Below are positions 1-64,000 of a stretch of 64,000 nt of DNA, one piece after another. Position 1 is the stretch's first letter. Every line of letters starts with the position of its first letter. The stretch covers positions 24,117-88,116 of IMG/VR virus record IMGVR_UViG_3300027754_000064; one strand, given 5' to 3'. A program made the translations under genes and the position numbers. A model generated the notes under the pieces. That model was not told the DNA's origin. It saw only the letters and a program-made list of their open reading frames with translations, and did not search any database. The DNA comes from a virus.

Positions 1-1730
1 TTAACCGCTTTAACTGTAAATGTATAACTTGTACCTTGAGTTAGTCCACTAATACTAATAGTGCCTGACCCTGCTTGACTTAATGTTCCAGTGACACTAC
101 CTGGACTTGATGTAGCAATATACTGAGTAATCGCTGTACCGCCATTACTAGCAGGTGCAGTAAATGTAACTGTTGCCGTTGTTGTCCCAGTGGCGGTAGC
201 AGTACCGATAGTAGGTGCACCAGGTACTGACCAAGTTGTAATACTGTTGCTTGCACTACTTGCAACGCTATTTCCGACACTATTAGTAGCATATACAGTA
301 AATGTGTAAGCAGTACCAGTAGTCAATCCATTAACAGTAATAGTACCTGACCCTGCTTGACTTAATGTTCCTGTAATATTTCCCGGGCTACTAACAGCCG
401 TGTAACTAGTAATTGTTGCTCCACCATCGTATGCTGGAGCAGTGTATGTGACAGTAGCACTAGTTGAACTCACTACTGTAGCAGTACCAATTGTTGGTGC
501 GTTCGGCGCAGTTATCAATGATACTGCACTAATCCAATTTCCATTATAGTAAATTTCCATAAAGGTTGTACTAGTATTGATTCTAGTATATCCATTATAC
601 GCAGTAGCGGGTCTTTCTGCCGTAGTTCCAACTGGTAAACCTAATGCACCAGTACCTGTATTTTGTTGATTGTTGATTGCTGTAATAGAACTTGGTCCAG
701 TAGCTCCACTAGTTCCTGAATAACCACTAGCACCATTACTACCAGTGCCACCTGAATAACCACTTATTCCTGAGTAACCACTAGCACCATTACTACCAGT
801 ACCGCCGCTATATCCACTTATACCTGAATAGCCACTAACTCCATTACTACCAGTACCACCTGAGTAACCGCTATAACCACTTATACCTAGTCCACTATAA
901 CCTGAATATCCACTGCTACCTGATGTACTAAATGATTGTGCTGCTTCTAATTCTGCCCAATTGTTTGATACCCCATCATTGAAGTACATTGTCAAAACTG
1001 CTGTATCAGAGTTAACCCACAAATCACCTATATGAGGACTAACAGGTGGAGTACTTGAATAAGTTACATTAGCGTTAAATCCAGAGAATCCTGATACCCC
1101 TGAATAACCACTAGCCCCATTACTACCTGTACCACCTGAATAACCACTGACTCCGGTGTATCCACTTGTGCCTGATGCACCTGTATAGCCACTAATTCCA
1201 GTGTATCCACTTGCACCAGTATAACCTGAAGTACCACTAGTACCAGTATAGCCACTAATTCCAGTGTATCCACTAGTACCTGTGTAACCACTTACTCCAG
1301 TATATCCGCTTACACCTGAATAACCACTAGCTCCATCTTGTCCGTAATATCCACTAGAACCTGATGCACCACTATATCCACTGACCCCAGTGTATCCACT
1401 GACCCCAGTGTATCCACTAACACCACTTACGCCTGTATACCCTGATACTCCAGTGTAACCACTTATACCGGTGTATCCTGAAATACCACTATAGCCACTG
1501 ACACCTGAATAGCCGCTAGCGCCACTGTACCCTGATGTATCTACTGGGTTGACCCAACTTAAATTACCTGATCCATCAGTTTGTAATATATAACCACTAG
1601 TACCACCTGTAATAGTAACATTGCCTACTATCCCTAAATCAGTATTACCGGTTACGGTAGCATTGCCGAAAGTATAACTTCCAGCATTGTTTAGGTTAAA
1701 CGGTTCTATTTGGGTGATATTTCCTGACAT
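1..1730 (-). CDS. Collagen-like / Fn3 tail-fibre protein, C-terminus cut by window edge
   Basis: Virion fibre or adhesin, open to the left edge with no stop in the window. It starts at ATG 1730. The N-terminus has the module GYILQTDGSGNLSW, which recurs in the other fibres here. It is followed by proline-free Gly-X-Y repeats (about 1550-1070 and 905-690), interrupted by a short non-repeat spacer with several tryptophans. Then come an LPVGTTAERP...GYTRINT module shared with the glycine-rich fibres (about 650-540) and at least two fibronectin-III-like domains (about 520-235 and 230-1). There is no Shine-Dalgarno site. A late promoter box sits 4 nt before the ATG. The gene follows the two-domain MAHYAF protein by 15 nt. 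The adhesin role is inferred from composition and context. Confidence 0.8.
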   Translation of the reverse strand, partial: MSGNITQIEPFNLNNAGSYTFGNATVTGNTDLGIVGNVTITGGTSGYILQTDGSGNLSWVNPVDTSGYSGASGYSGVSGYSGISGYTGISGYTGVSGYTGVSGVSGYTGVSGYTGVSGYSGASGSSGYYGQDGASGYSGVSGYTGVSGYTGTSGYTGISGYTGTSGTSGYTGASGYTGISGYTGASGTSGYTGVSGYSGGTGSNGASGYSGVSGFSGFNANVTYSSTPPVSPHIGDLWVNSDTAVLTMYFNDGVSNNWAELEAAQSFSTSGSSGYSGYSGLGISGYSGYSGGTGSNGVSGYSGISGYSGGTGSNGASGYSGISGYSGGTGSNGASGYSGTSGATGPSSITAINNQQNTGTGALGLPVGTTAERPATAYNGYTRINTSTTFMEIYYNGNWISAVSLITAPNAPTIGTATVVSSTSATVTYTAPAYDGGATITSYTAVSSPGNITGTLSQAGSGTITVNGLTTGTAYTFTVYATNSVGNSVASSASNSITTWSVPGAPTIGTATATGTTTATVTFTAPASNGGTAITQYIATSSPGSVTGTLSQAGSGTISISGLTQGTSYTFTVKAV

Positions 1731-1734
1731 ACTG

Positions 1735-1742
1735 TATTTATG
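1735..1742 (-). promoter_or_regulatory. T4-type late promoter, leaderless arrangement
   Basis: CATAAATA on the minus strand, 4 nt before ATG 1730. It lies in the 5' arm of a GACATA/TATGTC inverted repeat (7-nt loop) whose 3' arm contains the start codon. T4 late transcription starts about 6 nt past the box, so the mRNA would begin at or beside the AUG. Confidence 0.6.
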
Positions 1743-1745
1743 TCT

Positions 1746-2351
1746 TTATCTAGGTGAATACCAAGTGAATGTATCATAGTCTAATACCCAATTTGGATCG
1801 GGTTGAGGTGGTATAAAAGCATCATAGTTTTCATCATAACTATAGCCAATATCACCAAAATGAAATCTAAAATGTGGATCGTGACTAGTTTGCTTCCAAT
1901 TTGTATCACTACCAAAAACACTTCTACAGAATGCTAATCCTATGTTTTCGTTTATAACACCATCGAGTGAAGTATCAGAATTTTTAACATAAAATAATTG
2001 TTGAACAATATTATCTTCATCTAACCTAGCAAAGTAAACACCTTCACAATTTGTTGGTGAGGGTTCTTCCCATAAGCATGTTTCTTCGTTCAACAACCAA
2101 TAATCATTTGGTTTTGGTGGTATAAACGCATCACGCTGTGGGTCATAACTAAAACCAATACCAGCATAGTTTTTTCTATATGGTGTGCCACCTAGATTAT
2201 GTACACCACCGTATGTATTGTAACTAGTGCGTTTACAAAGTTGTCTACGAAAATTACCATAATGAGTTTCCCAATCATAGTTATTTTCATCTAATCCAGT
2301 GATAACTTCTGTAACAATCAAATATTCATTTAAGAAAGCATAATGTGCCAT
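1746..2351 (-). CDS. Tandem two-domain MAHYAF-family fibre-associated protein
   Basis: 201 residues, a family seen widely in aquatic T4-like phages (from memory of the motif pattern). Domain 1 (about 1-100) has MAHYAFL, KRTSYNT, RKNYAGIG and DAFIPPKP followed by W-L-NE-T-W. Domain 2 (about 105-201) repeats the plan: YFARLDEDNIV, AFC...WKQTS, IGYSYD, DAFIPPQP, W-L-Y-T-W. The protein is therefore a complete internal duplication of the single-domain protein at 5078-5446. The function is unknown. The position between two fibre genes suggests a fibre tip, connector or assembly factor. Confidence 0.7.
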   Translation of the reverse strand: MAHYAFLNEYLIVTEVITGLDENNYDWETHYGNFRRQLCKRTSYNTYGGVHNLGGTPYRKNYAGIGFSYDPQRDAFIPPKPNDYWLLNEETCLWEEPSPTNCEGVYFARLDEDNIVQQLFYVKNSDTSLDGVINENIGLAFCRSVFGSDTNWKQTSHDPHFRFHFGDIGYSYDENYDAFIPPQPDPNWVLDYDTFTWYSPR

Positions 2352-2361
2352 TTTTTACTCT

Positions 2362-5070
2362 TTAACTAAAGGTTACCGTACCAGTGCCGGCTGTTACTGT
2401 GTAGGTTTTATAACCGGTTACTGAAGTGCTTAGACTAGTAGTTAATCCACCTGAGAAGGTCGCTGAGTAATTACTTGGTACACGCAGTATGACGATACCT
2501 GAACCACCTGCGCCACTAGTACCTGTGCCAGTACCAACCGATGCTGCACCTGCCCCAATAGTTACAGTATATGAAACACCGGTAGACAAGTTAGAAGCGA
2601 CATTGGCTAACAATCCACCGGCGCCACCTCCACCATTACCAGCACCTATTCCAGAATCTGCGCCACCCCCGCCACCTCCGGTGTTAGGAGTACCGGATGT
2701 ACCATTCGCGCCTCTACCACCTGCACCTCCACCTCCATTTCCACCTGCTCCAGCAGAACCGATTGCCGTACCTCCCCCACCACCACCAGCATAATAAGTA
2801 AGGGTGCCATTGATCGCACTACCATATCCAACACCACCAGCACCACATGTGCTTCCTGATCCATTACCACCAATACCACCAGCACCACCACCTCCACCGC
2901 TTACATAAGCTGAACCAGTGTATACTCCTGAACCACCTGCATAACCTTGACCAGCAGTGCCAGCTCCGCCTGCTATTGATTGATTTGCTACATTTATAGG
3001 ACCGCCGCCACCACCGGAACCACCTGCTCCTCCTACAGTGCCACTAGCAGCGTTCCAAGCTCCTCCATAACCTCCACCTGATGCGGTTATAATGTTAAAA
3101 ACACTAGCACTACCTGTATTACCACTAGCATAACCACTGCTAGGTGTATATGTAGCACCACTACCTCCACCAGCAACTACTAGATAATCTACTGTAAAAG
3201 TGGGACTAGTAGTAAATGAAATTGAGCCAGTACCTGCTGTGAATTTGGTATATTTAACACCATTTGACAAACTTGTGTCTGCTGTTAGACCTGAGCCAAC
3301 ATTAATATAATAATTAGATGCGTATGCTAGTATGACTACACCGGATCCACCTGCTGTTGGACCTGCTCCGCCACCACCACCAGTATTTGGTGTACCAGGA
3401 GTAGCTGTTGAAGTCGAACCGTATGCAACAGTAGTACCATTTCCACCTCCACCTAATCCACCAGTATTGGTAGTTCGTGTTCCGACTCCTGCACCACCAC
3501 CGCCTCCACCTGCGTAGTAAGTAGAAGTACCTGTAATAGAACTTGCATATCCAACACCACCTGCTCCTGTTGTTGTGCCTGGATTGCCAACACCCCCGGC
3601 GCCTCCACCGCCACCTCCAGATTCTGGCGAAAGGTCTTGTCCAGCTCCACCTGCGTAACCTTGTCCTGCGGTAGCCGATCCGCCTGAGGTTGCAACGTCT
3701 CCGCCTCCTCCTCCACCTGAGCCACCACTATTACCGTTATCTCCCCCAGTAGATGAATCACCGCCGGCTCCGCCCCCTATAGCGGTGTATGTATTAAACA
3801 CGCTATTTGTTCCATTATTGTCTACTGACCCACCAGCACCAACTGTAACTGTATAACTGGCCCCTAAAAGTATAGTGCTAATAGTTCCAGTTAGTAACCC
3901 ACCAGCGCCACCTCCACCTGACCATGCTGAAGAATTAGTATAAGCTGATCTATTGCCAGGACCACCTGATCCACCGCCACCAGCAACCACTAAATAACTT
4001 ACATCAAGTGGCGAAGTATTACTAAAATAAACTGGGCCCGTGCCAGCAGTGAATGTAGCAATCTTATAAGCACCACTAGTAACCACGCTACTAGTCAATC
4101 CTGCATCGGCTGTCAAATAGAATGCAGCTGGGAATTTGAGTACAACTATACCTGAACCACCCGAACCACCCGACCCATTTGATCCATTGGTCCAACCACT
4201 GCCACCGCCGCCACTACCTGTATTTGATGTAGCAGAGGTTGATGAAAATACTATTGTAGTACTACTACTAACCCCACCTGAACCACCACCAGCAGCACCT
4301 ATGCCACGAGAGCTGGCAGAAGCAGCACCGGCGGTACTTAAGAATCCACCTCCACCTCCACCAGCATATGTTACTGCACTGCCAGTAATTGTAGAAGCAG
4401 TTCCTGCCCCACCGTCGCCACCTTTACTTGCTGACGCAGCAGAGCTGACAGAACCCGACCCACCACCGCCACCAGCACTGTAATTGGTGCCTGCTTGATA
4501 ACTGGTACCGCCAACGTACCCTTGACTGGCTGTGCCCAAACCGCCAGTGTAAGTAGCCCCGGCGCCACCGCCACCGCCACTGCCTCCAGCAACACCTGCG
4601 TAAGCAGCACCGCCACCGCCACCCCCACCAATTGCGGTAATAGAACCAAAAACAGAATTACTACCATTGGTGCCAACACCTGATGATGTGTTTCCGGCAC
4701 CTCCGCTGCCTACAGTAACAGTATATGCAGTGCCAACGGTAGCTGTTACTACATTTTCGGCTGAGGCACCACCGCCACTGGTTCCTGCACTGGTTCTCAA
4801 TCCGCCTGCACCACCAGCACCAGATACGTCAAACCCGCCACCTCCACCCCCGGCTACCACAAGAAAATCAACACTAAGTGTAGTACCACTAGCACCACTT
4901 ACTACACTCATCCAACTACTGTAGTTAGCATCATAATATTCTACTACACGCAAGTCGGTATTGTATCTAGTATAGCCGTTGGCGGGGCTAACTGGTCTTT
5001 GATCAGTTGTACCAACTGGTAACTGTAAGTAACCAGTATCGTTTACTGTAGTGTTTTTAAGGGTGGCCAT
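2362..5070 (-). CDS. Glycine-rich tail-fibre/adhesin with three repeated Gly-rich units
   Basis: 902 residues. The N-terminal module (1-55, MATLKNTTVNDTG...QRP...GYTRYNT) is shared with the two following glycine-rich fibres and probably docks the protein. Three repeated units begin near residues 70, 357 and 627 with V-x-Y/F-LVVAGGG. Each contains long Gly runs and ends in a SGIVIL-like strand plus an FTAGTG...F(S/T) motif. Long Gly runs of this kind form polyglycine-II helix bundles in the Salmonella phage S16 adhesin gp38. A similar fold here is an inference. The proline-rich plus-strand ORFs over this gene are antisense shadows of the Gly codons. Confidence 0.75.
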   Translation of the reverse strand: MATLKNTTVNDTGYLQLPVGTTDQRPVSPANGYTRYNTDLRVVEYYDANYSSWMSVVSGASGTTLSVDFLVVAGGGGGGFDVSGAGGAGGLRTSAGTSGGGASAENVVTATVGTAYTVTVGSGGAGNTSSGVGTNGSNSVFGSITAIGGGGGGGAAYAGVAGGSGGGGGAGATYTGGLGTASQGYVGGTSYQAGTNYSAGGGGGSGSVSSAASASKGGDGGAGTASTITGSAVTYAGGGGGGFLSTAGAASASSRGIGAAGGGSGGVSSSTTIVFSSTSATSNTGSGGGGSGWTNGSNGSGGSGGSGIVVLKFPAAFYLTADAGLTSSVVTSGAYKIATFTAGTGPVYFSNTSPLDVSYLVVAGGGGSGGPGNRSAYTNSSAWSGGGGAGGLLTGTISTILLGASYTVTVGAGGSVDNNGTNSVFNTYTAIGGGAGGDSSTGGDNGNSGGSGGGGGGDVATSGGSATAGQGYAGGAGQDLSPESGGGGGGAGGVGNPGTTTGAGGVGYASSITGTSTYYAGGGGGGAGVGTRTTNTGGLGGGGNGTTVAYGSTSTATPGTPNTGGGGGAGPTAGGSGVVILAYASNYYINVGSGLTADTSLSNGVKYTKFTAGTGSISFTTSPTFTVDYLVVAGGGSGATYTPSSGYASGNTGSASVFNIITASGGGYGGAWNAASGTVGGAGGSGGGGGPINVANQSIAGGAGTAGQGYAGGSGVYTGSAYVSGGGGGAGGIGGNGSGSTCGAGGVGYGSAINGTLTYYAGGGGGGTAIGSAGAGGNGGGGAGGRGANGTSGTPNTGGGGGGADSGIGAGNGGGGAGGLLANVASNLSTGVSYTVTIGAGAASVGTGTGTSGAGGSGIVILRVPSNYSATFSGGLTTSLSTSVTGYKTYTVTAGTGTVTFS

Positions 5071-5077
5071 TTACATA

Positions 5078-5446
5078 TTATTCAGTAGGTACTGCTATCC
5101 AATCTAATTGATCTTCATCCCAAGTATATCTACCACCATCACTAGGATATGGTTTATATGGATCCCAATTACAAGTATCCTCGTTTAATGTCCAACTTGG
5201 ATATGGTTGAGGTGGAATGAAAGCATCACGCTGTGGATCATAAGTATAACCTATGCCTGCATAATTTTTTCTATAAGGTTGTCCACCTAATGTGTGTTGT
5301 CCACCTATTGTGTTATAACTAGTACGCTTACACAATTGACCACGGAAATCACCATAGTGTCTTTCCCAATCAAAGTTGCTTTCGTCTTTACCAACTATAA
5401 CTTCTGTTACTACATAATTTTCATCTAAAAAAGCATAATGTGCCAT
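5078..5446 (-). CDS. MAHYAF-family fibre-associated protein (single domain)
   Basis: 122 residues. It has the same motif set as domain 1 of the 201-residue protein: MAHYAFLDE, CKRTSYNT, RKNYAGIGYTYDPQRDAFIPPQP, then W-L-NEDTC-W and a short W-containing tail. It lies between two glycine-rich fibre genes, 7 nt before the 902-residue fibre, and has a clear Shine-Dalgarno site (AAAGGAGAAA). Function unknown. Conserved aromatics and its place suggest a fibre-tip or assembly role. Confidence 0.7.
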   Translation of the reverse strand: MAHYAFLDENYVVTEVIVGKDESNFDWERHYGDFRGQLCKRTSYNTIGGQHTLGGQPYRKNYAGIGYTYDPQRDAFIPPQPYPSWTLNEDTCNWDPYKPYPSDGGRYTWDEDQLDWIAVPTE

Positions 5447-5463
5447 TTTTTTCTCCTTTTTAA

Positions 5464-6516
5464 TTAACTAAATGTTATTGTGCCTGTTCCTGAGGTAAAC
5501 GTATAAATTTTATATACTGGATTTGAAGTATCTAGTGAATATGATAATCCAACACCGATAGTCACAATATAACTAGCGCCTATTCTTAATATTACGACCC
5601 CACTTCCACCGTTTCCACCTGTAACAGTTACACTACCTGCACTGGCTCCCCCACCGCCTCCTCCGCGATTTGTCGTTCCAGCAGAACCATTATTACCCCC
5701 TCCACCAGTTCCAGGGGGTGCTCCGGCATTACCGCCACCTCCATTACCACCTTGTGCAGTTGATCCCTGTGTAGAACCACCTCCACCTCCACCAGCATAA
5801 TACAAACCTGTCATAGCGCTTAATTTTCCGATACCACCTGCACCGCCGGTGCTATTTGCAGTACCATTTCCACCTGCTGCGCCTGCCCCACCCCCACCAC
5901 CGCATGATGTAGATTTGTTACTTTGTCCTGTACCCGTGTGCGATCCACCTGCATTTCCGTATGCTCCCCCGGCTCCTCCTGGATTTGTTGCAGATCCCGC
6001 ACCTGCACCACCAGATCCAGATGCATTGCCATTACTGGTGCCATCCATACCCTGATTATAAGCAGGGTTTCCACTATATGTTCCACCACCTGCGCCACCA
6101 TTAGCAGTGACACTACCATACACTGTGTTACTACCAACACCACCTCTAACACCAACAGAACCTGCACCACCTTCACCACCGGCTGCAACAGTAATTATTT
6201 TGGAGGTGCCTGACACTAGATACTCAGTGCCTTCTATATATGCGCCGGCACCTCCACCTCCACCTGCGGCATCTGTACTAAAGCCACCTCCGCCGCCTCC
6301 GCCACTACCAACTACTAAATAAGTTACTTCAATACTTGGACTTTGATAGATAGGTCGCCATGTTGCACTTACACTATCGTACCACTCAATATAACCTAAT
6401 GTTGTATTATAGCGTGTCATGCCCTGTACAGGGCTAGCTGGCCGTTGTGCCGTAGTACCTGCAGGCAATGTAAAGAATTGTGTATCGTTAATGGTTGAAT
6501 TTTTAAGGGTTGCCAT
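5464..6516 (-). CDS. Glycine-rich tail-fibre protein, one Gly-rich unit
   Basis: 350 residues. The N-terminal MATLKNSTINDTQF...AQRPASP...MTRYNT module is shared with the 902- and 608-residue fibres. One glycine-rich unit begins near residue 66 (TYLVVGSGGGGGGG), runs through many G4-G7 tracts, and closes with SGVVILRIG and FTSGTGTITFS. It is in effect a one-unit version of the 902-residue protein. A virion adhesin role is inferred. Confidence 0.7.
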   Translation of the reverse strand: MATLKNSTINDTQFFTLPAGTTAQRPASPVQGMTRYNTTLGYIEWYDSVSATWRPIYQSPSIEVTYLVVGSGGGGGGGFSTDAAGGGGGAGAYIEGTEYLVSGTSKIITVAAGGEGGAGSVGVRGGVGSNTVYGSVTANGGAGGGTYSGNPAYNQGMDGTSNGNASGSGGAGAGSATNPGGAGGAYGNAGGSHTGTGQSNKSTSCGGGGGAGAAGGNGTANSTGGAGGIGKLSAMTGLYYAGGGGGGSTQGSTAQGGNGGGGNAGAPPGTGGGGNNGSAGTTNRGGGGGGASAGSVTVTGGNGGSGVVILRIGASYIVTIGVGLSYSLDTSNPVYKIYTFTSGTGTITFS

Positions 6517-6519
6517 ATA

Positions 6520-8346
6520 TTACCAACTTATTGAACCTGTGCCACCGGTAAAGCGATATACCCTATAACCTGATCTACTTGGTTGATCGTAACTTAATCC
6601 ACCGCCAATTGAAGATAGTGTTTTAAATGTATTTGGATAGGCTATGATTACAACTCCGGATGATCCATTTCCGCCGGCTCCCCAAGCAGGACCGCCGCCG
6701 CCTCCACCAGATCCTGTGTTAGCATATGGTGCTGAATAACCAGGAGTTCCTGAATTACCATCACCACCATTTCCGCCAATACCAGATCCACCGGCTGTAG
6801 CTGTTCCACTACCATAGCCACCTCCACCACCTCCACCACCATAAGCGGTAGATGTGCCTGTTATGCTACTATACGCTGCCGATCCACCGGCTCCACCGCT
6901 AGATCCGGATCTATCACCACCTTGACCGCCGGCGCCGCCGCCGCCAGCTCCATATAAGTCAACTGCTTGGCCACCTCTATAACCTTGGCTTGCATCAGTA
7001 GTGCCTCCGTATCCTTCATCTCCGCTACCTCCGCCACCGCCACCACCTGATCCGCCAGCAATACCAGGACCTCCGCCTCTGCCACCGCCGCCGCCACCAC
7101 CTGTTGTACTAATACTAGCAAATTGACTAGTTGAACCATTAGTTCCTCTATTACCATATCCACCAATTCCGCCTGTTCCAGAACCACCAACTGTAACTGT
7201 ATAATTAGTACTCGCTGAAACCGATAATGTAGAAGTCAACATACCACCTGCACCACCACCACCTGCGTGATTAGTTCCACCACCAGCACCGCCTGCAAGC
7301 ACTAAGTATTCAACTGTTGATGGTGCTACTTGATTTGTTGTTATACTGTTACTTGCCGAACTACTAGTACTATTACCATACGAATTAGTAGCATATACAG
7401 TAAAGGTGTAACTTGTACCAGCAGCTAATCCACTAACTGTAATAGTACCTGAACCAGCTTGACTTAGTGTACCGGTAATACTACTTGGACTTGACACAGC
7501 AGTGTAACTAGTAATTGTACTTCCACCTGTATTAGCAGGTGCCGTAAATACTACGGTTGCAGTTGTTGCGCTTGTTGCAGTAGCAGTACCTATAGTAGGT
7601 GCTCCAGGTGCGCCCTGTAATATTACCATACTAAACGCACGGTCAGATGTATTACCTGCGTTGTCAGTTGCTCGCAATGTAAAATTGTAAGTTGTATCAC
7701 TGCCTACATTGGGAGCAGTCCCTGTAATAGCACCAGTGCTTGCGTTTAGAGATAACCCAGATGGAAGTGCGCCTGAATACACTGAATAAGTAACCGTAGC
7801 ACCTGAGTCAGGATCTGTGGCTGAAACAGTTACGCTAACTGATCCATTTCTATAAATAGTACCACCTATTTGACCAGCAGTAGTAACCCATCCAGGACTT
7901 CCGCCCGTGTCAATACAATCTAATTTGGTAACTGTACCACTAGCCTGTGATACTTTAACATCAAGTGGACCCTGTGCTATAGTAAAATCTTGGGGAGTTG
8001 TAGCAGTTAATTGGCTGCTATTAACAAAAGTAACAACAGCAGCATTGTATTCAGTATTATTTACATCAATAAATTTAACTGTGGCATCATTACTAAAGTT
8101 AGCACCATTAATAGTAAAAGATGTACCTTGTTCACCACTATAAGTGCCAGGTGATATAGTGCTAATAGATGGTGGAGAAGAACCAAAAATAGCCCAACCA
8201 CCACTAGTATAAACTTCAGCATAGCCACTAGTTGAGTTATATCTCATCATTCCAACTGTTGGAGTATCAGGTCGTTGTACTGTATTACCAACTGGTAATG
8301 TAACAAACCCGGTATCGTTAATAGTTGTATTCTTTAGCGTGGCCAC
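6520..8346 (-). CDS. Mosaic tail fibre: IPT/TIG, Ig-like, Fn3 and Gly-rich domains
   Basis: 608 residues. Domains in order: MATLKNTTINDTGF docking module (1-50); an IPT/TIG-like fold (about 58-140, SISTISPGTYSGEQGTSFTI...GANFS); a putative Ig (He_PIG-type) domain (about 150-245, LPSGLSLNASTGAITGTAP, ATDNAGN); a fibronectin-III domain (about 247-340, APGAPTIGTATATSATT...YTFTVYATNSYGNS) close in sequence to those of the left-edge fibre; and a glycine-rich unit (about 345 to the end). The mix points to domain shuffling among fibre genes. A surface adhesin role is inferred. Confidence 0.75.
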   Translation of the reverse strand: MATLKNTTINDTGFVTLPVGNTVQRPDTPTVGMMRYNSTSGYAEVYTSGGWAIFGSSPPSISTISPGTYSGEQGTSFTINGANFSNDATVKFIDVNNTEYNAAVVTFVNSSQLTATTPQDFTIAQGPLDVKVSQASGTVTKLDCIDTGGSPGWVTTAGQIGGTIYRNGSVSVTVSATDPDSGATVTYSVYSGALPSGLSLNASTGAITGTAPNVGSDTTYNFTLRATDNAGNTSDRAFSMVILQGAPGAPTIGTATATSATTATVVFTAPANTGGSTITSYTAVSSPSSITGTLSQAGSGTITVSGLAAGTSYTFTVYATNSYGNSTSSSASNSITTNQVAPSTVEYLVLAGGAGGGTNHAGGGGAGGMLTSTLSVSASTNYTVTVGGSGTGGIGGYGNRGTNGSTSQFASISTTGGGGGGGRGGGPGIAGGSGGGGGGGSGDEGYGGTTDASQGYRGGQAVDLYGAGGGGAGGQGGDRSGSSGGAGGSAAYSSITGTSTAYGGGGGGGGYGSGTATAGGSGIGGNGGDGNSGTPGYSAPYANTGSGGGGGGPAWGAGGNGSSGVVIIAYPNTFKTLSSIGGGLSYDQPSRSGYRVYRFTGGTGSISW

Positions 8347-8357
8347 TATAACCTACA

Positions 8358-11255
8358 TTATCTTTGACTTTTAAGTGAATCTAACTCTGATTTAAGAGTT
8401 TTCATTGCTTCAATTAAATACACGGTTAATTTACTATAATTAATACTGTATGGCTTACCTGTCTCATCATAACTAATCAAGTTAGGTAATATGTTATTTA
8501 CTTCTTCAGCAATCAACCCTGCTTCTCCTTTAGCAGTACCATCTTTACGATCATAAGTGAATCCCATTAATTGTACAATACTATCTAGTGCATTTGTGAT
8601 TGGATTTAAATTTTCTTTAAGAGTAATACTTGATGTTTCTGTTATAGTTGCTGCTGTTACTGTACCCGAACTACAAGTTAAATTACCAACATTTAAATTA
8701 CCAGTAACATTGCCTGTACCTGCAATATTAGCACCAGTACCAGTTACAGTAAGAATTGCGGCATTACCTGCTACACCGAATGTAACATTACCACCTGAAC
8801 TTCCTATGTTGACATTACTAGTGCCATTGCTTATACTTGCTGAACTAACAGTAACCGTACCAAAACTTAAATTACCTGCACCGTCAGTAGTTAGGTATTG
8901 ACCATTTGTTCCACCAGTAATCTTTACATTACCTACAGGACCTAATGATACATTACTAGCACTAGTAAAATTAACAGTTCCTAGACTAGTTAATCCTGTT
9001 AACGTACCAACACTGGTTATATTTGGTTGTGCTGCTGTTGTTAATGTACCAGTTACATAGTTAGCACTTATGTAATTAGCTCCACTAATATTTCCACCTG
9101 ATCCTGCACCAGTTGTAATAGTACCGGCTACATTTACTCCAGTACCAGTTACTGTCAATACGGTGTTACCAACTGCTGCGATTGTTACATTACCATTCGC
9201 TGTAGCAATAGCAACATTACTATTGCCGTTACTAACTCCATTTGTACTTAAACCAGTTAATTGACTACCATTACCAACAAAGAAGTTAGCAGTAATATTA
9301 CCATCACTATTACGAACCGCTACTGTATTTGCTGTTGCTGCTGTTGCGGTATTATATCCATCTAATAAGTCAGCGTTTAGATTAGTAACTAATGTAGTAC
9401 TAGTAACTGTTAAAGGACTAGTTCCAGTGGCAATGCTAGATACTAATTGTCCAGCAGTTATAATATTACTGCCAGTTATGTTACCATTTGCTGTAATCGT
9501 ACTATTACTTGTAAATGCACCTGATTTCATTGGTGCAAATGTAGAGTTAGCCCAATCAATTACAGTAGTTGGTTCTGTTGCTACATTAGTAAATAATTTC
9601 CAAACACCATCATTATGATCTCTAACAAATCCTGTATAATAATAACTACCAGTAGTAAAACTGGCTACAATACCTAAATCATACAAGTTACCTGTATTAT
9701 TAGCGCCCATAATGATAAGTGGGTCACCTACAACCAAATCTGTAACATTGCTATAGTTCAAATTACCCGTAACATTAAAGTTACCGGTTACATTAATATT
9801 TCCCGTAATTCCAACAGCACCTGTAATACTAGCGCCACCATTTGAAACTGTCAATCCATTAGCAATATTCGCAGAACCATTACTTCTAATATTTGCACCA
9901 GTAATATTTCCTGATGCTAATACTATACCTGTTCCAATATTACCAATATTAGCATTACCGGTGCTTGTATTAGAACCAACCATTGCTAAATATGTAGCAC
10001 CATCATTAGTAAACTGCCATTGACCAGCACTTTCTGTCCAACGCAATTGTGTTGCTGCTTGATCACCGCGAACTACTCTTAATCCAGCGTTATTGCTAGG
10101 TGCACCTGTAGTTTCAGCACTAATATCAATAATATTATCTTCTACTGTTAAACTAGTAACGCTTAAATTACCACCACCACCATTAACATTTAAGTTACCA
10201 GTAATAGTAACATCGTCATTAATTGAAACTGAACCACTACCATTAGCAGTAATTGTCAAATTAGTATTAGCAGTTAGAGATGAAAGTGTATCAACATTGA
10301 TTGGGTTACTAAATCCAACTGGTCCGCCGTTGCTACTAGTTACATAATTACCTGCTTGAATCTGTAGTGGACCTTTTACGGCGATTACACCACTGCCAGT
10401 TGGATTAAACTGAATATCACCTGAACCACTTGTACTTAATTTAACAGATTGATTAATGTCAGCACTAACAACAATCGTATTGCTACTTTGCTCTAGTGCT
10501 TTTACACCGTTAATGTAAAGAGATCCTGGACCAATGAAAGCGTCTTTAAAATATGAAGTTGTGTTGCCTAGACTAAATGTATTGTTACTTGTAGGAATAA
10601 TATTACCCGTAATAATCATTCCTGAACTAGATACTTGTATAACATTACCAGTACCATTAGCACTAAATGTAATATTACCATTTGCTACAGGAATATTTAC
10701 ATTTGATGTACCGTTACTAGTGCCCGATGTACCTGTATTACTATTTCCTGATATTACAAAATTACCACCATCTGGGTTGGTCATGATAATAGCATTACCA
10801 TTAGCACTAATAGTAGCATTACCTAGTACAATAGTATTACCTGCTAGATATAAATTATTCCAACGATTAGTAGCATTGCCCAAATTATATGTTACATTGG
10901 CGCTTGGATTGATATTACCTGCTACAACCATGCCAGTACCGGTAACGGTAACAACTCCACTATTACCTGCTACACCAATAGTAACATTACCATTAACAGC
11001 AGGTATATTTACATTACTTGTGCCATTGCTTATACCTGATGTAGTGACACTAACTGTAGTAAAACTTAAATTACCGGCTCCGTCTGTTTGTAAATATTGA
11101 CCTGCACTACCGCCGGTAAGATATAGATTAGCGATTGGACCTAAATTACTAATACCTGTTGTAGTTAAATTATCAACCAATAAGGTGTCATTACTTCTTA
11201 GTTCTTCAATTGTTAGCGTTGACGAGTTTGCAACTAACGGGTACTTATTTGCCAT
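8358..11255 (-). CDS. Tail fibre with C-terminal peptidase S74 chaperone domain
   Basis: 965 residues of repeated short beta motifs (NVTIG, TGTGANIAGTGN, YLTTDGAGNLSF). The last 100 or so residues form an S74 intramolecular chaperone autoprocessing domain: SSITLKENLNPI...GFTYDR...EAGLIAEEV...LPNLI...YSKLTVYLIEAMKTLKSEL. The Ser-x4-Lys spacing (S-S-I-T-L-K) matches the Ser/Lys pair of endosialidase-type domains, which trimerise the fibre and then cut themselves off. It is the only fibre in the window with this domain. The start has an AAGGAATT Shine-Dalgarno site, and a late promoter box lies 17 nt upstream of the ATG. Confidence 0.85.
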   Translation of the reverse strand: MANKYPLVANSSTLTIEELRSNDTLLVDNLTTTGISNLGPIANLYLTGGSAGQYLQTDGAGNLSFTTVSVTTSGISNGTSNVNIPAVNGNVTIGVAGNSGVVTVTGTGMVVAGNINPSANVTYNLGNATNRWNNLYLAGNTIVLGNATISANGNAIIMTNPDGGNFVISGNSNTGTSGTSNGTSNVNIPVANGNITFSANGTGNVIQVSSSGMIITGNIIPTSNNTFSLGNTTSYFKDAFIGPGSLYINGVKALEQSSNTIVVSADINQSVKLSTSGSGDIQFNPTGSGVIAVKGPLQIQAGNYVTSSNGGPVGFSNPINVDTLSSLTANTNLTITANGSGSVSINDDVTITGNLNVNGGGGNLSVTSLTVEDNIIDISAETTGAPSNNAGLRVVRGDQAATQLRWTESAGQWQFTNDGATYLAMVGSNTSTGNANIGNIGTGIVLASGNITGANIRSNGSANIANGLTVSNGGASITGAVGITGNINVTGNFNVTGNLNYSNVTDLVVGDPLIIMGANNTGNLYDLGIVASFTTGSYYYTGFVRDHNDGVWKLFTNVATEPTTVIDWANSTFAPMKSGAFTSNSTITANGNITGSNIITAGQLVSSIATGTSPLTVTSTTLVTNLNADLLDGYNTATAATANTVAVRNSDGNITANFFVGNGSQLTGLSTNGVSNGNSNVAIATANGNVTIAAVGNTVLTVTGTGVNVAGTITTGAGSGGNISGANYISANYVTGTLTTAAQPNITSVGTLTGLTSLGTVNFTSASNVSLGPVGNVKITGGTNGQYLTTDGAGNLSFGTVTVSSASISNGTSNVNIGSSGGNVTFGVAGNAAILTVTGTGANIAGTGNVTGNLNVGNLTCSSGTVTAATITETSSITLKENLNPITNALDSIVQLMGFTYDRKDGTAKGEAGLIAEEVNNILPNLISYDETGKPYSINYSKLTVYLIEAMKTLKSELDSLKSQR

Positions 11256-11272
11256 TTAAAATTCCTTCACTA

Positions 11273-11280
11273 TATTTATT
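11273..11280 (-). promoter_or_regulatory. T4-type late promoter box
   Basis: AATAAATA on the minus strand, overlapping the end of the upstream fibre gene and lying 17 nt before the start of the S74 fibre. Confidence 0.4.
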
Positions 11281-12574
11281 CGGTAACAGATACATTTAAA
11301 AATGATCCTGATCTTAGTCGTATTGGGTATTGTCTAAGAACAGGATTAGGTGATGATAGATAACTATTACCATTTCTTAAATTTACAGTGACATAATATG
11401 TAGGTACAGTTTTCCAACCTAATGTCTGTGATGCCCCGTCAGCGATTACTCCTAATACTTGTTGCGTTGTACCAACTGTATTAGGAACAGTAAATGATAC
11501 ATTTGCGGCTATGTTTGTAGGTGCTGCTAAACTTACTTTATTACCCGCTGCGTTTTGAAAACTTAAAGTATTACCTGCACCTAATACGGTTACATTGCTA
11601 ACAGTAAGCGTATTAGATAATTTATTAAATAAAAATCTACTACTTCCAGCAAAATTACCTGAATCGTTAAACTGAACATAAGTGTTAAATCCACCGGGAC
11701 TTCCTGCTACAGTAGACCAAGTTAATATGCCATTACCATCAGTAGTTAGTGCTTGTCCATTGCTACCACCGGTAATATTAATATTGGCTACATTGCCTAA
11801 ACTTAAATTACTACCATTGAATGTGACATTGGGTATGCCACCAAATGAACCATTTGCGTTATATTGTAGTTGGGTATTTGATCCACCTGGTATCCCTGGA
11901 CTTGAATTACCAGCTTGAAGTGTAGATACTTCAATTTGAGCACCATTGGCAGGAGGACTTACAAATGTTATATTTGCCCCTGATAGAGTATATGAATTTC
12001 TAAGTAGAGTTACGCCATTATAGTTAACACTGGTTTGGTTAATATTACCAGGTGTTGTACTTAATTGAAATGTAGTTTGAACACCATTTCCTGTGAAATC
12101 ATCTACTGTTACATTAGCACCTGATCCGCCACCTCCGCCAGTACTATTAAAAGTAATACTTTTTGGATTACTAGTATTACTAGTAGTAATAGTTATTCCA
12201 GTACCAGCAATAAATTGTACTGTATCTTCACCTACAGCAACAAGACTAGGTTGTCCTGTTACTTGCCAAGTCTTAAAAGTACTACCTAATGTTATTAATG
12301 CGTTGCCTGATCCAAGATCGGTAACACCAAATCCACTAGTACTATCAAATTTTAGTGTGCTAACGCTAGCAATGCTATTAGTGACATTGCCACCGGTTGC
12401 ATTACTTAGAGCAACGGTTAGTGGAGTAGTTGATATACCAGTTAGTAAACTACCATTACCTATGTAAAAATTGGCTGTGACATTTCCCGTAGTAATTACA
12501 TTGCTATTACTAGCATTTAATGTGATATTTCCGACCGTAAGGCCGTTTTTAACTACGAAATTTCTATTTGCCAC
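11276..12574 (-). CDS. Tail-fibre / virion structural protein
   Basis: 432 residues, GTG start (GTG GCA AAT AGA). The N-terminus MANRNFVVKNGLTVGN is shared with the next fibre upstream (MTTRNFVVKNGLQVGN). The middle has repeated NTQLQYNANGSFGG and GGSNGQALTTDGNGILTW modules found in several fibres here. There is a predicted beta-rich C-terminus of about 60 residues (YYVTVNLRNGNSYLSS...RSGSFLNVSVTE). Fibre or baseplate-associated role inferred. Confidence 0.65.
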   Translation of the reverse strand: MANRNFVVKNGLTVGNITLNASNSNVITTGNVTANFYIGNGSLLTGISTTPLTVALSNATGGNVTNSIASVSTLKFDSTSGFGVTDLGSGNALITLGSTFKTWQVTGQPSLVAVGEDTVQFIAGTGITITTSNTSNPKSITFNSTGGGGGSGANVTVDDFTGNGVQTTFQLSTTPGNINQTSVNYNGVTLLRNSYTLSGANITFVSPPANGAQIEVSTLQAGNSSPGIPGGSNTQLQYNANGSFGGIPNVTFNGSNLSLGNVANINITGGSNGQALTTDGNGILTWSTVAGSPGGFNTYVQFNDSGNFAGSSRFLFNKLSNTLTVSNVTVLGAGNTLSFQNAAGNKVSLAAPTNIAANVSFTVPNTVGTTQQVLGVIADGASQTLGWKTVPTYYVTVNLRNGNSYLSSPNPVLRQYPIRLRSGSFLNVSVTE

Positions 12575-12611
12575 AGTTCCATATATCCCTGTAAAGCTTA
12601 ACTAATAGAGG

Positions 12612-15344
12612 TTAACTGGTTGGTTGAATATATGCTGCCACAAGATTTACCTTAGTATTTCCACTTAGTGTAGTTGCATAAACTGCCACATTACCTGATA
12701 TTCCATTAATATTACTTGTTATTTCAACAATATCCGCTGTTACATTAGAACAAATTGAACCATACACTGTTATATATGAATTTGATCCATCATGTACTAA
12801 TAAAGCCTCTACTGATTGATATCCGTCATCTCCTGCTGCTGATACGACATATTTAGCAGTTCGGTAAGTCGACGGATTAAATTGGTCAAGAACTGTATTT
12901 GTAGTTACAGCAACGTTTGTTCTATTGCTTGTTAGTCCACCGTTAAGTTTTAAGTTACCTGTAGTTGTATTACCTGAAACTACTAAATTGCTTAATGTAC
13001 CAACACTGGTTATATTTGGTTGTGCTGCTGTAGTTAATGTACCAGTTAATAAACTAGCGCCAATTGTTCCTGAGTTAGCATAGATATTACCTGCTGTAAT
13101 ATTTGCGGTAACTGCTAATGAGAGTAATGTACCAACACTGGTTATATTTGGTTGAGCATTAGTAGTTAATGTGCCTGTAAAATAATTTGCTGTAGCAACA
13201 TTACCTAAGTTAGCATTGCCACTACTAAGATTTCCACTTACTATTAGTGATGTTAAATTACCAACGCTTGTAATATTTGGTTGTGCTGCTGTTGTTACTG
13301 TTCCTGCTGTAGTCGCACTATCAGCCGATACAGCATGAGTTGCATTTGCAACTGTACCTGTAACATTAGCTCCAGTAATATTTGCTAAATTAGCTCCACT
13401 ACCAATGAAATAATTTGCTGTTACAGCATTGCCTAAGTTAGCACTGCCGACTACTGTAAGAAGATTAGTTGAACTATTAAATGTGAAGTTAGCACTAGCG
13501 CCAAAATCACCATTACTATTAAATTGTATATAAGTATTCGACCCTGCTGCTTGTTGGAAGTCAACTGGGCTACCATTCGCATAGTAATAGTTGTCTGTTA
13601 AAATACCACCAACATTAGCATTTCCACTAATGTTTGCTGAACTAGCAGTTATTTTATTAGTACTAGTAATATTATTAGCAGATAAGTTGCCAGTAATATT
13701 AGCAACGCCATTTGATATTAAATTACCACCAGTTATATTAGCAGATGCTTGTAATGTGTTAGCACCAATAATACCTGAGTTAGCGTAAACATTGCCACTA
13801 GTTGTATTTCCAGTAACACTAAGATTTCCTAATGTACCAACACTAGTTAAACTTGAAGTTGTAACGCCACTAGCAAGAGTAGTACCGCTTAAATTAGCTG
13901 CATTTGCTTGAATATAAGTATTACTTGCAGCAGTTAATTGACCTTGCTCATTTACTGTAAATGTTGCTACTTGATCACTGCCACCATATGAACCGGCTGT
14001 TACTGTTGTGTTGCTAATACTAAATTGACTACCGTTTAAAGTTAATCCAGTGCCAGCTGTATAACTACCTGCCCCAGAGAATTGAACAAATGTAATGTTA
14101 GTTGTACCAACAGTAACTGGACTATTAGTAGTACATACCCAACCTGTATCAGCGTTAACTGTACCTTCTTCTACGAATACGAATGCTCCTGGAATCTCAC
14201 CGCTAGGAGAATTGTTATCAAAATCAGTAGCTCGTGTTAGTACGAATACTGCACTAGCAGAACCTGTTGCAGTAACTACATATATACCATTATAAGGTTG
14301 ATTAGCATTAATCTCATTTTTAATAAGAACTCTAGCACCTGCGCTTGGTGTTCCACCGTCAAGTGTTAATGCACCATTAGCACTAGCAGTAATAGTTGCA
14401 CCAACTCCTGATGTTCCGTTATTATATGTATAATTAGGCAGTGCTGTGTAGGACGCAAACTGAACACTGCCTTTAGGATCTAGACCTTGTGCTGCTGTAT
14501 CAACATAATCTTTTGTTGCAGCATCGGTTGCTTGAGTAGGAGTTGCTAATGAAGTGATTCTAAAATTACCAACATCTACTGTACCAGTTCCAGTAGGTCT
14601 TAAATCAACATTGTTATTTCCTGCCGCTGCTGTAATAGTAACACTGGTTGACTTACCTAATACATAATCGGTAATTACATTAGTATTAGATTGAATATTG
14701 CCTGAAACTACTAAACTACTTAGTGTACCAACACTTGTGACATTTGGTTGAGCATTAGTTGTTAATGTACCAGTTAATAAACTTGCTCCAACAGTTCCTG
14801 AGTTTGCGTAGATATTACTGCCAAGTACATTGCCAGTAACGGTTAGTGTATTAGTAGAACTGTTAAATGTAAAGTTAGCACTAGCACCAAAGTCATTATT
14901 ACTATTATATTGAATCTGTGTATTAGATCCTGCCGGTTGTTGAAAATCTACTGGACTACCATTTGAATAGTAATAGTTATCTGTTTTAATCCCTGATACA
15001 GAAACGTTTCCGCTAAAATTGGCTGTATTACCCGTTAATTGTAAATTAACAGTAGAATTGTTTGATGTTACATTTGAGGTGACGCTTAGGAAATTAGCAG
15101 TACCAAGATTACCTAAGTTAGCATTTAGCGTTTTAATATTACCACTAAAATTAGCAGTGTTTCCGCTAAGTTCTAAATTAACAGTTACATTGTTAGATAC
15201 TATATTGCTAGTAATATTAGCAAAATTCGCAAGTAATAAATTGCCTGCATTAATATTACCTGCATTAATATTACTATTAGATGCATCAATTGTTACATTG
15301 CCTACTTGTAACCCATTTTTTACGACAAAATTTCTTGTGGTCAT
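12612..15344 (-). CDS. Tail-fibre protein with conserved receptor-type C-terminal domain
   Basis: 910 residues. The N-terminus is MTTRNFVVKNGLQVGN. The body consists of repeated motifs such as GTLTTNAQPNITSVGTL and SNTYIQFNSNGDFGASANF. A mid-protein segment (TDAATKDYVDTAAQGLDPKGSV) is common in phage fibres. The C-terminal 90 or so residues (VLDQF...YRTAKYVVSA...DGYQSVEALLVHDGSNSYITVYGS) closely match the C-terminus of the next gene upstream (15363-17150), so the two fibres carry paralogous tips. A late-gene product is inferred. Confidence 0.7.
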   Translation of the reverse strand: MTTRNFVVKNGLQVGNVTIDASNSNINAGNINAGNLLLANFANITSNIVSNNVTVNLELSGNTANFSGNIKTLNANLGNLGTANFLSVTSNVTSNNSTVNLQLTGNTANFSGNVSVSGIKTDNYYYSNGSPVDFQQPAGSNTQIQYNSNNDFGASANFTFNSSTNTLTVTGNVLGSNIYANSGTVGASLLTGTLTTNAQPNVTSVGTLSSLVVSGNIQSNTNVITDYVLGKSTSVTITAAAGNNNVDLRPTGTGTVDVGNFRITSLATPTQATDAATKDYVDTAAQGLDPKGSVQFASYTALPNYTYNNGTSGVGATITASANGALTLDGGTPSAGARVLIKNEINANQPYNGIYVVTATGSASAVFVLTRATDFDNNSPSGEIPGAFVFVEEGTVNADTGWVCTTNSPVTVGTTNITFVQFSGAGSYTAGTGLTLNGSQFSISNTTVTAGSYGGSDQVATFTVNEQGQLTAASNTYIQANAANLSGTTLASGVTTSSLTSVGTLGNLSVTGNTTSGNVYANSGIIGANTLQASANITGGNLISNGVANITGNLSANNITSTNKITASSANISGNANVGGILTDNYYYANGSPVDFQQAAGSNTYIQFNSNGDFGASANFTFNSSTNLLTVVGSANLGNAVTANYFIGSGANLANITGANVTGTVANATHAVSADSATTAGTVTTAAQPNITSVGNLTSLIVSGNLSSGNANLGNVATANYFTGTLTTNAQPNITSVGTLLSLAVTANITAGNIYANSGTIGASLLTGTLTTAAQPNITSVGTLSNLVVSGNTTTGNLKLNGGLTSNRTNVAVTTNTVLDQFNPSTYRTAKYVVSAAGDDGYQSVEALLVHDGSNSYITVYGSICSNVTADIVEITSNINGISGNVAVYATTLSGNTKVNLVAAYIQPTS

Positions 15345-15362
15345 ATTTTTTTCTCTTTAATA

Positions 15363-17150
15363 TTAATCGGGAATATATGTCCCAATATAATTTACAGTAA
15401 CATTTGTTCCTAATCCAGTACCCAACAAATAAACAGTGTCTCCCTCTATGTCTGTTGATAACATTATAAGATCATCACCGGTTGTTGATAAGCTCCCGTA
15501 TATAGTAACTATACTATTTATGCCGTCATGAACTAAAAGGACCTCAATGGCCTGATAACCCTCGTCTGCACCTACTCTAAATGTGTATTTTACCGATCGA
15601 TATGTGGTTAATAAAAAACTATCTACAATCGTATCAATATCTACTTGTATTGATTGTTTACTAGAAATTAACCCTTGGCTAGTTAAAGTGTTTACTAATA
15701 AATTTGTTCCAGCAAAATTTACTGCACCTGTTGCAGTTAAATTAATAGCACTAATAGAATTGGCAACTAAATTACCTCTGGCTGTAACAGTACCTGTTAT
15801 AGAACCCATTGTTACATTTGACTGCAATCCTAGATTAATGTTATTGATTGATGAATTAAATATTCCTGCTGTATTGCCAGTAGTTACAACTGTACCCGAG
15901 CCAATTGTGACACAACCCAATGTAGATGTTAAATAATTACCAGTTGCTAAATTACCAAAGTAAGTAGTGCCAACTACTCGTAGACTGTTGTTTGTAACAG
16001 TTAATACATTGGCAGTATTAGCGACTCTAAATGTAACATTACCATTTGGTAAAACAGCTACATTACTAGTACCGTTTACAAGGTAAGTGCCTGCTGCGGC
16101 AGCAATGTTGGTAAGTAATCCGCCATCACCTGCAAATAAGTTACCGTACACTGTACCGGTATTAGCGTAAATATTTCCACTAGTAGTTAAAGAAGTTAGA
16201 GTACCTAATCCAGTAATCAATGATTGATTACCAGTTAATACTACACTAGAGTATAAGGAATAGTTTGCGTTGGCAACAGTACCAACAATGTTAGAAGCAT
16301 TTACATTAAAGCTAGTTCCTGCAAAGTTAGCATAATTCGCATTAGCAGAATTACCACCATTGCCTCCTGATTGTGCTATCCAACTTAAATTGCTTGCGCC
16401 ATCGGTAGACAATACATATCCACTGTTTCCACCACTAATATGTACAGTATTAACATTACCTAAATTTATATAAGGACTATGAGTAAAATCTACATTACCA
16501 TTAGCAATCATATCCGCATTTGCGGGAACTATAATTTGCTGAGTAACTTTAACGATTGGTGCAACAACATTTCCTGAAACTACTAAATTAGTTGTGTCTG
16601 CACTAAGTCTGATATTTCCCATATATATGGTGCTGCTTGCCAACCATAAATCTCTAAATCTATGAGTAGTATTACCTATGTCATAACTAATGTTTGCATT
16701 AGAAAGAATGTTCCCACCCATTGTGAGTGAGGTTAGTGTACCTACACTAGTTATGTTGGGTTGGGCATTATTACTAACCGCAGCCGCTAATGGAACAGAT
16801 CCAACTAAATTAGCAGCAGGTAAGTTAGTTAAGTTAGCACCACTACCAATAAATAATCCTGAATTAACAGCATTAGATATTGTCAGTGTATCAGTAGTTT
16901 TATCATAAGTAAAAGCGGATTCGCCACCAAAACCACCGCTATCATTAAATTGAACCGCACGGTTACTACCACCTGGATTACCAGTTCCACCACCGCCAAC
17001 AGCCATACCACCCGGGTCACCGGTATAAACACGAATCGTATTCGTGTCTGGATCATACCATAAACGACCTTCTTGACCTACAAATTCATCTGGGTTATCT
17101 ACCCTATTATCTCTACTTGTAAAGAATTTTTGAATATGTGTCGATGGCAT
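15363..17150 (-). CDS. Tail-fibre protein, paralogous tip to the 910-residue fibre
   Basis: 595 residues. The N-terminus (HIQKFFTSRDNRVDNPDEFVG..GRLWYDPDTNTIRVYTGDPGG) is of a type seen in structural proteins of aquatic T4-like phages. The middle has GYVLSTDGASNLSW and GANLTNLPAANLVG repeats. The last 90 or so residues (DSFLLTTYRSVKYTF...GYQAIEVLLVHDGINSIVTIYGS) share the plan of the neighbouring fibre's tip. It has a good ribosome site (AAAGGAAT). Confidence 0.7.
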   Translation of the reverse strand: MPSTHIQKFFTSRDNRVDNPDEFVGQEGRLWYDPDTNTIRVYTGDPGGMAVGGGGTGNPGGSNRAVQFNDSGGFGGESAFTYDKTTDTLTISNAVNSGLFIGSGANLTNLPAANLVGSVPLAAAVSNNAQPNITSVGTLTSLTMGGNILSNANISYDIGNTTHRFRDLWLASSTIYMGNIRLSADTTNLVVSGNVVAPIVKVTQQIIVPANADMIANGNVDFTHSPYINLGNVNTVHISGGNSGYVLSTDGASNLSWIAQSGGNGGNSANANYANFAGTSFNVNASNIVGTVANANYSLYSSVVLTGNQSLITGLGTLTSLTTSGNIYANTGTVYGNLFAGDGGLLTNIAAAAGTYLVNGTSNVAVLPNGNVTFRVANTANVLTVTNNSLRVVGTTYFGNLATGNYLTSTLGCVTIGSGTVVTTGNTAGIFNSSINNINLGLQSNVTMGSITGTVTARGNLVANSISAINLTATGAVNFAGTNLLVNTLTSQGLISSKQSIQVDIDTIVDSFLLTTYRSVKYTFRVGADEGYQAIEVLLVHDGINSIVTIYGSLSTTGDDLIMLSTDIEGDTVYLLGTGLGTNVTVNYIGTYIPD

Positions 17151-17156
17151 ATTCCT

Positions 17157-17531
17157 TTACCCTGCAGGAAAATTGTGCGGGGAAAATACCGCTGCTAGTT
17201 TTTTAAGTCTTTCTAAATCAGTACCAGTAGATTCTTCTTCTGCGTCTATTTCATCTTGAACGGTAGGCTCAACTGTTACATCATCAGTTTCAACACCTAC
17301 GGCATCTTTCATAGTAGATAATTGTTGTTGTAAAGGAGGACTCCATTTAGCTTTACCATCACTGCCATATTCAATGCCTGGATTAATTACAGTTTTTTTA
17401 TCACAGTCAGGAGCTGCTACTACTGGCTGCTGAGGATTTGGTTTGGTAACTTCTTCTTCAGGTGAAATAATTAAATTCAAAGTTTGAATATTAACTGTTT
17501 TACCCGGTCCTATTAAATCTTCAAGTCTCAT
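17157..17531 (-). CDS. Small acidic phage protein, function unknown
   Basis: 124 residues, starting MRLEDLIGPGKTVNIQTLNLIISPEEE. It has an acidic central stretch (VETDDVTVEPTVQDEIDAEEE) and ends ERLKKLAAVFSPHNFPAG. There is no recognisable domain. It follows the 183-residue gene with one intervening base and precedes a fibre gene by 6 nt, so it probably belongs to the same late transcript. A virion or assembly role is only a guess from context. Confidence 0.55.
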   Translation of the reverse strand: MRLEDLIGPGKTVNIQTLNLIISPEEEVTKPNPQQPVVAAPDCDKKTVINPGIEYGSDGKAKWSPPLQQQLSTMKDAVGVETDDVTVEPTVQDEIDAEEESTGTDLERLKKLAAVFSPHNFPAG

Positions 17532-17532
17532 A

Positions 17533-18084
17533 TTATAATCCTGCCATGGCTTTAAAGTTCTTTAATTCTGTATCATTACTAGAATATATAGGTTTGGGTT
17601 CTATCTTAGCTAACAGTCTCATTTCGTTTAATTCTTCTTCACGCTCTTTGTCTATTTTATATTTATTTGGATTTAGTATGATAACCTGTTGTAATACTTG
17701 TTCGTCAGGTTCGTAATCTTCACCGTCAACTGTTACTGTCCATTCATTAACTTTTATATCTGTAAGTGTTGTTAAATCTGATAATAATTCTACAATTCTG
17801 CCAGGTGCATTGGAACGGCGATTCATCTCTACAAATACTAAATATTTACCAATCTCAATTTCACCATCACTAAGACTAGCATCTAATACCCAATCATATC
17901 CACGCTCAAACCAATCTACTAAATCTTCACCTGCTGCTGAAGATTTAACAATAAAGGCTAGTGTTACAACGTCCTTATCTTTACCCATTTTAGCGGCATA
18001 TTCATCTACCGATACGGTTGAAACTATTTGATTTTCCATATCATGGTAATCTAAGCCTTCGGTAATATAGGTTTTATTATTCAT
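17533..18084 (-). CDS. Conserved T4-like phage protein, function unknown
   Basis: 183 residues. The middle is predicted mixed alpha/beta (VVTLAFIVKSSAAGEDLVDWFERGYDWVLDASLSDGEIEIGKYLVFVEMNRR), followed by a segment about VNEWTVTVDGEDY. It sits 2 nt downstream of the 201-residue gene, which has a similar feel (both contain a G-x-Y-x-V-x-F segment). They may be partner proteins. The pattern resembles conserved hypothetical proteins of marine T4-like phages; no function is known to me. Confidence 0.55.
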   Translation of the reverse strand: MNNKTYITEGLDYHDMENQIVSTVSVDEYAAKMGKDKDVVTLAFIVKSSAAGEDLVDWFERGYDWVLDASLSDGEIEIGKYLVFVEMNRRSNAPGRIVELLSDLTTLTDIKVNEWTVTVDGEDYEPDEQVLQQVIILNPNKYKIDKEREEELNEMRLLAKIEPKPIYSSNDTELKNFKAMAGL

Positions 18085-18086
18085 AA

Positions 18087-18692
18087 TTATACTGGTGCCT
18101 GTACAGGTGATGCAGGAGGTGCTCCAAGTGGTGCACCCATATCCATTGGAGATTGAGCGCCTTGATCTCCGGCGTCTTGTTTATCTAAATCGTCCTCATA
18201 GGCATTCTCAATTTCTTCTAAGTCAATAGTTTGATCAGCCAAATCAATTGAACCTTCTTTAATATCGTTCATCAATTCTTTAGGCATTCTTATTTGTACA
18301 AACCAAACAGGGCGCTCTTCCATTTTTGGATAGCGAGTTCCCTGTACGAAATCTTCATAATTTTTTACTTCAACAGGAACTTTGATTCTTGATTTAGCAA
18401 ACGCTACATCACATCCAATAGTTGCTAGTCGTTTTGCCCCACGTGGGTCTGGCATTAATTTATATGGCCACATGAATACACATGTGACACTATATTTACC
18501 TATGTCTGGGCCCTGTACTAATTCCCCTAGTAGCCAATTTTTATAAGCATAAAGATCGGCTTCATCTAATACACGCTCAAAATCAAGTAATATGGACATT
18601 GTACCATCGCTTGTAAATACTCCTTTTATGGAGCTTACAATACTTACAAAGTCAATGTCATTAAAAAAGTTATCTGCGGAATGTTGTTTCAT
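18087..18692 (-). CDS. Conserved T4-like phage protein, probable virion/assembly factor
   Basis: 201 residues: a globular part (about 1-150; WLLGELVQGPDIGKYSVTCVFMWPYKLMPDPRGAKRL, RPVWFVQIRMPKEL) and a low-complexity acidic, then Gly/Pro/Ala-rich tail. It is the first gene of the fibre locus. It has no Shine-Dalgarno site. GATAAATA ends 4 nt before its ATG, so its late mRNA is probably leaderless. Function unknown. Confidence 0.55.
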   Translation of the reverse strand: MKQHSADNFFNDIDFVSIVSSIKGVFTSDGTMSILLDFERVLDEADLYAYKNWLLGELVQGPDIGKYSVTCVFMWPYKLMPDPRGAKRLATIGCDVAFAKSRIKVPVEVKNYEDFVQGTRYPKMEERPVWFVQIRMPKELMNDIKEGSIDLADQTIDLEEIENAYEDDLDKQDAGDQGAQSPMDMGAPLGAPPASPVQAPV

Positions 18693-18696
18693 CTAG

Positions 18697-18704
18697 TATT
18701 TATC
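18697..18704 (-). promoter_or_regulatory. T4-type late promoter, leaderless arrangement
   Basis: GATAAATA followed by CTAG and the ATG at 18692. The 12-mer GATAAATACTAG recurs exactly at three other minus-strand starts in the window (36301-36312, 39432-39443, 55851-55862). Confidence 0.65.
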
Positions 18705-18859
18705 TTAGAGGAATATATTTATGTAGAATCAAAAAAATATGTTGAGCCTAATATTTATCAATTATCTCTGTGTTTACCTAGTACGTTATATCATACCTGA
18801 ACAATCTTTAAATACTTTTGAATGTGATTACATTCTTAGCTCTAACAAAGGAGATCAAG

Positions 18860-19639
18860 TTGAGTAAAAGAAAAACTAGTGCGTTACGCAGTAAAGAAGA
18901 TCCTAGACAAATACAACAAAACAGAAACGAAGTGAAAACATTCTACATGAATCAATCTAAAACAATAGACTTCAGCCAAGCTCAACCCCGAGCCAAACGG
19001 AAAGCTGTTGAATTGATTCCAAAGTCTCAAAACCAAGAAAAATACATGATGGCCCTCCTAGATGATGAAACCGATATAGTCGTAGTTTCAGGACCTGCAG
19101 GTACGGGCAAAACTTATCTTGGAATGTTAGCCGCTATTAAGGCTATGAGAGAAGGTGTCTGCGAACAAATTATTTTAACCAGACCCGCGGTCGGCGTTGA
19201 TGACGAAAAACATGGCTTCTTGCCTGGCGACTTAAATGCCAAAATGGAACCTTGGACTCGTCCATTACTTGATGTTTTAAAAGAATATTATTCAGTTAAA
19301 GAAATAGCCCAAATGCTAGACGAACAAATCATTGAGATAGCACCACTAGCATTTTGTAGAGGTAGAAACTTCAAACATAGCTATATTATTCTAGATGAAG
19401 CACAAAATGCCACACCTAGTCAACTAAAGATGATTATGACAAGAATCGGAGTTGGCAGTAAATTAATAATCACAGGAGATATTGAACAAGCAGACAGAAA
19501 AACTTCACAAAATGGTCTTATGGATCTAATAGATAGACTGGGACAGTATCAAGTTCCAGGTCTAACATCTTGTAAATTTGATGTGCGTGACGTACAAAGA
19601 CATAAAATTATTGAACATGTCTTAAAGTTGTACTCATAA
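18860..19639 (+). CDS. phoH: PhoH-family ATPase
   Basis: 259 residues from a TTG start at 18860. This start was chosen because AAAGGAG lies 6 nt upstream; the upstream in-frame TTG at 18818 has no ribosome site. Walker A is GPAGTGKT (about 78-85), Walker B IILDEAQN (about 177-184), and ITGDIEQ (sensor region, about 204-210) follows. This is the full PhoH-like ATPase domain. PhoH is common in aquatic phages and was first linked to phosphate stress in bacteria; its phage role is unsettled (RNA metabolism has been proposed). The gene is alone on the plus strand and ends at a bidirectional terminator. Confidence 0.93.
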   Translation: MSKRKTSALRSKEDPRQIQQNRNEVKTFYMNQSKTIDFSQAQPRAKRKAVELIPKSQNQEKYMMALLDDETDIVVVSGPAGTGKTYLGMLAAIKAMREGVCEQIILTRPAVGVDDEKHGFLPGDLNAKMEPWTRPLLDVLKEYYSVKEIAQMLDEQIIEIAPLAFCRGRNFKHSYIILDEAQNATPSQLKMIMTRIGVGSKLIITGDIEQADRKTSQNGLMDLIDRLGQYQVPGLTSCKFDVRDVQRHKIIEHVLKLYS

Positions 19640-19666
19640 AAAACGGGGCCTAGGCCCCGTTTTTAC
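19638..19666. terminator. Bidirectional intrinsic terminator
   Basis: Perfect hairpin ACGGGGCC-TA-GGCCCCGT flanked by A-runs and T-runs on both sides. It lies between the convergent phoH (plus) and the 88-residue gene (minus), so it can end both transcripts. Confidence 0.9.
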
Positions 19667-19929
19667 TTTTCTTTAGCTGTTATATGGGCTTCTTTCTCTA
19701 GCTGCCCAATCAATGCTGGATAAATTTTTTTATAATAATCATTCATCCTGTCCCAATCTGTATCTACAACCTTTCCTTCAATAACGCATTTTAAGACTTT
19801 CTTTTCGGCATAGTCTAAAATAACATTCATTAACTGTTGATCGGTTAATTTTACACGCCTAGACATGGATACAGCCTCGTCAATTTGACCGTTAGGCTTT
19901 CTTATAAATTGTATAAACAAATATCTCAT
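19663..19929 (-). CDS. Conserved small T4-like phage protein downstream of gp44
   Basis: 88 residues (MRYLFIQFIRKPNGQIDE...VIEGKVVDTDWDRMNDYYKKIYPALI). The motif pattern matches a small protein usually found beside the clamp loader gene in marine T4-like phages. Its ATG overlaps the end of gp44 by 4 nt, so it is translationally coupled. It is too short and unlike gp62 to be called the clamp-loader small subunit. Function unknown. Confidence 0.7.
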   Translation of the reverse strand: MRYLFIQFIRKPNGQIDEAVSMSRRVKLTDQQLMNVILDYAEKKVLKCVIEGKVVDTDWDRMNDYYKKIYPALIGQLEKEAHITAKEK

Positions 19930-20852
19930 AATGACAATTCTGCCAAAGTTGCTGCTAATGAAATTTCAGGAATACCTACCAATGGTAGATTGGCAAGACC
20001 ATTGCGAATGATTATAATATTAGCATCACGCCGTTCATTAGTTGTGCCCCAAAGGTCAAGATTGTCGTACATCCATTTATATGTATCTTCAATGCGTGTT
20101 GGATACAACGCAATATAATGTAGCAGTTGTTGACGACCTTCTATAATTTTACCACTTTTAAACAATTGTGCGGCTTCAACTAGAATAGAATCTTCACTTG
20201 AATTAGTATCTACATTAGAAATGAGTTTACCTGTATTACTGTTTACTTGAAGTTGGTTTAGACAACGCCTAAGATCAGGATAAGTTCCACGAATATAGTT
20301 ATCTAGTGTATCTAAGTCAAACTCTACGCCCTCAGTAACAAGAACAGTTGCGGCCCTAGCAGTAAACTCATTCATATCAGGTTTTGCGATATGAATCTTA
20401 TGACACCTGCTATTACGCAATGCAGGGATAATCTTATGCTCATAGTTACAAGTTAAGATATACCTAACAGTCATATGATATGTTTCCATATCACCGCGCA
20501 ATGCTGCCTGACTTGGCTGAGTTAGATAATCAGCCTCATCTAGTAGAACGATTTTGAATTTACCAAAAGGCATTGTTTGAACAAAGCCATTGATTTTTTC
20601 ACGCATATTATCAATACCATTTTCACGGCTGGCATTGATTTCTAGTACATCATACTCTTCCACACCTAGTTCTTTAATAAGAACCTTAGCAAGTGTAGTC
20701 TTACCTGTACCTGGATCCCCACTTAATAAAAGATGGGGAATAGATCCTTCACTAATCCATTGCTTGACCTGACTTTTCAGTCGGTCATCAGTAAACACAT
20801 ATTCATCTACATTTGTGGGACGAAATTTCTCAACCCAAAGCCTATTTTTCAT
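19926..20852 (-). CDS. 44: Sliding-clamp loader large subunit (gp44-like AAA+ ATPase)
   Basis: 308 residues, near the T4 gp44 length (319). It has WVEKFRPTNVDEYV at the N-terminus, Walker A GDPGTGKT (45-52), Walker B VLLDEAD (102-108), sensor 1 LTCNY (133-137), and the SRC arginine-finger motif of RFC-type loaders (148-150). It loads the sliding clamp onto primer-template DNA for the phage replisome. It overlaps the upstream BI-1 gene and the downstream small gene by 4 nt each, making a compact operon. No gp62 or gp45 was seen in the window. Confidence 0.93.
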   Translation of the reverse strand: MKNRLWVEKFRPTNVDEYVFTDDRLKSQVKQWISEGSIPHLLLSGDPGTGKTTLAKVLIKELGVEEYDVLEINASRENGIDNMREKINGFVQTMPFGKFKIVLLDEADYLTQPSQAALRGDMETYHMTVRYILTCNYEHKIIPALRNSRCHKIHIAKPDMNEFTARAATVLVTEGVEFDLDTLDNYIRGTYPDLRRCLNQLQVNSNTGKLISNVDTNSSEDSILVEAAQLFKSGKIIEGRQQLLHYIALYPTRIEDTYKWMYDNLDLWGTTNERRDANIIIIRNGLANLPLVGIPEISLAATLAELSL

Positions 20853-21526
20853 TTTTTCTCACCAAATAATTGAAGTAACGACAAGAAGATATTAATGAAA
20901 TCTAGGTATAAAGTCAAGGCTCCCGTGACTTCTGCTGTCCCAGTTTCATCATAAAACAGCATTTCTCTAATCTTTTGGGTATCATACGCAGTCAAACTCA
21001 AAAAGATGATGATAGCAAGTGCTGAGATTACCATTTGAAATACAGTACTACCAATAAAAATATTAATGATACTGGCAATGATAATAGCAATAAGGCCAAC
21101 AAACATAAACTGACCCATACTATCAAGGTTTGTCTTCGTGAAATATCCATAAAAACTCATAACACCAAATAGTACTGCCGCACCCATAAATGCAGTAATG
21201 ATACTACCCATTTGAAACACAGCAAAAATGGTAGCAAAACTTAGTCCCATAAGGGCGGCAAATCCATATAGCATAAGAAATGCTACTTCCCTAGATGGGC
21301 TACGAGATAGTACAAAAGTAATCGCAAAAATAGCAATGAGAGGTGAAAACATCACGATCCATTTCATTACACCAGTAAAGAAAAATGCTAGTAATTGGGG
21401 TGATGTACCAACAAAATAACTAACAAGCATACTGACCAAAACAGCAAGACTCATGTTCTTATAAACACCAGCCATTGCTGTATTGATTGTAGTAGCGTCT
21501 GGATAAACTCTAGGGGTATAAAACAT
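20849..21526 (-). CDS. Bax inhibitor-1 / YccA-family membrane protein
   Basis: 225 residues with about seven hydrophobic segments (for example MSLAVLVSMLVSYFVG, WIVMFSPLIAIFAITFVL, FIGLIAIIIAS-like, VISALAIIIFLSL). The signature of the BI-1/YccA/TMBIM family is near the C-terminus: SLTAYDTQKIREM, then GALTLYLDFINIFLSLLQLF. Bacterial members (YccA, YetJ) interact with the FtsH protease or leak calcium. Placed between gp44 and small replication-region genes, it is probably early/middle. A role in protecting phage membrane proteins from FtsH or tuning host lysis is inference. Confidence 0.88.
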   Translation of the reverse strand: MFYTPRVYPDATTINTAMAGVYKNMSLAVLVSMLVSYFVGTSPQLLAFFFTGVMKWIVMFSPLIAIFAITFVLSRSPSREVAFLMLYGFAALMGLSFATIFAVFQMGSIITAFMGAAVLFGVMSFYGYFTKTNLDSMGQFMFVGLIAIIIASIINIFIGSTVFQMVISALAIIIFLSLTAYDTQKIREMLFYDETGTAEVTGALTLYLDFINIFLSLLQLFGEKK

Positions 21527-21528
21527 AA

Positions 21529-21822
21529 TTAACTCCTTAATGTTTCAAAACTAATAATCTTACCTAACTCTTCACCAAGGTCTTTATCCTCAGTAACAAT
21601 ATGTAATTTATTTTCGCTACGGTCACGGTGTCTATCGTATTGATGGTATTCAACGATGAATCCACCATTTGCTTTATACACAGTGAAGTTCATGCCAAAT
21701 GAATTTAGGTTAGAGGTCTTGGGTGAACCAGCAATAGTTTGGTTTGCATAAACTTCTCCAACACTAGCATCTTTCAAAGAACTATTGAATTTTTTGTTAA
21801 GCCAACGAATAATAAATTGCAT
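21529..21822 (-). CDS. Conserved small T4-like phage protein
   Basis: 97 residues (MQFIIRWLNKKF...GMNFTVYKANGGFIVEYHQYDRHRDRSENKLHIVTEDKDLGEELGKIISFETLR). Predicted beta-rich, with a conserved YD-RHRDRSE loop. Similar small proteins lie near replication genes in marine T4-like phages. It abuts the GroES-like gene. Function unknown. Confidence 0.65.
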   Translation of the reverse strand: MQFIIRWLNKKFNSSLKDASVGEVYANQTIAGSPKTSNLNSFGMNFTVYKANGGFIVEYHQYDRHRDRSENKLHIVTEDKDLGEELGKIISFETLRS

Positions 21823-22176
21823 TTAGATTACCTTATCACCCATAGTATGATCTAGCACAGGTTCGTCACTAACCATTAAAATATCATTGTTATCTACTTT
21901 ACGGATAGTAAGTTCACCTGAACTATCTTCAATTTTAATACCGCGAGTCCAACGACCGTGGCTAATTAAAATATATTGACCAACTTGAACATCTTTTTGT
22001 TCAGGTCCAATCGCATATACACGACCCCAACGAGGTCTGATACCTGAATTTTTCATATCATCATTGGGAATAATAATTCCACCTGCACTGATACGCTCAT
22101 CAAATGCCATGTCTGACACAATAACTGCATCATGCAAGGCTCGTAAATTATTAATCTTGTGTGGTTGTATTGCCAT
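21823..22176 (-). CDS. GroES/gp31-like co-chaperonin
   Basis: 117 residues. The Cpn10 plan is visible: LRALHDAVIVSDMAFDERISAGGIIIPND (first strand and mobile-loop region), a roof region, WGRVYAIGPEQKDVQVGQYILISHGRWTRGI, and IRKVDNNDILMVSDEP at the end. T4 gp31 (111 residues) replaces GroES on host GroEL to fold the capsid protein. This gene is well placed for the same job. Its mobile loop includes the -SAGGIIIP- hydrophobic tripeptide that contacts GroEL. It overlaps the upstream gene by 26 nt. Confidence 0.85.
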   Translation of the reverse strand: MAIQPHKINNLRALHDAVIVSDMAFDERISAGGIIIPNDDMKNSGIRPRWGRVYAIGPEQKDVQVGQYILISHGRWTRGIKIEDSSGELTIRKVDNNDILMVSDEPVLDHTMGDKVI

Positions 22177-22573
22177 TTTTACTATTAATCTCCTTTGATT
22201 TAATTTCTTTAACTTCCACTTTACTTTCTTTGACTTCTAAAGCCTTAATTTCTTCAACTTCTAAATCATCTTCAAACTCAGCCTCAAGTTCTTTTTCAAA
22301 TGTGGTTAATTCTTCTTTAACTACGTCAGGTTTGACCTTGTTTCTTTCAATGGGCTGAGATGGTTTTCTAACTACATTGGCTGAACGGTTACCTACAGTT
22401 TTTGCATAGTTTTCGTTAACTCTATTAGTAGCGCTTTTGATTACCTTTCCAGTAGAATCAATTGTGTCACCGCGAGCATTAACTTTCATATTACCAACTG
22501 CTCTTGCCTTTTCGTTTTTAGCAGCCAATGCTCCCATGTCTACTACTTTTCCCATTGCTGTTTTATATTTCAT
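22151..22573 (-). CDS. Conserved basic/acidic phage protein, function unknown
   Basis: 140 residues. The N-terminal part (KTAMGKVVDMGALAAKNEKARAVGNMKVNARGDTIDS, NRSANVV) matches a small protein conserved in marine T4-like phages. The C-terminal half is low-complexity, alternating Glu and Lys (coiled or disordered). It has a strong Shine-Dalgarno site (AAGGAG). Its end overlaps the start of the GroES-like gene. Confidence 0.65.
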   Translation of the reverse strand: MKYKTAMGKVVDMGALAAKNEKARAVGNMKVNARGDTIDSTGKVIKSATNRVNENYAKTVGNRSANVVRKPSQPIERNKVKPDVVKEELTTFEKELEAEFEDDLEVEEIKALEVKESKVEVKEIKSKEINSKNGNTTTQD

Positions 22574-22597
22574 AATGAAACTCCTTATATAGAATAT

Positions 22598-23119
22598 TTA
22601 TTTTAAGAATTCATCAATTGATAAATCATAATATAATGAATTAATACGGTGAACTCCTAACAAAAATAGTACAAAACTGGCTACACTACTACCTCTACCC
22701 ACGCCCCATACTATATTATTTGCTCTCATAGTATCTACAAAATACTTGAGATAGCGTAACAAATCAAACATTTCCCGTTCTTGGAATAATATTAATTCTT
22801 CACCAACTCTTTGTAGTTCTTCATCGTTTTTACACAAGTCTAATACATATTTGGCAATGTCAAAATTCTTATACTCTTCGGGCATTAACCAATTATTTTG
22901 TAACCTATTGTCAAATTCTTCAATAGTTAATTTAGGATCGGAATAGACTGTAGTATGTGGTACATCAGACAAATCTAATATATCTGAAAACTGTATGGGT
23001 TTTTCTACCAAAACTTGTTTTAGTTTTCGTACAGGGTCCCTCAAATATATTTCACAGATATCACTTTCTGTGTAAATTTGCTGCCCGTACAAATCTGTTT
23101 TCATAACTGATTGTAACAC
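22598..23119 (-). CDS. Short DnaE-like (DNA polymerase III alpha fragment-like) protein
   Basis: 173 residues from GTG 23119, or 168 from ATG 23104; the ribosome site does not decide. The segment IVWGVGRGSSVASFVLFLLGVHRINSLYYDLSIDEFL corresponds to the DnaE/PolC fingertip region (bacterial GPGRGSAAGS...ALGIT..DPL.Y.LLFERFLN), which binds the incoming nucleotide phosphate. The upstream part (LQNNWLMPEEY, YLKYFVDTMRANN) also follows the DnaE order. The catalytic aspartates that follow in full-length DnaE are absent because the protein stops at FLK. It is therefore a stand-alone fragment family or a remnant. Function unknown. Confidence 0.65.
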   Translation of the reverse strand: MLQSVMKTDLYGQQIYTESDICEIYLRDPVRKLKQVLVEKPIQFSDILDLSDVPHTTVYSDPKLTIEEFDNRLQNNWLMPEEYKNFDIAKYVLDLCKNDEELQRVGEELILFQEREMFDLLRYLKYFVDTMRANNIVWGVGRGSSVASFVLFLLGVHRINSLYYDLSIDEFLK

Positions 23120-23141
23120 CTCTTAAGGTAAATATCAAGAG

Positions 23142-23741
23142 TTACTTGTCCAAATTCAAGAAAACAATCTCGTTGTCAGTAGAACTGTCTTTTTGCTTCC
23201 AAGCTAATCCCAAATCGATCCAATCATTGGTATCTTTTTTAAGTTCAACTATTTTGTCTTTTTTGTTTAATTTCTTTGCCCAATCTGTAATACAGGGTCC
23301 AGAATTATTCCACCAAGAAACATTTCTATTCCAAAAATCAACATGTTCATCATGGGTAACATAAAACTCTACATCATCGGATATTAATGATGAAATTTTT
23401 ATTTGTGTGACATATAATTTACTGTCAGTAATAGTATTAATCTTTTTTAATAACACCAAAGCTATTATCTGATCATATGGTTCTTCGGGCAATGTACAAA
23501 CTCTTAATCCTGCTTTAATATAATTTTCAATTACAGTTTTATTAGTTTCATGTACAAAAATACAATTGTCTAATCCATTGATAAACAAATGCTTAATACG
23601 GTCTAGTGCGATATTTTGTATTGATATATCTTCAACCGTTACTTCCATATAAAGCCTAATATTATAGGTATTAATTAGGAATTTATTTTCATAATATAAT
23701 CCTGCTTGAAAGGCAAAATCTTTTGATACTCTAGCGCTCAT
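23142..23741 (-). CDS. Phage protein of unknown function
   Basis: 199 residues with no recognised domain. It reads as a mixed alpha/beta globular protein with aromatic clusters (HDEHVDFWNRNVSWWNNSGPCITDWAKKL, TNDWIDLGLAWKQKD). It overlaps the upstream 78-residue gene by 11 nt and precedes the DnaE-like gene by about 20 nt, so the three are probably co-transcribed. Confidence 0.5.
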   Translation of the reverse strand: MSARVSKDFAFQAGLYYENKFLINTYNIRLYMEVTVEDISIQNIALDRIKHLFINGLDNCIFVHETNKTVIENYIKAGLRVCTLPEEPYDQIIALVLLKKINTITDSKLYVTQIKISSLISDDVEFYVTHDEHVDFWNRNVSWWNNSGPCITDWAKKLNKKDKIVELKKDTNDWIDLGLAWKQKDSSTDNEIVFLNLDK

Positions 23742-23967
23742 TTTGTTTCTTTATATCAATCTTTGAACTAATATTTTGTTTTTTTATGAGATCATCCATT
23801 TTCTTTTGGTATTCATCTTTATAACTACCGATTGCCATTTGTAATTGATGAATTAATGGACCATTTCCAGTCCTATAAGCAAAATTTAATTTTCCAGTGA
23901 GATCAGATATCGTAGTTTGTAAGTCTTCTAGTTTTTTATCAGATAAATCAGTTATGAATGGATGCAT
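23731..23967 (-). CDS. Small coiled-coil phage protein
   Basis: 78 residues (MHPFITDLSDKKLEDLQTTISDLTGKL...QLQMAIGSYKDEYQKKMDDLIKKQ). Helical, with heptad-like spacing. The MHPFI.DLS start and Q-x-x-M-x-x-G-Y-x-x-E pattern are typical of a conserved small protein of T4-like marine phages. Function unknown. Confidence 0.6.
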   Translation of the reverse strand: MHPFITDLSDKKLEDLQTTISDLTGKLNFAYRTGNGPLIHQLQMAIGSYKDEYQKKMDDLIKKQNISSKIDIKKQNER

Positions 23968-23971
23968 TTAA

Positions 23972-25246
23972 TTACCATGAATTAAGAGGAATTCTTCGCC
24001 AAATATCAGACCCTACATATATGTTAGCAGTTGTAGCAGTAGCATTAGAACTTAATGTTAATGTTGTACCTGCTACACCATTTGTCCTAGATTGACTAAT
24101 AGTTATATTCGGGCTAGATATAGTTTTAATATAATAGACTGTATTTGCAACTATTTCTGCAATATTTGCTGTAAAAATGATTGGAGCATTAACTACTAGA
24201 CTAGTGGTATTGTTTAATGTTATCACATTGGTTGTCACTGTAGTGTTTGCAACATTTTTATTATAAACTGTAGAATTATAATCATCAGTAGATACATACA
24301 AGTATCTTGCAGGATTAGCAAACATTGTAGTGCCTGAAGCATTTGCCCCAATTGCAATATTAGCCCCACCGATAGATGATGACACAGTAAATGTAGTACT
24401 AGACACTACATTTCTTACATAATATGTTGTTCCTACTACGATATTACCTGCAAGTGAAGTACCGGTAAATACTATTGGTAAATCAGTATATAGTTGTGTA
24501 GTATTGCCTGAAGTTGTAAGATATGGGTCTGTATTAGCAACGGTGATTGTTAATTGATTAACGCTAGGATCAACTGCTACTGTTCCTGCTACATCACCTT
24601 GAAATCCAGTTGGTGCTGGACTTCTTTGTTGAATTTGTGTAGATTGTCTTGGTCTATTATATGGTTCAATTGTAATAGTATTACCGCAATCTAAACTACT
24701 TAATCTGTAATCTAGTTGAGATACATTATAAGGGGTAGTAATATTTGAAGTACCAATAATATAATTTTCTAAACTAGTTAAACCAAAATTGTTATTTGAT
24801 ACTACTACTTCGCTAGGCCAAGTGATTACCGCATTTGCATTACTAATTGCCAATTGTAATTGAACATTACTCTGAGTGCCAGTAGGAGCCCAGTTACCAA
24901 ATTGAAAGGTAGTATTAGCCGTAACAGTACCATATTGTACGTCACCTAATGAAACATCAACTAATACTGTGCCGGATAAGCTATTGCCCAAATTAAAAGT
25001 AGTTGCTCTAAAACTTCTCGTACTGGCATTGCTAATCAAAGTATTAGCCATGTTATTGTCTACAGTGGTATTATTTAATGCGGACTTGACAACAACTTTG
25101 TTTTGTAAATCAGTGATCTCCGTACCGGCGGTATCAATATTAGTTTTTATAGCATTGAAATTATTCCTAAACCCTTGGCTACTATTATTCTGCCCGGGTG
25201 TAGGATAATTAACATCTATTCCGTTTGTATTAATTGCGCTACTCAT
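23972..25246 (-). CDS. Virion structural / fibre-like protein
   Basis: 424 residues. The N-terminus (AINTNGIDVNYPTPGQNNSSQGFRNNFNAIKTNIDTAGTEI) is a conserved start seen in structural proteins of aquatic T4-like phages, related to the N-terminus of the giant fibre (DADAIRTAFQKVQENFTEIY). The rest is Thr/Asn/Val-rich beta sequence with a repeated TYYVRNVVSSTTFTVSS / VYYIKTISSPNITISQS motif that also occurs in the proteins at 25267-27786 and 53781-55172. Probably a virion component. Confidence 0.6.
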   Translation of the reverse strand: MSSAINTNGIDVNYPTPGQNNSSQGFRNNFNAIKTNIDTAGTEITDLQNKVVVKSALNNTTVDNNMANTLISNASTRSFRATTFNLGNSLSGTVLVDVSLGDVQYGTVTANTTFQFGNWAPTGTQSNVQLQLAISNANAVITWPSEVVVSNNNFGLTSLENYIIGTSNITTPYNVSQLDYRLSSLDCGNTITIEPYNRPRQSTQIQQRSPAPTGFQGDVAGTVAVDPSVNQLTITVANTDPYLTTSGNTTQLYTDLPIVFTGTSLAGNIVVGTTYYVRNVVSSTTFTVSSSIGGANIAIGANASGTTMFANPARYLYVSTDDYNSTVYNKNVANTTVTTNVITLNNTTSLVVNAPIIFTANIAEIVANTVYYIKTISSPNITISQSRTNGVAGTTLTLSSNATATTANIYVGSDIWRRIPLNSW

Positions 25247-25266
25247 AATTCATTTCCATATAGTAT

Positions 25267-27786
25267 TTAGTACTGAGATTCGTCAGGTAAAATTGTTTGA
25301 CGGGGGAATAGTACATAAAAATCTTTACTATCAACAGGATCGGGAACAGGTGTTCCACTAGGTAAACCAGTCCACGTGGGCGGTACTAACCTATTATCAT
25401 AGTTATATGTCATACTCTTGTCTACACTAAATCTATCAATTCTAAAATTAATCATATTTAATGTATATGGCAAACCATCAGCCTGTGTCCAATTATTATT
25501 AATATTATTTTTTATAATTTCTGCACCACCCGGTTGAGTATAACATATTACCCAAGCTTGAGTATACCCCAATGTACTACCATCTATTTGTTGACTAGTC
25601 ATCCATAATGGTAACAATCTACTATCATATTCTTGCCCCAATACTTGTGCTACTCGGTTACGCATATTATATAAACTATTTGGATATAATGTACGGGCGT
25701 ATCCTGGAGTTAAGCTGGTATAGTACAGTTGTCCTAATATATCTTCATAGCTGGTAAACACATTTGTTACACTAGTATACCATGGACCTTGACCTAAATC
25801 AATTAATACTGGCCAATATATTGAACTTGCCACACTAACACCCTTAGGGTTAACTAAATTATCTATAACTTGACTATACACTACTTCATAAATTATATTA
25901 CCATTCTCATCTCTTGCAATGGCAGTTTTTAATTCGCCTAATGTAATGTTCCTCCAATAATGATTTCTAGTTACAGCCGCAATGTACTCAGCTACATCAC
26001 TAGCATATATACCATATGCGTGTTCGTAAATTACACTAGATGCTTTACCAAAATAAATGTCATTGGGACGATATAATAAATCATAAGGTATTAGTGTATC
26101 ATCATTCAATAAAGAATCAATCATAACTCTATCTTGTATACTAGGAGTAGCTTTTATGTACAATGTATCAGTAGGTTGACTAAATTCTTGCAATACAGTT
26201 AATGTAAAGGTTCTATTAGAAAATACTATAGGATAAATTGGTGAGTATGCTTGTATTGTAAAGGTAAATACTGTGTTATCACCTTGTTCTAATAAATTAG
26301 CGGTAGGTTGATCTGCTACATACCCAGTTATTTGTCCATTAGACAAAAGTGTTAAATTCGGGGGCAATTCCCCGTCTATAACCCTAAATTGTAATGCAAC
26401 ATCTGCTGTCGCTGATACACCTTTTGTACTTACAGTACCATTAAAAATAGTTCCTAAATTACTAGGAGTAACCCATGTAATAACACCTGTTATTGCATTT
26501 GCTAAATTAAATGAGAAGTTAAAAAAGGGTGTTTGTATTGTTGGGTTGGCTGTTTTATAAACAGCAACACCAAAATTAAATTGGTTAATACCTTCAGTTG
26601 ATATCGAAGGAGTACCTGTTATCCAACCTGTTGCACTGTCACCGGTAAGTGCAGATGGTAACTCTGAGTATACATAAGTAATACCATTGCCATCAAAATC
26701 ATGTCCAATTATCTTAAATGCAAAATAATTATCACTTTGGATAGTTCCAATAAATGCCAGTGAACTTGGGGGATATGTATCATTATATCCACTATCTATC
26801 GGCGGTAATACATAATATCCATAATATGGATCAGCATCAGTTATGTTAAATGATTGTGGTCTAGTATTATATATTGTAGGTGTTCTGCTATTTGCAGGAA
26901 AGCCTGGACCACCTTGACTTATGGGAGTATTCTGATTTATGATAGTCATACTATATGACCCTGAATCTCCTCCTAATGGACTGTTTAATGTTAATGTAAA
27001 AACATATGACCTAATAGTTGGTTGTCCAATTGAAAGTGTAGGCAATGTAACTGTCATAAATCCTGTACCACTAGCAAGCGCTAATGTAGGACCGTTTTGA
27101 GTAGTACTTATTGTAAAAGTAGTACTATCTATGATACTTTTAATATAATAAGTAATACCTGCTTCTAAACCACCAAATACCGAGGCCCCGGTAAACACGA
27201 CTGGTCTACCAAGAGCGAATCCTGTTGTAGTTAAACATGTAATTATATTAGTAGTTTCTGTTACAGTTGCCGCTGTAACAACTTCAGGTAATGTCACTGA
27301 CGCTGTAGGTGGTTCAGCATATCCTCTTATTAATCCAGTTTGATTAATTTCTAGTCCTACGGGCAGCGCTCCCTCTATCAATGAAATAGTTACAGGATTC
27401 TCTGAATCAGGATTAGCATATTCAATTTGAAGTTCTATCCACACACTGTCGTTTGACGTTAAAATACTACCAGATGGGGTGACAAAAGATGGTATTGCAG
27501 TGCCAGAGATAGTCATTGAAAATGTTCTATCTCTTATGTTTCCTAAATTATCAGTGGCTCTTATAGTAAAAGTTGATGTAGTTTCTTGTGTTACTAATGA
27601 AGGTGTACCGTAGATTGTTCCTAGGATATCAATTGATAATCCTGCCGGTAAAATAGCACTTAGTAATGTATAAGTTACACTGGTGGCAGGAGCCACTGGT
27701 GTGGCTATTAATTGCGTAATAGTAGAAATTCCCGATGGGAAAGTTCCTAAAGTTCCTGCTGGTGTAGTCCAAATTGGTTGTGCCAT
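25267..27786 (-). CDS. Large virion protein with putative Ig (He_PIG-like) domains
   Basis: 839 residues. It has repeated putative Ig domains with the motif LPxGLxI..xGxIxGxP (LPAGLSIDILGTIYGTP, LPVGLEINQTGLIRGYA, LPPNLTLLSNGQITGYV) and RATDNLGNIRDRTFSMTI. A distinct C-terminal region (LYNMRNRVAQVLGQEYDSRLLPLWMTSQQ...LGYTQAWVICYTQPG) resembles a conserved structural protein of marine T4-like phages. It lies directly downstream of the GH19 lysin. Baseplate or fibre role inferred. Confidence 0.65.
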   Translation of the reverse strand: MAQPIWTTPAGTLGTFPSGISTITQLIATPVAPATSVTYTLLSAILPAGLSIDILGTIYGTPSLVTQETTSTFTIRATDNLGNIRDRTFSMTISGTAIPSFVTPSGSILTSNDSVWIELQIEYANPDSENPVTISLIEGALPVGLEINQTGLIRGYAEPPTASVTLPEVVTAATVTETTNIITCLTTTGFALGRPVVFTGASVFGGLEAGITYYIKSIIDSTTFTISTTQNGPTLALASGTGFMTVTLPTLSIGQPTIRSYVFTLTLNSPLGGDSGSYSMTIINQNTPISQGGPGFPANSRTPTIYNTRPQSFNITDADPYYGYYVLPPIDSGYNDTYPPSSLAFIGTIQSDNYFAFKIIGHDFDGNGITYVYSELPSALTGDSATGWITGTPSISTEGINQFNFGVAVYKTANPTIQTPFFNFSFNLANAITGVITWVTPSNLGTIFNGTVSTKGVSATADVALQFRVIDGELPPNLTLLSNGQITGYVADQPTANLLEQGDNTVFTFTIQAYSPIYPIVFSNRTFTLTVLQEFSQPTDTLYIKATPSIQDRVMIDSLLNDDTLIPYDLLYRPNDIYFGKASSVIYEHAYGIYASDVAEYIAAVTRNHYWRNITLGELKTAIARDENGNIIYEVVYSQVIDNLVNPKGVSVASSIYWPVLIDLGQGPWYTSVTNVFTSYEDILGQLYYTSLTPGYARTLYPNSLYNMRNRVAQVLGQEYDSRLLPLWMTSQQIDGSTLGYTQAWVICYTQPGGAEIIKNNINNNWTQADGLPYTLNMINFRIDRFSVDKSMTYNYDNRLVPPTWTGLPSGTPVPDPVDSKDFYVLFPRQTILPDESQY

Positions 27787-27787
27787 T

Positions 27788-28408
27788 TTACCCTTGAAGC
27801 AAATTCAATGCAATTTGATAATGATGCTTTCTATCTTCCAATCCAATAGTTCCGCCATTAATTCTTTTAGTCAATGTAACAAAATCATCACGGTCGCAAT
27901 ATTGATTTAATTTATTATTATCCCAAAACCATGCTGCACTAACTAATGCGCCGTTTGGAGTTTCTAAATAGGCTACTGTATCATCAATACTCATGTCCAG
28001 TGCCTGTGCAAACTTAGTATAATTATCTCTTCCTGTTAACTGTATTAATCCACGCCCACAAAAACGATATCCATCACCTGATTCTTCAGAACCATTTTTC
28101 ATTCTGTTAGCATATACACGATTAGCAATCTTTTCTGGTTTCTTCTCGTATTGCTTTGCAGTAGCTTCATCGGGGAAGTATTTTTTGAAAGTAGTCATCA
28201 ACCCTTTAGCACTATAATTTAAATTTTCTTTTATAGCAGTAAACCCACCTGATTCGTGTGCTACTTGTGCTAAAAACCCTGCTATTCTTTTTGGGTTGTC
28301 AAACATTTCATAATATTGACCCACTGTGTTAATCGGTTCAACGTAATTTTCTAAAATTGCAGGTTTTGTTTTTGGACAAATTGCTCTTAATATATCTAAT
28401 GTTATCAT
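27788..28408 (-). CDS. GH19 chitinase-like endolysin
   Basis: 206 residues, a complete single GH19 domain. AHESGGF carries the proposed catalytic Glu52 and KENLNYSA Glu61. FCGRGLIQLTGRDNY (about 116-130) is the substrate-groove signature, followed by AAWFWDNNKLN and KRINGG. GH19 enzymes in phages cut peptidoglycan. There is no signal peptide or membrane segment, so it needs a holin or acts within the virion. Its position between the giant fibre and a virion protein is compatible with either a lysis enzyme or a tail-associated lysin. Confidence 0.9.
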   Translation of the reverse strand: MITLDILRAICPKTKPAILENYVEPINTVGQYYEMFDNPKRIAGFLAQVAHESGGFTAIKENLNYSAKGLMTTFKKYFPDEATAKQYEKKPEKIANRVYANRMKNGSEESGDGYRFCGRGLIQLTGRDNYTKFAQALDMSIDDTVAYLETPNGALVSAAWFWDNNKLNQYCDRDDFVTLTKRINGGTIGLEDRKHHYQIALNLLQG

Positions 28409-28417
28409 AATATTTCC

Positions 28418-31400
28418 TTATGCGTATGTAGCGCCTACTGTATACCACTGAGTTGTAGTTGGTGCAATAAATTGTATTGTTGCGTTCGCAACTTGCGTCA
28501 ATCCTGCATTGGCTGCTAGTGCATTAATTGCTGCCCCAGTTGCAGGGTATACTAATAAACTGTTTGCACTACTATTAGTAATAGTTAATACCATACCAGC
28601 TACTGCTGTTGGTAATACTACACCATTGCCAGATAGAACAGTAGAAACAATGTTCATCTCTTTAGTCAATGCTGTAGCAGTACCTTGAGTAGAACCTGCT
28701 GCTGATATTGCAGTACCAACTGAACGTATGTGATATGATGTTACTGTTACATTACCTGCTGATATATTACCAGTAGTACTAATAGTATTACTACCAGCAG
28801 CCACGATACCAATTAAATTACCGCCAGTTATATTACCTGTACCAGTAATTACCCCACTACCAAAGCCTAAGTTACCGACGTTCGCATTACCTGAAATATT
28901 TGCTGTACCGGTGATATTAGCACCAGTGCCGGTTACAACGAACACATTAGCATTACCAACTGCTGATAAATTAATATTGGCATTTGCTACAATAGATATG
29001 TTGCTGTTACCATTAATAAATGTACCAGTAAAATAATTAGCACTTACTAAGTTTGCTCCAGTAATATTACCACCGGTTCCAGAGCCTACTGTAATATTAC
29101 CAACGTTAGTATTACCAGTGATGTTAGCAGTACCAGTGATGTTTGCACCAGTTCCAGTTACAACTAGCACATTAGCATTACCAACCGCACTTATATTAAC
29201 GTTTCCGTTAGCAGCAGGTATATTAACATTACTATTACCGTTTGCGTGAATACCAATCAAGTTACCACCAGTAATATTACCAGTAGTAGTAATTGTATTT
29301 GACCCAGCAGCGATAATACCAATTAAGTTACCACCAGTAATGTTGCCGGTACCAGTAATTACACCACTACCAAAGCCTAAGCTACCTACGTTAGCATTAC
29401 CTGAAATATTTGCTGTACCGGTGATATTAGCACCAGTGCCGGTTACAACGAACACATTAGCATTACCTGCTGCACTTATATTAACGTTTCCATTAGCGGC
29501 AGGTATATTGACGTTACTATTACCATTTGCATGAATACCGATTAAGTTACCTGCAAAAGTAACGTTACCTGCAAGATAACTATTACCTGCTGCTACAAAT
29601 AATGAATATGGATTAGTAATTGTAGCATTTGTATTAGCAACTGGCGCACCTGCAATATAAAACGTTGCTGCGTTAGTAAATGTAACAGTAGCATTTGCTG
29701 CTGCTAAGTTTGGTGCTGCTATTGCGTGTATTGCTGCATTAGCGATAGTAGCACTGGCTGCTGCTGAATTATCTGTATAGGTAGAGAATATTGCACGAAT
29801 ACCCAAATTACCTGTTATAGTTGATACATTGGCATTACCTGTAGCAGCACCTGATGCTGTATAGTTATTTGCAAATACAGTTCCGTTTGCTGCATTAGCA
29901 ATGATAGTAGAAGCGTTTGCTATGTTACCATTAACTGTAGTAATATTACCTGTTGTAGCAATTAATGTTGTTGTACCTAAGTTACCAGTGTTAGCATTAC
30001 CTGAAATATTTGCTGTACCACTAATATTTGCTCCAGTACCAGTAATTGTCAATGTAGTATTACCAACAGCCGCTATTGTGACATTGCCGTTTGCAGTTGC
30101 AATGTTGACATTACTATTACCGTTGGCTAAAATACCATATAGATTACCAACAAATGTAGTTGCGTATAATGCACCATTACTTGTGTTTGCAACGAACGCA
30201 GCGTTAGCGTTCATTTGTACGTTACCTGTTAATGCATTAGTAAAGTTAACATAATAGTTACCTGTAGATGCTGTAGTAATAGTACTATAGTCCGAAACGT
30301 TAGCATAAGCAACACTAAGATTAGAAACACGAGTTGTACTTGTTACTACTAACGGCGCAGTACCGGTTGCTATGTTTGATATTAGTTGAGGTGAAGTAAC
30401 GTTTGCTGAAGCAAGTACTTGAGCAGTTCCAATATTACCAACGTTAGCATTACCTGAAATATTTGCTGTACCGCTGATATTTGCACCAGTACCAGTAATT
30501 GTCAATGTAGTATTACCAACCGCTGCTATTGTCACGTTACCGTTTGCTGTAGCAATATAAACGTTACTATTACCATTAGCAAGGGTACCGATAAAGGTGT
30601 TAGCACTTATTACGTTAGAACCAGTAATATTACCACCTGTACCGCTACCAACAGTGAGAACATTACTACTAGCATTAAACGCTAGACCACTAGTACTTAC
30701 TTTTACTGTTTGAGTGCTTCCTGCAGCGGCAACCATTACTGGGTATAATGGGTTAGTTGTTGTATCATTTGTTGCGTTGAGTGATGTTGACGTACCTGCA
30801 ACACCGCTGTATCCTGATGTACCAGAATATCCACTTACACCTGATCCTGAGTATCCGCTTACACCTGCATTACCTGAGTATCCACTGACACCTGTGTATC
30901 CACTTATTCCGGTGTACCCACTGACCCCAGTATATCCACTGATACCTGATGTACCACTTACGCCTGTATATCCTGATATACCTGTGTATCCACTTATGCC
31001 TGAAGTACCTGAGTATCCACTTCTCCCTGATGTGCCGGTGTATCCACTGATACCAGATGTACCACTTGTACCAGTGTAACCACTTACACCTGAAACACCA
31101 GTGTATCCACTTACCCCTGTATATCCACTAACACCAGTGTAACCACTAACACCAGTGTAACCACTTATCCCTGATGTACCAGTATATCCGCTTATACCTG
31201 ATCCTGAGTATCCACTGATACCTGATGTACCACTGATACCTGATGTACCACTGATACCTGATGTGCCACTTGTACCAGTGTAACCACTTATTCCTGATGT
31301 ACCTGAGTATCCACTTACACCTGTATATCCACTAACACCAGTGTATCCACTTATACCTGATGTACCAGTATATCCACTAATACCTGATCCTGAGTAGCCG

Positions 31401-34400
31401 CTTATTCCTGAAGTACCGCTTATACCCGATGTGCCACTAGTACCTGATGTGCCTGAGTATCCACTTGTTCCAGTGTATCCACTTATACCTGATGTTCCGC
31501 TTATACCTGATGTTCCAGTGTAACCACTAATACCTGATGTACCAGTATATCCACTTGTTCCAGTATAGCCACTTATACCTGATGCACCACTTATACCTGA
31601 TGTACCGCTTATACCTGATGTACCGCTTATACCTGATGTACCGCTTATACCTGATGTACCTGAGTAGCCACTAACACCAGTATAACCACTTACCCCTGTG
31701 TATCCACTTATACCCGATGTACCAGTATATCCACTGACACCTGTGTATCCACTTACACCAGTATACCCTGAAGTTCCTGAATAACCACTGCTACCTGATG
31801 CTCCCGAGAATCCACTAACACCATTAGTTAATGCTAAGATTAGAGGTAAATTATTACCAAAATTAGTAGAACCTGTTCCTCCCGAACCTGTTGATACTAC
31901 TGGAAGTGTCCAATAAGTTGTATTATTTGTAGGAGTACCATTGATTTCAAATATTTGATAATTATTACTTTCGGCAGCATCTTGTAAAGTAATTAATTCT
32001 GTTTGACTTAGTAATGCTAAGAATATCTCAATATCTACTCCATCTGAAGTAACATGGTTTACATATATCTGAGTAGCACTAGTTTGTGTACTATTGTTCC
32101 AAATAATATCCCCAGTTGCAGGAGGCGCACTTTGTGTACTAGTATCAGCAAGATAATTGAAGTAACTACTTGATGTACCTTGTTTACCACTAGTACCTGA
32201 GGCACCGCTGTATCCACTAACACCGCTAGAACTACTATAACCGCTTAAACCTGATGTACCACTGTATCCACTTACTCCTGTATATCCACTTGTACCACTT
32301 GTACCACTTGTACCAGTGTATCCGCTAGTACCTGATGCGCCCGATGCACCTGAATATCCACTTACTCCTGTATATCCACTGATACCCGATGTACCGCTTA
32401 TACCTGAAGTACCACTATATCCGCTTATACCAGATTCTCCACTTACACCTGTATAACCACTTATTCCTGATGTACCTGAATAACCACTAACACCAGTATA
32501 ACCACTTATGCCTGATGTTCCACTTATGCCTGATGTTCCACTTATGCCTGAAGTACCTGAGTAGCCGCTTGTTCCAGTATATCCACTTATGCCTGATGTG
32601 CCGCTTATGCCTGAAGTACCTGTGTAACCACTTATGCCTGAAGTACCTGTGTAACCACTTGTACCCGAATAACCACTAATACCTGATCCTGAGTATCCAC
32701 TGATACCTGATGTACCACTGATACCTGATGTACCACTTGTACCAGTGTACCCGCTTATGCCTGATGTACCGCTTATTCCTGATGTTCCACTTATTCCTGA
32801 AGTGCCTGTATAACCACTTGTTCCTGATGTACCAGTATATCCGCTTGTACCAGTATATCCGCTTGTACCAGTATATCCGCTTGTACCTGAGGTACCACTA
32901 GCACCAGTATATCCGCTTGTACCTGATGTACCAGTATACCCACTTACTCCTGAAGTACCTGAGTAGCCACTTGTTCCTGAATATCCACTTGTTCCGTCTT
33001 GACCATAATACCCGCTACTACCTGAATATCCACTGATACCTGATGTACCACTTGTTCCAGTGTAACCACTTGTTCCTGATGTACCAGTATATCCGCTTGT
33101 ACCAGTATAACCACTTATACCTGATCCTGAATAACCACTTACACCTGAGAATCCTGATGGACCTTGAAGTGGTCCAATATTGGTATATGTGTTATCGCCA
33201 TTACTTAATGCACCATCACCTGCATTATATCCACCACCAGCAGCTAGAACGATATATAAATATCCTGCAGGTTGACCAGATGGTAATAAAGTAGAGTTCG
33301 CAACTGAACCTTGAATAGCGACTGATTGACCTGAGTATCCGCTTCTACCTGATGTACCACTGATACCTGATGTACCTGAGTAGCCACTTACGCCTGATCC
33401 TGAATATCCACTTACGCCTGTGTATCCACTTACGCCTGTGTATCCACTTACGCCAGTATAACCACTGACACCTGATGTACCACTAATACCGGTGTATCCA
33501 CTAATACCGGTGTATCCACTAATACCTGATGTACCACTTGTTCCTGAGTAGCCACTGATACCTGATGTACCACTAGTACCGGTATATCCACTGATACCTG
33601 ATGTACCACTTGTTCCTGAGTAGCCACTGATACCTGATGTACCACTATCTCCCGTATAACCACTTATACCAGATGTGCCACTTACTCCAGTATATCCGCT
33701 GACACCGGTATATCCACTAATTCCTGTCGTACCGCTTGTACCTGATGTGCCACTTGTACCTGAGTAGCCGCTGATGCCTGAACCTGAATAACCACTTATA
33801 CCAGATGTTCCGCTTGTACCGGTGTATCCACTGACACCAGTATATCCACTAATCCCTGATGTACCACTTGTTCCAGTATAACCACTGATACCCGATGTAC
33901 CACTTGTTCCAGTATAACCACTAATCCCTGATGTACCACTTGTTCCAGTATAACCACTAATCCCTGATGTGCCACTTGCCCCGGAAGTTCCTGTGTAGCC
34001 TGAAACACCAGTATAACCTGAAACACCAGTATAACCACTGATACCCGATGTACCACTAGCTCCTGTATAACCACTAATCCCTGATGTGCCACTTGCCCCG
34101 GAAGTTCCTGAATATCCAGAAGTTCCTGAATATCCCGATGTACCACTTGTTCCAGTATATCCTGATATTCCCGATGTACCACTTGCTCCGGTGTATCCTG
34201 ATATACCTGATGTTCCAGTATAACCCGAAATACCACTTGCACCTGATGTACCGCTTGTCCCTGAATAACCACTAATACCAGAATATCCACTAGTACCCGA
34301 TGTACCACTAGCTCCTGTATAACCTGATATACCTGATGTTCCAGTATAACCACTGACCCCAGTATAACCACTGACCCCGGTGTAACCACTGATACCAGTA

Positions 34401-36280
34401 TACCCTGATATACCCGATGTGCCACTAGCACCGGTATAACCTGATATACCAGAATGTCCAGATGCACCAGTATATCCTGATATCCCCGATGTACCACTAG
34501 CTCCTGTATAACCTGATATACCTGATGTTCCTGTGTAACCACTGACCCCAGTATAACCACTTACGCCGGTATAACCACTGACCCCAGAATGCCCAGATGT
34601 ACCGCTTGCACCAGTATAACCAGATATCCCTGAAGTACCTGATGTGCCAGTATAACCAGATATCCCCGATGTACCACTAGCTCCTGTATAACCTGATATA
34701 CCTGATGTTCCTGTGTAACCACTGACCCCAGTATAACCACTGACCCCGGTGTAACCACTGATACCAGTATACCCTGATGTACCGATTGCACCAGTATAAC
34801 CAGATATCCCTGAAGTACCTGATGTGCCAGTATAACCAGATATCCCCGATGTACCACTATCTCCTGTATAACCTGATATACCACTTGTGCCTGAGTATCC
34901 ACTGACACCTGTATAGCCTGACGTTCCAGTATATCCTGAAGTACCTGTATATCCACTGATGCCTGATGTACCGCTTGCCCCCGTGTAACCACTGATGCCT
35001 GAATGTCCACTTATACCACTTGTTCCTGAATAGCCCGAAGTTCCTGAGTATCCCGAAGTTCCTGAAGTACCTGTATATCCACTGATGCCTGATGTACCGC
35101 TTGCCCCCGTGTAACCACTAATACCGCTAGTACCTGAATATCCTGATGTACCGGTATATCCACTCGTACCTGATGTACCTGATGTACCGGTGTATCCACT
35201 CGTACCTGATGTACCTGATGTACCACTTGTACCTGAGTATCCACTAGTACCTGATGTACCCGATGTACCCGATGTTCCAGTATATCCTGAAGTGCCTGAG
35301 TATCCACTGATTCCTGTAAAGCCTGACGTTCCAGTATATCCTGAAACACCGGTATATCCACTTGTACCTGATGTTCCGGTGTATCCACTAGTTCCTGATG
35401 TTCCTACTGCACCTGAATAACCAGTATATCCACTGTATCCGCTTGTACCTGAAACACCTGAATATCCCGATGTACCTGAAACACCACTAACACCGGTATA
35501 TCCTGAAACTCCTGTGTACCCGCTGATACCACTATAACCACTTATACCTGTATATCCACTTGTACCTGATGTTCCCGACCCAACTGCTGAACTTGGATTA
35601 ATCCAAGATAAATTTCCTGAACCATCAGTCTGTAATATATATCCGCTAGTTCCACCAGACATGTGTATGTTAGATGTACTACCTAATGTAACATTACTTG
35701 TGCCAGTAAAATTAACGTTACCGGATACTGTCAATGTCCCTGTACTGCTAATGTTTGCTCCACTAAGATTAGCAGTTGTGCTAATATTACCCGTTGCAGA
35801 GATTGCATTTGAAGATATATTTCCAGTGACCGTAAGATTACTACCTATGTTAGCATATCCAGTGGCTATAATATTAGCTAAATTAGAAAAACCATTTACT
35901 AATAAATTTCCACCTATTGAAGCATTACCAGATAATATAATATTAGTAACGTTAGAAATAGTAGTAGGTAGGTCAACCCATAGAGTCTGAGAGCTAGAAG
36001 TAATAGAGGTATCTTGACTACCATTAGCATCACGACCTATGCTTAGTGTGCTTGTGTGAACTTGAACGCAGGCAATGTTAGCAGTAACGATAACATTACC
36101 AGTTGGACTACTTACTGTTATACCAGCTCCAGGAGTCCTATTGATTGATGAAACCGCTGCGCCTTGTAGGCCTGAATAAATTTCTGTAAAGTTTTCTTGT
36201 ACTTTTTGAAAGGCCGTTCTTATCGCATCCGCATCCGGATCGTCAGGAAACGTACCAAAGTCTATATTCTGCTGGCTCAT
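28418..36280 (-). CDS. Giant 2620-residue collagen-like tail fibre
   Basis: The longest gene in the window. Residues 1-230 or so: DADAIRTAFQKVQENFTEIY start, then fibre beta repeats ending in GYILQTDGSGNLSW. Three Gly-X-Y blocks follow (about 233-984, 1044-1364, 1491-1827) made almost only of GYT, GTS, GIS, GYS, GVS and GAS triplets, with no proline. They are separated by two non-repeat inserts (about 985-1043 with QPAGYLYIVLAAGGG; about 1365-1490, a 126-residue globular-looking domain). The C-terminal 800 or so residues are ITGTGNITGGNLIG / SGNANVGNLG beta repeats ending in a small cap. Probably a trimeric long fibre. Late promoter and AAAGAGG ribosome site at the start. Confidence 0.85.
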   Translation of the reverse strand: MSQQNIDFGTFPDDPDADAIRTAFQKVQENFTEIYSGLQGAAVSSINRTPGAGITVSSPTGNVIVTANIACVQVHTSTLSIGRDANGSQDTSITSSSQTLWVDLPTTISNVTNIILSGNASIGGNLLVNGFSNLANIIATGYANIGSNLTVTGNISSNAISATGNISTTANLSGANISSTGTLTVSGNVNFTGTSNVTLGSTSNIHMSGGTSGYILQTDGSGNLSWINPSSAVGSGTSGTSGYTGISGYSGISGYTGVSGYTGVSGVSGTSGYSGVSGTSGYSGYTGYSGAVGTSGTSGYTGTSGTSGYTGVSGYTGTSGFTGISGYSGTSGYTGTSGTSGTSGTSGYSGTSGTSGTSGTSGYTGTSGTSGTSGYTGTSGYSGTSGISGYTGASGTSGISGYTGTSGTSGYSGTSGYSGTSGISGHSGISGYTGASGTSGISGYTGTSGYTGTSGYTGVSGYSGTSGISGYTGDSGTSGISGYTGTSGTSGISGYTGAIGTSGYTGISGYTGVSGYTGVSGYTGTSGISGYTGASGTSGISGYTGTSGTSGISGYTGASGTSGHSGVSGYTGVSGYTGVSGYTGTSGISGYTGASGTSGISGYTGASGHSGISGYTGASGTSGISGYTGISGYTGVSGYTGVSGYTGTSGISGYTGASGTSGTSGYSGISGYSGTSGTSGASGISGYTGTSGISGYTGASGTSGISGYTGTSGTSGYSGTSGYSGTSGASGTSGISGYTGASGTSGISGYTGVSGYTGVSGYTGTSGASGTSGISGYTGTSGTSGISGYTGTSGTSGISGYTGTSGTSGISGYTGVSGYTGTSGTSGISGYSGSGISGYSGTSGTSGTSGTTGISGYTGVSGYTGVSGTSGISGYTGDSGTSGISGYSGTSGTSGISGYTGTSGTSGISGYSGTSGTSGISGYTGISGYTGISGTSGVSGYTGVSGYTGVSGYTGVSGYSGSGVSGYSGTSGISGTSGRSGYSGQSVAIQGSVANSTLLPSGQPAGYLYIVLAAGGGYNAGDGALSNGDNTYTNIGPLQGPSGFSGVSGYSGSGISGYTGTSGYTGTSGTSGYTGTSGTSGISGYSGSSGYYGQDGTSGYSGTSGYSGTSGVSGYTGTSGTSGYTGASGTSGTSGYTGTSGYTGTSGYTGTSGTSGYTGTSGISGTSGISGTSGISGYTGTSGTSGISGTSGISGYSGSGISGYSGTSGYTGTSGISGYTGTSGISGTSGISGYTGTSGYSGTSGISGTSGISGTSGISGYTGVSGYSGTSGISGYTGVSGESGISGYSGTSGISGTSGISGYTGVSGYSGASGASGTSGYTGTSGTSGTSGYTGVSGYSGTSGLSGYSSSSGVSGYSGASGTSGKQGTSSSYFNYLADTSTQSAPPATGDIIWNNSTQTSATQIYVNHVTSDGVDIEIFLALLSQTELITLQDAAESNNYQIFEINGTPTNNTTYWTLPVVSTGSGGTGSTNFGNNLPLILALTNGVSGFSGASGSSGYSGTSGYTGVSGYTGVSGYTGTSGISGYTGVSGYTGVSGYSGTSGISGTSGISGTSGISGTSGISGASGISGYTGTSGYTGTSGISGYTGTSGISGTSGISGYTGTSGYSGTSGTSGTSGISGTSGISGYSGSGISGYTGTSGISGYTGVSGYTGVSGYSGTSGISGYTGTSGTSGISGTSGISGTSGISGYSGSGISGYTGTSGISGYTGVSGYTGVSGYTGVSGYTGVSGVSGYTGTSGTSGISGYTGTSGRSGYSGTSGISGYTGISGYTGVSGTSGISGYTGVSGYTGISGYTGVSGYSGNAGVSGYSGSGVSGYSGTSGYSGVAGTSTSLNATNDTTTNPLYPVMVAAAGSTQTVKVSTSGLAFNASSNVLTVGSGTGGNITGSNVISANTFIGTLANGNSNVYIATANGNVTIAAVGNTTLTITGTGANISGTANISGNANVGNIGTAQVLASANVTSPQLISNIATGTAPLVVTSTTRVSNLSVAYANVSDYSTITTASTGNYYVNFTNALTGNVQMNANAAFVANTSNGALYATTFVGNLYGILANGNSNVNIATANGNVTIAAVGNTTLTITGTGANISGTANISGNANTGNLGTTTLIATTGNITTVNGNIANASTIIANAANGTVFANNYTASGAATGNANVSTITGNLGIRAIFSTYTDNSAAASATIANAAIHAIAAPNLAAANATVTFTNAATFYIAGAPVANTNATITNPYSLFVAAGNSYLAGNVTFAGNLIGIHANGNSNVNIPAANGNVNISAAGNANVFVVTGTGANITGTANISGNANVGSLGFGSGVITGTGNITGGNLIGIIAAGSNTITTTGNITGGNLIGIHANGNSNVNIPAANGNVNISAVGNANVLVVTGTGANITGTANITGNTNVGNITVGSGTGGNITGANLVSANYFTGTFINGNSNISIVANANINLSAVGNANVFVVTGTGANITGTANISGNANVGNLGFGSGVITGTGNITGGNLIGIVAAGSNTISTTGNISAGNVTVTSYHIRSVGTAISAAGSTQGTATALTKEMNIVSTVLSGNGVVLPTAVAGMVLTITNSSANSLLVYPATGAAINALAANAGLTQVANATIQFIAPTTTQWYTVGATYA
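28884..28957. repeat. 74-bp perfect direct repeat, copy A
   Basis: Identical to 29394-29467, 510 bp away, within the C-terminal beta-repeat part of the giant fibre. The flanking 90 or so bases are also similar, so the duplicated unit is larger and partly diverged. Confidence 0.9.
29394..29467. repeat. 74-bp perfect direct repeat, copy B
   Basis: Second copy of the 28884-28957 repeat. Related but diverged copies are at about 29990-30130 and 30430-30570. Confidence 0.9.
30800..35580. repeat. Degenerate 9/18-bp tandem repeats encoding Gly-X-Y
   Basis: Thousands of bases of short tandem repeats reading, on the minus strand, (GGT/GGA N-N-N AGT/TCA)n. Third codon positions and Ser codon families vary freely, while the Gly-every-third rule holds. 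The repeat is interrupted at about 33150-33325 and 31815-32190 by the two non-repeat inserts. These are coding repeats, not CRISPR or intergenic satellites. Confidence 0.9.
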
Positions 36281-36304
36281 CCTATCATTACCTCTTTATT
36301 CTAG

Positions 36305-36312
36305 TATTTATC
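36305..36312 (-). promoter_or_regulatory. T4-type late promoter for the giant fibre
   Basis: GATAAATA within the exact 12-mer GATAAATACTAG, 24 nt before the ATG. It lies in the loop of a 7-bp inverted repeat (36293-36299 with 36321-36327) whose 3' arm overlaps the AAAGAGG ribosome site. Confidence 0.65.
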
Positions 36313-36338
36313 GTTTTGAGATAAAGAACGCCATAGCC

Positions 36339-36366
36339 AAAAAAATACCCAGCTAAGCTGGGTATT
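36339..36366 (-). terminator. Intrinsic terminator after the 798-residue gene
   Basis: Hairpin AATACCCAGC-TTAGCTGGGTATT read on the minus strand, followed by a run of T residues. It ends the morphogenesis transcript before the giant fibre's own late promoter. Confidence 0.85.
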
Positions 36367-36381
36367 TCTTATCAGTTGCTT

Positions 36382-38778
36382 TTACTTTATTCCTGCTAAT
36401 TTCTTCCAATCAGCCACAAAATTTTCATTAACACCAGTACGCTGCCCCTGATGAGCAATCACTGGGATAGTTGTCTGACCAGTTGATTTTTGCTTATTCA
36501 AGCCACCTGAAATAACTTTAGTCATAAACGCAATATCTTGCTCAAATCCTGCATCTGTCCCTTTGCCTGGACCTCCACCAACTTGATTAGCCCATTCATT
36601 GACATTTTGAAATTCATCGTCTGTTGCAATTGCCTGATCTTCCGCTGCTTCAGCATTTTCATCAGCAGTTGTTTCTGCTGCGCCTGAATCAGGAGGATTA
36701 TCTTCTGCTACATTGTAAGTCATTTGGTCTTCTGATTCTACTTCATCAACCATTTCTTTGTCATCACACTGGCAATCGCTTTCCATGTAACCACACTCAT
36801 TACACTCTTCTTCATGATCTCCATGGTCGTGATCGGTATGACCTTGTTCTTCTTCGTAATCTCCATCACTACCTGACGTGTCACCGCCAGTTAATTTTTT
36901 CATTAATGCCATCATACCATCATGATCATCAACTACTTCAATACCACCTGGTGCTGTTCTAGGAGTTTCTTCACCGGGTGCGAACCCTTTGCTTTCATCT
37001 CCACCAAACAAACCTAAGCCTGCTGATTTGATTAAGCCTAACAACTGGTCGGCTTCGCCATCTTGTGCTGATACGCTTACTGAATCAGGGGAACCTTGAT
37101 GACCTTTAGAGATAGAAACAGTCATACCTTCATTTACTTCTTTACCTTCTAAGATAGCAGTTAATTGCTTATCCCATGATTCAAAAGCAAATTCATCTAG
37201 TACATCGCTATCTTTGAAAGTTTGACCAAACGCTTTGAATGTATCGCCTGGCTTACGGGCTTGTTGCTTCATGTATTCACCACGACCAACTTCCATCATA
37301 TCATCTTCTTCTAATCCATGAGCACCGTAACTAGCCATTGTGTCAACTACATCATGTTGTGATTCTTCACCGACATAACCTAAAATAGGTTGTTGACCAT
37401 AGCACTCATCAAGACCACACTTGTAACCTTCATGATACTGTCTTGCTTCTTCCATATCATCATGGCGACAGTTATATGCTTGTTTGCTTAAACCATGTGC
37501 CTTACCTTCATGATAGGCTGCTTTTAAGTGATGGTCTCTACCTTCTTTAACAGCCTTCTTTTTCTTGTCGGCTGCAGCCTTTTTCATAGATTCTTTTGTA
37601 TTGCCGTCATTGTCAATATCAGGGAAATCTGGCTTAGCGGCTTCTTTAACTGTTTTCTTTTTCATATCGTATTCAATGTCCTTAGCAACTTTTTTACCCG
37701 CACGTTCTGCTTTATTATCCTCAGCACTGCGCTTTTTACCATGTATGCTATCTTTTACTTTTTCATCATACTCAATATCTTTAGCTACTTTCTTGCCTGC
37801 TTTTTCAGCCTTATCATCTTTCTTTGCTGCTGCATCGGCTTTTTTCTTTGCTTCGCTAATAGGACTCATTAAACTGTCATTTGGAGGAATATCAGCCTCG
37901 TCAGTTTTTTTACGGAACTTACCTAAAGTTTTTGCAAGATTTGCTTGCTTTTCAGTACTAGCAGGATAATCTTCTTTATTAGATAATACTTTACTAGCAA
38001 ATGAAGATGTACTCATTCCATGTGATTTTGCTTTTTTAGTGAAAGCACCTGGATGCTTGATAGCGCCTTTGATCCACTTTTCATTACCTTCTTCCATATC
38101 TTCTTCATCTAGTGGCTGAGTTGTACCAGGCTTTGTTAATTGTACTTGCCCTGTGTTAACTAAATCACCTAATTTTTTAACTTGGTCTGCTGAACCTACA
38201 GCAATAGTTTGACCTGTTTGTGTAGTCATTGTTGCAGGAGGCTTTTGTCCAGCAGGCTGGCCTGGCTTTACCATTACTTTCTGTGAAGGACTAGGTGCAG
38301 TAGCAGTTGATGTTGTGGTAGCAGTATTTTCTGCTAATACGCTTTCTACTCTTTCAACCCAATCTTTTAAACTTTTCTTTTTAGTAGCGCCTTCTTCTTT
38401 ATCTTGAGGAGATTTATGTACTGTACCTTTTTTACCTGGTAATGATTTAGGCATTTTACCAATCATAACACTTTGTAGGTCTTTTGCACCAGAGTATCTA
38501 TCTTTAGTATATGCTTCTCCACCTGCTTTCTTGGGACGACCACGACCACGCTTCTCTGCGCTAGAAGAGGTATCATCATCAGGATCTTGATCAGGATCAC
38601 CTAACTCATCTGATGTTTTTCCATACTTACCTATTTTACCAGCAACTGGTGTGCCTCTTTTCATATTAGGCTTATCACTAAAATCACCAGTCTTACCTAC
38701 ACGGTATGATGGTGAATAGCTTGCTTCTTTAGCCTCATTAAGCTGAGCCATTTTTGATAATAAATCTTTCATGTCCAT
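36382..38778 (-). CDS. 798-residue charged phage protein with AT-hook and His/Cys-rich cluster
   Basis: Highly charged, largely low-complexity. There is an AT-hook-like motif RGRGRPKK at 77-84. A near-duplicate basic/acidic segment AERAGKKVAKDIEYD occurs twice in the middle. A conserved-looking segment HHLKAAYHEGKAHGLSKQAYNC...EGYKCGLDECYGQ follows. A His/Asp then Cys cluster (HTDHDHGDHEEECNECGYMESDCQCDD, here given as two parts: HTDHDHGDHEEEC and CNECGYMESDCQC) could bind metal. The ends are short helical motifs (MKDLLSKMAQLNE; FVADWKKLAGIK), as in scaffold/core proteins. Possibly a prohead core or DNA-associated packaged protein; inference only. Confidence 0.55.
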   Translation of the reverse strand: MDMKDLLSKMAQLNEAKEASYSPSYRVGKTGDFSDKPNMKRGTPVAGKIGKYGKTSDELGDPDQDPDDDTSSSAEKRGRGRPKKAGGEAYTKDRYSGAKDLQSVMIGKMPKSLPGKKGTVHKSPQDKEEGATKKKSLKDWVERVESVLAENTATTTSTATAPSPSQKVMVKPGQPAGQKPPATMTTQTGQTIAVGSADQVKKLGDLVNTGQVQLTKPGTTQPLDEEDMEEGNEKWIKGAIKHPGAFTKKAKSHGMSTSSFASKVLSNKEDYPASTEKQANLAKTLGKFRKKTDEADIPPNDSLMSPISEAKKKADAAAKKDDKAEKAGKKVAKDIEYDEKVKDSIHGKKRSAEDNKAERAGKKVAKDIEYDMKKKTVKEAAKPDFPDIDNDGNTKESMKKAAADKKKKAVKEGRDHHLKAAYHEGKAHGLSKQAYNCRHDDMEEARQYHEGYKCGLDECYGQQPILGYVGEESQHDVVDTMASYGAHGLEEDDMMEVGRGEYMKQQARKPGDTFKAFGQTFKDSDVLDEFAFESWDKQLTAILEGKEVNEGMTVSISKGHQGSPDSVSVSAQDGEADQLLGLIKSAGLGLFGGDESKGFAPGEETPRTAPGGIEVVDDHDGMMALMKKLTGGDTSGSDGDYEEEQGHTDHDHGDHEEECNECGYMESDCQCDDKEMVDEVESEDQMTYNVAEDNPPDSGAAETTADENAEAAEDQAIATDDEFQNVNEWANQVGGGPGKGTDAGFEQDIAFMTKVISGGLNKQKSTGQTTIPVIAHQGQRTGVNENFVADWKKLAGIK

Positions 38779-38789
38779 TTTTGTGTTCC

Positions 38790-39416
38790 TTATCTATTGA
38801 ACTTAGCGCCAGTCGCTGGTTTATTTGGTCTAGTAATCTTACTCATTGGGCTATTGTCGCCCCTAGGATCTTGAGGTATAACTTTGAATGGATCAAATGC
38901 TGGTTGAGTTTTTTGTCCTGAATAAGGAATATCAATTTCATTATCCTTCATTTGATCTTTAATGCTTGTCAAATATGACTCGCCATATGCTTTGCTAGCC
39001 TCTTTACTGCCTGGTGCTGAACCCATTTCGTTTTTAGTCAATAATGGGCTTTCTTTCATTTGGTTAGCATACTCATCTGATTCTGTATTAATACTGTCGT
39101 TATAATCAGTATTAACTAAACGAACCATATCAACATTATATCCACACAACTGTGCTATTTGTTGAACCATTGGTTCTGTAGCTGGATATCTAAATTTACA
39201 TTTGATAATAGTTACAGATTGATTGCTTAAATTAGGAAAACCATATGGATCTTTTTGAATAGGCGTGGTTGTAGGAGCACTGATATCGATAGGATCAAAC
39301 TTACTTAGATTGTACTTGAATAAATCTAAGAAGTTTTTATCAACATCACCTGCAATTTTAATCGTGCAGTTATATGTATGCACACTTTCAGTAATATATT
39401 TTTTAAGGCTTTTCAT
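38790..39416 (-). CDS. Conserved phage protein in head/tail gene block, function unknown
   Basis: 208 residues. The N-terminal 110 or so residues are a small alpha/beta domain (YNCTIKIAGDVDKNFLDLFKYNLSKFDPIDIS...VTIIKCKFRYPATEPMVQQIAQLCGYNVDMVRLV) with a ferredoxin-like strand-helix rhythm. The C-terminal part is polar and Pro-rich. Two genes downstream of gp4. The GATAAATACTAG 12-mer lies upstream. Structural role inferred from context. Confidence 0.5.
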   Translation of the reverse strand: MKSLKKYITESVHTYNCTIKIAGDVDKNFLDLFKYNLSKFDPIDISAPTTTPIQKDPYGFPNLSNQSVTIIKCKFRYPATEPMVQQIAQLCGYNVDMVRLVNTDYNDSINTESDEYANQMKESPLLTKNEMGSAPGSKEASKAYGESYLTSIKDQMKDNEIDIPYSGQKTQPAFDPFKVIPQDPRGDNSPMSKITRPNKPATGAKFNR

Positions 39417-39435
39417 TGCATGTTCCCGTATCTAG

Positions 39436-39443
39436 TATTTATC
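39436..39443 (-). promoter_or_regulatory. T4-type late promoter
   Basis: GATAAATA in the exact 12-mer GATAAATACTAG, overlapping the stop codon of the gp16-like gene, 19 nt before the start of the 208-residue gene. Confidence 0.6.
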
Positions 39444-39924
39444 ATTCATCATTCTTTTTAGCTGCTAGAATTTTTAACAACTCATTTCTATCAAGAGCCT
39501 TACCTTCACCTAATGGAGTATTTGCTATTTCTTCTACGGCAGGATTGGTTTTGTGGTCTAATGCAGCTTTCTTTAATTGTAATTCTATCATTTTAAGTTT
39601 CTTATTAATTTTAGCTGTCTTAGCAGTAATGGCATGATTTAACATGTTACTAGCTACGCTAAATATTTCACTGCTAAATCTGCTATCTACTTGCATACCT
39701 AAGTCCATAAGGTCTTTATAACTATTAGTAGCTAAATCAGCTAGACTGTCCATTTCAATATCAGCAACTTCTAATCCTCTTACTTGAGGTAAAGCATTTT
39801 CTATTTTTTCTAAATTAGTTAACGCTTCTTTAGTAACTTCTATTGCATTTTCAGGAATAGGTTTAGACAGAGATTCAATCTCTTCTTGTGGCAGTTCAAA
39901 TAATTCTTCTAAACGTTTGGTCAT
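39442..39924 (-). CDS. Candidate terminase small subunit (gp16-like)
   Basis: 160 residues, close to T4 gp16 (164). The helical core DLATNSYKDLMDLGMQVDSRFSSEIFSVASNMLNHAITAKTAKINKKLKMIELQLKKA follows the gp16 pattern: a helix, an R/S-x-x-E(V)-x-x-x-N/G(M) turn, then a long coiled coil. It directly follows gp4 and is co-oriented with it. gp16 forms rings that recognise and hand DNA to the gp17 motor. Alternative: another coiled-coil head protein. No gp17 is in the window. Confidence 0.5.
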   Translation of the reverse strand: MTKRLEELFELPQEEIESLSKPIPENAIEVTKEALTNLEKIENALPQVRGLEVADIEMDSLADLATNSYKDLMDLGMQVDSRFSSEIFSVASNMLNHAITAKTAKINKKLKMIELQLKKAALDHKTNPAVEEIANTPLGEGKALDRNELLKILAAKKNDE

Positions 39925-39936
39925 AATATTATTTAG

Positions 39937-40374
39937 TCAGGTTTGGTTACCATTTCTAAATAAATCGGATTCAGTAATTACTCTAAATGTATATCCTTGA
40001 CTTTTACAATATCCCATAGCCGCTTGCCACTTAGCATGATTTATAGCAACAACCATTCTATCTTTTGCACTGGCTGCTTTACTTTCTATAATACTTTGTT
40101 TTTTAGGTTTAATTTCTACAACTTCTGCTATTTTCTTGCCGAACTTATTTTCATAGACTACAAAAAAATCAGGAACATAGATAGTTGGTTTACCTGTGAA
40201 TGGGTGTTTATATGGAATTCTTAATGCTTCACTAGCCCAGTACAGTACATTATTGTTACTGTCACAAAATGTCATAAATGTGAGTTCCCATCCTGAACGA
40301 TATTTAGGAGTATGTTTTCCTATATATTTTTGAGGATTTTTAGGAGTATAAAACCCTTGTGCCCATTTCCCCAT
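39937..40374 (-). CDS. 4: Head completion protein gp4 (TnsA-like nuclease fold)
   Basis: 145 residues, like T4 gp4 (150). Motifs: KYRSGWELTFMTFCD (catalytic-type Glu), VLYWASEALRIPYKHPFTGKPTIYVPDFFV (Asp), and EVVEIKPKKQS (E-x-K). This is the PD-(D/E)XK order of the TnsA-like gp4 family. It acts on packaged heads before tail joining. The start ATG lies 1 nt after the stop of the upstream gene. Confidence 0.85.
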   Translation of the reverse strand: MGKWAQGFYTPKNPQKYIGKHTPKYRSGWELTFMTFCDSNNNVLYWASEALRIPYKHPFTGKPTIYVPDFFVVYENKFGKKIAEVVEIKPKKQSIIESKAASAKDRMVVAINHAKWQAAMGYCKSQGYTFRVITESDLFRNGNQT

Positions 40375-40375
40375 A

Positions 40376-40747
40376 TCATTGTACTACATTTCTCGCTACA
40401 GGTTGATTGGGTCTAGGCACAACACTTACCCCATACAAAGAAGTTTTTGATTTCAAACTGTTTAGGTAATAACAAATAATTTTATTCATTTGTAATTTAT
40501 TACCGCTGCCCTGTATTTCGTCTAATAAATCTAATACATTTAATCCTGTTTCAGTTGCTGCCCTAAACAAAACTGCTGTAAAATTTTGTGCTATAGTTTT
40601 AGTTTCACATACGCTAGTGAAGTATCCATATACAATATCAAATTGGTCTGCACCAACTCTTACATCAGTAGAATAAAAAGAATCAAAAATTCTAATAGTT
40701 TGATCTAAATTGGATCTGTTATCTATTATTCTAGCCACTTGTTCCAC
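40376..40747 (-). CDS. Conserved T4-like protein upstream of gp4
   Basis: 123 residues, helical (FDSFYSTDVRVGADQFDIVYGYFTSVCETKTIAQNFTAVLFRAATETGLNVLDLLDEIQG...YYLNSLKSKTSLYGV). The pattern is common beside gp4/gp53-region genes in marine T4-like phages. It overlaps the 91-residue gene by 17 nt. A head or tail completion role is likely from context; the exact role is unknown. Confidence 0.55.
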   Translation of the reverse strand: MEQVARIIDNRSNLDQTIRIFDSFYSTDVRVGADQFDIVYGYFTSVCETKTIAQNFTAVLFRAATETGLNVLDLLDEIQGSGNKLQMNKIICYYLNSLKSKTSLYGVSVVPRPNQPVARNVVQ

Positions 40748-41006
40748 CTATATATGTTACTTGTGAACCTGCATAAGGATATTCACCAATTCCTTTGGGA
40801 GATTGTAGTGCTAGCATTGTAGGATAACCGGCGCCTGGATTAGGTGTAGATTGACCAATAGGATATAAAGTAGATAAGTTTCTATTATAATTTGGATTAT
40901 TTCTTAATGCTACTGATAATCCTGCCACAGATTGCAATGCATCTGAAGTAACTAACCCTGGTGTTTTTTGATAGTTATAAGCTACATTTGGATTGTTTAA
41001 CGACAT
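40731..41006 (-). CDS. Small Gly/Pro/Tyr-rich virion-type protein
   Basis: 91 residues (MSLNNPNVAYNYQKTPGLVTSDALQSVAGLSVALRNNPNYNRN...QSPKGIGEYPYAGSQVTYIGGTSG). No domain recognised. It sits between the gp54-like gene and the gp4 block. Composition suggests an extended structural peptide. Function unknown. Confidence 0.5.
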   Translation of the reverse strand: MSLNNPNVAYNYQKTPGLVTSDALQSVAGLSVALRNNPNYNRNLSTLYPIGQSTPNPGAGYPTMLALQSPKGIGEYPYAGSQVTYIGGTSG

Positions 41007-41018
41007 ATTATACCTTTC

Positions 41019-41978
41019 TTAATATGGACTCATAAATCCACCAGCAGGTGGAATGTAAACACTTTTTCCTGCAACAGGTCTATTATTACCTTTTGGTGTA
41101 ACTGGACTTAGTATCTTATCATATGAGCCGTCTAAACCAAATCCTTGAACAATATTACTCGGAGTTTGACCATCCATAGCGCCTGCATTATAAACTACTG
41201 TTTCATATCCTAAATCCATTTGAATATCCATTGTACCACCACCTTCTGAATAATTGTAGGTATCATGATTTAATGAATTAATCATTGGATTAATTAATGT
41301 ATATGCAGTAAACTTATGTTGGTTAAATCCAAATATAGTTATATTTTTGAAGAAGGGTACTTTAACTAAACTAGGATTAGGACTTTCTCCCCAATAACCC
41401 CAATTATTATTCCCAACAATATTATCTGTGTTTGTGTAAATGTTTCTATAATTATAATTAGCATCTGTGGCTGCTTGCACAGATCCACCGTTATCCGTAG
41501 TTGGTCTAGCAATTCCACCTCTAGCACCTTGAAAAACAGCACCAAAATTTGAACCATCTTTATAATAATATGTATAATATGCATCCCATAATTTGGTAAT
41601 CATATTATTACTATCATCGTGAAAATTAATAGTAACAGGATTATATTTAATTTTAGTCTGTACGATTCTTTTTCTATTATATTGATTCATGTCAACAGTG
41701 TTTATTTGATAGCTAGGCAATTTAACACTTTTAACTAAAAGACCAAAATTAGCACCAGTATTTATATTCTGATCGTATGCTGTTTGGTTAACATCAAAAT
41801 ATACATGAAATAAAAATTTAAGTTTAGGTGCTCGTTCATAAACACCTGTTCTAAATATTTTTGCTGCGTGTTGAGCATCACGCAGATTTGCACCTGAAGC
41901 AGAATAGGATTTACCGTCATTAGGAGGACCGGGAGCCCCGGTCCTTCTTTGTAGGTTTTGCCCGTTAGAGTTAGCCAT
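41019..41978 (-). CDS. Tail tube initiator-like protein (gp54/gp19 fold)
   Basis: 319 residues, the length of T4 gp54 (320). It contains the tail-tube-type core: FLFHVYFDVN, FGLLVKSVKLPSYQINTVDMNQYNRKRIVQTKIKYNPVTINFHDD..NMITKLWDAYYTYYYKDG, and ITIFGFNQHKFTAYTLINPMINSLNHDTYNYSEGGGTMDIQMDLGYETVVYNAG. It is adjacent to gp19. gp54 caps the baseplate and starts tube polymerisation. An insertion (about 140-200) separates the strands. gp54 is the best fit, though another tube-fold protein is possible. Confidence 0.65.
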   Translation of the reverse strand: MANSNGQNLQRRTGAPGPPNDGKSYSASGANLRDAQHAAKIFRTGVYERAPKLKFLFHVYFDVNQTAYDQNINTGANFGLLVKSVKLPSYQINTVDMNQYNRKRIVQTKIKYNPVTINFHDDSNNMITKLWDAYYTYYYKDGSNFGAVFQGARGGIARPTTDNGGSVQAATDANYNYRNIYTNTDNIVGNNNWGYWGESPNPSLVKVPFFKNITIFGFNQHKFTAYTLINPMINSLNHDTYNYSEGGGTMDIQMDLGYETVVYNAGAMDGQTPSNIVQGFGLDGSYDKILSPVTPKGNNRPVAGKSVYIPPAGGFMSPY

Positions 41979-41988
41979 GCGTTACCTC

Positions 41989-42621
41989 TTAGGCTACGCT
42001 GGTAGCTGTATCTGTTGGGTTTCTCTGTTGCTGTGCAGTCTGTCCTACGCCTTCTTCGACTCCGTTGTATCCTGTTTGGATTGCGTTGTCGTATTGTATG
42101 GTTAATGCTATTCTAACGTCTTCGTTAGTACCATAGTTGACAGTGTTATAGTTAACTGATTCTAAGAAACATCCAACTAAATACCATGTTTCAAGTACTT
42201 GGGGTACTGCAACTCCATTACCACCGTCTAAAATTTCTAAAGTCATTGAAAACTTATAGTCACTTGCTGACGCAGCACTGGCTTGTTCTGCCATGTCTAA
42301 TTGCTTTTGAACCTGTGCACCAACTGATCTAGATACTGCACCTGAGGCATCGTCACGAATGTTAGCAGTCATGGTCTGCCATGTATGCTTACCTGCCATG
42401 AAAATGGTAGAGTTGTATACTGGTAATGTAATCTTAGCGAACGAAAGGTTTGGTCTAGAACAATCAATAACTTGTCTTGTTAATTCAAGTCCATCATTAT
42501 CACCAAAGTTAAAAAAGTTTAGACGGAATCTAAACTGTAACTTTGGCATCAACAAAGTTTGATTACCATTATTGGTATCGCTTGCTGATAGATTAACTAG
42601 TGTTTGTGAGGCTATCGCCAT
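41989..42621 (-). CDS. 19: Tail tube protein gp19
   Basis: 210 residues. Motifs match the gp19 of marine T4-like phages: LQFRFRLNFFNFGDNDGLELTRQVIDCSRPNLSFAKITLPVYNSTIFMAGKHTWQTMTANIRDD, GAQVQKQLDMAEQASAASASDYKFSMTLEILDGGNG, ETWYLVGCFLESVNY, and IQYDNAIQTG. It builds the inner tube of the contractile tail and follows the sheath gene, as in T4. It has its own late promoter and a strong AGGAGA ribosome site, consistent with high late expression. Confidence 0.93.
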   Translation of the reverse strand: MAIASQTLVNLSASDTNNGNQTLLMPKLQFRFRLNFFNFGDNDGLELTRQVIDCSRPNLSFAKITLPVYNSTIFMAGKHTWQTMTANIRDDASGAVSRSVGAQVQKQLDMAEQASAASASDYKFSMTLEILDGGNGVAVPQVLETWYLVGCFLESVNYNTVNYGTNEDVRIALTIQYDNAIQTGYNGVEEGVGQTAQQQRNPTDTATSVA

Positions 42622-42642
42622 TTTAATTTCTCCTGTTAATAT

Positions 42643-42650
42643 TATTTATC
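42643..42650 (-). promoter_or_regulatory. T4-type late promoter for gp19
   Basis: GATAAATA, 21 nt before the gp19 ATG and 5 nt downstream of the terminator that follows gp18. Confidence 0.65.
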
Positions 42651-42654
42651 TTTT

Positions 42655-42680
42655 ATTAAGGGGCATTTCTGCCCCTTAAT
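42655..42680 (-). terminator. Intrinsic terminator after gp18
   Basis: Perfect inverted repeat ATTAAGGGGC / GCCCCTTAAT with a 6-nt loop, just after the gp18 stop. The 3' side has only a short T/A tail (AATAAAAG), so termination may be partial, allowing some read-through into gp19. Confidence 0.7.
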
Positions 42681-42684
42681 CTTC

Positions 42685-45600
42685 TTATAGTGCTGCTAAC
42701 TCACCTGTATTCAAAATACGAACTGGGATGTAGATGAATTCAGCTGCCTTAACAGGCTCAATCGCAACGTCTACCCAAAGCTCATTTCTATCAATTCTAG
42801 CAGGAGTGTTGTTTGACTCATCACACACAACTAGATAATCATAGATACCACGTTTTGCTTGTAAGTCAAGCATTAGTGATGTTACTGAGTTTGCAATTTG
42901 ACCTCTAGTAAATGCATCGTTAGGTTCAAAGACAAACGGACGAGCCGCAATTGTCAATTGACGACGGATGTAAGCAATCAATCTTGCAACGTTAGTTCTA
43001 TCCAATGCACTTGATGAGTCAAAGCTTGTCTTATTACCATAATTCAACAAGCCATTTCCTGTAAAGAATACCATTGGATTGATAAAGTTAATATATAAAA
43101 CATCACGAATTCCTAATCTAGTTTTAATAACTTGGAATTCACCAGTTGTTCTATCTACATAACCAATGTTTGCTGCATTATCAATAACACCTCTTCGTGT
43201 ACCTGCTGCTGCTAACCAAGGATAAGCAATATTATCATTGCGTAAGAATGTGCGTAGCATCATATGTGATGATGGAACTGCAACTTCGTTACCAGATAAA
43301 TCAAATGCTATTCCACTTGGATAGAACAAGCCTAAGTAAGTATTGCGTGTTACACAACCTTCTTCACCTGTACTTGTAGCACCTGCTGCGTTTGTCGCCC
43401 ATGCTTGAATATCAGTAGCATTATCAGGTAACCCTAATGGTGTGTCACCTAATATGTAACCTGTTTCACCACGATCGGCGTTTAGTACGACCATGTTAGG
43501 TTGTAGTTCAGGATAGTTAGGAGTAGCCATTAGGTTGAAGAAGTTATCTTCATCACGGATAGCTTGATTAGTATCAATTGTAGAGCGTAATGATTCTACA
43601 ACCATTGCTCTCTGTGCTTTACGACCCATATATGGACTACCGTTAGACTGTAAGCCACTTGATGATACCCATGCATCTGTTTGAGTAGGTAATGTTTCTC
43701 CAGGGAAACTAGCTGAGTTAAAATAGTTAACTTTGTATTGCTTAACATTGTAACCTGAACGGCGTGTGTTGAACAATAACATTCCTACTGGATATAGACT
43801 TGAGCTTGGTGCATCTAAATCTAAATAATCACTACTTAACAAACTTGCTATTGTTGGAATAGGATCATCTGCTGGATTCGTATTATCGTTAGTTGCCCAA
43901 CGAGCATCCGCAAATACTATACCAGTACTATTAACTTGATCTGTATTATCTATTAGAACCCATGTATCTGTACCATCAACTGATTGCCAACGAGAAATGA
44001 CAGGATAATCTTCTAAGTTAGTAGTGTTAACCCATATATCACCATATTCCAATGCTGTTCCATCACTTTGTGTAGTTGGCTCAGTTGGACTTACTATTGG
44101 CCCAGCTGGATCAGTAGTATTACTACCTGTTGGAATTGGGAAACCATTGGAATCATAGTTAATCATTTTATAGCCTACCCAACCATCAACTGGGATATTT
44201 ACCATAATATCAACTTGGTTAACAACACTGTAGAACCAATTTGTATTGTTAGCAGGAGCTGCAACAGGGGCACCTTCGTTTGCTGTATAAGTAAATTCAG
44301 ACCAATTGCTTAGTTGCACCGCAAAATCTATATTTGGAGTGCCAGACACGTAAGTTACTTCAGATAAGCTTCCGCTACCTCCAATTGCTGTAACTTTTAA
44401 AACTAAGTTATTTGCAGGAGTAGCTCCCCCTAGATTAGCCCCTAAAACTGTAAGTGTGTTGCCCACAACATAACTAGTTCCGCCCGATGCTGTGATATCA
44501 ACATAGTTACCACTAATTATTGAAACATTTACTACACCACTCGTACCTGCTCCACCGGTAACCGCGACGTTACTAAATGATGTTGTTATAGGAGATCCAT
44601 ATTTAACATTAGTATCACCGATAACAAATCCAGCTTCGGTTATCAATCCAGAAGAAACTCCTGTTGCAGCAATTACATCATCAAGAACAATCTCACCACC
44701 TTCAGTATGTGTTAATTGTATTGCACCATCAGTTGTTACACTAGCAGTAGTATAATCAATACCAGCCGCTGACCATGCTGTAACAAAATCAGTAGCATCA
44801 GTATTATCACCTAAAGACATAGTATAACCACTAGACAGGGATGTACTACCTGGAATAGAAACATAAACTGTTAAAGTATAGGGCCCGGCTGTAAATGATG
44901 GGCTAGTATTTGTGCCAGTAACTACTGTAGGACCTGTTGCATATCTTTCCCATAAAAATAAAGGACTAGGTCTTAACGTATCGTTAAATTGATATTGACC
45001 ATACACTGTTCCTGCAGGAATAGCTTGACCACCGGTAGCATCTAGTGCTGCTGAAGCAGCCCAGTCACTTGTAGCTAATGATACATTTCTATTTACCCAA
45101 GATGCTATGGTAGAATCCCATTGAGAAACATATGGCTGTAGTCCAGTACCGGCTGATCCAATTTTCATCCACACCGAACCAGTAGGACGAGGATAAGTTT
45201 GTCCAGTTTGCCATAAAGGTTGTTGTGCTGAAGTTCCTGATTCCAGTAAAGGCTGATAATAGTAACCCTCAGCAATTCCCATATCGTCAAGAGCAGTACC
45301 ACTGTTATTTGTGATACTGACATATTGTGGATTATCATCTATGTATTCAGTGCTTTTTCCAAATATACAAAGTTTTCCACTTCTTACAGAAGCAGACATA
45401 TTTCCCCAACCCAAAGCATTGATTGCACTTGCAACTCCGGAAACTGTGCCATTACCACCTCCAGCATCAGGAACAGTAATAGTAACATTAGAACCATCGG
45501 ATATAAGAAGATCAAATGTGTCGCCTGCGTTTAATACAGGATTTGAAGCGGTACCTTGAATTGTGGGCCAATCTGCTTTCCATGCAGAAGAGCCAATAAA

Positions 45601-46236
45601 TGTCCAAGTATTGCTACTAGTCTTGTAAAAGAATTGTTTTGCAGAAGTTGGAGTCCCGGTTAGTTGATTAGCTATTACTGCGTAGTCGCCGATATTACCT
45701 ATACTGTTAACAGGGGATCCAGCACTTATATAAGCTTCATCAGTAATAACAATAGGATTTTGTAGTGTAAATTGTCCAGTTGTGGCATTAAACTGATATA
45801 TGCCCCAAGTTGAAGTGGTTGTATCTAACCACCATGCACCATTATCAGGGGCACCAGTTGGACGACCTGTTTGACCTACTAAACTAGCTAAATCAATATC
45901 AGCTCTTAATACATAACAACGGTTAGTGACACCCAATAATGAGTACGCTGCTAATAAGCCATATTCATTAAGTTCATAACCCTGAATAGGGGTACCTGCG
46001 GTTGTTGTATAGAAGAACGGATTGCCATATAATGTAACAAGATCACGCTGGCTTGTTACTTGATATAATTTACCTGCATTTGCTGCTGTAGTAGCAACTG
46101 CTACTCCCGTACCAGTTGGATCAGCTTTATTTTGTGCTGTTGCGACTAATACGAAAGGTACGGAACCGGTTGCGGCTGGAAGATATTGACTTTGGTCAAC
46201 GATTGTAACTTCAACGCCAGGACTTGTTAATGCCAT
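42685..46236 (-). CDS. 18: Tail sheath protein gp18, strongly enlarged
   Basis: 1183 residues against 659 in T4. The N-terminal sheath domain is clear (MALTSPGVEVTIVDQS, GSVPFVLVATAQNKADPTG, YGNPFFY, NEYGLLAAYSLLGVTNRCYVLRADIDL). So is the C-terminal domain (RAMVVESLRSTIDTNQAIRDEDNFFNLMATPNYPE, LRTFLRNDNIAYPWLAAAGTRRG, YIRRQLTIAARPFVFEPND, VAIEPVKAAEFIYIPVRI). Between them (about 125-850) lies a large Trp/Gly-rich insertion with repeated W-x-x-x-x-x-W modules, probably surface-exposed on the sheath. The sheath contracts to drive the tube. Confidence 0.95.
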   Translation of the reverse strand: MALTSPGVEVTIVDQSQYLPAATGSVPFVLVATAQNKADPTGTGVAVATTAANAGKLYQVTSQRDLVTLYGNPFFYTTTAGTPIQGYELNEYGLLAAYSLLGVTNRCYVLRADIDLASLVGQTGRPTGAPDNGAWWLDTTTSTWGIYQFNATTGQFTLQNPIVITDEAYISAGSPVNSIGNIGDYAVIANQLTGTPTSAKQFFYKTSSNTWTFIGSSAWKADWPTIQGTASNPVLNAGDTFDLLISDGSNVTITVPDAGGGNGTVSGVASAINALGWGNMSASVRSGKLCIFGKSTEYIDDNPQYVSITNNSGTALDDMGIAEGYYYQPLLESGTSAQQPLWQTGQTYPRPTGSVWMKIGSAGTGLQPYVSQWDSTIASWVNRNVSLATSDWAASAALDATGGQAIPAGTVYGQYQFNDTLRPSPLFLWERYATGPTVVTGTNTSPSFTAGPYTLTVYVSIPGSTSLSSGYTMSLGDNTDATDFVTAWSAAGIDYTTASVTTDGAIQLTHTEGGEIVLDDVIAATGVSSGLITEAGFVIGDTNVKYGSPITTSFSNVAVTGGAGTSGVVNVSIISGNYVDITASGGTSYVVGNTLTVLGANLGGATPANNLVLKVTAIGGSGSLSEVTYVSGTPNIDFAVQLSNWSEFTYTANEGAPVAAPANNTNWFYSVVNQVDIMVNIPVDGWVGYKMINYDSNGFPIPTGSNTTDPAGPIVSPTEPTTQSDGTALEYGDIWVNTTNLEDYPVISRWQSVDGTDTWVLIDNTDQVNSTGIVFADARWATNDNTNPADDPIPTIASLLSSDYLDLDAPSSSLYPVGMLLFNTRRSGYNVKQYKVNYFNSASFPGETLPTQTDAWVSSSGLQSNGSPYMGRKAQRAMVVESLRSTIDTNQAIRDEDNFFNLMATPNYPELQPNMVVLNADRGETGYILGDTPLGLPDNATDIQAWATNAAGATSTGEEGCVTRNTYLGLFYPSGIAFDLSGNEVAVPSSHMMLRTFLRNDNIAYPWLAAAGTRRGVIDNAANIGYVDRTTGEFQVIKTRLGIRDVLYINFINPMVFFTGNGLLNYGNKTSFDSSSALDRTNVARLIAYIRRQLTIAARPFVFEPNDAFTRGQIANSVTSLMLDLQAKRGIYDYLVVCDESNNTPARIDRNELWVDVAIEPVKAAEFIYIPVRILNTGELAAL

Positions 46237-46290
46237 TTTATTTTTCCTTATTGTAAAATTATGAGGTTTACCACCTAGTTTGCATATTCT

Positions 46291-46298
46291 TATTTATT
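46291..46298 (-). promoter_or_regulatory. Probable late promoter for gp18
   Basis: AATAAATA on the minus strand. The predicted leader is about 48 nt and ends in AAGGAAAAAT before the ATG at 46236. Confidence 0.4.
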
Positions 46299-46345
46299 TT
46301 ATTTTTTCAAAAACAGCCATTTAAGCGAACCTTCGAAGGTGAAGA

Positions 46346-46353
46346 TATAAATA
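46346..46353 (+). promoter_or_regulatory. T4-type late promoter (consensus), leaderless arrangement
   Basis: Perfect TATAAATA ending 4 nt before the ATG at 46358, with no Shine-Dalgarno site between. A 12-bp perfect palindrome ACCTTCGAAGGT (46329-46340) lies just upstream. Confidence 0.7.
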
Positions 46354-46357
46354 CAAC

Positions 46358-46711
46358 ATGACAATAAAAAGGCCTATCTGTAATACTTGCAACAAGAATT
46401 ATTGTGCTATTAATTACAAAAGGAATGACATAACTCACTACCGTAGTATTTGCGATGGGTGTGGTAAGACTAGGGCTAAGAAAAAACCTAGAATTTATAA
46501 TTGGGAAAAATCAGGATACAAGAAAAAACCCACATGTGATTTATGTGGGTTTCGTAGTGTATTTCCAACGCAAATTACCGTATTTCATATTGACGGTAAT
46601 TTAGAAAATATTGTATTAAGTAATTTGCGTAGCATATGTTTGAATTGTGTTGAAGTAGTAAAGAAAAAAGAAGTTACTTGGAAACGCGGTGACTTACAAG
46701 TTGACTATTGA
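46358..46711 (+). CDS. Four-CxxC zinc protein with degenerate HNH motif
   Basis: 117 residues. Four Cys pairs (CNTC, CDGC, CDLC, CLNC) make two treble-clef/zinc-ribbon sites. The region VFHIDGNLENIVLSNLRSICLNC follows the HNH layout (HxDGN...NL..LC.NC), but the final catalytic His is missing. It ends WKRGDLQVDY. Very similar proteins are conserved in marine T4-like cyanophages (from memory of the pattern). It is on the opposite strand to its neighbours and converges with gp1, overlapping it tail to tail by 18 nt. A DNA-binding or inactive nuclease role is inferred. Confidence 0.75.
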   Translation: MTIKRPICNTCNKNYCAINYKRNDITHYRSICDGCGKTRAKKKPRIYNWEKSGYKKKPTCDLCGFRSVFPTQITVFHIDGNLENIVLSNLRSICLNCVEVVKKKEVTWKRGDLQVDY

Positions 46712-47329
46712 TTGAATTTTTTTATGTAGGTCATCTATTGTCCCATCATTAGCAATGATATAGTCATACTCTAATCCAACGCTACTATATTCACTAGCAT
46801 GAATACCTAATTGTTCAAGATGATTTCTCCCAAGAGCCCAGCCTAAATTACCGTTTTCACCTTTATTAAAGTTTATTGCATGTGAATACCATTCAGGGTT
46901 AGCACCTCTTTCAACTCTAATAGTAATTCCACCTGCATTTTTAATAGCCCCTACCTCATTGTAGAATCTACAATCTGTTAATACAATATTATCAGCAGAA
47001 GTTCTTAATTTGTTTTCTACTGATGCTACCCAAATGTCACTATGAAATGCGTTACGGCAAACTTCTGTTCCCCAATACTGTAGAATCCATCGTGGAGTAA
47101 GATGAGGCATGCCTAATCGTTCTGCCCACCATTGATCAACTTGTTCACGCCATTCTCTGCTAGACTTGGTAGTGCCCTCTAGCATTTCACGATCCCAGTT
47201 AAATACCGCTGCTACAGCATCTTTTAGAGAAGCGGCAAAGCTTAATCTTTTATAGCCATGAAATGTAGTCAGATAATCTGCTATGGTGTCCTTGCCAGAA
47301 TTTATCAACCCGGTAATTCCAATGATCAT
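46694..47329 (-). CDS. 1: Deoxynucleoside monophosphate kinase (gp1)
   Basis: 211 residues. P-loop GLINSGKDT (7-15), then FAASLKDAVAAVFNWDREMLEG, WILQYWGTEVCRNAFHSDIWV, and VLTDCRFYNEV (Walker B/LID-type region). This layout is specific to T4-type dNMP kinases, which convert dNMPs including hydroxymethyl-dCMP in T4 to diphosphates for DNA synthesis. The AGGAG ribosome site is inside a 10-12-bp hairpin (47335-47370). It lies between gp13-like and gp18, a late region, although it is an early-function gene. Confidence 0.9.
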   Translation of the reverse strand: MIIGITGLINSGKDTIADYLTTFHGYKRLSFAASLKDAVAAVFNWDREMLEGTTKSSREWREQVDQWWAERLGMPHLTPRWILQYWGTEVCRNAFHSDIWVASVENKLRTSADNIVLTDCRFYNEVGAIKNAGGITIRVERGANPEWYSHAINFNKGENGNLGWALGRNHLEQLGIHASEYSSVGLEYDYIIANDGTIDDLHKKIQSIVNL

Positions 47330-47334
47330 ATGGT

Positions 47335-47370
47335 AAGCTCCTGTAAATATATATTATATTACAGGAGCTT
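47335..47370 (-). promoter_or_regulatory. RBS-sequestering hairpin with internal early-type -10 box
   Basis: Inverted repeat AAGCTCCTGT / ACAGGAGCTT (12 bp with flanking A-T pairs). The 3' arm holds the AGGAG site of gp1. Inside the loop region on the minus strand is TATAAT (47358-47353), with TTTATT 17 nt upstream (47381-47376). A start about 7 nt past TATAAT would drop the 5' arm and free the site. Confidence 0.6.
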
Positions 47371-47390
47371 TACAAAATAAAGTATTTAGG

Positions 47391-48176
47391 TTAACCTTGA
47401 ATCCAAGTCAATGGCTGAGAATAGTCTTGATATTTTCTCAGATCGTCCAATAGTGCTTCTTGCAACGCTTTGGATTCAGCTTTCATCGCAGTACCATTTA
47501 AAGTAGTGCCGCCACCTGGACCAGCAATAGTACCAAATTTTTCGCGGGCTTCTCCAATGATACCTTTTAGAACTGCTAGAACATAGTCACCAATCCAAAC
47601 TCCAGCACCTGGATCTTGCAATAGAACTTCAACAGGTCTTTGCACATCAGCCCAAACTAATATGCGTTCTCCAGTTCCCTTAAAATCTCTAACTACTCTA
47701 AGAACTTTAGTAACTGGATCAAAAGTATAATTGACATAACCACCAAACATTCTTGCTGCCAATTCAACATAACCGGCATAAAAATCATATGTTGCCATGC
47801 CACCGGTATAGTTATAATTTAACAAGTAAGTGTTAAGAATAGCACTTGAGAAAGGATCAAAAGATGTAGAACCAGTACCTGTTTCAAGTCCTACTGTTCT
47901 ACGAAATAGTGCCCTTACATTAATAAATTCTTGAGGTAAGGTGTAAGTGTCTATGTTTTGAATAACCGTCATTAATGTATACGATTCAGCGGTAGCATTT
48001 TGTGCCCGCTGACGATATAGTTTAATGGTATAATTGAATGCAGCCTCATAATGCTGAGGATCTAGTTCAATATCTATAATACCATCACCTAATCGTAATC
48101 TTAGGTTAGTGAATAATGATTCTTTTAATTCATCTAAGTTTAGATTAGTAGGTGTGGATAATATATTTGCGGTCAT
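47391..48176 (-). CDS. Neck protein gp13-like
   Basis: 261 residues (T4 gp13 is 309). N-terminal LKESLFTNLRLRLGDGIIDIELDPQHYEAAFNYTIKLYRQRAQN matches the gp13 helix pattern. The C-terminal WIGDYVLAVLKGIIGEAREKFGTI.GPGGGTTLNGTAMKAESKALQEALLDDLRKY matches the gp13 GGVTLNG..L..EA region. gp13 joins the portal to gp14 at the head-tail neck. It has its own late promoter inside an inverted repeat. In T4, gp14 follows directly; here gp14 is on the other strand 1.7 kb away. Confidence 0.65.
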   Translation of the reverse strand: MTANILSTPTNLNLDELKESLFTNLRLRLGDGIIDIELDPQHYEAAFNYTIKLYRQRAQNATAESYTLMTVIQNIDTYTLPQEFINVRALFRRTVGLETGTGSTSFDPFSSAILNTYLLNYNYTGGMATYDFYAGYVELAARMFGGYVNYTFDPVTKVLRVVRDFKGTGERILVWADVQRPVEVLLQDPGAGVWIGDYVLAVLKGIIGEAREKFGTIAGPGGGTTLNGTAMKAESKALQEALLDDLRKYQDYSQPLTWIQG

Positions 48177-48180
48177 TTTT

Positions 48181-48215
48181 TGTAATCCTGATATATGTTA
48201 TTTATCAGGATTACA
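48181..48215 (-). promoter_or_regulatory. Late promoter embedded in RBS-sequestering inverted repeat (gp13)
   Basis: Perfect 12-bp inverted repeat TGTAATCCTGAT / ATCAGGATTACA. The late box GATAAATA (48206-48199) overlaps the 5' arm. The 3' arm contains the CAGGA ribosome site 9 nt before ATG 48176. RNA reading through from upstream would close the site; RNA started at about 48193 lacks the 5' arm. Confidence 0.7.
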
Positions 48216-48645
48216 GGTCATTCTCTTTTCTATTCTCGCTTTTAGTTACATCAAATACACCACTTGGATAGCGACTCATCAACTTATCAACATTGCCCTC
48301 AATGACTTTATTAGGATCAAAGCCAAGCGCCCTGCAGGTGTTGATCCAGTACCACATGATATCACCTAATTCACGCTCCATATGAAATAGATTTTCCTTG
48401 GTTAGTGGCTTCCCTTGAAAAATCATTTTCTTTACGATTTCATTGAACTCACCACACTCAGAACTAAGTCCTAATGCCCCTGTAATTAACAAAGGCATAT
48501 TAACTTGCGGACCATACTCCTCAATAGAGTCATCCCTATTATCAGACAATTGGTCTAACCTATTAATAAAATCTGTCAAATAATTACTAGGTCTACTAGT
48601 AACTGCCTCTACAAATTCGCTATACTTGTTTAAATCTACACTCAT
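48211..48645 (-). CDS. mazG: MazG-like nucleotide pyrophosphohydrolase
   Basis: 144 residues, an all-helical MazG domain. Metal-binding ECGE (E63, E66) in LGLSSECGEFNEIVKK and ELGD (E92, D95) in RELGDIMWYW form the four-acidic-residue site. NVDKLMSRYPSG is the closing motif. MazG hydrolyses (d)NTPs or lowers (p)ppGpp; in marine phages it is thought to tune host nucleotide pools. It is read through from the upstream 399-residue early-promoter gene. Confidence 0.9.
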   Translation of the reverse strand: MSVDLNKYSEFVEAVTSRPSNYLTDFINRLDQLSDNRDDSIEEYGPQVNMPLLITGALGLSSECGEFNEIVKKMIFQGKPLTKENLFHMERELGDIMWYWINTCRALGFDPNKVIEGNVDKLMSRYPSGVFDVTKSENRKENDL

Positions 48646-48657
48646 TTTTTATCCTTA

Positions 48658-49857
48658 TTAAAATGCTTTTAAAATGACCATGTGTTCGTTGAACCTTCCT
48701 GTAGGAGTAACGGACACTGCCTTAATTTCTTTAAAGTATTTACGAGCAGCCGGCTTGCTACCCATAATTTCTTTGATCTGTTCTGCTGGTTTACGCAGTG
48801 TTTTACATTCACTTTGGGTAGTATCAAACCCTAATAGCGTATTACCTTTGACAGTAAAGTATTTACTATATTCGTCAGCAATGTAGTGATGAAGTTTACG
48901 CCGTGAAGTATCATAAACCCACGCTTCACTTGCACCATGTAGTTTAGTTGGGTGTAAACTTGTTAGATTAAGTTTAGTAGCCGCATCTACAAATTCACGC
49001 AAATATTTAAGTTTAGATACTTGCTTTTCAACTGGAACTGCTTTGCGTTTACGAGGAGCTTTGCTAACCTTTTTAACAGTAACATAACTACCGATTTCGC
49101 TAAGAACCAATTCAATAAACTTAATAATGTTTTTGATTTGTTGCTTACTCAAATGCATGTAACCTTGTACAAGTTGGTCATCTTTACCTTCTTGTACCTC
49201 GGTAAACTCAATGAGTTTTTTATTCCAAGTTTCAACCATGAAACTAACATGCTGAGGCAATACATTCTTTTTAGCCAATTCATCAATTGGGCGGTATGTA
49301 TGTTTAGTAGGTGCACCTGCTTGAATGAAATCATCTAGCAAGCCTTCCAATTCACCTGCGGCTTCACTAGCCTTTTCCCGCATGATTTCTTGTACATTAG
49401 GCCGATTGACAGCCGGCGCCTCAGACTTAACTGGGCCACCTGTGCGGCTAGCCTCTTTGACTTCGGGTTTATAGATTGTATTCAACAACCTACCGATTTC
49501 ATTGTCCAAGGTCTGTTTTTCATATTCTACTAATACTAGACCACGGAGTGTCATACGAGACAACCAACCAATCGTTGGGATGATTTCGTTGTCAGCAACA
49601 CGCCTGATAGTTTTAGCTTCAGTAGTTTTGGCATTCAAGTCTAGGTACTGTGCCAAAAATTCTTTGGCGTCTTTCTTGTTATAAAATTTGTTGTACCAAT
49701 TGAACGCTCGGGATAGTGCTATACCGCGATCATCCTCAGTAGGCTGAATCAGGAACGAAGGCTCTTCACCAAAATATTTGACATCTTCATCCTTGGGGGT
49801 CAGACTACGGACCAAACCAACTTCTTCTACGGCTTTCTTGCTAGCTTTCCTAACCAT
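48658..49857 (-). CDS. 399-residue phage protein of unknown function, early promoter
   Basis: Start chosen at ATG 49857 (AGGAG 5 nt upstream); a GTG at 49863 is less likely. Helical and charged. Segments include GIALSRAFNWYNKFYNKKDAKEFLAQYL, ADNEIIPTIGWLSRMTLRGLVL, a linker rich in E/A/P, LSKQQIKNIIKFIELVLSEI, and a basic KKVSKAPRKRKAVPVEKQ stretch. The C-terminal half (KLKYLREFVDAATKLNL, LHGASEAWVYDTSRRKLHHYIAD, FDTTQSECKTLRKP) looks like a conserved globular domain. DNA- or RNA-binding is possible from the basic linker. It is transcribed from a near-consensus sigma-70 promoter with mazG downstream. Confidence 0.6.
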   Translation of the reverse strand: MVRKASKKAVEEVGLVRSLTPKDEDVKYFGEEPSFLIQPTEDDRGIALSRAFNWYNKFYNKKDAKEFLAQYLDLNAKTTEAKTIRRVADNEIIPTIGWLSRMTLRGLVLVEYEKQTLDNEIGRLLNTIYKPEVKEASRTGGPVKSEAPAVNRPNVQEIMREKASEAAGELEGLLDDFIQAGAPTKHTYRPIDELAKKNVLPQHVSFMVETWNKKLIEFTEVQEGKDDQLVQGYMHLSKQQIKNIIKFIELVLSEIGSYVTVKKVSKAPRKRKAVPVEKQVSKLKYLREFVDAATKLNLTSLHPTKLHGASEAWVYDTSRRKLHHYIADEYSKYFTVKGNTLLGFDTTQSECKTLRKPAEQIKEIMGSKPAARKYFKEIKAVSVTPTGRFNEHMVILKAF

Positions 49858-49886
49858 GATCACTCCTGTTTACGATCTATATATCA

Positions 49887-49915
49887 ATGATACACGATCT
49901 GCCATTTATTGTCAA
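49887..49915 (-). promoter_or_regulatory. Near-consensus sigma-70 early promoter
   Basis: TTGACA (49915-49910), 17-nt spacer, TATCAT (49892-49887) on the minus strand. It lies in the divergent region shared with the plus-strand gp14 late promoter. It drives the 399-residue gene and probably mazG. Confidence 0.8.
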
Positions 49916-49926
49916 GCCTCGTGCAT

Positions 49927-49934
49927 GATAAATA
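49927..49934 (+). promoter_or_regulatory. T4-type late promoter, leaderless arrangement
   Basis: GATAAATA ending 5 nt before the gp14-like ATG at 49940. No Shine-Dalgarno site. It overlaps the upstream side of the divergent early promoter. Confidence 0.7.
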
Positions 49935-49939
49935 CATAT

Positions 49940-51631
49940 ATGCCAAGACTTAGCCTCTACCGTTCCAATAAACAAAACGACTATAGATTTTTAGATAGAT
50001 CCATATCGGAAATGTTAACTGTTGGTGGAACTGATTTATACATACATAAATATTTAGGTCCTACTAATCAAGGTGCAAGCGTTGATTATACTCAACCTGA
50101 GTATTCTACACTAAATCCCACTAATATACAAGACCTGTTGTTTTTAGAAAACCGTGATAGAACATACGATACTAGTATATATCGGTTGCGTGGACATTAC
50201 AATGTACAAAACTTAGACTTTGATTTAAGTCAATTTGGATTGTTTTTGAATAATGACATTATCTTTATTACAGTACATTATAATGACATGATTGAACTTA
50301 TAGGTAGAAAGTTAATGGTAGGTGATGTATTAGAATTGCCGCATTTACTTGATTACAACCCATTAAAAGAAACAATACCAGTAGCATTAAAAAGATTCTA
50401 TCAAATAACTGATTCTAATTATGCTAGTGAAGGATTCTCTGTAACATGGTATCCCCATCTATGGCGCATTAAATGCGAGCCAATGGTTGATAGTCAAGAA
50501 TTCAGTCAAATACTACAAGAGCCTATTGATCAGGATAATTATTTAGGTTTATGGGATAAAGATAAAACTTATCCACCTGGTTATATAATCACTTATGGCG
50601 ACAAGAATTACGAATCAATTACAGATGTTCCTGCTGGTGTATATCCACCAAATCCAGCATATTGGCAGTTATCTACAGAACAGAATCTTAAAGATATACT
50701 TGCTACATATAACAAGAATCTTGACATTAATAATGCTGCATTACAAGAAGCCGCTAGAATCGTTCCGCAATCAGGATACAATCGTAGTAGTTTATATATT
50801 GCCCCAACATATGGTGAATATGAATCAAATGGTGTATTATCAGGAAAGAATGATCAACCTTCACCACCTATTAACTTAATTACTAGCTCAAGTGGAGAAC
50901 CTACTACAGGTACAGTAGCAATGATTCGTAATCCTAATTACAAAATTGCAAGTCCTGTAGTTAAAATATCTAAAAAAGCATTACAAAGTATATGGGACAT
51001 AACAGTAGATGCTATAAATGTTTCTACTCAAATTAATTTAGAGGTACTTCAATTAGCACCAAAAAGAATAGGTAATGATTCAGGACAAGTTGAAGGTGAT
51101 TATATTCTTTCATTAGAGTCTAATGGCCCAGTTACTGGTCCATATGGAACTTCTGATAATACATATGCAACAGGTGATCAAAACCCAGTAGCACCCGGTT
51201 TCACTGGTACGGTAACACCACAAATGAATTACCGTGCTGATTGCGATCCTGCATTCCAATATATTGCTAGATCAAGTCCTAGAACATTCGGATATAGTGC
51301 AGGCTATTTAACAGGTACAGCAGCAGCACCAAATGGATATCCAGTTGGTACTGGTATATCATTCCCGCAAAACCCACAAGTAGGTGATTATTTCTTACGA
51401 ATAGATTATTTACCACAATTATTGTATAGATGGGATGGTAAATTATGGATAAGAATTTCCGAAAATGTTAGAACAGATACAGGATTTACTGCTTCAGATA
51501 AGTCATTATTGTCCGGATTTATCAATGACTCTAATGTAACTGTATTGACAAATGGTACTACTATCGCTGAAGCACAACCATTATCTTCAATATTGCAACC
51601 TCCGTTAGATCCTATCCCACCAATTCCATAA
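49940..51631 (+). CDS. Neck protein gp14-like, enlarged
   Basis: 563 residues (T4 gp14 is 256). ATG 49940 was chosen because upstream codons overlap the divergent promoters. The N-terminal 190 or so residues follow gp14: FLDRSISEMLTVGGTDLYIHKYL, RGHYNVQNLDFDLSQFGLFLNNDIIFITVHY, GDVLELPHLLD, FYQITDSNYASEGFSVTWYPHLWRIKCEPMVDSQEF. The extension (200-563) includes a carbohydrate-binding-like module near 200-243 (WDKDKTYPPGYIITYGDKNYES...YPPNPAYW) and a WDGKLWIRISE end. It is followed by gp15 with the T4 order. Confidence 0.7.
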   Translation: MPRLSLYRSNKQNDYRFLDRSISEMLTVGGTDLYIHKYLGPTNQGASVDYTQPEYSTLNPTNIQDLLFLENRDRTYDTSIYRLRGHYNVQNLDFDLSQFGLFLNNDIIFITVHYNDMIELIGRKLMVGDVLELPHLLDYNPLKETIPVALKRFYQITDSNYASEGFSVTWYPHLWRIKCEPMVDSQEFSQILQEPIDQDNYLGLWDKDKTYPPGYIITYGDKNYESITDVPAGVYPPNPAYWQLSTEQNLKDILATYNKNLDINNAALQEAARIVPQSGYNRSSLYIAPTYGEYESNGVLSGKNDQPSPPINLITSSSGEPTTGTVAMIRNPNYKIASPVVKISKKALQSIWDITVDAINVSTQINLEVLQLAPKRIGNDSGQVEGDYILSLESNGPVTGPYGTSDNTYATGDQNPVAPGFTGTVTPQMNYRADCDPAFQYIARSSPRTFGYSAGYLTGTAAAPNGYPVGTGISFPQNPQVGDYFLRIDYLPQLLYRWDGKLWIRISENVRTDTGFTASDKSLLSGFINDSNVTVLTNGTTIAEAQPLSSILQPPLDPIPPIP

Positions 51632-51646
51632 ACAAAGGTAATTCAA

Positions 51647-53014
51647 TTGGCACAGTTTTTTTATGATAATCAGATTCGCAGATTTTTAATTCAATTTGCA
51701 AAAATATTTTCCAATTGGTATGTGACTAAAGGAAAAGATCCTGCTGGTAATACAATATATGTTAGAGTACCTATTATGTATGGCGATAGTAGCAGACAGG
51801 CTTCTACTATAATTGCTAACAACTCGGCTAGTAATTTACCATCAGCTCCATTGATAACCTATTACATAAGTGGATTAGAATATAATCAAAATAGAACTCA
51901 AAATCCTACATTCGTTGAAAAAACACAAATTCGTCAACGAGCATATAATGCTGATTCACAAACATATGAAACTACACAGGGTCAAGCATTTACTGTGGAA
52001 AGATTAATGCCAGTACCTTATACGCTAAGAGTTACTGTTGATTTTTGGACTACAAATTATAATCAAAAATTAGAAATTATTGAACAATTAGGAACATTGT
52101 TCAATCCTGGATTAGAAATTCAAAGTACAGATAACTTTTTAGATTGGACTTCTTTAAGCATAGTATATCAAGATGGATTAACATTTACTAGCCGTAGTAT
52201 TCCACAAGGAACAGGAAACCCTATTGATGTTATGACTTGGAAATTCTACATGCCCATATGGTTAAGCACAACTAGTAAGCTTAAGAAAATGGGTGTTATT
52301 GAAAAAATTATCTATAGTATTTTTAGAGGAAGTACCTTACAAGATATACAAGATGATGATTTACTATTAGGCACTAGACAAAAAATTAGTCCATATGGAT
52401 ACCAAGTATTATTATTAGGTAATACATTACAATTATTACCTTCTAATCAACCATTTGATCCACCTAATGATGAGTTTGCTATTCCTGAAGCTCCAAATAC
52501 TTCATTATATTGGACTTCTTATTTAAATGCCTATGGAGTTATAAAACCAGGTATATCACAAATATGGTTACAAAACCCATATATGGATACAGAAATTGTA
52601 GGAACAATAGTTCCTGATCCACTTGATGATAGATTTTTATTATACAACATAGACCCTGATACACTGCCACAAAATACTTTAAATCCTGTAGCCAGTATAA
52701 TTAATCCACAATTAACTGGTCCTAATGCAGGCTTGCCAGGACCTATTAATGGTAGAAGATATTTAATTGTAGAGAGTGTAGGGGGCGATTCTTCTACTGT
52801 AGCTTGGGGAAATCTAAAAGCCAATGCTAATGATATAATACAATTTAATAGTAGCTTAGGAGTATGGCAAGTTGCGTTTGATTCTGAAAATACAACTTCT
52901 ATTGAATATGTTACTAATTTAACTACCAACATGCAATATCGTTGGACAGATGGCAATTGGGTAAAAGCAGTTGATGGATGGTATAATGAGGGTGACTACA
53001 GTATTGTAATCTAA
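51647..53014 (+). CDS. 15: Tail completion / sheath stabiliser gp15, enlarged
   Basis: 455 residues (T4 gp15 is 272), TTG start with AAAGG 8 nt upstream. Strong match to gp15: QFFYDNQIRRFLIQFAKIFSNWYVTKG..IYVRVPIMYGDSSRQ, PLITYYISGLEYNQNRTQNP, MPVPYTLRVTVDFWTTNYNQKLEIIEQLGTLFNPGLEIQ, MTWKFYMPIWLS. gp15 caps the tail top and binds the neck. The extra C-terminal 200 or so residues end in a W-rich module (MQYRWTDGNWVKAVDGWYNEG) like that of the gp14 extension. Confidence 0.92.
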   Translation: MAQFFYDNQIRRFLIQFAKIFSNWYVTKGKDPAGNTIYVRVPIMYGDSSRQASTIIANNSASNLPSAPLITYYISGLEYNQNRTQNPTFVEKTQIRQRAYNADSQTYETTQGQAFTVERLMPVPYTLRVTVDFWTTNYNQKLEIIEQLGTLFNPGLEIQSTDNFLDWTSLSIVYQDGLTFTSRSIPQGTGNPIDVMTWKFYMPIWLSTTSKLKKMGVIEKIIYSIFRGSTLQDIQDDDLLLGTRQKISPYGYQVLLLGNTLQLLPSNQPFDPPNDEFAIPEAPNTSLYWTSYLNAYGVIKPGISQIWLQNPYMDTEIVGTIVPDPLDDRFLLYNIDPDTLPQNTLNPVASIINPQLTGPNAGLPGPINGRRYLIVESVGGDSSTVAWGNLKANANDIIQFNSSLGVWQVAFDSENTTSIEYVTNLTTNMQYRWTDGNWVKAVDGWYNEGDYSIVI

Positions 53015-53038
53015 TTAATAATATGATACAATTTGTAG

Positions 53039-53455
53039 ATGAATAACATATCGGCTGGAATATTCTTTTACAGTAAAAACACTGGACGATTCCTGTATTT
53101 ACTTAGAACTGACGCTAAGAATCCAGGTAATTGGGGTATTCCCGGTGGTAAAATAGAAAGTGATGAAACTCTATTAGACGGGTTAGAGCGAGAAAGTGTA
53201 GAAGAGGTTGGTTATTGGCCCGACAATCCTAAACTAGTACCTATTCAAAAATTTGTAAATAATAACTTTACATACCATACCTTTTTTTCTGCTATAGAAG
53301 AAGAATTTATTCCTGTATTAAATGAAGAGCATTGCGGATATGCTTGGGTAGGTGAAGGTCAATACCCCAAACCATTACATCCTGGATTGTTTAGTACAGT
53401 AAATTTTGATGTAGTACAAAAAAAATTAAACACACTAATAAAAAAGGGACTTTAA
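53039..53455 (+). CDS. Nudix hydrolase
   Basis: 138 residues. Nudix box G37-x5-E43-x7-R51E52-x2-E55E56-x-G58-Y59 (GKIESDE...RESVEEVGY), intact except Ser53 in the usual hydrophobic slot. The GNWGIPGGK lead-in is typical. T4 NudE and related phage enzymes clear ADP-ribose, Ap3A and similar nucleotides; the substrate here is unknown. Last gene of the plus-strand unit; ends in a bidirectional terminator. No clear ribosome site before ATG 53039. Confidence 0.93.
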   Translation: MNNISAGIFFYSKNTGRFLYLLRTDAKNPGNWGIPGGKIESDETLLDGLERESVEEVGYWPDNPKLVPIQKFVNNNFTYHTFFSAIEEEFIPVLNEEHCGYAWVGEGQYPKPLHPGLFSTVNFDVVQKKLNTLIKKGL

Positions 53456-53469
53456 AGTCCCTTTTTTTA
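53441..53469. terminator. Bidirectional intrinsic terminator
   Basis: Perfect palindrome AAAAAGGGACTTT / AAAGTCCCTTTTT between the convergent Nudix gene and the coiled-coil gene. It overlaps both stop codons. Confidence 0.9.
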
Positions 53470-53778
53470 TTTTAGCAGTTTTGCTAGAGTATCAAATCCC
53501 ATTGAGCCGATAACTACACCTGCTCCCATCATCATCCAACGCCACTTTTCTAATGAACTAACCTTGTCAGTTAATGCTTTATGAGAAGCGTCATTAGTTT
53601 CTTGCAACTCTTTTATTAACTTGTGAGTTTCTTCCGCATTTTTGTCAAGGCATTCATGCACTTCCCTCAAGTCATCTTTTAATTCATTGATTTTTGTTTC
53701 AATATTATTAACTTGAACTTGAAGGACGGCAATATCAGTGTCCGATGTATTAACGGATAATGCTCTAGTATTTGCCAT
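53467..53778 (-). CDS. Coiled-coil protein with C-terminal membrane segment (XhlA-like)
   Basis: 103 residues: a heptad-rich coiled coil (about 15-75, DIAVLQVQVNNIETKINELKDDL, HKLIKELQETN) followed by WRWMMMGAGVVIGSMGFDTLAKLLK, one C-terminal membrane span. This layout matches XhlA/haemolysin-type holin accessory proteins (long N-terminal coil, one terminal TM). It could help the GH19 lysin, though the two genes are 25 kb apart. The call is by architecture, not sequence identity. Confidence 0.55.
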   Translation of the reverse strand: MANTRALSVNTSDTDIAVLQVQVNNIETKINELKDDLREVHECLDKNAEETHKLIKELQETNDASHKALTDKVSSLEKWRWMMMGAGVVIGSMGFDTLAKLLK

Positions 53779-53780
53779 GA

Positions 53781-55172
53781 TTATGCGTTATTAACTACAA
53801 CGATTGGGTTAGGTTGTCCATCGTATGTATTAGCAGCGTATGCTGTGTTGAATGTAGCAATAACATCAGGATTCGCTGTAGTCAATATAGCTGTACCTGT
53901 ACCTGAACCAGTTGCAGTTGCAACGAATGATACACCAGTTATGTTAGCAGAAGCACCGACTGCTGTCCAATTAGTAGTACCTACACTAAGAATTGTATAA
54001 GCTGTACCAACTGATAATGATCCAGGAGCTACTGTAACTTCAAATAGTTCTGATTGATAATTATTGACTGACTGGACATATACTGTTGCTGGTGTTGCTG
54101 TTGTTGCAGTAACACTCATTGTGTTTGGTGTTAATGCTGTATTAGCCACATTAGCGGTTGTACATTGTGCAGTTAAACCAGATGTTAAACCTGTTACTAG
54201 ATATTTTTGCTTACCTTTTTGACGAACAATATATCCTGCTTCATCATTTGCATAAACATACGTATTGCCAACTGCATTTACAAGTGATGCCGGACCAGCT
54301 AAATATGCAACTTGCTGTCTTCCAGTAGTTGCAGAAGTATTTGCTGTCATTGCTAATGCAGGGCCACCAATTGATGTTGAAACAGTAAACGCAGCCGAAT
54401 TAGCAATAGTCTTAACAAAATATGTTGTGCCTGCTACTAGAGTACCTATATTAGCAACAAATTGTATTGGATTGTTTGCAGATAAATTAGTAGCATCACC
54501 AGCTGACACACCAATAAAGCTACCTGATACGACAGTATTAGCCACTGTTACATCAGTGTTGCCCGTAGAAGAGACAAATCCTACATCAGCATAATTAGTA
54601 GATGTACCATTAATGTTAGCAGTACCTACTTGAATAGCAGTACCTGCTACAAAGTCAGTATCAAAATTAGTATTAGCATCACCAAATACTAATGCACTAC
54701 CAGTAGATGCATAAATTGTACCTGTTCCTTGAATACCAATAGCAACTCGTGTTAATACTTGTGAGCCATAAATTGTTGTGTTACCACCAACTACACCATA
54801 ACTTGCGCCAGGGTTAGTAGATGTACCACCTGATTGTGCTGTAGAATCAGGATTTTGAAAACCTGTGTCTACTACACCAACCGATACCTTCACTGTTACT
54901 GGACCAGCATTTGATAGGTTAACCTTAGTATAACTAGGATTAGCACTTGTTTCTGTAGCTGATACTGTAAAAGTATTAGCTGTTAGTACTTCTAAAATCC
55001 AATATGTTGTACCTGCTGTTAGTCCTCCTGTTGTAGTAGCAACTACAAAAGGCATTCCTGCGATAACATTTAGAGTATTTAAATTTTCACTTACTGTAAC
55101 AACTTCAGTTGTACCATTTGTTGCGGTCAATGTTAACATTACCGCTTTGGCAATCTTTAAAGGGCGTCCCAT
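53781..55172 (-). CDS. Virion protein, possibly capsid decoration
   Basis: 463 residues. The N-terminus MGRPLKIAKAVMLTLTATNGTTEVV is a conserved start in structural genes of aquatic T4-like phages. The body is Thr/Ala/Val beta-rich with repeated G(T)TYWILEVLTANTFTVSAT and GTTYFVKTIANSAAFTVSTS units (shared with 23972-25246), and a segment NDEAGYIVRQKGKQKYLVTGLTSG typical of this family. It has a structured leader and an AAGGAG site, suggesting strong late expression. Role inferred. Confidence 0.6.
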   Translation of the reverse strand: MGRPLKIAKAVMLTLTATNGTTEVVTVSENLNTLNVIAGMPFVVATTTGGLTAGTTYWILEVLTANTFTVSATETSANPSYTKVNLSNAGPVTVKVSVGVVDTGFQNPDSTAQSGGTSTNPGASYGVVGGNTTIYGSQVLTRVAIGIQGTGTIYASTGSALVFGDANTNFDTDFVAGTAIQVGTANINGTSTNYADVGFVSSTGNTDVTVANTVVSGSFIGVSAGDATNLSANNPIQFVANIGTLVAGTTYFVKTIANSAAFTVSTSIGGPALAMTANTSATTGRQQVAYLAGPASLVNAVGNTYVYANDEAGYIVRQKGKQKYLVTGLTSGLTAQCTTANVANTALTPNTMSVTATTATPATVYVQSVNNYQSELFEVTVAPGSLSVGTAYTILSVGTTNWTAVGASANITGVSFVATATGSGTGTAILTTANPDVIATFNTAYAANTYDGQPNPIVVVNNA

Positions 55173-55263
55173 TTGTTTTTCTCCTTATTATGTGTGGGTT
55201 CTAGCCACTACGCGGCGGGGACCGCATAAACTCTCACCATGAGAGTATATGAATATATTTATC
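55173..55263 (-). promoter_or_regulatory. Late promoter and structured 5' leader
   Basis: Late box GATAAATA (55263-55256). A 6-bp hairpin ACTCTC-loop-GAGAGT (55246-55230) starts about 3-4 nt into the predicted transcript. A second GC-rich hairpin (GCGG-3-CCGC, 55225-55215) follows, and the AAGGAG ribosome site is near 55185. A 5'-terminal hairpin is a classic mRNA stabiliser. The GC-rich patch is unlike its AT-rich surroundings. Confidence 0.55.
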
Positions 55264-55277
55264 TTTTTTGCGTAGTT

Positions 55278-55835
55278 TTAGTTGTTAGGTCCACCGGCAG
55301 ATGGTGTCGCTAAAACACCAGTAGTGCCTGTATTAGGATGTGCAGCACCTAATTCTGTAATAGTAAATGGTGCAGATGTTACACCGCTTACTTCTAAAAA
55401 TGATACTATATTGCCTTGACCTACAATAATACTATTCGCTACGGTATTAGCAGGAATTATTGTACTATTGGCAGTAGCCACAGTATAGGCAACTCCATAT
55501 GGGTTATATCTCGCTGTTGCTCCGCTAATTGCTACTGCTGCATTTGCGGTTAATGTTAAACTTGTATTATTAGCAATTGCTTTAACAATACCAACAGTAT
55601 TGCCACTAGTATTACCTATCCAAGCTCCAATATTTAACTGAGTAGTAAATGCAGTTCCTGAACCTGTAACCGTATTGCTGTTAGTAGCACAGGTTACTGT
55701 TCCAGTTAATGCAACATTTGGAAAACTAGTAGTATATTGAATAGGGCTACTAGTAGTTGATATCATTATTTTATCTGTAGCGATATTTCCTGATGTTGCT
55801 ACTGCTGAACTTGCGGTATATGCGTATGATGCCAT
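55278..55835 (-). CDS. Small virion-type protein
   Basis: 185 residues. Ser/Thr/Asn-rich beta sequence (MASYAYTASSAVATSGNIATDKIMIS, GTVTCATNSNTVTGSGTAFTTQLNIGAWIGNTSGNTVGIVKAIANNTSLTLTANA). The GSGTxFxxxLxxGxxI..G...G.V..I..xTxLTLTxNA motif is a common phage structural beta repeat. The GATAAATACTAG late promoter is upstream, with an AGGAAATAAG ribosome site. Confidence 0.6.
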   Translation of the reverse strand: MASYAYTASSAVATSGNIATDKIMISTTSSPIQYTTSFPNVALTGTVTCATNSNTVTGSGTAFTTQLNIGAWIGNTSGNTVGIVKAIANNTSLTLTANAAVAISGATARYNPYGVAYTVATANSTIIPANTVANSIIVGQGNIVSFLEVSGVTSAPFTITELGAAHPNTGTTGVLATPSAGGPNN

Positions 55836-55854
55836 TTTCTTATTTCCTGTCTAG

Positions 55855-55862
55855 TATTTATC
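55855..55862 (-). promoter_or_regulatory. T4-type late promoter
   Basis: GATAAATA within the exact 12-mer GATAAATACTAG, 19 nt before the ATG of the 185-residue gene, overlapping the end of the upstream fibre. Confidence 0.6.
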
Positions 55863-58457
55863 TTATAGTCTACCTATGGCGATTTCAATGATACCCTCGC
55901 CTGAGAAGTTTTCTAATGCCTTACCAATTACTGTACCTATAGTAGGACTATGTGTAGGTCGTGCATAACCATTTCCACCGCTAATCATCATATCGCCTTT
56001 ACGAATTACACCTCGTACTTTACAAGGAACTCTACCTTGTAGTGCTATAGGAACTGCTATACCTTGACATGTAGCGTTCATTACATATGCAGGATTAGAT
56101 GACACTACACCTGCTACTTTCATTGTTTCATCAGTAGCTAATGTGACTTCTTTATCCCCACCAAACTCTAATACAGTACCTGGTTCATAATCATAATCTG
56201 CTTCATAGTATTCTGCTAAGTCAGCGTATGTAGCATTTAATCTTGATCCTGCACTCAAAGACCAATTGCCTGTAATTGTTCCTACATTAGAATTAGCCCC
56301 TGTAGTGAGATTCGCCCCATAAAATGTTGCCACTCCTGTTCCCACTTGACCTGTGTAAGTTGGCAAATATGAAGCAACATTACTATCACCATATGTTCCT
56401 GCAAAACTAATTGCTGCACCATTAGCATAATAATAATTATCAGTCTTTATACCACCAGTTGACACATTAGCAGTCACCGAAAGACTACCTAATGTACCTA
56501 CAGTGGTAATATTTCCCTGTGATGCGGTTGTTAATGTACCTGTTAATAAAGTTGCTGATAGTTGACCTGTACCTGCATCAAATGACAAATTTGCATTTGC
56601 ACCTAATGCACGATTTGCAGTAGTACTACCATTTACAAACGAAACATAATACACTCCTGAACTTTGTGCGGTTACTACACCGTAATCGCTAACATTAGAG
56701 TATGCTACATTTAAATTAGTAACACGGGTAGTACTAGTTACTGTTAAAGGTGCAGTGCCTATTGCTACATTAGAAGTTAAAGTGCTGGCTACTACACTAT
56801 TAGTAGCATTTACATTGTTAGCACCTACATTTCCTGTTACTGTCAGATATCCTGCTACGTTTACTCCAGTGCCAGTAGCTACAATAATATTTGCATTGCC
56901 TGCAACACTTAGTGTAATATTTCCATTGGCTGCAGGAATATTAACATTGCTATTACCATTTGCAAGCGTTCCTATAAAGTTACCACCGGTGATATTGCCA
57001 GTCCCTACAATTACTCCAGTACCAAAGCCTAAGTTACCTACATTAGCATTACCTGTTGTAGTAATAGTGTTCGCACCTGCTGCTATAATACCAATGATGT
57101 TACCACCAGTTATATTACCTGTACCAACTATAACCCCACTACCAAATCCTAAGTTACCAACGTTAGCATTACCAGTAGTACTGATTGTATTGGCACCTGC
57201 TGCTATAATACCAATGATGTTACCGCCAGTTATGTTACCTGTGCCAGTTATTACTCCAGTGCCAAAGCCTAAGTTACCTACATTAGCATTACCTGTTGTA
57301 GTAATAGTGTTCGCACCTGCTGCTATAATACCAATGATGTTACCACCAGTTATATTACCTGTAGCCGTTATATTGCTATTTGAATTTAAAAGTGTTGCTG
57401 ATAAATTTCCTGTTGCGGCGTTAAAAGATATATTAGCATTAGAACCCAATGCATAGTTAGCAGTAGTATTACCATTTACAAATACTGGATAAAATGTACC
57501 TGTTGTTTGAGTTGTGACTACTTCAAAATCACTTACGTTAGCGTAATTTACATTTAAATTAGCTACGCGGGTAGTAGAAGTGACAACAATAGGAGTAGTA
57601 CCTGTTGCTACATTAGAAAACAATCTAGTAGCGGTAACTATTCCAGTAGCATTAAGGTTTGCTACATTAGCATTGCCGTTAACTGTTAGTAAATTTGTAG
57701 TATAATTCCAAGTAAAATCTGCGTCACCATCTAATAAATTATTATTATTAAATTGAATAGTTGTATTAGAACCACCTGCTGCCACAGATCCTGAACCACC
57801 TACAGCCGAAATAGCTCTACCACCGCTAGTATATGTTGAGTACCCTGAAGAATTGACAGGAGTAGTTAATGAGGGATCTGAATATAATGAAAAAGTATTA
57901 GCAGTAATGACATTGGCATAGTAACTATTACCATTAACCTGAGTCATTCCCACTACACCTGTAATAGTAACTAATGCGCCTTCAGTGAAAAAGTTATCAG
58001 CCGCTGTAGTAACTACAGCAGGATTAGCTTTAGTAATATTACTAATATTTGCACTAATAGTAGATTTAGGAGTCCAACTTAAATTACCTGTTCCATCAGT
58101 TTCTAATACATAACCAATAGAACCACCGTCAATTTTAACATTGCTAACATTACCCAAAGTGATTAGTCCACCTACAGTACCACCACGATTAGTCCAATCA
58201 GACCCATTATAGGTAAGTATTTGACCATTGCCAATATTAGCACCATCAATGTCTAAATTGCCAACAGCGCCAGTTATTTGATCAAAATCAATCGCCGAGT
58301 AAGAAGTTAATACTTCAATGTTTTCATTGGGGTCAGATTTACCTATATAAAGCTGTTTAGAATCTGTTGCCCAACCAAATTCTGCTTCATCCAACTGAGG
58401 TAAATCAACGATATTACCCGATCGTTGTTGTATCTTGCTGATCTGTATTATAGCCAT
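55863..58457 (-). CDS. Tail-fibre protein with conserved DLAEYYEADYDYEPG C-terminal domain
   Basis: 864 residues. The N-terminus IIQISKIQQRSGNIVDLPQLDEAEFGWATDSKQLYIG is a phage fibre docking motif. The body has GYVLETDGTGNLSW, NTTIQFNNNNLLDGDADF and a 40-residue repeat (FGTGVITGTGNITGGNIIG, IIAAGANTITTTGNANVGN) in three and a part copies. The last 120 or so residues (DLAEYYEADYDYEPGTVLEFGG, VTLATDETMKVAGVVSSNPAY, VPCKVRGVIRKGDMMISGGNGYA) form a domain seen at the ends of many phage fibres, possibly a self-cleaving or trimerising tip. The late promoter lies within an inverted repeat. Confidence 0.75.
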   Translation of the reverse strand: MAIIQISKIQQRSGNIVDLPQLDEAEFGWATDSKQLYIGKSDPNENIEVLTSYSAIDFDQITGAVGNLDIDGANIGNGQILTYNGSDWTNRGGTVGGLITLGNVSNVKIDGGSIGYVLETDGTGNLSWTPKSTISANISNITKANPAVVTTAADNFFTEGALVTITGVVGMTQVNGNSYYANVITANTFSLYSDPSLTTPVNSSGYSTYTSGGRAISAVGGSGSVAAGGSNTTIQFNNNNLLDGDADFTWNYTTNLLTVNGNANVANLNATGIVTATRLFSNVATGTTPIVVTSTTRVANLNVNYANVSDFEVVTTQTTGTFYPVFVNGNTTANYALGSNANISFNAATGNLSATLLNSNSNITATGNITGGNIIGIIAAGANTITTTGNANVGNLGFGTGVITGTGNITGGNIIGIIAAGANTISTTGNANVGNLGFGSGVIVGTGNITGGNIIGIIAAGANTITTTGNANVGNLGFGTGVIVGTGNITGGNFIGTLANGNSNVNIPAANGNITLSVAGNANIIVATGTGVNVAGYLTVTGNVGANNVNATNSVVASTLTSNVAIGTAPLTVTSTTRVTNLNVAYSNVSDYGVVTAQSSGVYYVSFVNGSTTANRALGANANLSFDAGTGQLSATLLTGTLTTASQGNITTVGTLGSLSVTANVSTGGIKTDNYYYANGAAISFAGTYGDSNVASYLPTYTGQVGTGVATFYGANLTTGANSNVGTITGNWSLSAGSRLNATYADLAEYYEADYDYEPGTVLEFGGDKEVTLATDETMKVAGVVSSNPAYVMNATCQGIAVPIALQGRVPCKVRGVIRKGDMMISGGNGYARPTHSPTIGTVIGKALENFSGEGIIEIAIGRL
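56981..57360. repeat. 120-bp tandem repeat, three full copies
   Basis: Exact 120-bp spacing of near-identical units (ends at 57120, 57240, 57360), with a partial copy at the left. In frame, 40 residues per unit, in the beta-repeat part of the 864-residue fibre. Copies 1 and 3 are almost identical and copy 2 is slightly diverged, which suggests recent expansion or conversion. Confidence 0.9.
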
Positions 58458-58489
58458 AAATGTAATCTTCTCAATTACATTTATTTATC
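58456..58489 (-). promoter_or_regulatory. Late promoter overlapping start-codon-sequestering inverted repeat
   Basis: Perfect 11-bp inverted repeat ATAAATGTAAT / ATTACATTTAT with a 7-nt loop. The late box GATAAATA (58489-58482) overlaps the 5' arm, and the 3' arm runs into the ATG at 58457. A late transcript starting near 58475 would lack the 5' arm. Confidence 0.65.
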
Positions 58490-58496
58490 ACAAATA

Positions 58497-59180
58497 TCAG
58501 ATGAATTGCATGTAGTACTGTTCTACCCTATTAAACCACTTGTCTGTATAGGTATCAAAATCAGCACCTTCAAGAATAAATTCTTGATATTCATTGGCCG
58601 CTGAACACATAAAAATAACGCCTTTGCGTATTTTTGTGCCATATACTTCATTATGAGCATTAGCATATGCTGCTAACTGAACAAAATAATCTTCAATCCA
58701 TTCACGCTTTTTAGGCTTGTTGGTTTGTTTGTGATCCATAATAGATTCACTACCTTCATGCAACCCTACCAAGTCTGTTGTACCAGCATAAATTTTAGGA
58801 AAATACAATGATACTTCTGTTCCCCAAAATTCATTACACTTGCTTAGTCCCTGATCAATGATTGACCTAGCCATCAGATGACTTTGAATGCTGTATGGAT
58901 TACTACCAGGTTCACCTATTACACCTGTTTTGATATAGTCTTCAAGCCATTTGTGCATCCTTGTACCACGACCAGCCGCTTCAGTAGTAATCTCTTGGGC
59001 TTTGGCATGTCCTACACGCCTACGCCAATTAGCTAGTGCTTGTTTACTTTCTTCTGATTTTGTTGCATCTAATATAGTAGTAACACTAGGGAGTTTTTCT
59101 CCATCAGGTGTTGCATATTTTCTACTACCATCAACTGTGGCTCTTTCAAGGGCTTTATATTTAAATTTTTCTACTATCAT
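58497..59180 (-). CDS. RecB-family PD-(D/E)XK exonuclease-like protein
   Basis: 227 residues. Nuclease motifs in order: RGTRMHKWLE (His76), TEVSLY (Glu122), GTTDLVG (Asp136), SIMDHKQTNK (Asp149-x-Lys151) and YFVQLAAYANA (Gln168). This is the PDDEXK_1/RecB C-terminal pattern. Such stand-alone exonucleases are common in aquatic T4-like phages and may process DNA ends in recombination or host DNA breakdown. Its ATG overlaps the end of the IscA-like gene by 4 nt. Only two cysteines are evident, so the four-Cys Fe-S site of AddB/Cas4 is absent. Confidence 0.88.
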   Translation of the reverse strand: MIVEKFKYKALERATVDGSRKYATPDGEKLPSVTTILDATKSEESKQALANWRRRVGHAKAQEITTEAAGRGTRMHKWLEDYIKTGVIGEPGSNPYSIQSHLMARSIIDQGLSKCNEFWGTEVSLYFPKIYAGTTDLVGLHEGSESIMDHKQTNKPKKREWIEDYFVQLAAYANAHNEVYGTKIRKGVIFMCSAANEYQEFILEGADFDTYTDKWFNRVEQYYMQFI

Positions 59181-59497
59181 ATTCTAAAACTTTCGCCGCA
59201 TCCGCAACGATCTTTTTCCAGAGGGTTAATAAATTCAAAACCTTCATTTAGTCCTTGTTTGGCATAATCTACGGTTAACCCTTTTAAATAAACTATATCT
59301 TTAGGGCTTACCCAAATCATTACACCTTGAGATTCATATACAGCATAGGTAGAATCAGGTTGGTCTATGAATTCTAGTGTGTAAGCTAGACCACTACATC
59401 CAGTAGTTTTCACGCCTACTTTAATTCCTAGACCTTTTCCTCTTTTTTCTAAAAAATATTTTATTTTATCGGCTGCAAACGGAGTAGCACTTATCAT
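59177..59497 (-). CDS. IscA/HesB-like iron-sulfur cluster carrier
   Basis: 106 residues, a full A-type carrier domain. The three cluster cysteines are present: C34 in TTGCSGLAY and C98, C100 in CGCGESF. VSPKDIVYLKGLTVDY and EGFEFINPL are family motifs. These proteins carry Fe-S clusters to apo-enzymes. It lies in a tight run with overlaps of 4 nt on both sides (111-residue gene, then iscA-like, then nuclease). The phage could use it to mature its own Fe-S enzyme or redirect host clusters. Confidence 0.92.
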   Translation of the reverse strand: MISATPFAADKIKYFLEKRGKGLGIKVGVKTTGCSGLAYTLEFIDQPDSTYAVYESQGVMIWVSPKDIVYLKGLTVDYAKQGLNEGFEFINPLEKDRCGCGESFRI

Positions 59498-59829
59498 GTT
59501 TGCATATTAGCGGCAGCTTGGTTTGCCATTTGTTTAACAATTTGGTTATTTTGTTCTTGATCAGGTGCTTCGGGAGTACCCATATCCTTAAATACTATTT
59601 TATCTGATTGGATGTTGCTAATTATCTTATTGAGTGGTGGTTTTTTAATCATTTTGTATAGATCAGTTTTATCTAATACTATATCATATTTCTGAAGATA
59701 TTGCAATAGTTCATCCGTAGTCATTTCAGGATCAGTTTTACCATTTAATAAATCGGTATGTAACTGATCCGAAACTGCAATTAATTTTACTACTAACGGG
59801 TCAATACCATCTAATTCAAAGAGGCGCAT
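59494..59829 (-). CDS. Conserved T4-like phage protein (MRLFELDG family)
   Basis: 111 residues. Helical (DPLVVKLIAVSDQLHTDLLNGKTDPEMTTDELLQYLQKYDIVLDKTDLYKMIKKPPLNKIISNIQ), with a polar Gln/Asn-rich tail. The MRL-E/D-L start is like that of its upstream neighbour. Similar small proteins occur in the same place in marine T4-like phages. Function unknown; a virion or scaffold-associated role is possible. Confidence 0.6.
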   Translation of the reverse strand: MRLFELDGIDPLVVKLIAVSDQLHTDLLNGKTDPEMTTDELLQYLQKYDIVLDKTDLYKMIKKPPLNKIISNIQSDKIVFKDMGTPEAPDQEQNNQIVKQMANQAAANMQT

Positions 59830-59831
59830 AC

Positions 59832-60545
59832 TTACCTCTTTGCTCGTCCAACTCCACCGACAGGTTGTGGCTCAGGAGGTTCAATTTCTTCTCCCGCTTC
59901 AGCACCTAAATCAGCGCCGATATCTGCACCCATTTCTGCGCCTACATCAGCACCAATATCTGCTCCCATTTGTGCATCATCAACTGGTGGTTCATTAAAA
60001 GCCATTCCAGCTTCTTGACCAGTTAAACCATTAACTGCGGATTTTAATCCTGCCATTGACTCTTTTAAAGTAGCACTTAGCGCATCTAGCTGCTGAGATA
60101 CTTGGTCATTGAATGATTGACTTTCATTAACACCAATCTCGCTTTCAATACTAGAAACTAATGCAGGTAATTCCTTAACTTGCATTTGCCCCACTTCTTC
60201 TAGCATTTTCTGAACAGTGTCTACTAAATCCTGTGCGGCTAAGTAAACTTGTGATTCTTCTATTTTCTCATTCTCTACTACAATTCTTGTAGCAGGTCTT
60301 GATGCTAATTGGTTATGATGAGTAACCAATGCCTGTTCCATAAATACTAATTTCATATAAGATGGATTAGACTGATCTTTGTAAAAATCAGGTGATTGTT
60401 TAGCCTCATTAGCTAATGAGCGTACCTTCTTTAGCATTGATTTAGTTTCATTCAATGACATTTTATTAAGGTTAAATGCCATTTTATAATTTTCTTTCAA
60501 TGCTTGGGCAGCATGAACTTTGTTGTTTAAGTCGTTTAATCTCAT
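59832..60545 (-). CDS. Coiled-coil scaffold-like phage protein
   Basis: 237 residues from ATG 60545; the in-frame TTG at 60560 has no ribosome site. Long helical coiled-coil core (MSLNETKSMLKKVRSLANEAKQ, ENEKIEESQVYLAAQDLVDTVQKMLEEVGQMQVKELPALVSSIESEIG), then a Met/Ala/Gly/Asp low-complexity region with repeats of MGADIGADVGAE and a basic RAKR end. The E-N-E-x-IEESQV...LPALV.SI..EIG pattern is conserved in marine T4-like phages. A prohead core or scaffold role is likely but unproven. Confidence 0.6.
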   Translation of the reverse strand: MRLNDLNNKVHAAQALKENYKMAFNLNKMSLNETKSMLKKVRSLANEAKQSPDFYKDQSNPSYMKLVFMEQALVTHHNQLASRPATRIVVENEKIEESQVYLAAQDLVDTVQKMLEEVGQMQVKELPALVSSIESEIGVNESQSFNDQVSQQLDALSATLKESMAGLKSAVNGLTGQEAGMAFNEPPVDDAQMGADIGADVGAEMGADIGADLGAEAGEEIEPPEPQPVGGVGRAKR

Positions 60546-60571
60546 AGTTTTTGGTTCCAAACTTTATATAG

Positions 60572-60579
60572 TATTTATC
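60572..60579 (-). promoter_or_regulatory. T4-type late promoter
   Basis: GATAAATA (GATAAATACTATA) 26 nt before ATG 60545 of the scaffold-like gene. Confidence 0.5.
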
Positions 60580-60590
60580 ATATTGGCTAT

Positions 60591-61067
60591 TTATTTTGTT
60601 CTTTCAGCAAATTGCCGTATTTGCCAAATTTTAGAATCATTAACATACCTATCAAATTCTTTTATCATAAGTTTTCTTTTTTCTTGTTCTTCTGTTAATT
60701 TAGCCAAATAAATTATTTTTGAATTCAAATCTTTAGTCTTTTTTATCAATTTCCTATGCATTTCAATTGATACATCTATACCAGTTATCATACGGTCTAA
60801 GTGAGCAATTCTGTCAGCCGTCTGAATTTTATTTCTTTTTTCAAATATGCACCAAGTCATAGCATGTTTCGCTGAAGAAAATACCAAAGAATCGTCATTG
60901 GTTTTACTATTAACTACGCAACCATGTTGATGGTTATACAATGTATAGGTGTTAAAGACCTGATACGAACCGTCATCATTTCTAAAAATAGAAATGCCAC
61001 CTGATCCGTGTAAAAATTCTTTAGAAAAGAAATCATTTAATTTGGCTATAGCCTTTTTGTCATCCAT
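60591..61067 (-). CDS. Conserved T4-like phage protein
   Basis: 158 residues. N-terminal GGISIFRNDDGSYQVFNTYTLY, then SSAKHAMTWCIFEKRNKIQTADRIAHLDRMITGIDVSIEMHRKLIKKTKDL (helical), YLAKLTEEQEKRKLMIKEFDRYVNDSKIWQIRQF. The order of motifs is that of a protein conserved in marine T4-like phages. It overlaps the upstream gene by 8 nt. Function unknown; probably structural or assembly by neighbourhood. Confidence 0.65.
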   Translation of the reverse strand: MDDKKAIAKLNDFFSKEFLHGSGGISIFRNDDGSYQVFNTYTLYNHQHGCVVNSKTNDDSLVFSSAKHAMTWCIFEKRNKIQTADRIAHLDRMITGIDVSIEMHRKLIKKTKDLNSKIIYLAKLTEEQEKRKLMIKEFDRYVNDSKIWQIRQFAERTK

Positions 61068-61515
61068 GATGTACTGTAAAATATATGTTTTTTAATTCAG
61101 GAGAAGCGTCTAAAAAAGATGGAAGTTTGTTCCATTCTGTTCCGCATAATATCATAGGAACACCATCGCAATCTCCGTATAATGCGCCCAATTCTGTTAC
61201 ACCATCATCAAACACACTTGGGTGCTGTACATCAAAGTCAAATGTCCAACATGGATATAATTCGTTTTCTATCTGTTCAAATAAAAACCCAAAATTCTCA
61301 AAATTATCAAACCTAATTTCTATCTTAGAAGGCATGTTAATTATCTCAGGCTGTGACCTTAGTGATATGACTTGTAATACTGTATCAAAATTGCACTGAG
61401 TATTTCTTTTTTGAACCCACTCATTCAAATCTTGACCTTCATTAGGTCTAGATCGGTTTAATACTCCAGTATGTGTAATATCAAACATTGTGTAACAAGA
61501 AATTCTATAACTCAT
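61060..61515 (-). CDS. Conserved T4-like phage protein, leaderless late mRNA likely
   Basis: 151 residues from ATG 61515; the ATG at 61521 overlaps the late promoter box itself. MSYRISCYTMFDITHTGV, WVQKRNTQCNFDTVLQVISLRSQPEII, YPCWTFDFDVQHPSVFDDGVTELGALYGDCDGVPMILCGTEW. The motif series is well conserved in marine T4-like phages. Function unknown. TATAAATA ends 5 nt before the chosen start and there is no Shine-Dalgarno site. Confidence 0.7.
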   Translation of the reverse strand: MSYRISCYTMFDITHTGVLNRSRPNEGQDLNEWVQKRNTQCNFDTVLQVISLRSQPEIINMPSKIEIRFDNFENFGFLFEQIENELYPCWTFDFDVQHPSVFDDGVTELGALYGDCDGVPMILCGTEWNKLPSFLDASPELKNIYFTVHHG

Positions 61516-61520
61516 ACACA

Positions 61521-61528
61521 TATTTATA
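61521..61528 (-). promoter_or_regulatory. T4-type late promoter (consensus), leaderless arrangement
   Basis: Perfect TATAAATA, 5 nt before ATG 61515, immediately downstream of the terminator at 61534-61563. Confidence 0.7.
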
Positions 61529-61533
61529 ATGGT

Positions 61534-61563
61534 AAAAAACCCGAGAATAAATCTCGGGTTTTT
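61534..61563 (-). terminator. Intrinsic terminator
   Basis: Hairpin ACCCGAGA-loop-TCTCGGGT flanked by A and T runs on both sides, after the 136-residue gene. It separates that gene from the next late unit. Confidence 0.88.
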
Positions 61564-61581
61564 GATACATTGAAACTAAAA

Positions 61582-61992
61582 TTAGTTACTGAATGTAGCT
61601 GATGCACTACCAGTTGTAGTATTAGCAACTGAGGCTTGTGTCAATGCTGCGTTAACAGCAGCAACGATATTAGCGTTAGCACCTAATGAATTGTCGATTG
61701 CCCATGCACCTGTTGGGTACACTGCGAAAGCCAATGTGTTTGTGCTTGCATCGTTGTACTCATAGATATAAACAGTAGCTAATTGCTGAACTGTTTGTAC
61801 AATGAGGTTAACTTGAGTTGTGCTGAATGATGTACCACTAGCTGCCAAAACTGTGAAATAATCTAACTTTGGACCTTGTGGCTGAACTGTTACGTTAGCT
61901 GTTACTGCATTAACTGCACCAACGGTATACGCAGGTGCGTCAAAGTTCATTACTGGTTGATAGTCACCATGTGTACGGGTGAATTGTGCCAT
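61582..61992 (-). CDS. Small conserved virion protein
   Basis: 136 residues (MAQFTRTHGDYQPVMNFDAPAYTVGAVNAVTANVTVQPQGPKLDYFTV..., VNLIVQTVQQLATVYIYEYND, LAFAVYPTGAW). The VTVQPQGPKLD and QLATVYIYEY motifs mark a small structural protein common in marine T4-like phages. It has its own late promoter (62044-62037), a predicted 38-nt leader with a weak 5' hairpin and an AAGGAATT ribosome site, and its own terminator. It is a strong single-gene late unit, so an abundant virion protein is likely. Confidence 0.65.
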   Translation of the reverse strand: MAQFTRTHGDYQPVMNFDAPAYTVGAVNAVTANVTVQPQGPKLDYFTVLAASGTSFSTTQVNLIVQTVQQLATVYIYEYNDASTNTLAFAVYPTGAWAIDNSLGANANIVAAVNAALTQASVANTTTGSASATFSN

Positions 61993-62036
61993 TTTAAAAT
62001 TCCTTATATTTGTTGAGACCTACTGTCCCATACAAT

Positions 62037-62044
62037 TATTTATG
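62037..62044 (-). promoter_or_regulatory. T4-type late promoter
   Basis: CATAAATA upstream of the 136-residue virion gene. The predicted leader begins with GGGAC-loop-GTCTC near its 5' end. Confidence 0.55.
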
Positions 62045-62070
62045 CCAGTTACAAAAAATATCGGTTTTGA

Positions 62071-63231
62071 CTATGCTCTTCCAGCCAAATTCTGTCTACT
62101 AAAGCCCATTCTATCCACAAACTTAAGCCCATTAGAAACGAATCCTTCTTGGGTTTGTGTACCATCTTGCAGGTATCCTTTTACAGGACTGGCTTCAGCG
62201 GCTTTGTTTAGTTGCTGAACTACATTCATCTTAAGATTGTATATGTCTATCCATATAGTAAATGCCCCAATTAAGCCTTCTTCGTTGGCTTGTAGATGTT
62301 CATCTATCTTAGCCCGCATCTTATCAGTCATTGGTCTAGATTTAACAAATTCCATAAATCCTTCTAGTAAATTACTTAAATCTCCTTGAACGATTCGTTT
62401 ATTAACATAAACTGTAAACAACTGATTAAATGTATTTCTAGCCTGAGGGGCAGTATTCATTAACTGTTGAACTGCTTGACCATATTTTGCTATATCTTGT
62501 TTGGCTTTTGCTAATAATTTTTGATCCAACTTTAAGTTAGGAGTGACAGGCATCTTACTAGGAATGATAGCAACATTGCTGTTGTTCTTAAGTTGTCCTA
62601 TTGTCCCGTCTAGTGGTACAGCAGAATCAGTGTTAGGTGCTTCAGGTTCTATATACTGATGTACTGCAATGCCAGCAGTTTTGCCTGCCATTAATTTACC
62701 AGTTTCACTATCAACATCCACGGTATATGTTATACCATTAGGATTGGCTTTAAATTTATACAAACCATTGTTATCTGTTAATGGTTGGCTGAATAGTAAA
62801 TCTCCCCAATAATATCCTTGGGTACCTGCGCTTGCCTTTTCTAAACCGGGCCATATTTCAGCTATTAGTTTATGCAAATCAGAACGATCTACTTCACGGG
62901 CTAAATCATATTCTCTGAATTGTTGAGGACTATAAACTTGTCTGCCTGTACCGTCTTTTTTATTAAACATATGCTTGTCCATGATGCTAAATCTACCTTT
63001 AGAATCACGGCCAAATATAAGCGCAGGGTACCCATCCCACTTAATAGTAACAGTTTTTGGATTTGAAACTGTTTTTACGATTGCATCTACTGCTCTTTGA
63101 GCACCCTGAACATCTCCCAAAAATATCAAATCTTCAGGATGGTCCAAGTGCCCTTTATCTTCTGTCAACGGAGGTATAGATAAAGTCTCTAACTTATTTC
63201 TAAGAGAGGCTAAAGACTCGGAAAGATTCAT
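62071..63231 (-). CDS. KxDG nucleotidyltransferase-like phage protein
   Basis: 386 residues. HLDHPEDLIFLGD, then VTIKWDGYPALIFGRDSKGRF with KWDG at 64-67, which matches motif I (KxDG) of covalent nucleotidyltransferases (DNA/RNA ligases). Arg75 may be the following conserved Arg, and GYYWGDLLF is a possible motif III. It resembles a widespread phage family of unknown function with the same KWDG core (DUF6267-like, from memory). C-terminal half helical (EGFMEFVKSRPMTDKMRAKIDEH). It overlaps the upstream gene by ATGA. Ligase-like chemistry is an inference. Confidence 0.65.
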   Translation of the reverse strand: MNLSESLASLRNKLETLSIPPLTEDKGHLDHPEDLIFLGDVQGAQRAVDAIVKTVSNPKTVTIKWDGYPALIFGRDSKGRFSIMDKHMFNKKDGTGRQVYSPQQFREYDLAREVDRSDLHKLIAEIWPGLEKASAGTQGYYWGDLLFSQPLTDNNGLYKFKANPNGITYTVDVDSETGKLMAGKTAGIAVHQYIEPEAPNTDSAVPLDGTIGQLKNNSNVAIIPSKMPVTPNLKLDQKLLAKAKQDIAKYGQAVQQLMNTAPQARNTFNQLFTVYVNKRIVQGDLSNLLEGFMEFVKSRPMTDKMRAKIDEHLQANEEGLIGAFTIWIDIYNLKMNVVQQLNKAAEASPVKGYLQDGTQTQEGFVSNGLKFVDRMGFSRQNLAGRA

Positions 63232-64000
63232 TTTTGACCCCAGTATTTTACTGGTTTCTTTTTACTTTCTGTTACTCGTGATGCCCATGAATCACTTGGA
63301 GCATTACTAGCCGGTGCTGCTGGTTTTGCTGCTGCAGGACTACTAGCGGGTTGCTGAGTAGGTTGAGGTTGATTAGATTGTTGCGGCGGTGTATCTTGGG
63401 AATATGAGACAGCATACAAATCATTTGCTAATTTTGTAAGTGCTGCTTTGCCTTTGTCTTTACTATATGTATCCTCTACATTTTTAATTAAACTCATAAT
63501 ATGTTTAACTGAATTGGCATCACCAAAACTAGTGCCAGTCATATATTGTTTAACCCATTTTGTCAAAAATTGAGATATAGTTTCTGCGCCTGCTGCGGGT
63601 TGATTTGGATTAGTAGGACTGGCTGTGTGAGCTTGTCCGGTTGGTGTCTGTGTAACCGTACCACCGGTGCTAGACGAAGATGCCGGGCTTGTTCCAGCAG
63701 GGGCTGTAGAAGGAGTACCTCCTCCTAATTGATTTACCATGCTTCCCCAAGGATCTTCATTTATAATGCTTTCAAAAATTGCATTTAATTTATCATAAGT
63801 AGAACTTTCACTAAACCCTGCTCGGCGCATTTGTGCAATCTGTGCAGGGGTCCTTTTGTCTGCTGCAAAAGTCTTTTTGTTTGGTGGAGGCATGTTAGCC
63901 ACCCGTTTATCCCTAGCTACATTGTTCTGCATAGACTTTACTTGCATGGCATGTATTGGAGTATTGCCAATGGTAGGTCTACTTGGAGGCGCTGTAGTAG
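63228..64000 (-). CDS. Pro/Ala/Ser-rich phage protein, N-terminus beyond right edge
   Basis: The frame stays open to the right edge (…RPTIGNTPIHAMQVKSMQNN), so the true start is probably outside; an internal ATG at 63947 would give 239 residues. ADKRTPAQIAQMRRAGFSE, a helical part (TISQFLTKWVKQYMTGTSF, VKHIMSLIKNVEDTYSKDKGKAALTKLANDLYAV) between two Pro/Ala/Ser/Thr/Gln-rich linkers, and a basic end KKKPVKYWGQK. No domain recognised. It is translationally coupled to the KxDG gene. Confidence 0.55.
   Translation of the reverse strand, partial: TTAPPSRPTIGNTPIHAMQVKSMQNNVARDKRVANMPPPNKKTFAADKRTPAQIAQMRRAGFSESSTYDKLNAIFESIINEDPWGSMVNQLGGGTPSTAPAGTSPASSSSTGGTVTQTPTGQAHTASPTNPNQPAAGAETISQFLTKWVKQYMTGTSFGDANSVKHIMSLIKNVEDTYSKDKGKAALTKLANDLYAVSYSQDTPPQQSNQPQPTQQPASSPAAAKPAAPASNAPSDSWASRVTESKKKPVKYWGQK

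Follow-up and report, generated by a model that had tools for sequence, protein, structure and literature searches.

The gp13 gene unit and the hairpin at the gp13 start

The window analysed here is a 64,000-nucleotide stretch that forms part of an uncultured virus record of 88,116 bases (G000). On its minus strand, a gene unit begins with a sigma-70-like promoter (TTGACA-17-TATCAT, 49887-49915), which has 11 of 12 matches and is the best such site in a 4-kb scan. The first gene of the unit encodes a conserved protein of 399 residues (48658-49857, phrog_11903; 401 residues from a GTG at 49863 in the list of open reading frames). It is followed by a mazG-like pyrophosphatase (48211-48645; PHROG 229, E 6.6e-44), by gp13, a neck protein assigned as head-tail adaptor Ad2 (47391-48176; PHROG 211, E 9.7e-23), and, directly 3' of gp13, by a deoxynucleoside monophosphate (dNMP) kinase (46694-47329; PHROG 139, E 5.8e-48). 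An intrinsic-terminator-like site with 11 pairs and a T-run lies after the kinase (46525-46553).

The 4-kb scan listed 15 promoter-like sites compared with 14.1 in shuffled sequence, and 3 terminator-like sites compared with 2.3, and only the promoter with 11 of 12 matches and the 11-pair terminator stand out from this shuffle background. No terminator-like site was listed by this consensus scan on the minus strand between the promoter at 49915-49887 and the gp13 start, and gp13 is thus placed, on the evidence of the scan, downstream of same-strand genes with no terminator in between. A preliminary description of this DNA had proposed an early-promoter unit upstream of gp13, made up of the 399-residue gene and mazG, and the promoter that we found there is kept in relatives: 29 of 31 distinct regions upstream of the 399/401-residue gene contain a sigma-70 match of at least 10, a level reached by 4% of random stretches from the same loci. 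Together with the nucleotide-metabolism function, this promoter suggests that the genes upstream of gp13 are of early type. The layout of promoter, mazG, dNMP kinase and terminator would then set a late virion gene among nucleotide-metabolism genes behind an early-type promoter.

Elsewhere around the unit, a small open reading frame of 117 aa (46358-46711) runs against the other genes, on the plus strand, between the kinase and the sheath gene; its product has paired cysteines and looks by eye like an HNH endonuclease. The octamer GATAAATA, a T4-type late promoter, is present in 13 minus-strand copies and one plus-strand copy in the 88-kb record, a sign of one main late strand. The cyanophage matches listed by the first DNA search were set aside; they cover only the mazG end of the query.

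Between the end of mazG and the start of gp13, we found an inverted repeat of 13 perfect pairs (48181-48215, minus strand), with all three elements packed into 40 bases. It had originally been described as a perfect 12-bp repeat; the repeat is real and perfect, and by sequence it is one pair longer. Its 5' arm, TGTAATCCTGATA (48203-48215), includes the stop codon of mazG (48213-48211) together with the first half of the late promoter, namely four bases of an GATAAATA octamer at 48199-48206. After a loop at 48202-48194, the 3' arm, TATCAGGATTACA (48181-48193), holds the entire gp13 Shine-Dalgarno sequence, AGGA (48186-48189), 9 nt before the ATG (48176). The overlap of the 5' arm with the late promoter and the position of the ribosome site in the 3' arm are therefore as the preliminary description had them. 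In T4, the late TATA box is described as lying about one helical turn upstream of the RNA start (in passages of PMC2988020), and from this geometry, applied to the octamer, we infer that RNA would begin at about 48193, where the 3' arm opens. As expected of T4-type late-promoter hairpins, the stem includes the Shine-Dalgarno sequence or the start codon, in the window and family-wide, and the octamer is placed, judged by position relative to a predicted start, for late RNA to lose the 5' arm.

Folding predictions for the two RNAs agree with what had been proposed for them, namely that read-through RNA would fold and close gp13 and that RNA begun at the late promoter would be open. The long leader RNA is predicted to fold at -16.5 kcal/mol (z about -6), and none of 200 shuffles was equally stable, while RNA begun at 48193 has a minimum free energy of 0, i.e., no stable fold. 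The predicted cost of opening the gp13 Shine-Dalgarno sequence is 13.6 kcal/mol in the long RNA compared with 0.5 kcal/mol from the predicted late start. The window contains 12 perfect inverted repeats with an arm of at least 10 and a loop of 3-15, of which the gp13 repeat is the longest. When the window was simulated ten times with a Markov-1 model, each simulation contained 0-4 repeats of this kind, and one of the ten included a 13-bp repeat, which would favour a chance product of AT-rich promoter and ribosome-site words that are partly complementary to each other.

The hairpin among related phages

To describe the distribution of the hairpin, uncultured viral contigs and isolates were combined into 248 loci, of which 222 had a gp13 match and 219 a called start, giving 122 distinct 60-nt leaders. 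For the window-like sample, two queries were used and the 80 closest loci taken for each: the best 80 of 426 confirmed relatives for the gp13 of the window, and the best 80 of 597 for that of relative L087. An ATAAATA- or TAAATA-type octamer was in range in 119 of the 122 distinct leaders, and in 94 of them it was GATAAATA. The Shine-Dalgarno sequence was more than 3 kcal/mol costlier to open in the long RNA than in the predicted late-start RNA in 95 of 118 scored leaders; three of the 122 had no octamer in range, and one of the remaining 119 no short-RNA score.

Among isolates, gp13 relatives were found in jumbo phages of the RaK2, CBB, 121Q, Munch, PA5oct, and Atu_ph07 kinds, with 23-42% identity to the gp13 of the window across the 58 isolate records found. 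Thirteen isolate leaders were inspected, nine with a co-directional upstream gene and four with an opposite-strand neighbour. A strong stem over the ribosome site was observed in eight of the nine co-directional isolates (CBB, RaK2, Munch, XaC1, 121Q, Hallingskeid, K64-1, and XbC2), which share 31-37% gp13 identity with the window. The stems of RaK2 and 121Q were read from the fold and carry no score, given that the annotated start lies inside the stem. These eight isolates are not independent, because the leaders of RaK2 and K64-1 are nearly identical, as are those of CBB and XbC2. In PA5oct, the remaining co-directional isolate, the gp13 stem is weak. The isolates with an opposite-strand neighbour had low scores in Atu_ph07 (-1.5) and Vibrio phage 2.275.O (2.1) and moderate ones in Phosso (5.2) and SCTP-2 (4.1). 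XacN1 and RAS14 were left unscored since their gp13 match lies inside a longer gene.

The preliminary description depended on the arms being kept as pairs in relatives, and comparison of the leader sequences indicates that they are. Among 83 distinct leaders, arms from the same leader pair at -11.4 kcal/mol, compared with -6.9 kcal/mol for swapped arms, and with the constant octamer excluded the values are -6.7 and -4.1 kcal/mol; in both cases, none of 10,000 permutations was as good. For column-by-column analysis, 82 of 83 reference leaders were aligned (A1; L141, a distant short leader, was left out) and divided by eye on the bases before GATA into a CTGATA group (A2) and a CCGATA group (A3), a split that favours the predicted structure. 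L187 and L210, to which neither register fits, were excluded from both. In A2 (48 sequences, 11 pairs), 80.1% of cells pair and two-sided changes occur in 7 of the 11 pairs (54 cells); in A3 (32 sequences, 9 pairs), 85.4% of cells pair, with two-sided changes in 4 of the 9 pairs (29 cells). Covariation was 0.298 in A2 compared with 0.175 in shuffles and 0.226 in A3 compared with 0.111, levels that none of 500 shuffles reached in either alignment. Slid registers, a control that preserves relatedness where shuffling does not, gave at most 0.098 and 0.147, respectively. Of five covariation measures, two are weak. As many pairs with changes on both sides were seen in 24 of 500 shuffles of A2 and in 161 of 500 of A3. 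For further pair types, 56 and 208 of 500 shuffles, respectively, did as well as the real alignment, and one slid A3 register had more of them than the true register (11 vs 9). The RNAalifold consensus contains only 5 pairs in A2 and 3 in A3; loop length and register vary.

Taken by itself, the gp13 repeat is unusual, yet a chance origin would not be impossible, and it is the conservation of pairs in relatives that speaks against chance. With no arm permutation pairing as well and with covariation above every shuffle and slide in both alignments, we consider the probability of a chance repeat to be practically negligible. A perfect palindrome overlapping a promoter might alternatively act in the DNA, as an operator or cruciform through which a dimeric protein controls the late promoter. 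The arm sequence changes while the pairing stays, however, and the G-U cells of A2, which account for 45 of its 150 non-Watson-Crick cells (29 of the 49 such cells at the four Shine-Dalgarno core pairs), keep an RNA helix and not a DNA palindrome, although C-to-T bias may contribute to them; control at the DNA level therefore seems extremely improbable. The stem might instead serve the upstream mRNA, by terminating or attenuating it or as a place where RNase processes it, as it is a stable hairpin between two genes, and cleavage within it would also free or remove the ribosome site. An intrinsic terminator would be a G+C-rich stem followed by a T-run, but there is no T-run here on either strand and the terminator scan does not include this stem. 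Furthermore, neither termination nor processing needs a Shine-Dalgarno sequence and a late octamer in the arms throughout the family, which makes this a very unlikely explanation. The reading that we prefer, a hairpin that acts in RNA by hiding the ribosome site, is consistent with arms that change together across relatives.

Upstream context, other late promoters, and the kinase start

We examined what lies upstream of gp13 in 114 leaders with a score and at least 420 nt of upstream sequence. A score of at least 4 kcal/mol, a limit first set for gp13 and then kept for other genes, was observed in 78 of 92 leaders behind mazG or another co-directional gene, and in 38 of 42 behind a co-directional gene not recognised as mazG. 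The corresponding count for noncoding or unclear upstream sequence was 9 of 14. With an antisense upstream gene, 2 of 5 leaders still scored at least 4, too few to decide, and none of the three leaders directly after the 399-aa gene showed strong sequestration.

The position of the mazG stop codon inside the 5' arm means that a terminating mazG ribosome could disturb the hairpin, and our main doubt is that ribosomes finishing mazG could open the stem on early RNA. Translational coupling would take this further: the stem would close gp13 only when mazG is not translated, and the ribosome terminating on mazG would melt it, such that gp13 would be made alongside mazG from early RNA. In 78 of the 92 co-directional leaders, the upstream gene stops 4-17 nt ahead of the octamer, which speaks for coupling. 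On the other hand, the distance from stop to octamer varies from -5 to 89 nt with no clear link to strength (Spearman 0.19, p 0.07, n=92), and the high scores behind co-directional genes not recognised as mazG also count against it, while the late octamer present in nearly all leaders has no reason under coupling. In T4, only 3 nt separate the nudE stop codon from the first of the octamers ahead of gene e, yet e is reported as repressed (in passages of PMC3014915). Coupling thus appears unlikely to us, and we continue to favour closure of gp13 on read-through RNA.

Directly before gp13, many relatives carry a noncoding RNA of ~380 nt that is structured and conserved (L063:1530-1960, L070, L037, L032, and L084). 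It has 85 predicted pairs, 39 of which show a two-sided change in at least one of five sequences. A motif search gave 88 loci, 83 of them with an RNA match, and at least 250 model positions were matched in 79 of the 88; ATAAATA lay within 330 nt downstream in 75 of the 83 matches, and gp13 was on the same strand in 69. No tRNA or tmRNA was found in the upstream noncoding element in 18 loci. A search against Rfam gave no match in five loci at the gathering threshold, and at a lax threshold one run gave none and another three chance-level matches.

Loci with this RNA were compared with the window-like leaders. The 69 same-strand loci, 68 of them within 1.5 kb, reduce to 39 distinct leaders, 37 with an octamer. 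Scores of at least 4 were found in 14 of these 37, compared with 57 of 70 window-like co-directional leaders (Fisher p 1e-5); the hairpin is weaker behind the RNA, and we count this in favour of the proposed mechanism. When matched by gp13 identity to the window, the counts were 5 of 14 with the RNA vs 44 of 55 at 80-88% identity (p 0.002), and 9 of 23 vs 8 of 9 at 60-80% identity (p 0.018); all of these p-values ignore relatedness. In 29 of 36 loci, no more than three of the eight bases that follow the last stem of the structured RNA are T. A co-directional gene precedes the RNA in 20 of 29 loci, and therefore read-through into gp13 would still be possible there. The variation among relatives, with an upstream gene adjoining gp13 in some and the structured RNA lying between in others, amounts to a natural experiment on read-through.

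Other late promoters served as a control. Across all scored starts linked to GATAAATA in four genomes, the median difference in opening cost was 0.1, 0.3, 2.4, and 0.6 kcal/mol, and for this difference gp13 ranked first of 9, first of 14, first of 12, and second of 51 in the record of the window and three relatives. By eye, a stem covers a ribosome site or AUG at 3 of the 14 GATAAATA sites in the record of the window, among them gp13 and an 864-residue gene described next, and a fourth site has a weak stem. Genome-wide, late promoters had strong sequestration in 10 of 49 cases after a co-directional gene vs 3 of 29 others, a trend only. Mutual exclusion of terminators and hairpins at late promoters was also considered in the four genomes and rejected, as it showed only a weak trend. 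The automatic Shine-Dalgarno score misses the T4 cases (soc scores -0.2, and e and 49 have no score owing to octamer choice or spelling), and it suits hairpins of the gp13 type without being a general detector.

A second late-promoter hairpin (58456-58484, minus strand), with 11 pairs, reaches into the AUG of an 864-residue gene (55863-58457, minus strand). Its product is probably structural, tail or fibre-like, a role that we infer only from its repeat-rich sequence. The GATAAATA octamer of this gene is at 58482-58489 on the minus strand, and the stem runs from within this octamer to the start codon, an arrangement close to that of T4 soc. Because its Shine-Dalgarno score is only -0.1, the AUG region was scored instead. 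In relatives, 80 loci gave 44 distinct leaders, of which 41 have an octamer and three do not; the AUG region scored at least 4 kcal/mol in 37 of the 41. The arms covary here as well, with own arms at -10.3 and swapped arms at -4.6 kcal/mol among 38 distinct leaders, and none of 10,000 permutations was as good. Separately, at L113:4866-4887 (record 4887, minus strand), a short gene beginning MAKIVEDAIV has GATAAATA and then a GGAG-bearing stem, and relative G005 has a leader like it at 87155.

The dNMP kinase start carries a ribosome-site hairpin of its own, with 12 perfect pairs (47335-47370, minus strand). Its 3' arm contains AGGAG (47342-47338) and its loop TATAAT (47358-47353), and the RNA start predicted from this TATAAT is the first base of the 3' arm. 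The geometry is that of the gp13 hairpin in the same window, with a different promoter class. Ribosome-site hairpins with a sigma-70-like promoter were found at 21 of 77 distinct kinase starts, and their arms covary (own -13.9, swapped -10.6; 0 of 10,000). Another 23 of the 77 starts are leaderless: in all 23, a TATAAT-like box ends exactly 6 nt before the ATG, with a -35 element at 17 nt, and these occur in clades other than those bearing the hairpin. With fixed match limits, the leaderless layout was found at 23 of 77 kinase starts, compared with 25 of 2,619 ATGs of reading frames of at least 60 codons in the same loci, kinase starts included. In a Munch/CBB-like clade (12 of the 77), a stem and T-run can be seen by eye ahead of the kinase, and the Munch record has an annotated terminator after gp13. 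The remaining 21 of 77 kinase starts fit none of these layouts. In relatives, a TTTACT, TTTTCT, or TTTGCT box recurs 17 nt before the kinase TATAAT and may be a phage middle-promoter element.

The three devices at the kinase start point one way without being universal. Taken with the late-promoter hairpin at gp13, the hairpin or leaderless start of the kinase leads us to propose, tentatively and with somewhat more doubt than confidence, that in the mixed early/late unit a cistron can be translated only if the RNA was started at the promoter belonging to that cistron. We count the 21 kinase starts that fit no device against a strict rule of this kind. If it were true, the phage would keep its early and late proteins apart even though their RNAs overlap and their genes stay together.

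Proposed timing of gp13 and comparison with known systems

The comparisons support the mechanism of the preliminary description well, and we consider it probable that gp13 is a late virion gene within an early-type unit, with a ribosome site predicted to be hidden until RNA arrives from its own late promoter. Read-through RNA from upstream would carry both arms, fold, and hide the gp13 Shine-Dalgarno sequence, and as a result gp13 would not be translated early. Later, a late RNA polymerase made of host core and a gp55-like sigma would start ~6 nt downstream of GATAAATA, near 48193; this start would remove the 5' arm and leave the ribosome site open. The phages with the predicted gp13 hairpin form a large family, most of them uncultured, and would keep a trick known from T4 over very great phage distances. 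A device of a few T4 genes would then be a conserved one at a single virion gene, in jumbo phages sharing about one third of gp13 residues. Such a hairpin may serve as a marker for late genes embedded in early-type units, and it suggests, in a form open to testing, a way in which overlapping RNAs could yield proteins at different times in large phages.

Foldback inhibition in the transposase mRNAs of IS10/Tn10 and IS50/Tn5 follows a related principle: RNA reading through from outside folds over the ribosome site, and RNA from the element's own promoter lacks one arm. A confirming passage for it was not found in our literature search. That system guards against outside promoters and involves no temporal phage programme, and it is nearest to the kinase hairpin.

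A gp55-like late sigma was found in three of the six records searched (relatives G001, G003, and G004) and not in the 88-kb fragment of the window itself, G002, or G005. In Pectobacterium phage CBB and phage GAP32, ATAAATA is reported as the probable late promoter, with 35 motif copies (in passages of PMC5259590). This promoter class is shared with the window, and CBB has the gp13 stem. The word 'hairpin' is absent from the main text of PMC5259590. Neither in that text nor in our literature search, which had most subscription papers outside its range, did we find a published account of the gp13 hairpin, and the search found no PA5oct transcriptome.

The closest precedents are in T4. The preliminary description had pointed to genes e, soc, and 49, and a late promoter combined with an early-RNA hairpin at the ribosome site is indeed in print for all three (in passages of PMC3014915 and PMC2988022). 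In our control folds, the stems at all three were seen. For gene e, about 100-fold less lysozyme is reported to be synthesised from the long RNA with the structure (in passages of PMC3014915). For I-TevI, the hairpin is described as forming only on upstream-promoter RNA, since late RNA lacks the needed sequence, and the arrangements at I-TevII, I-TevIII, segB, and Aeh1 mobE are stated to be similar (both in passages of PMC2988022). Gene 13 of T4 itself lacks TATAAATA within 80 nt upstream of its start, and a nearby stem leaves the Shine-Dalgarno sequence free by eye.

As at T4 e, soc, and 49, a stem at gp13 is predicted to cover the ribosome site or AUG and has the late octamer at its 5' side or within it, and a late gene would sit inside an early-type unit with its late RNA predicted to lose the 5' arm. 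Unlike these cases, the gene controlled here is a neck protein, gp13. The 5' arm in the window also reaches 9 nt upstream of the octamer, whereas in our folds the T4 stems begin within about two bases of it or after it. The I-TevI-type devices are located on mobile homing endonuclease genes, while the gp13 device is on a virion gene and is kept over a wide phage group. Given the precedents at e, soc, 49, and I-TevI, the gp13 hairpin would be a known mechanism in a new place, differing from the descriptions found in the position of its arm and in its wider conservation.
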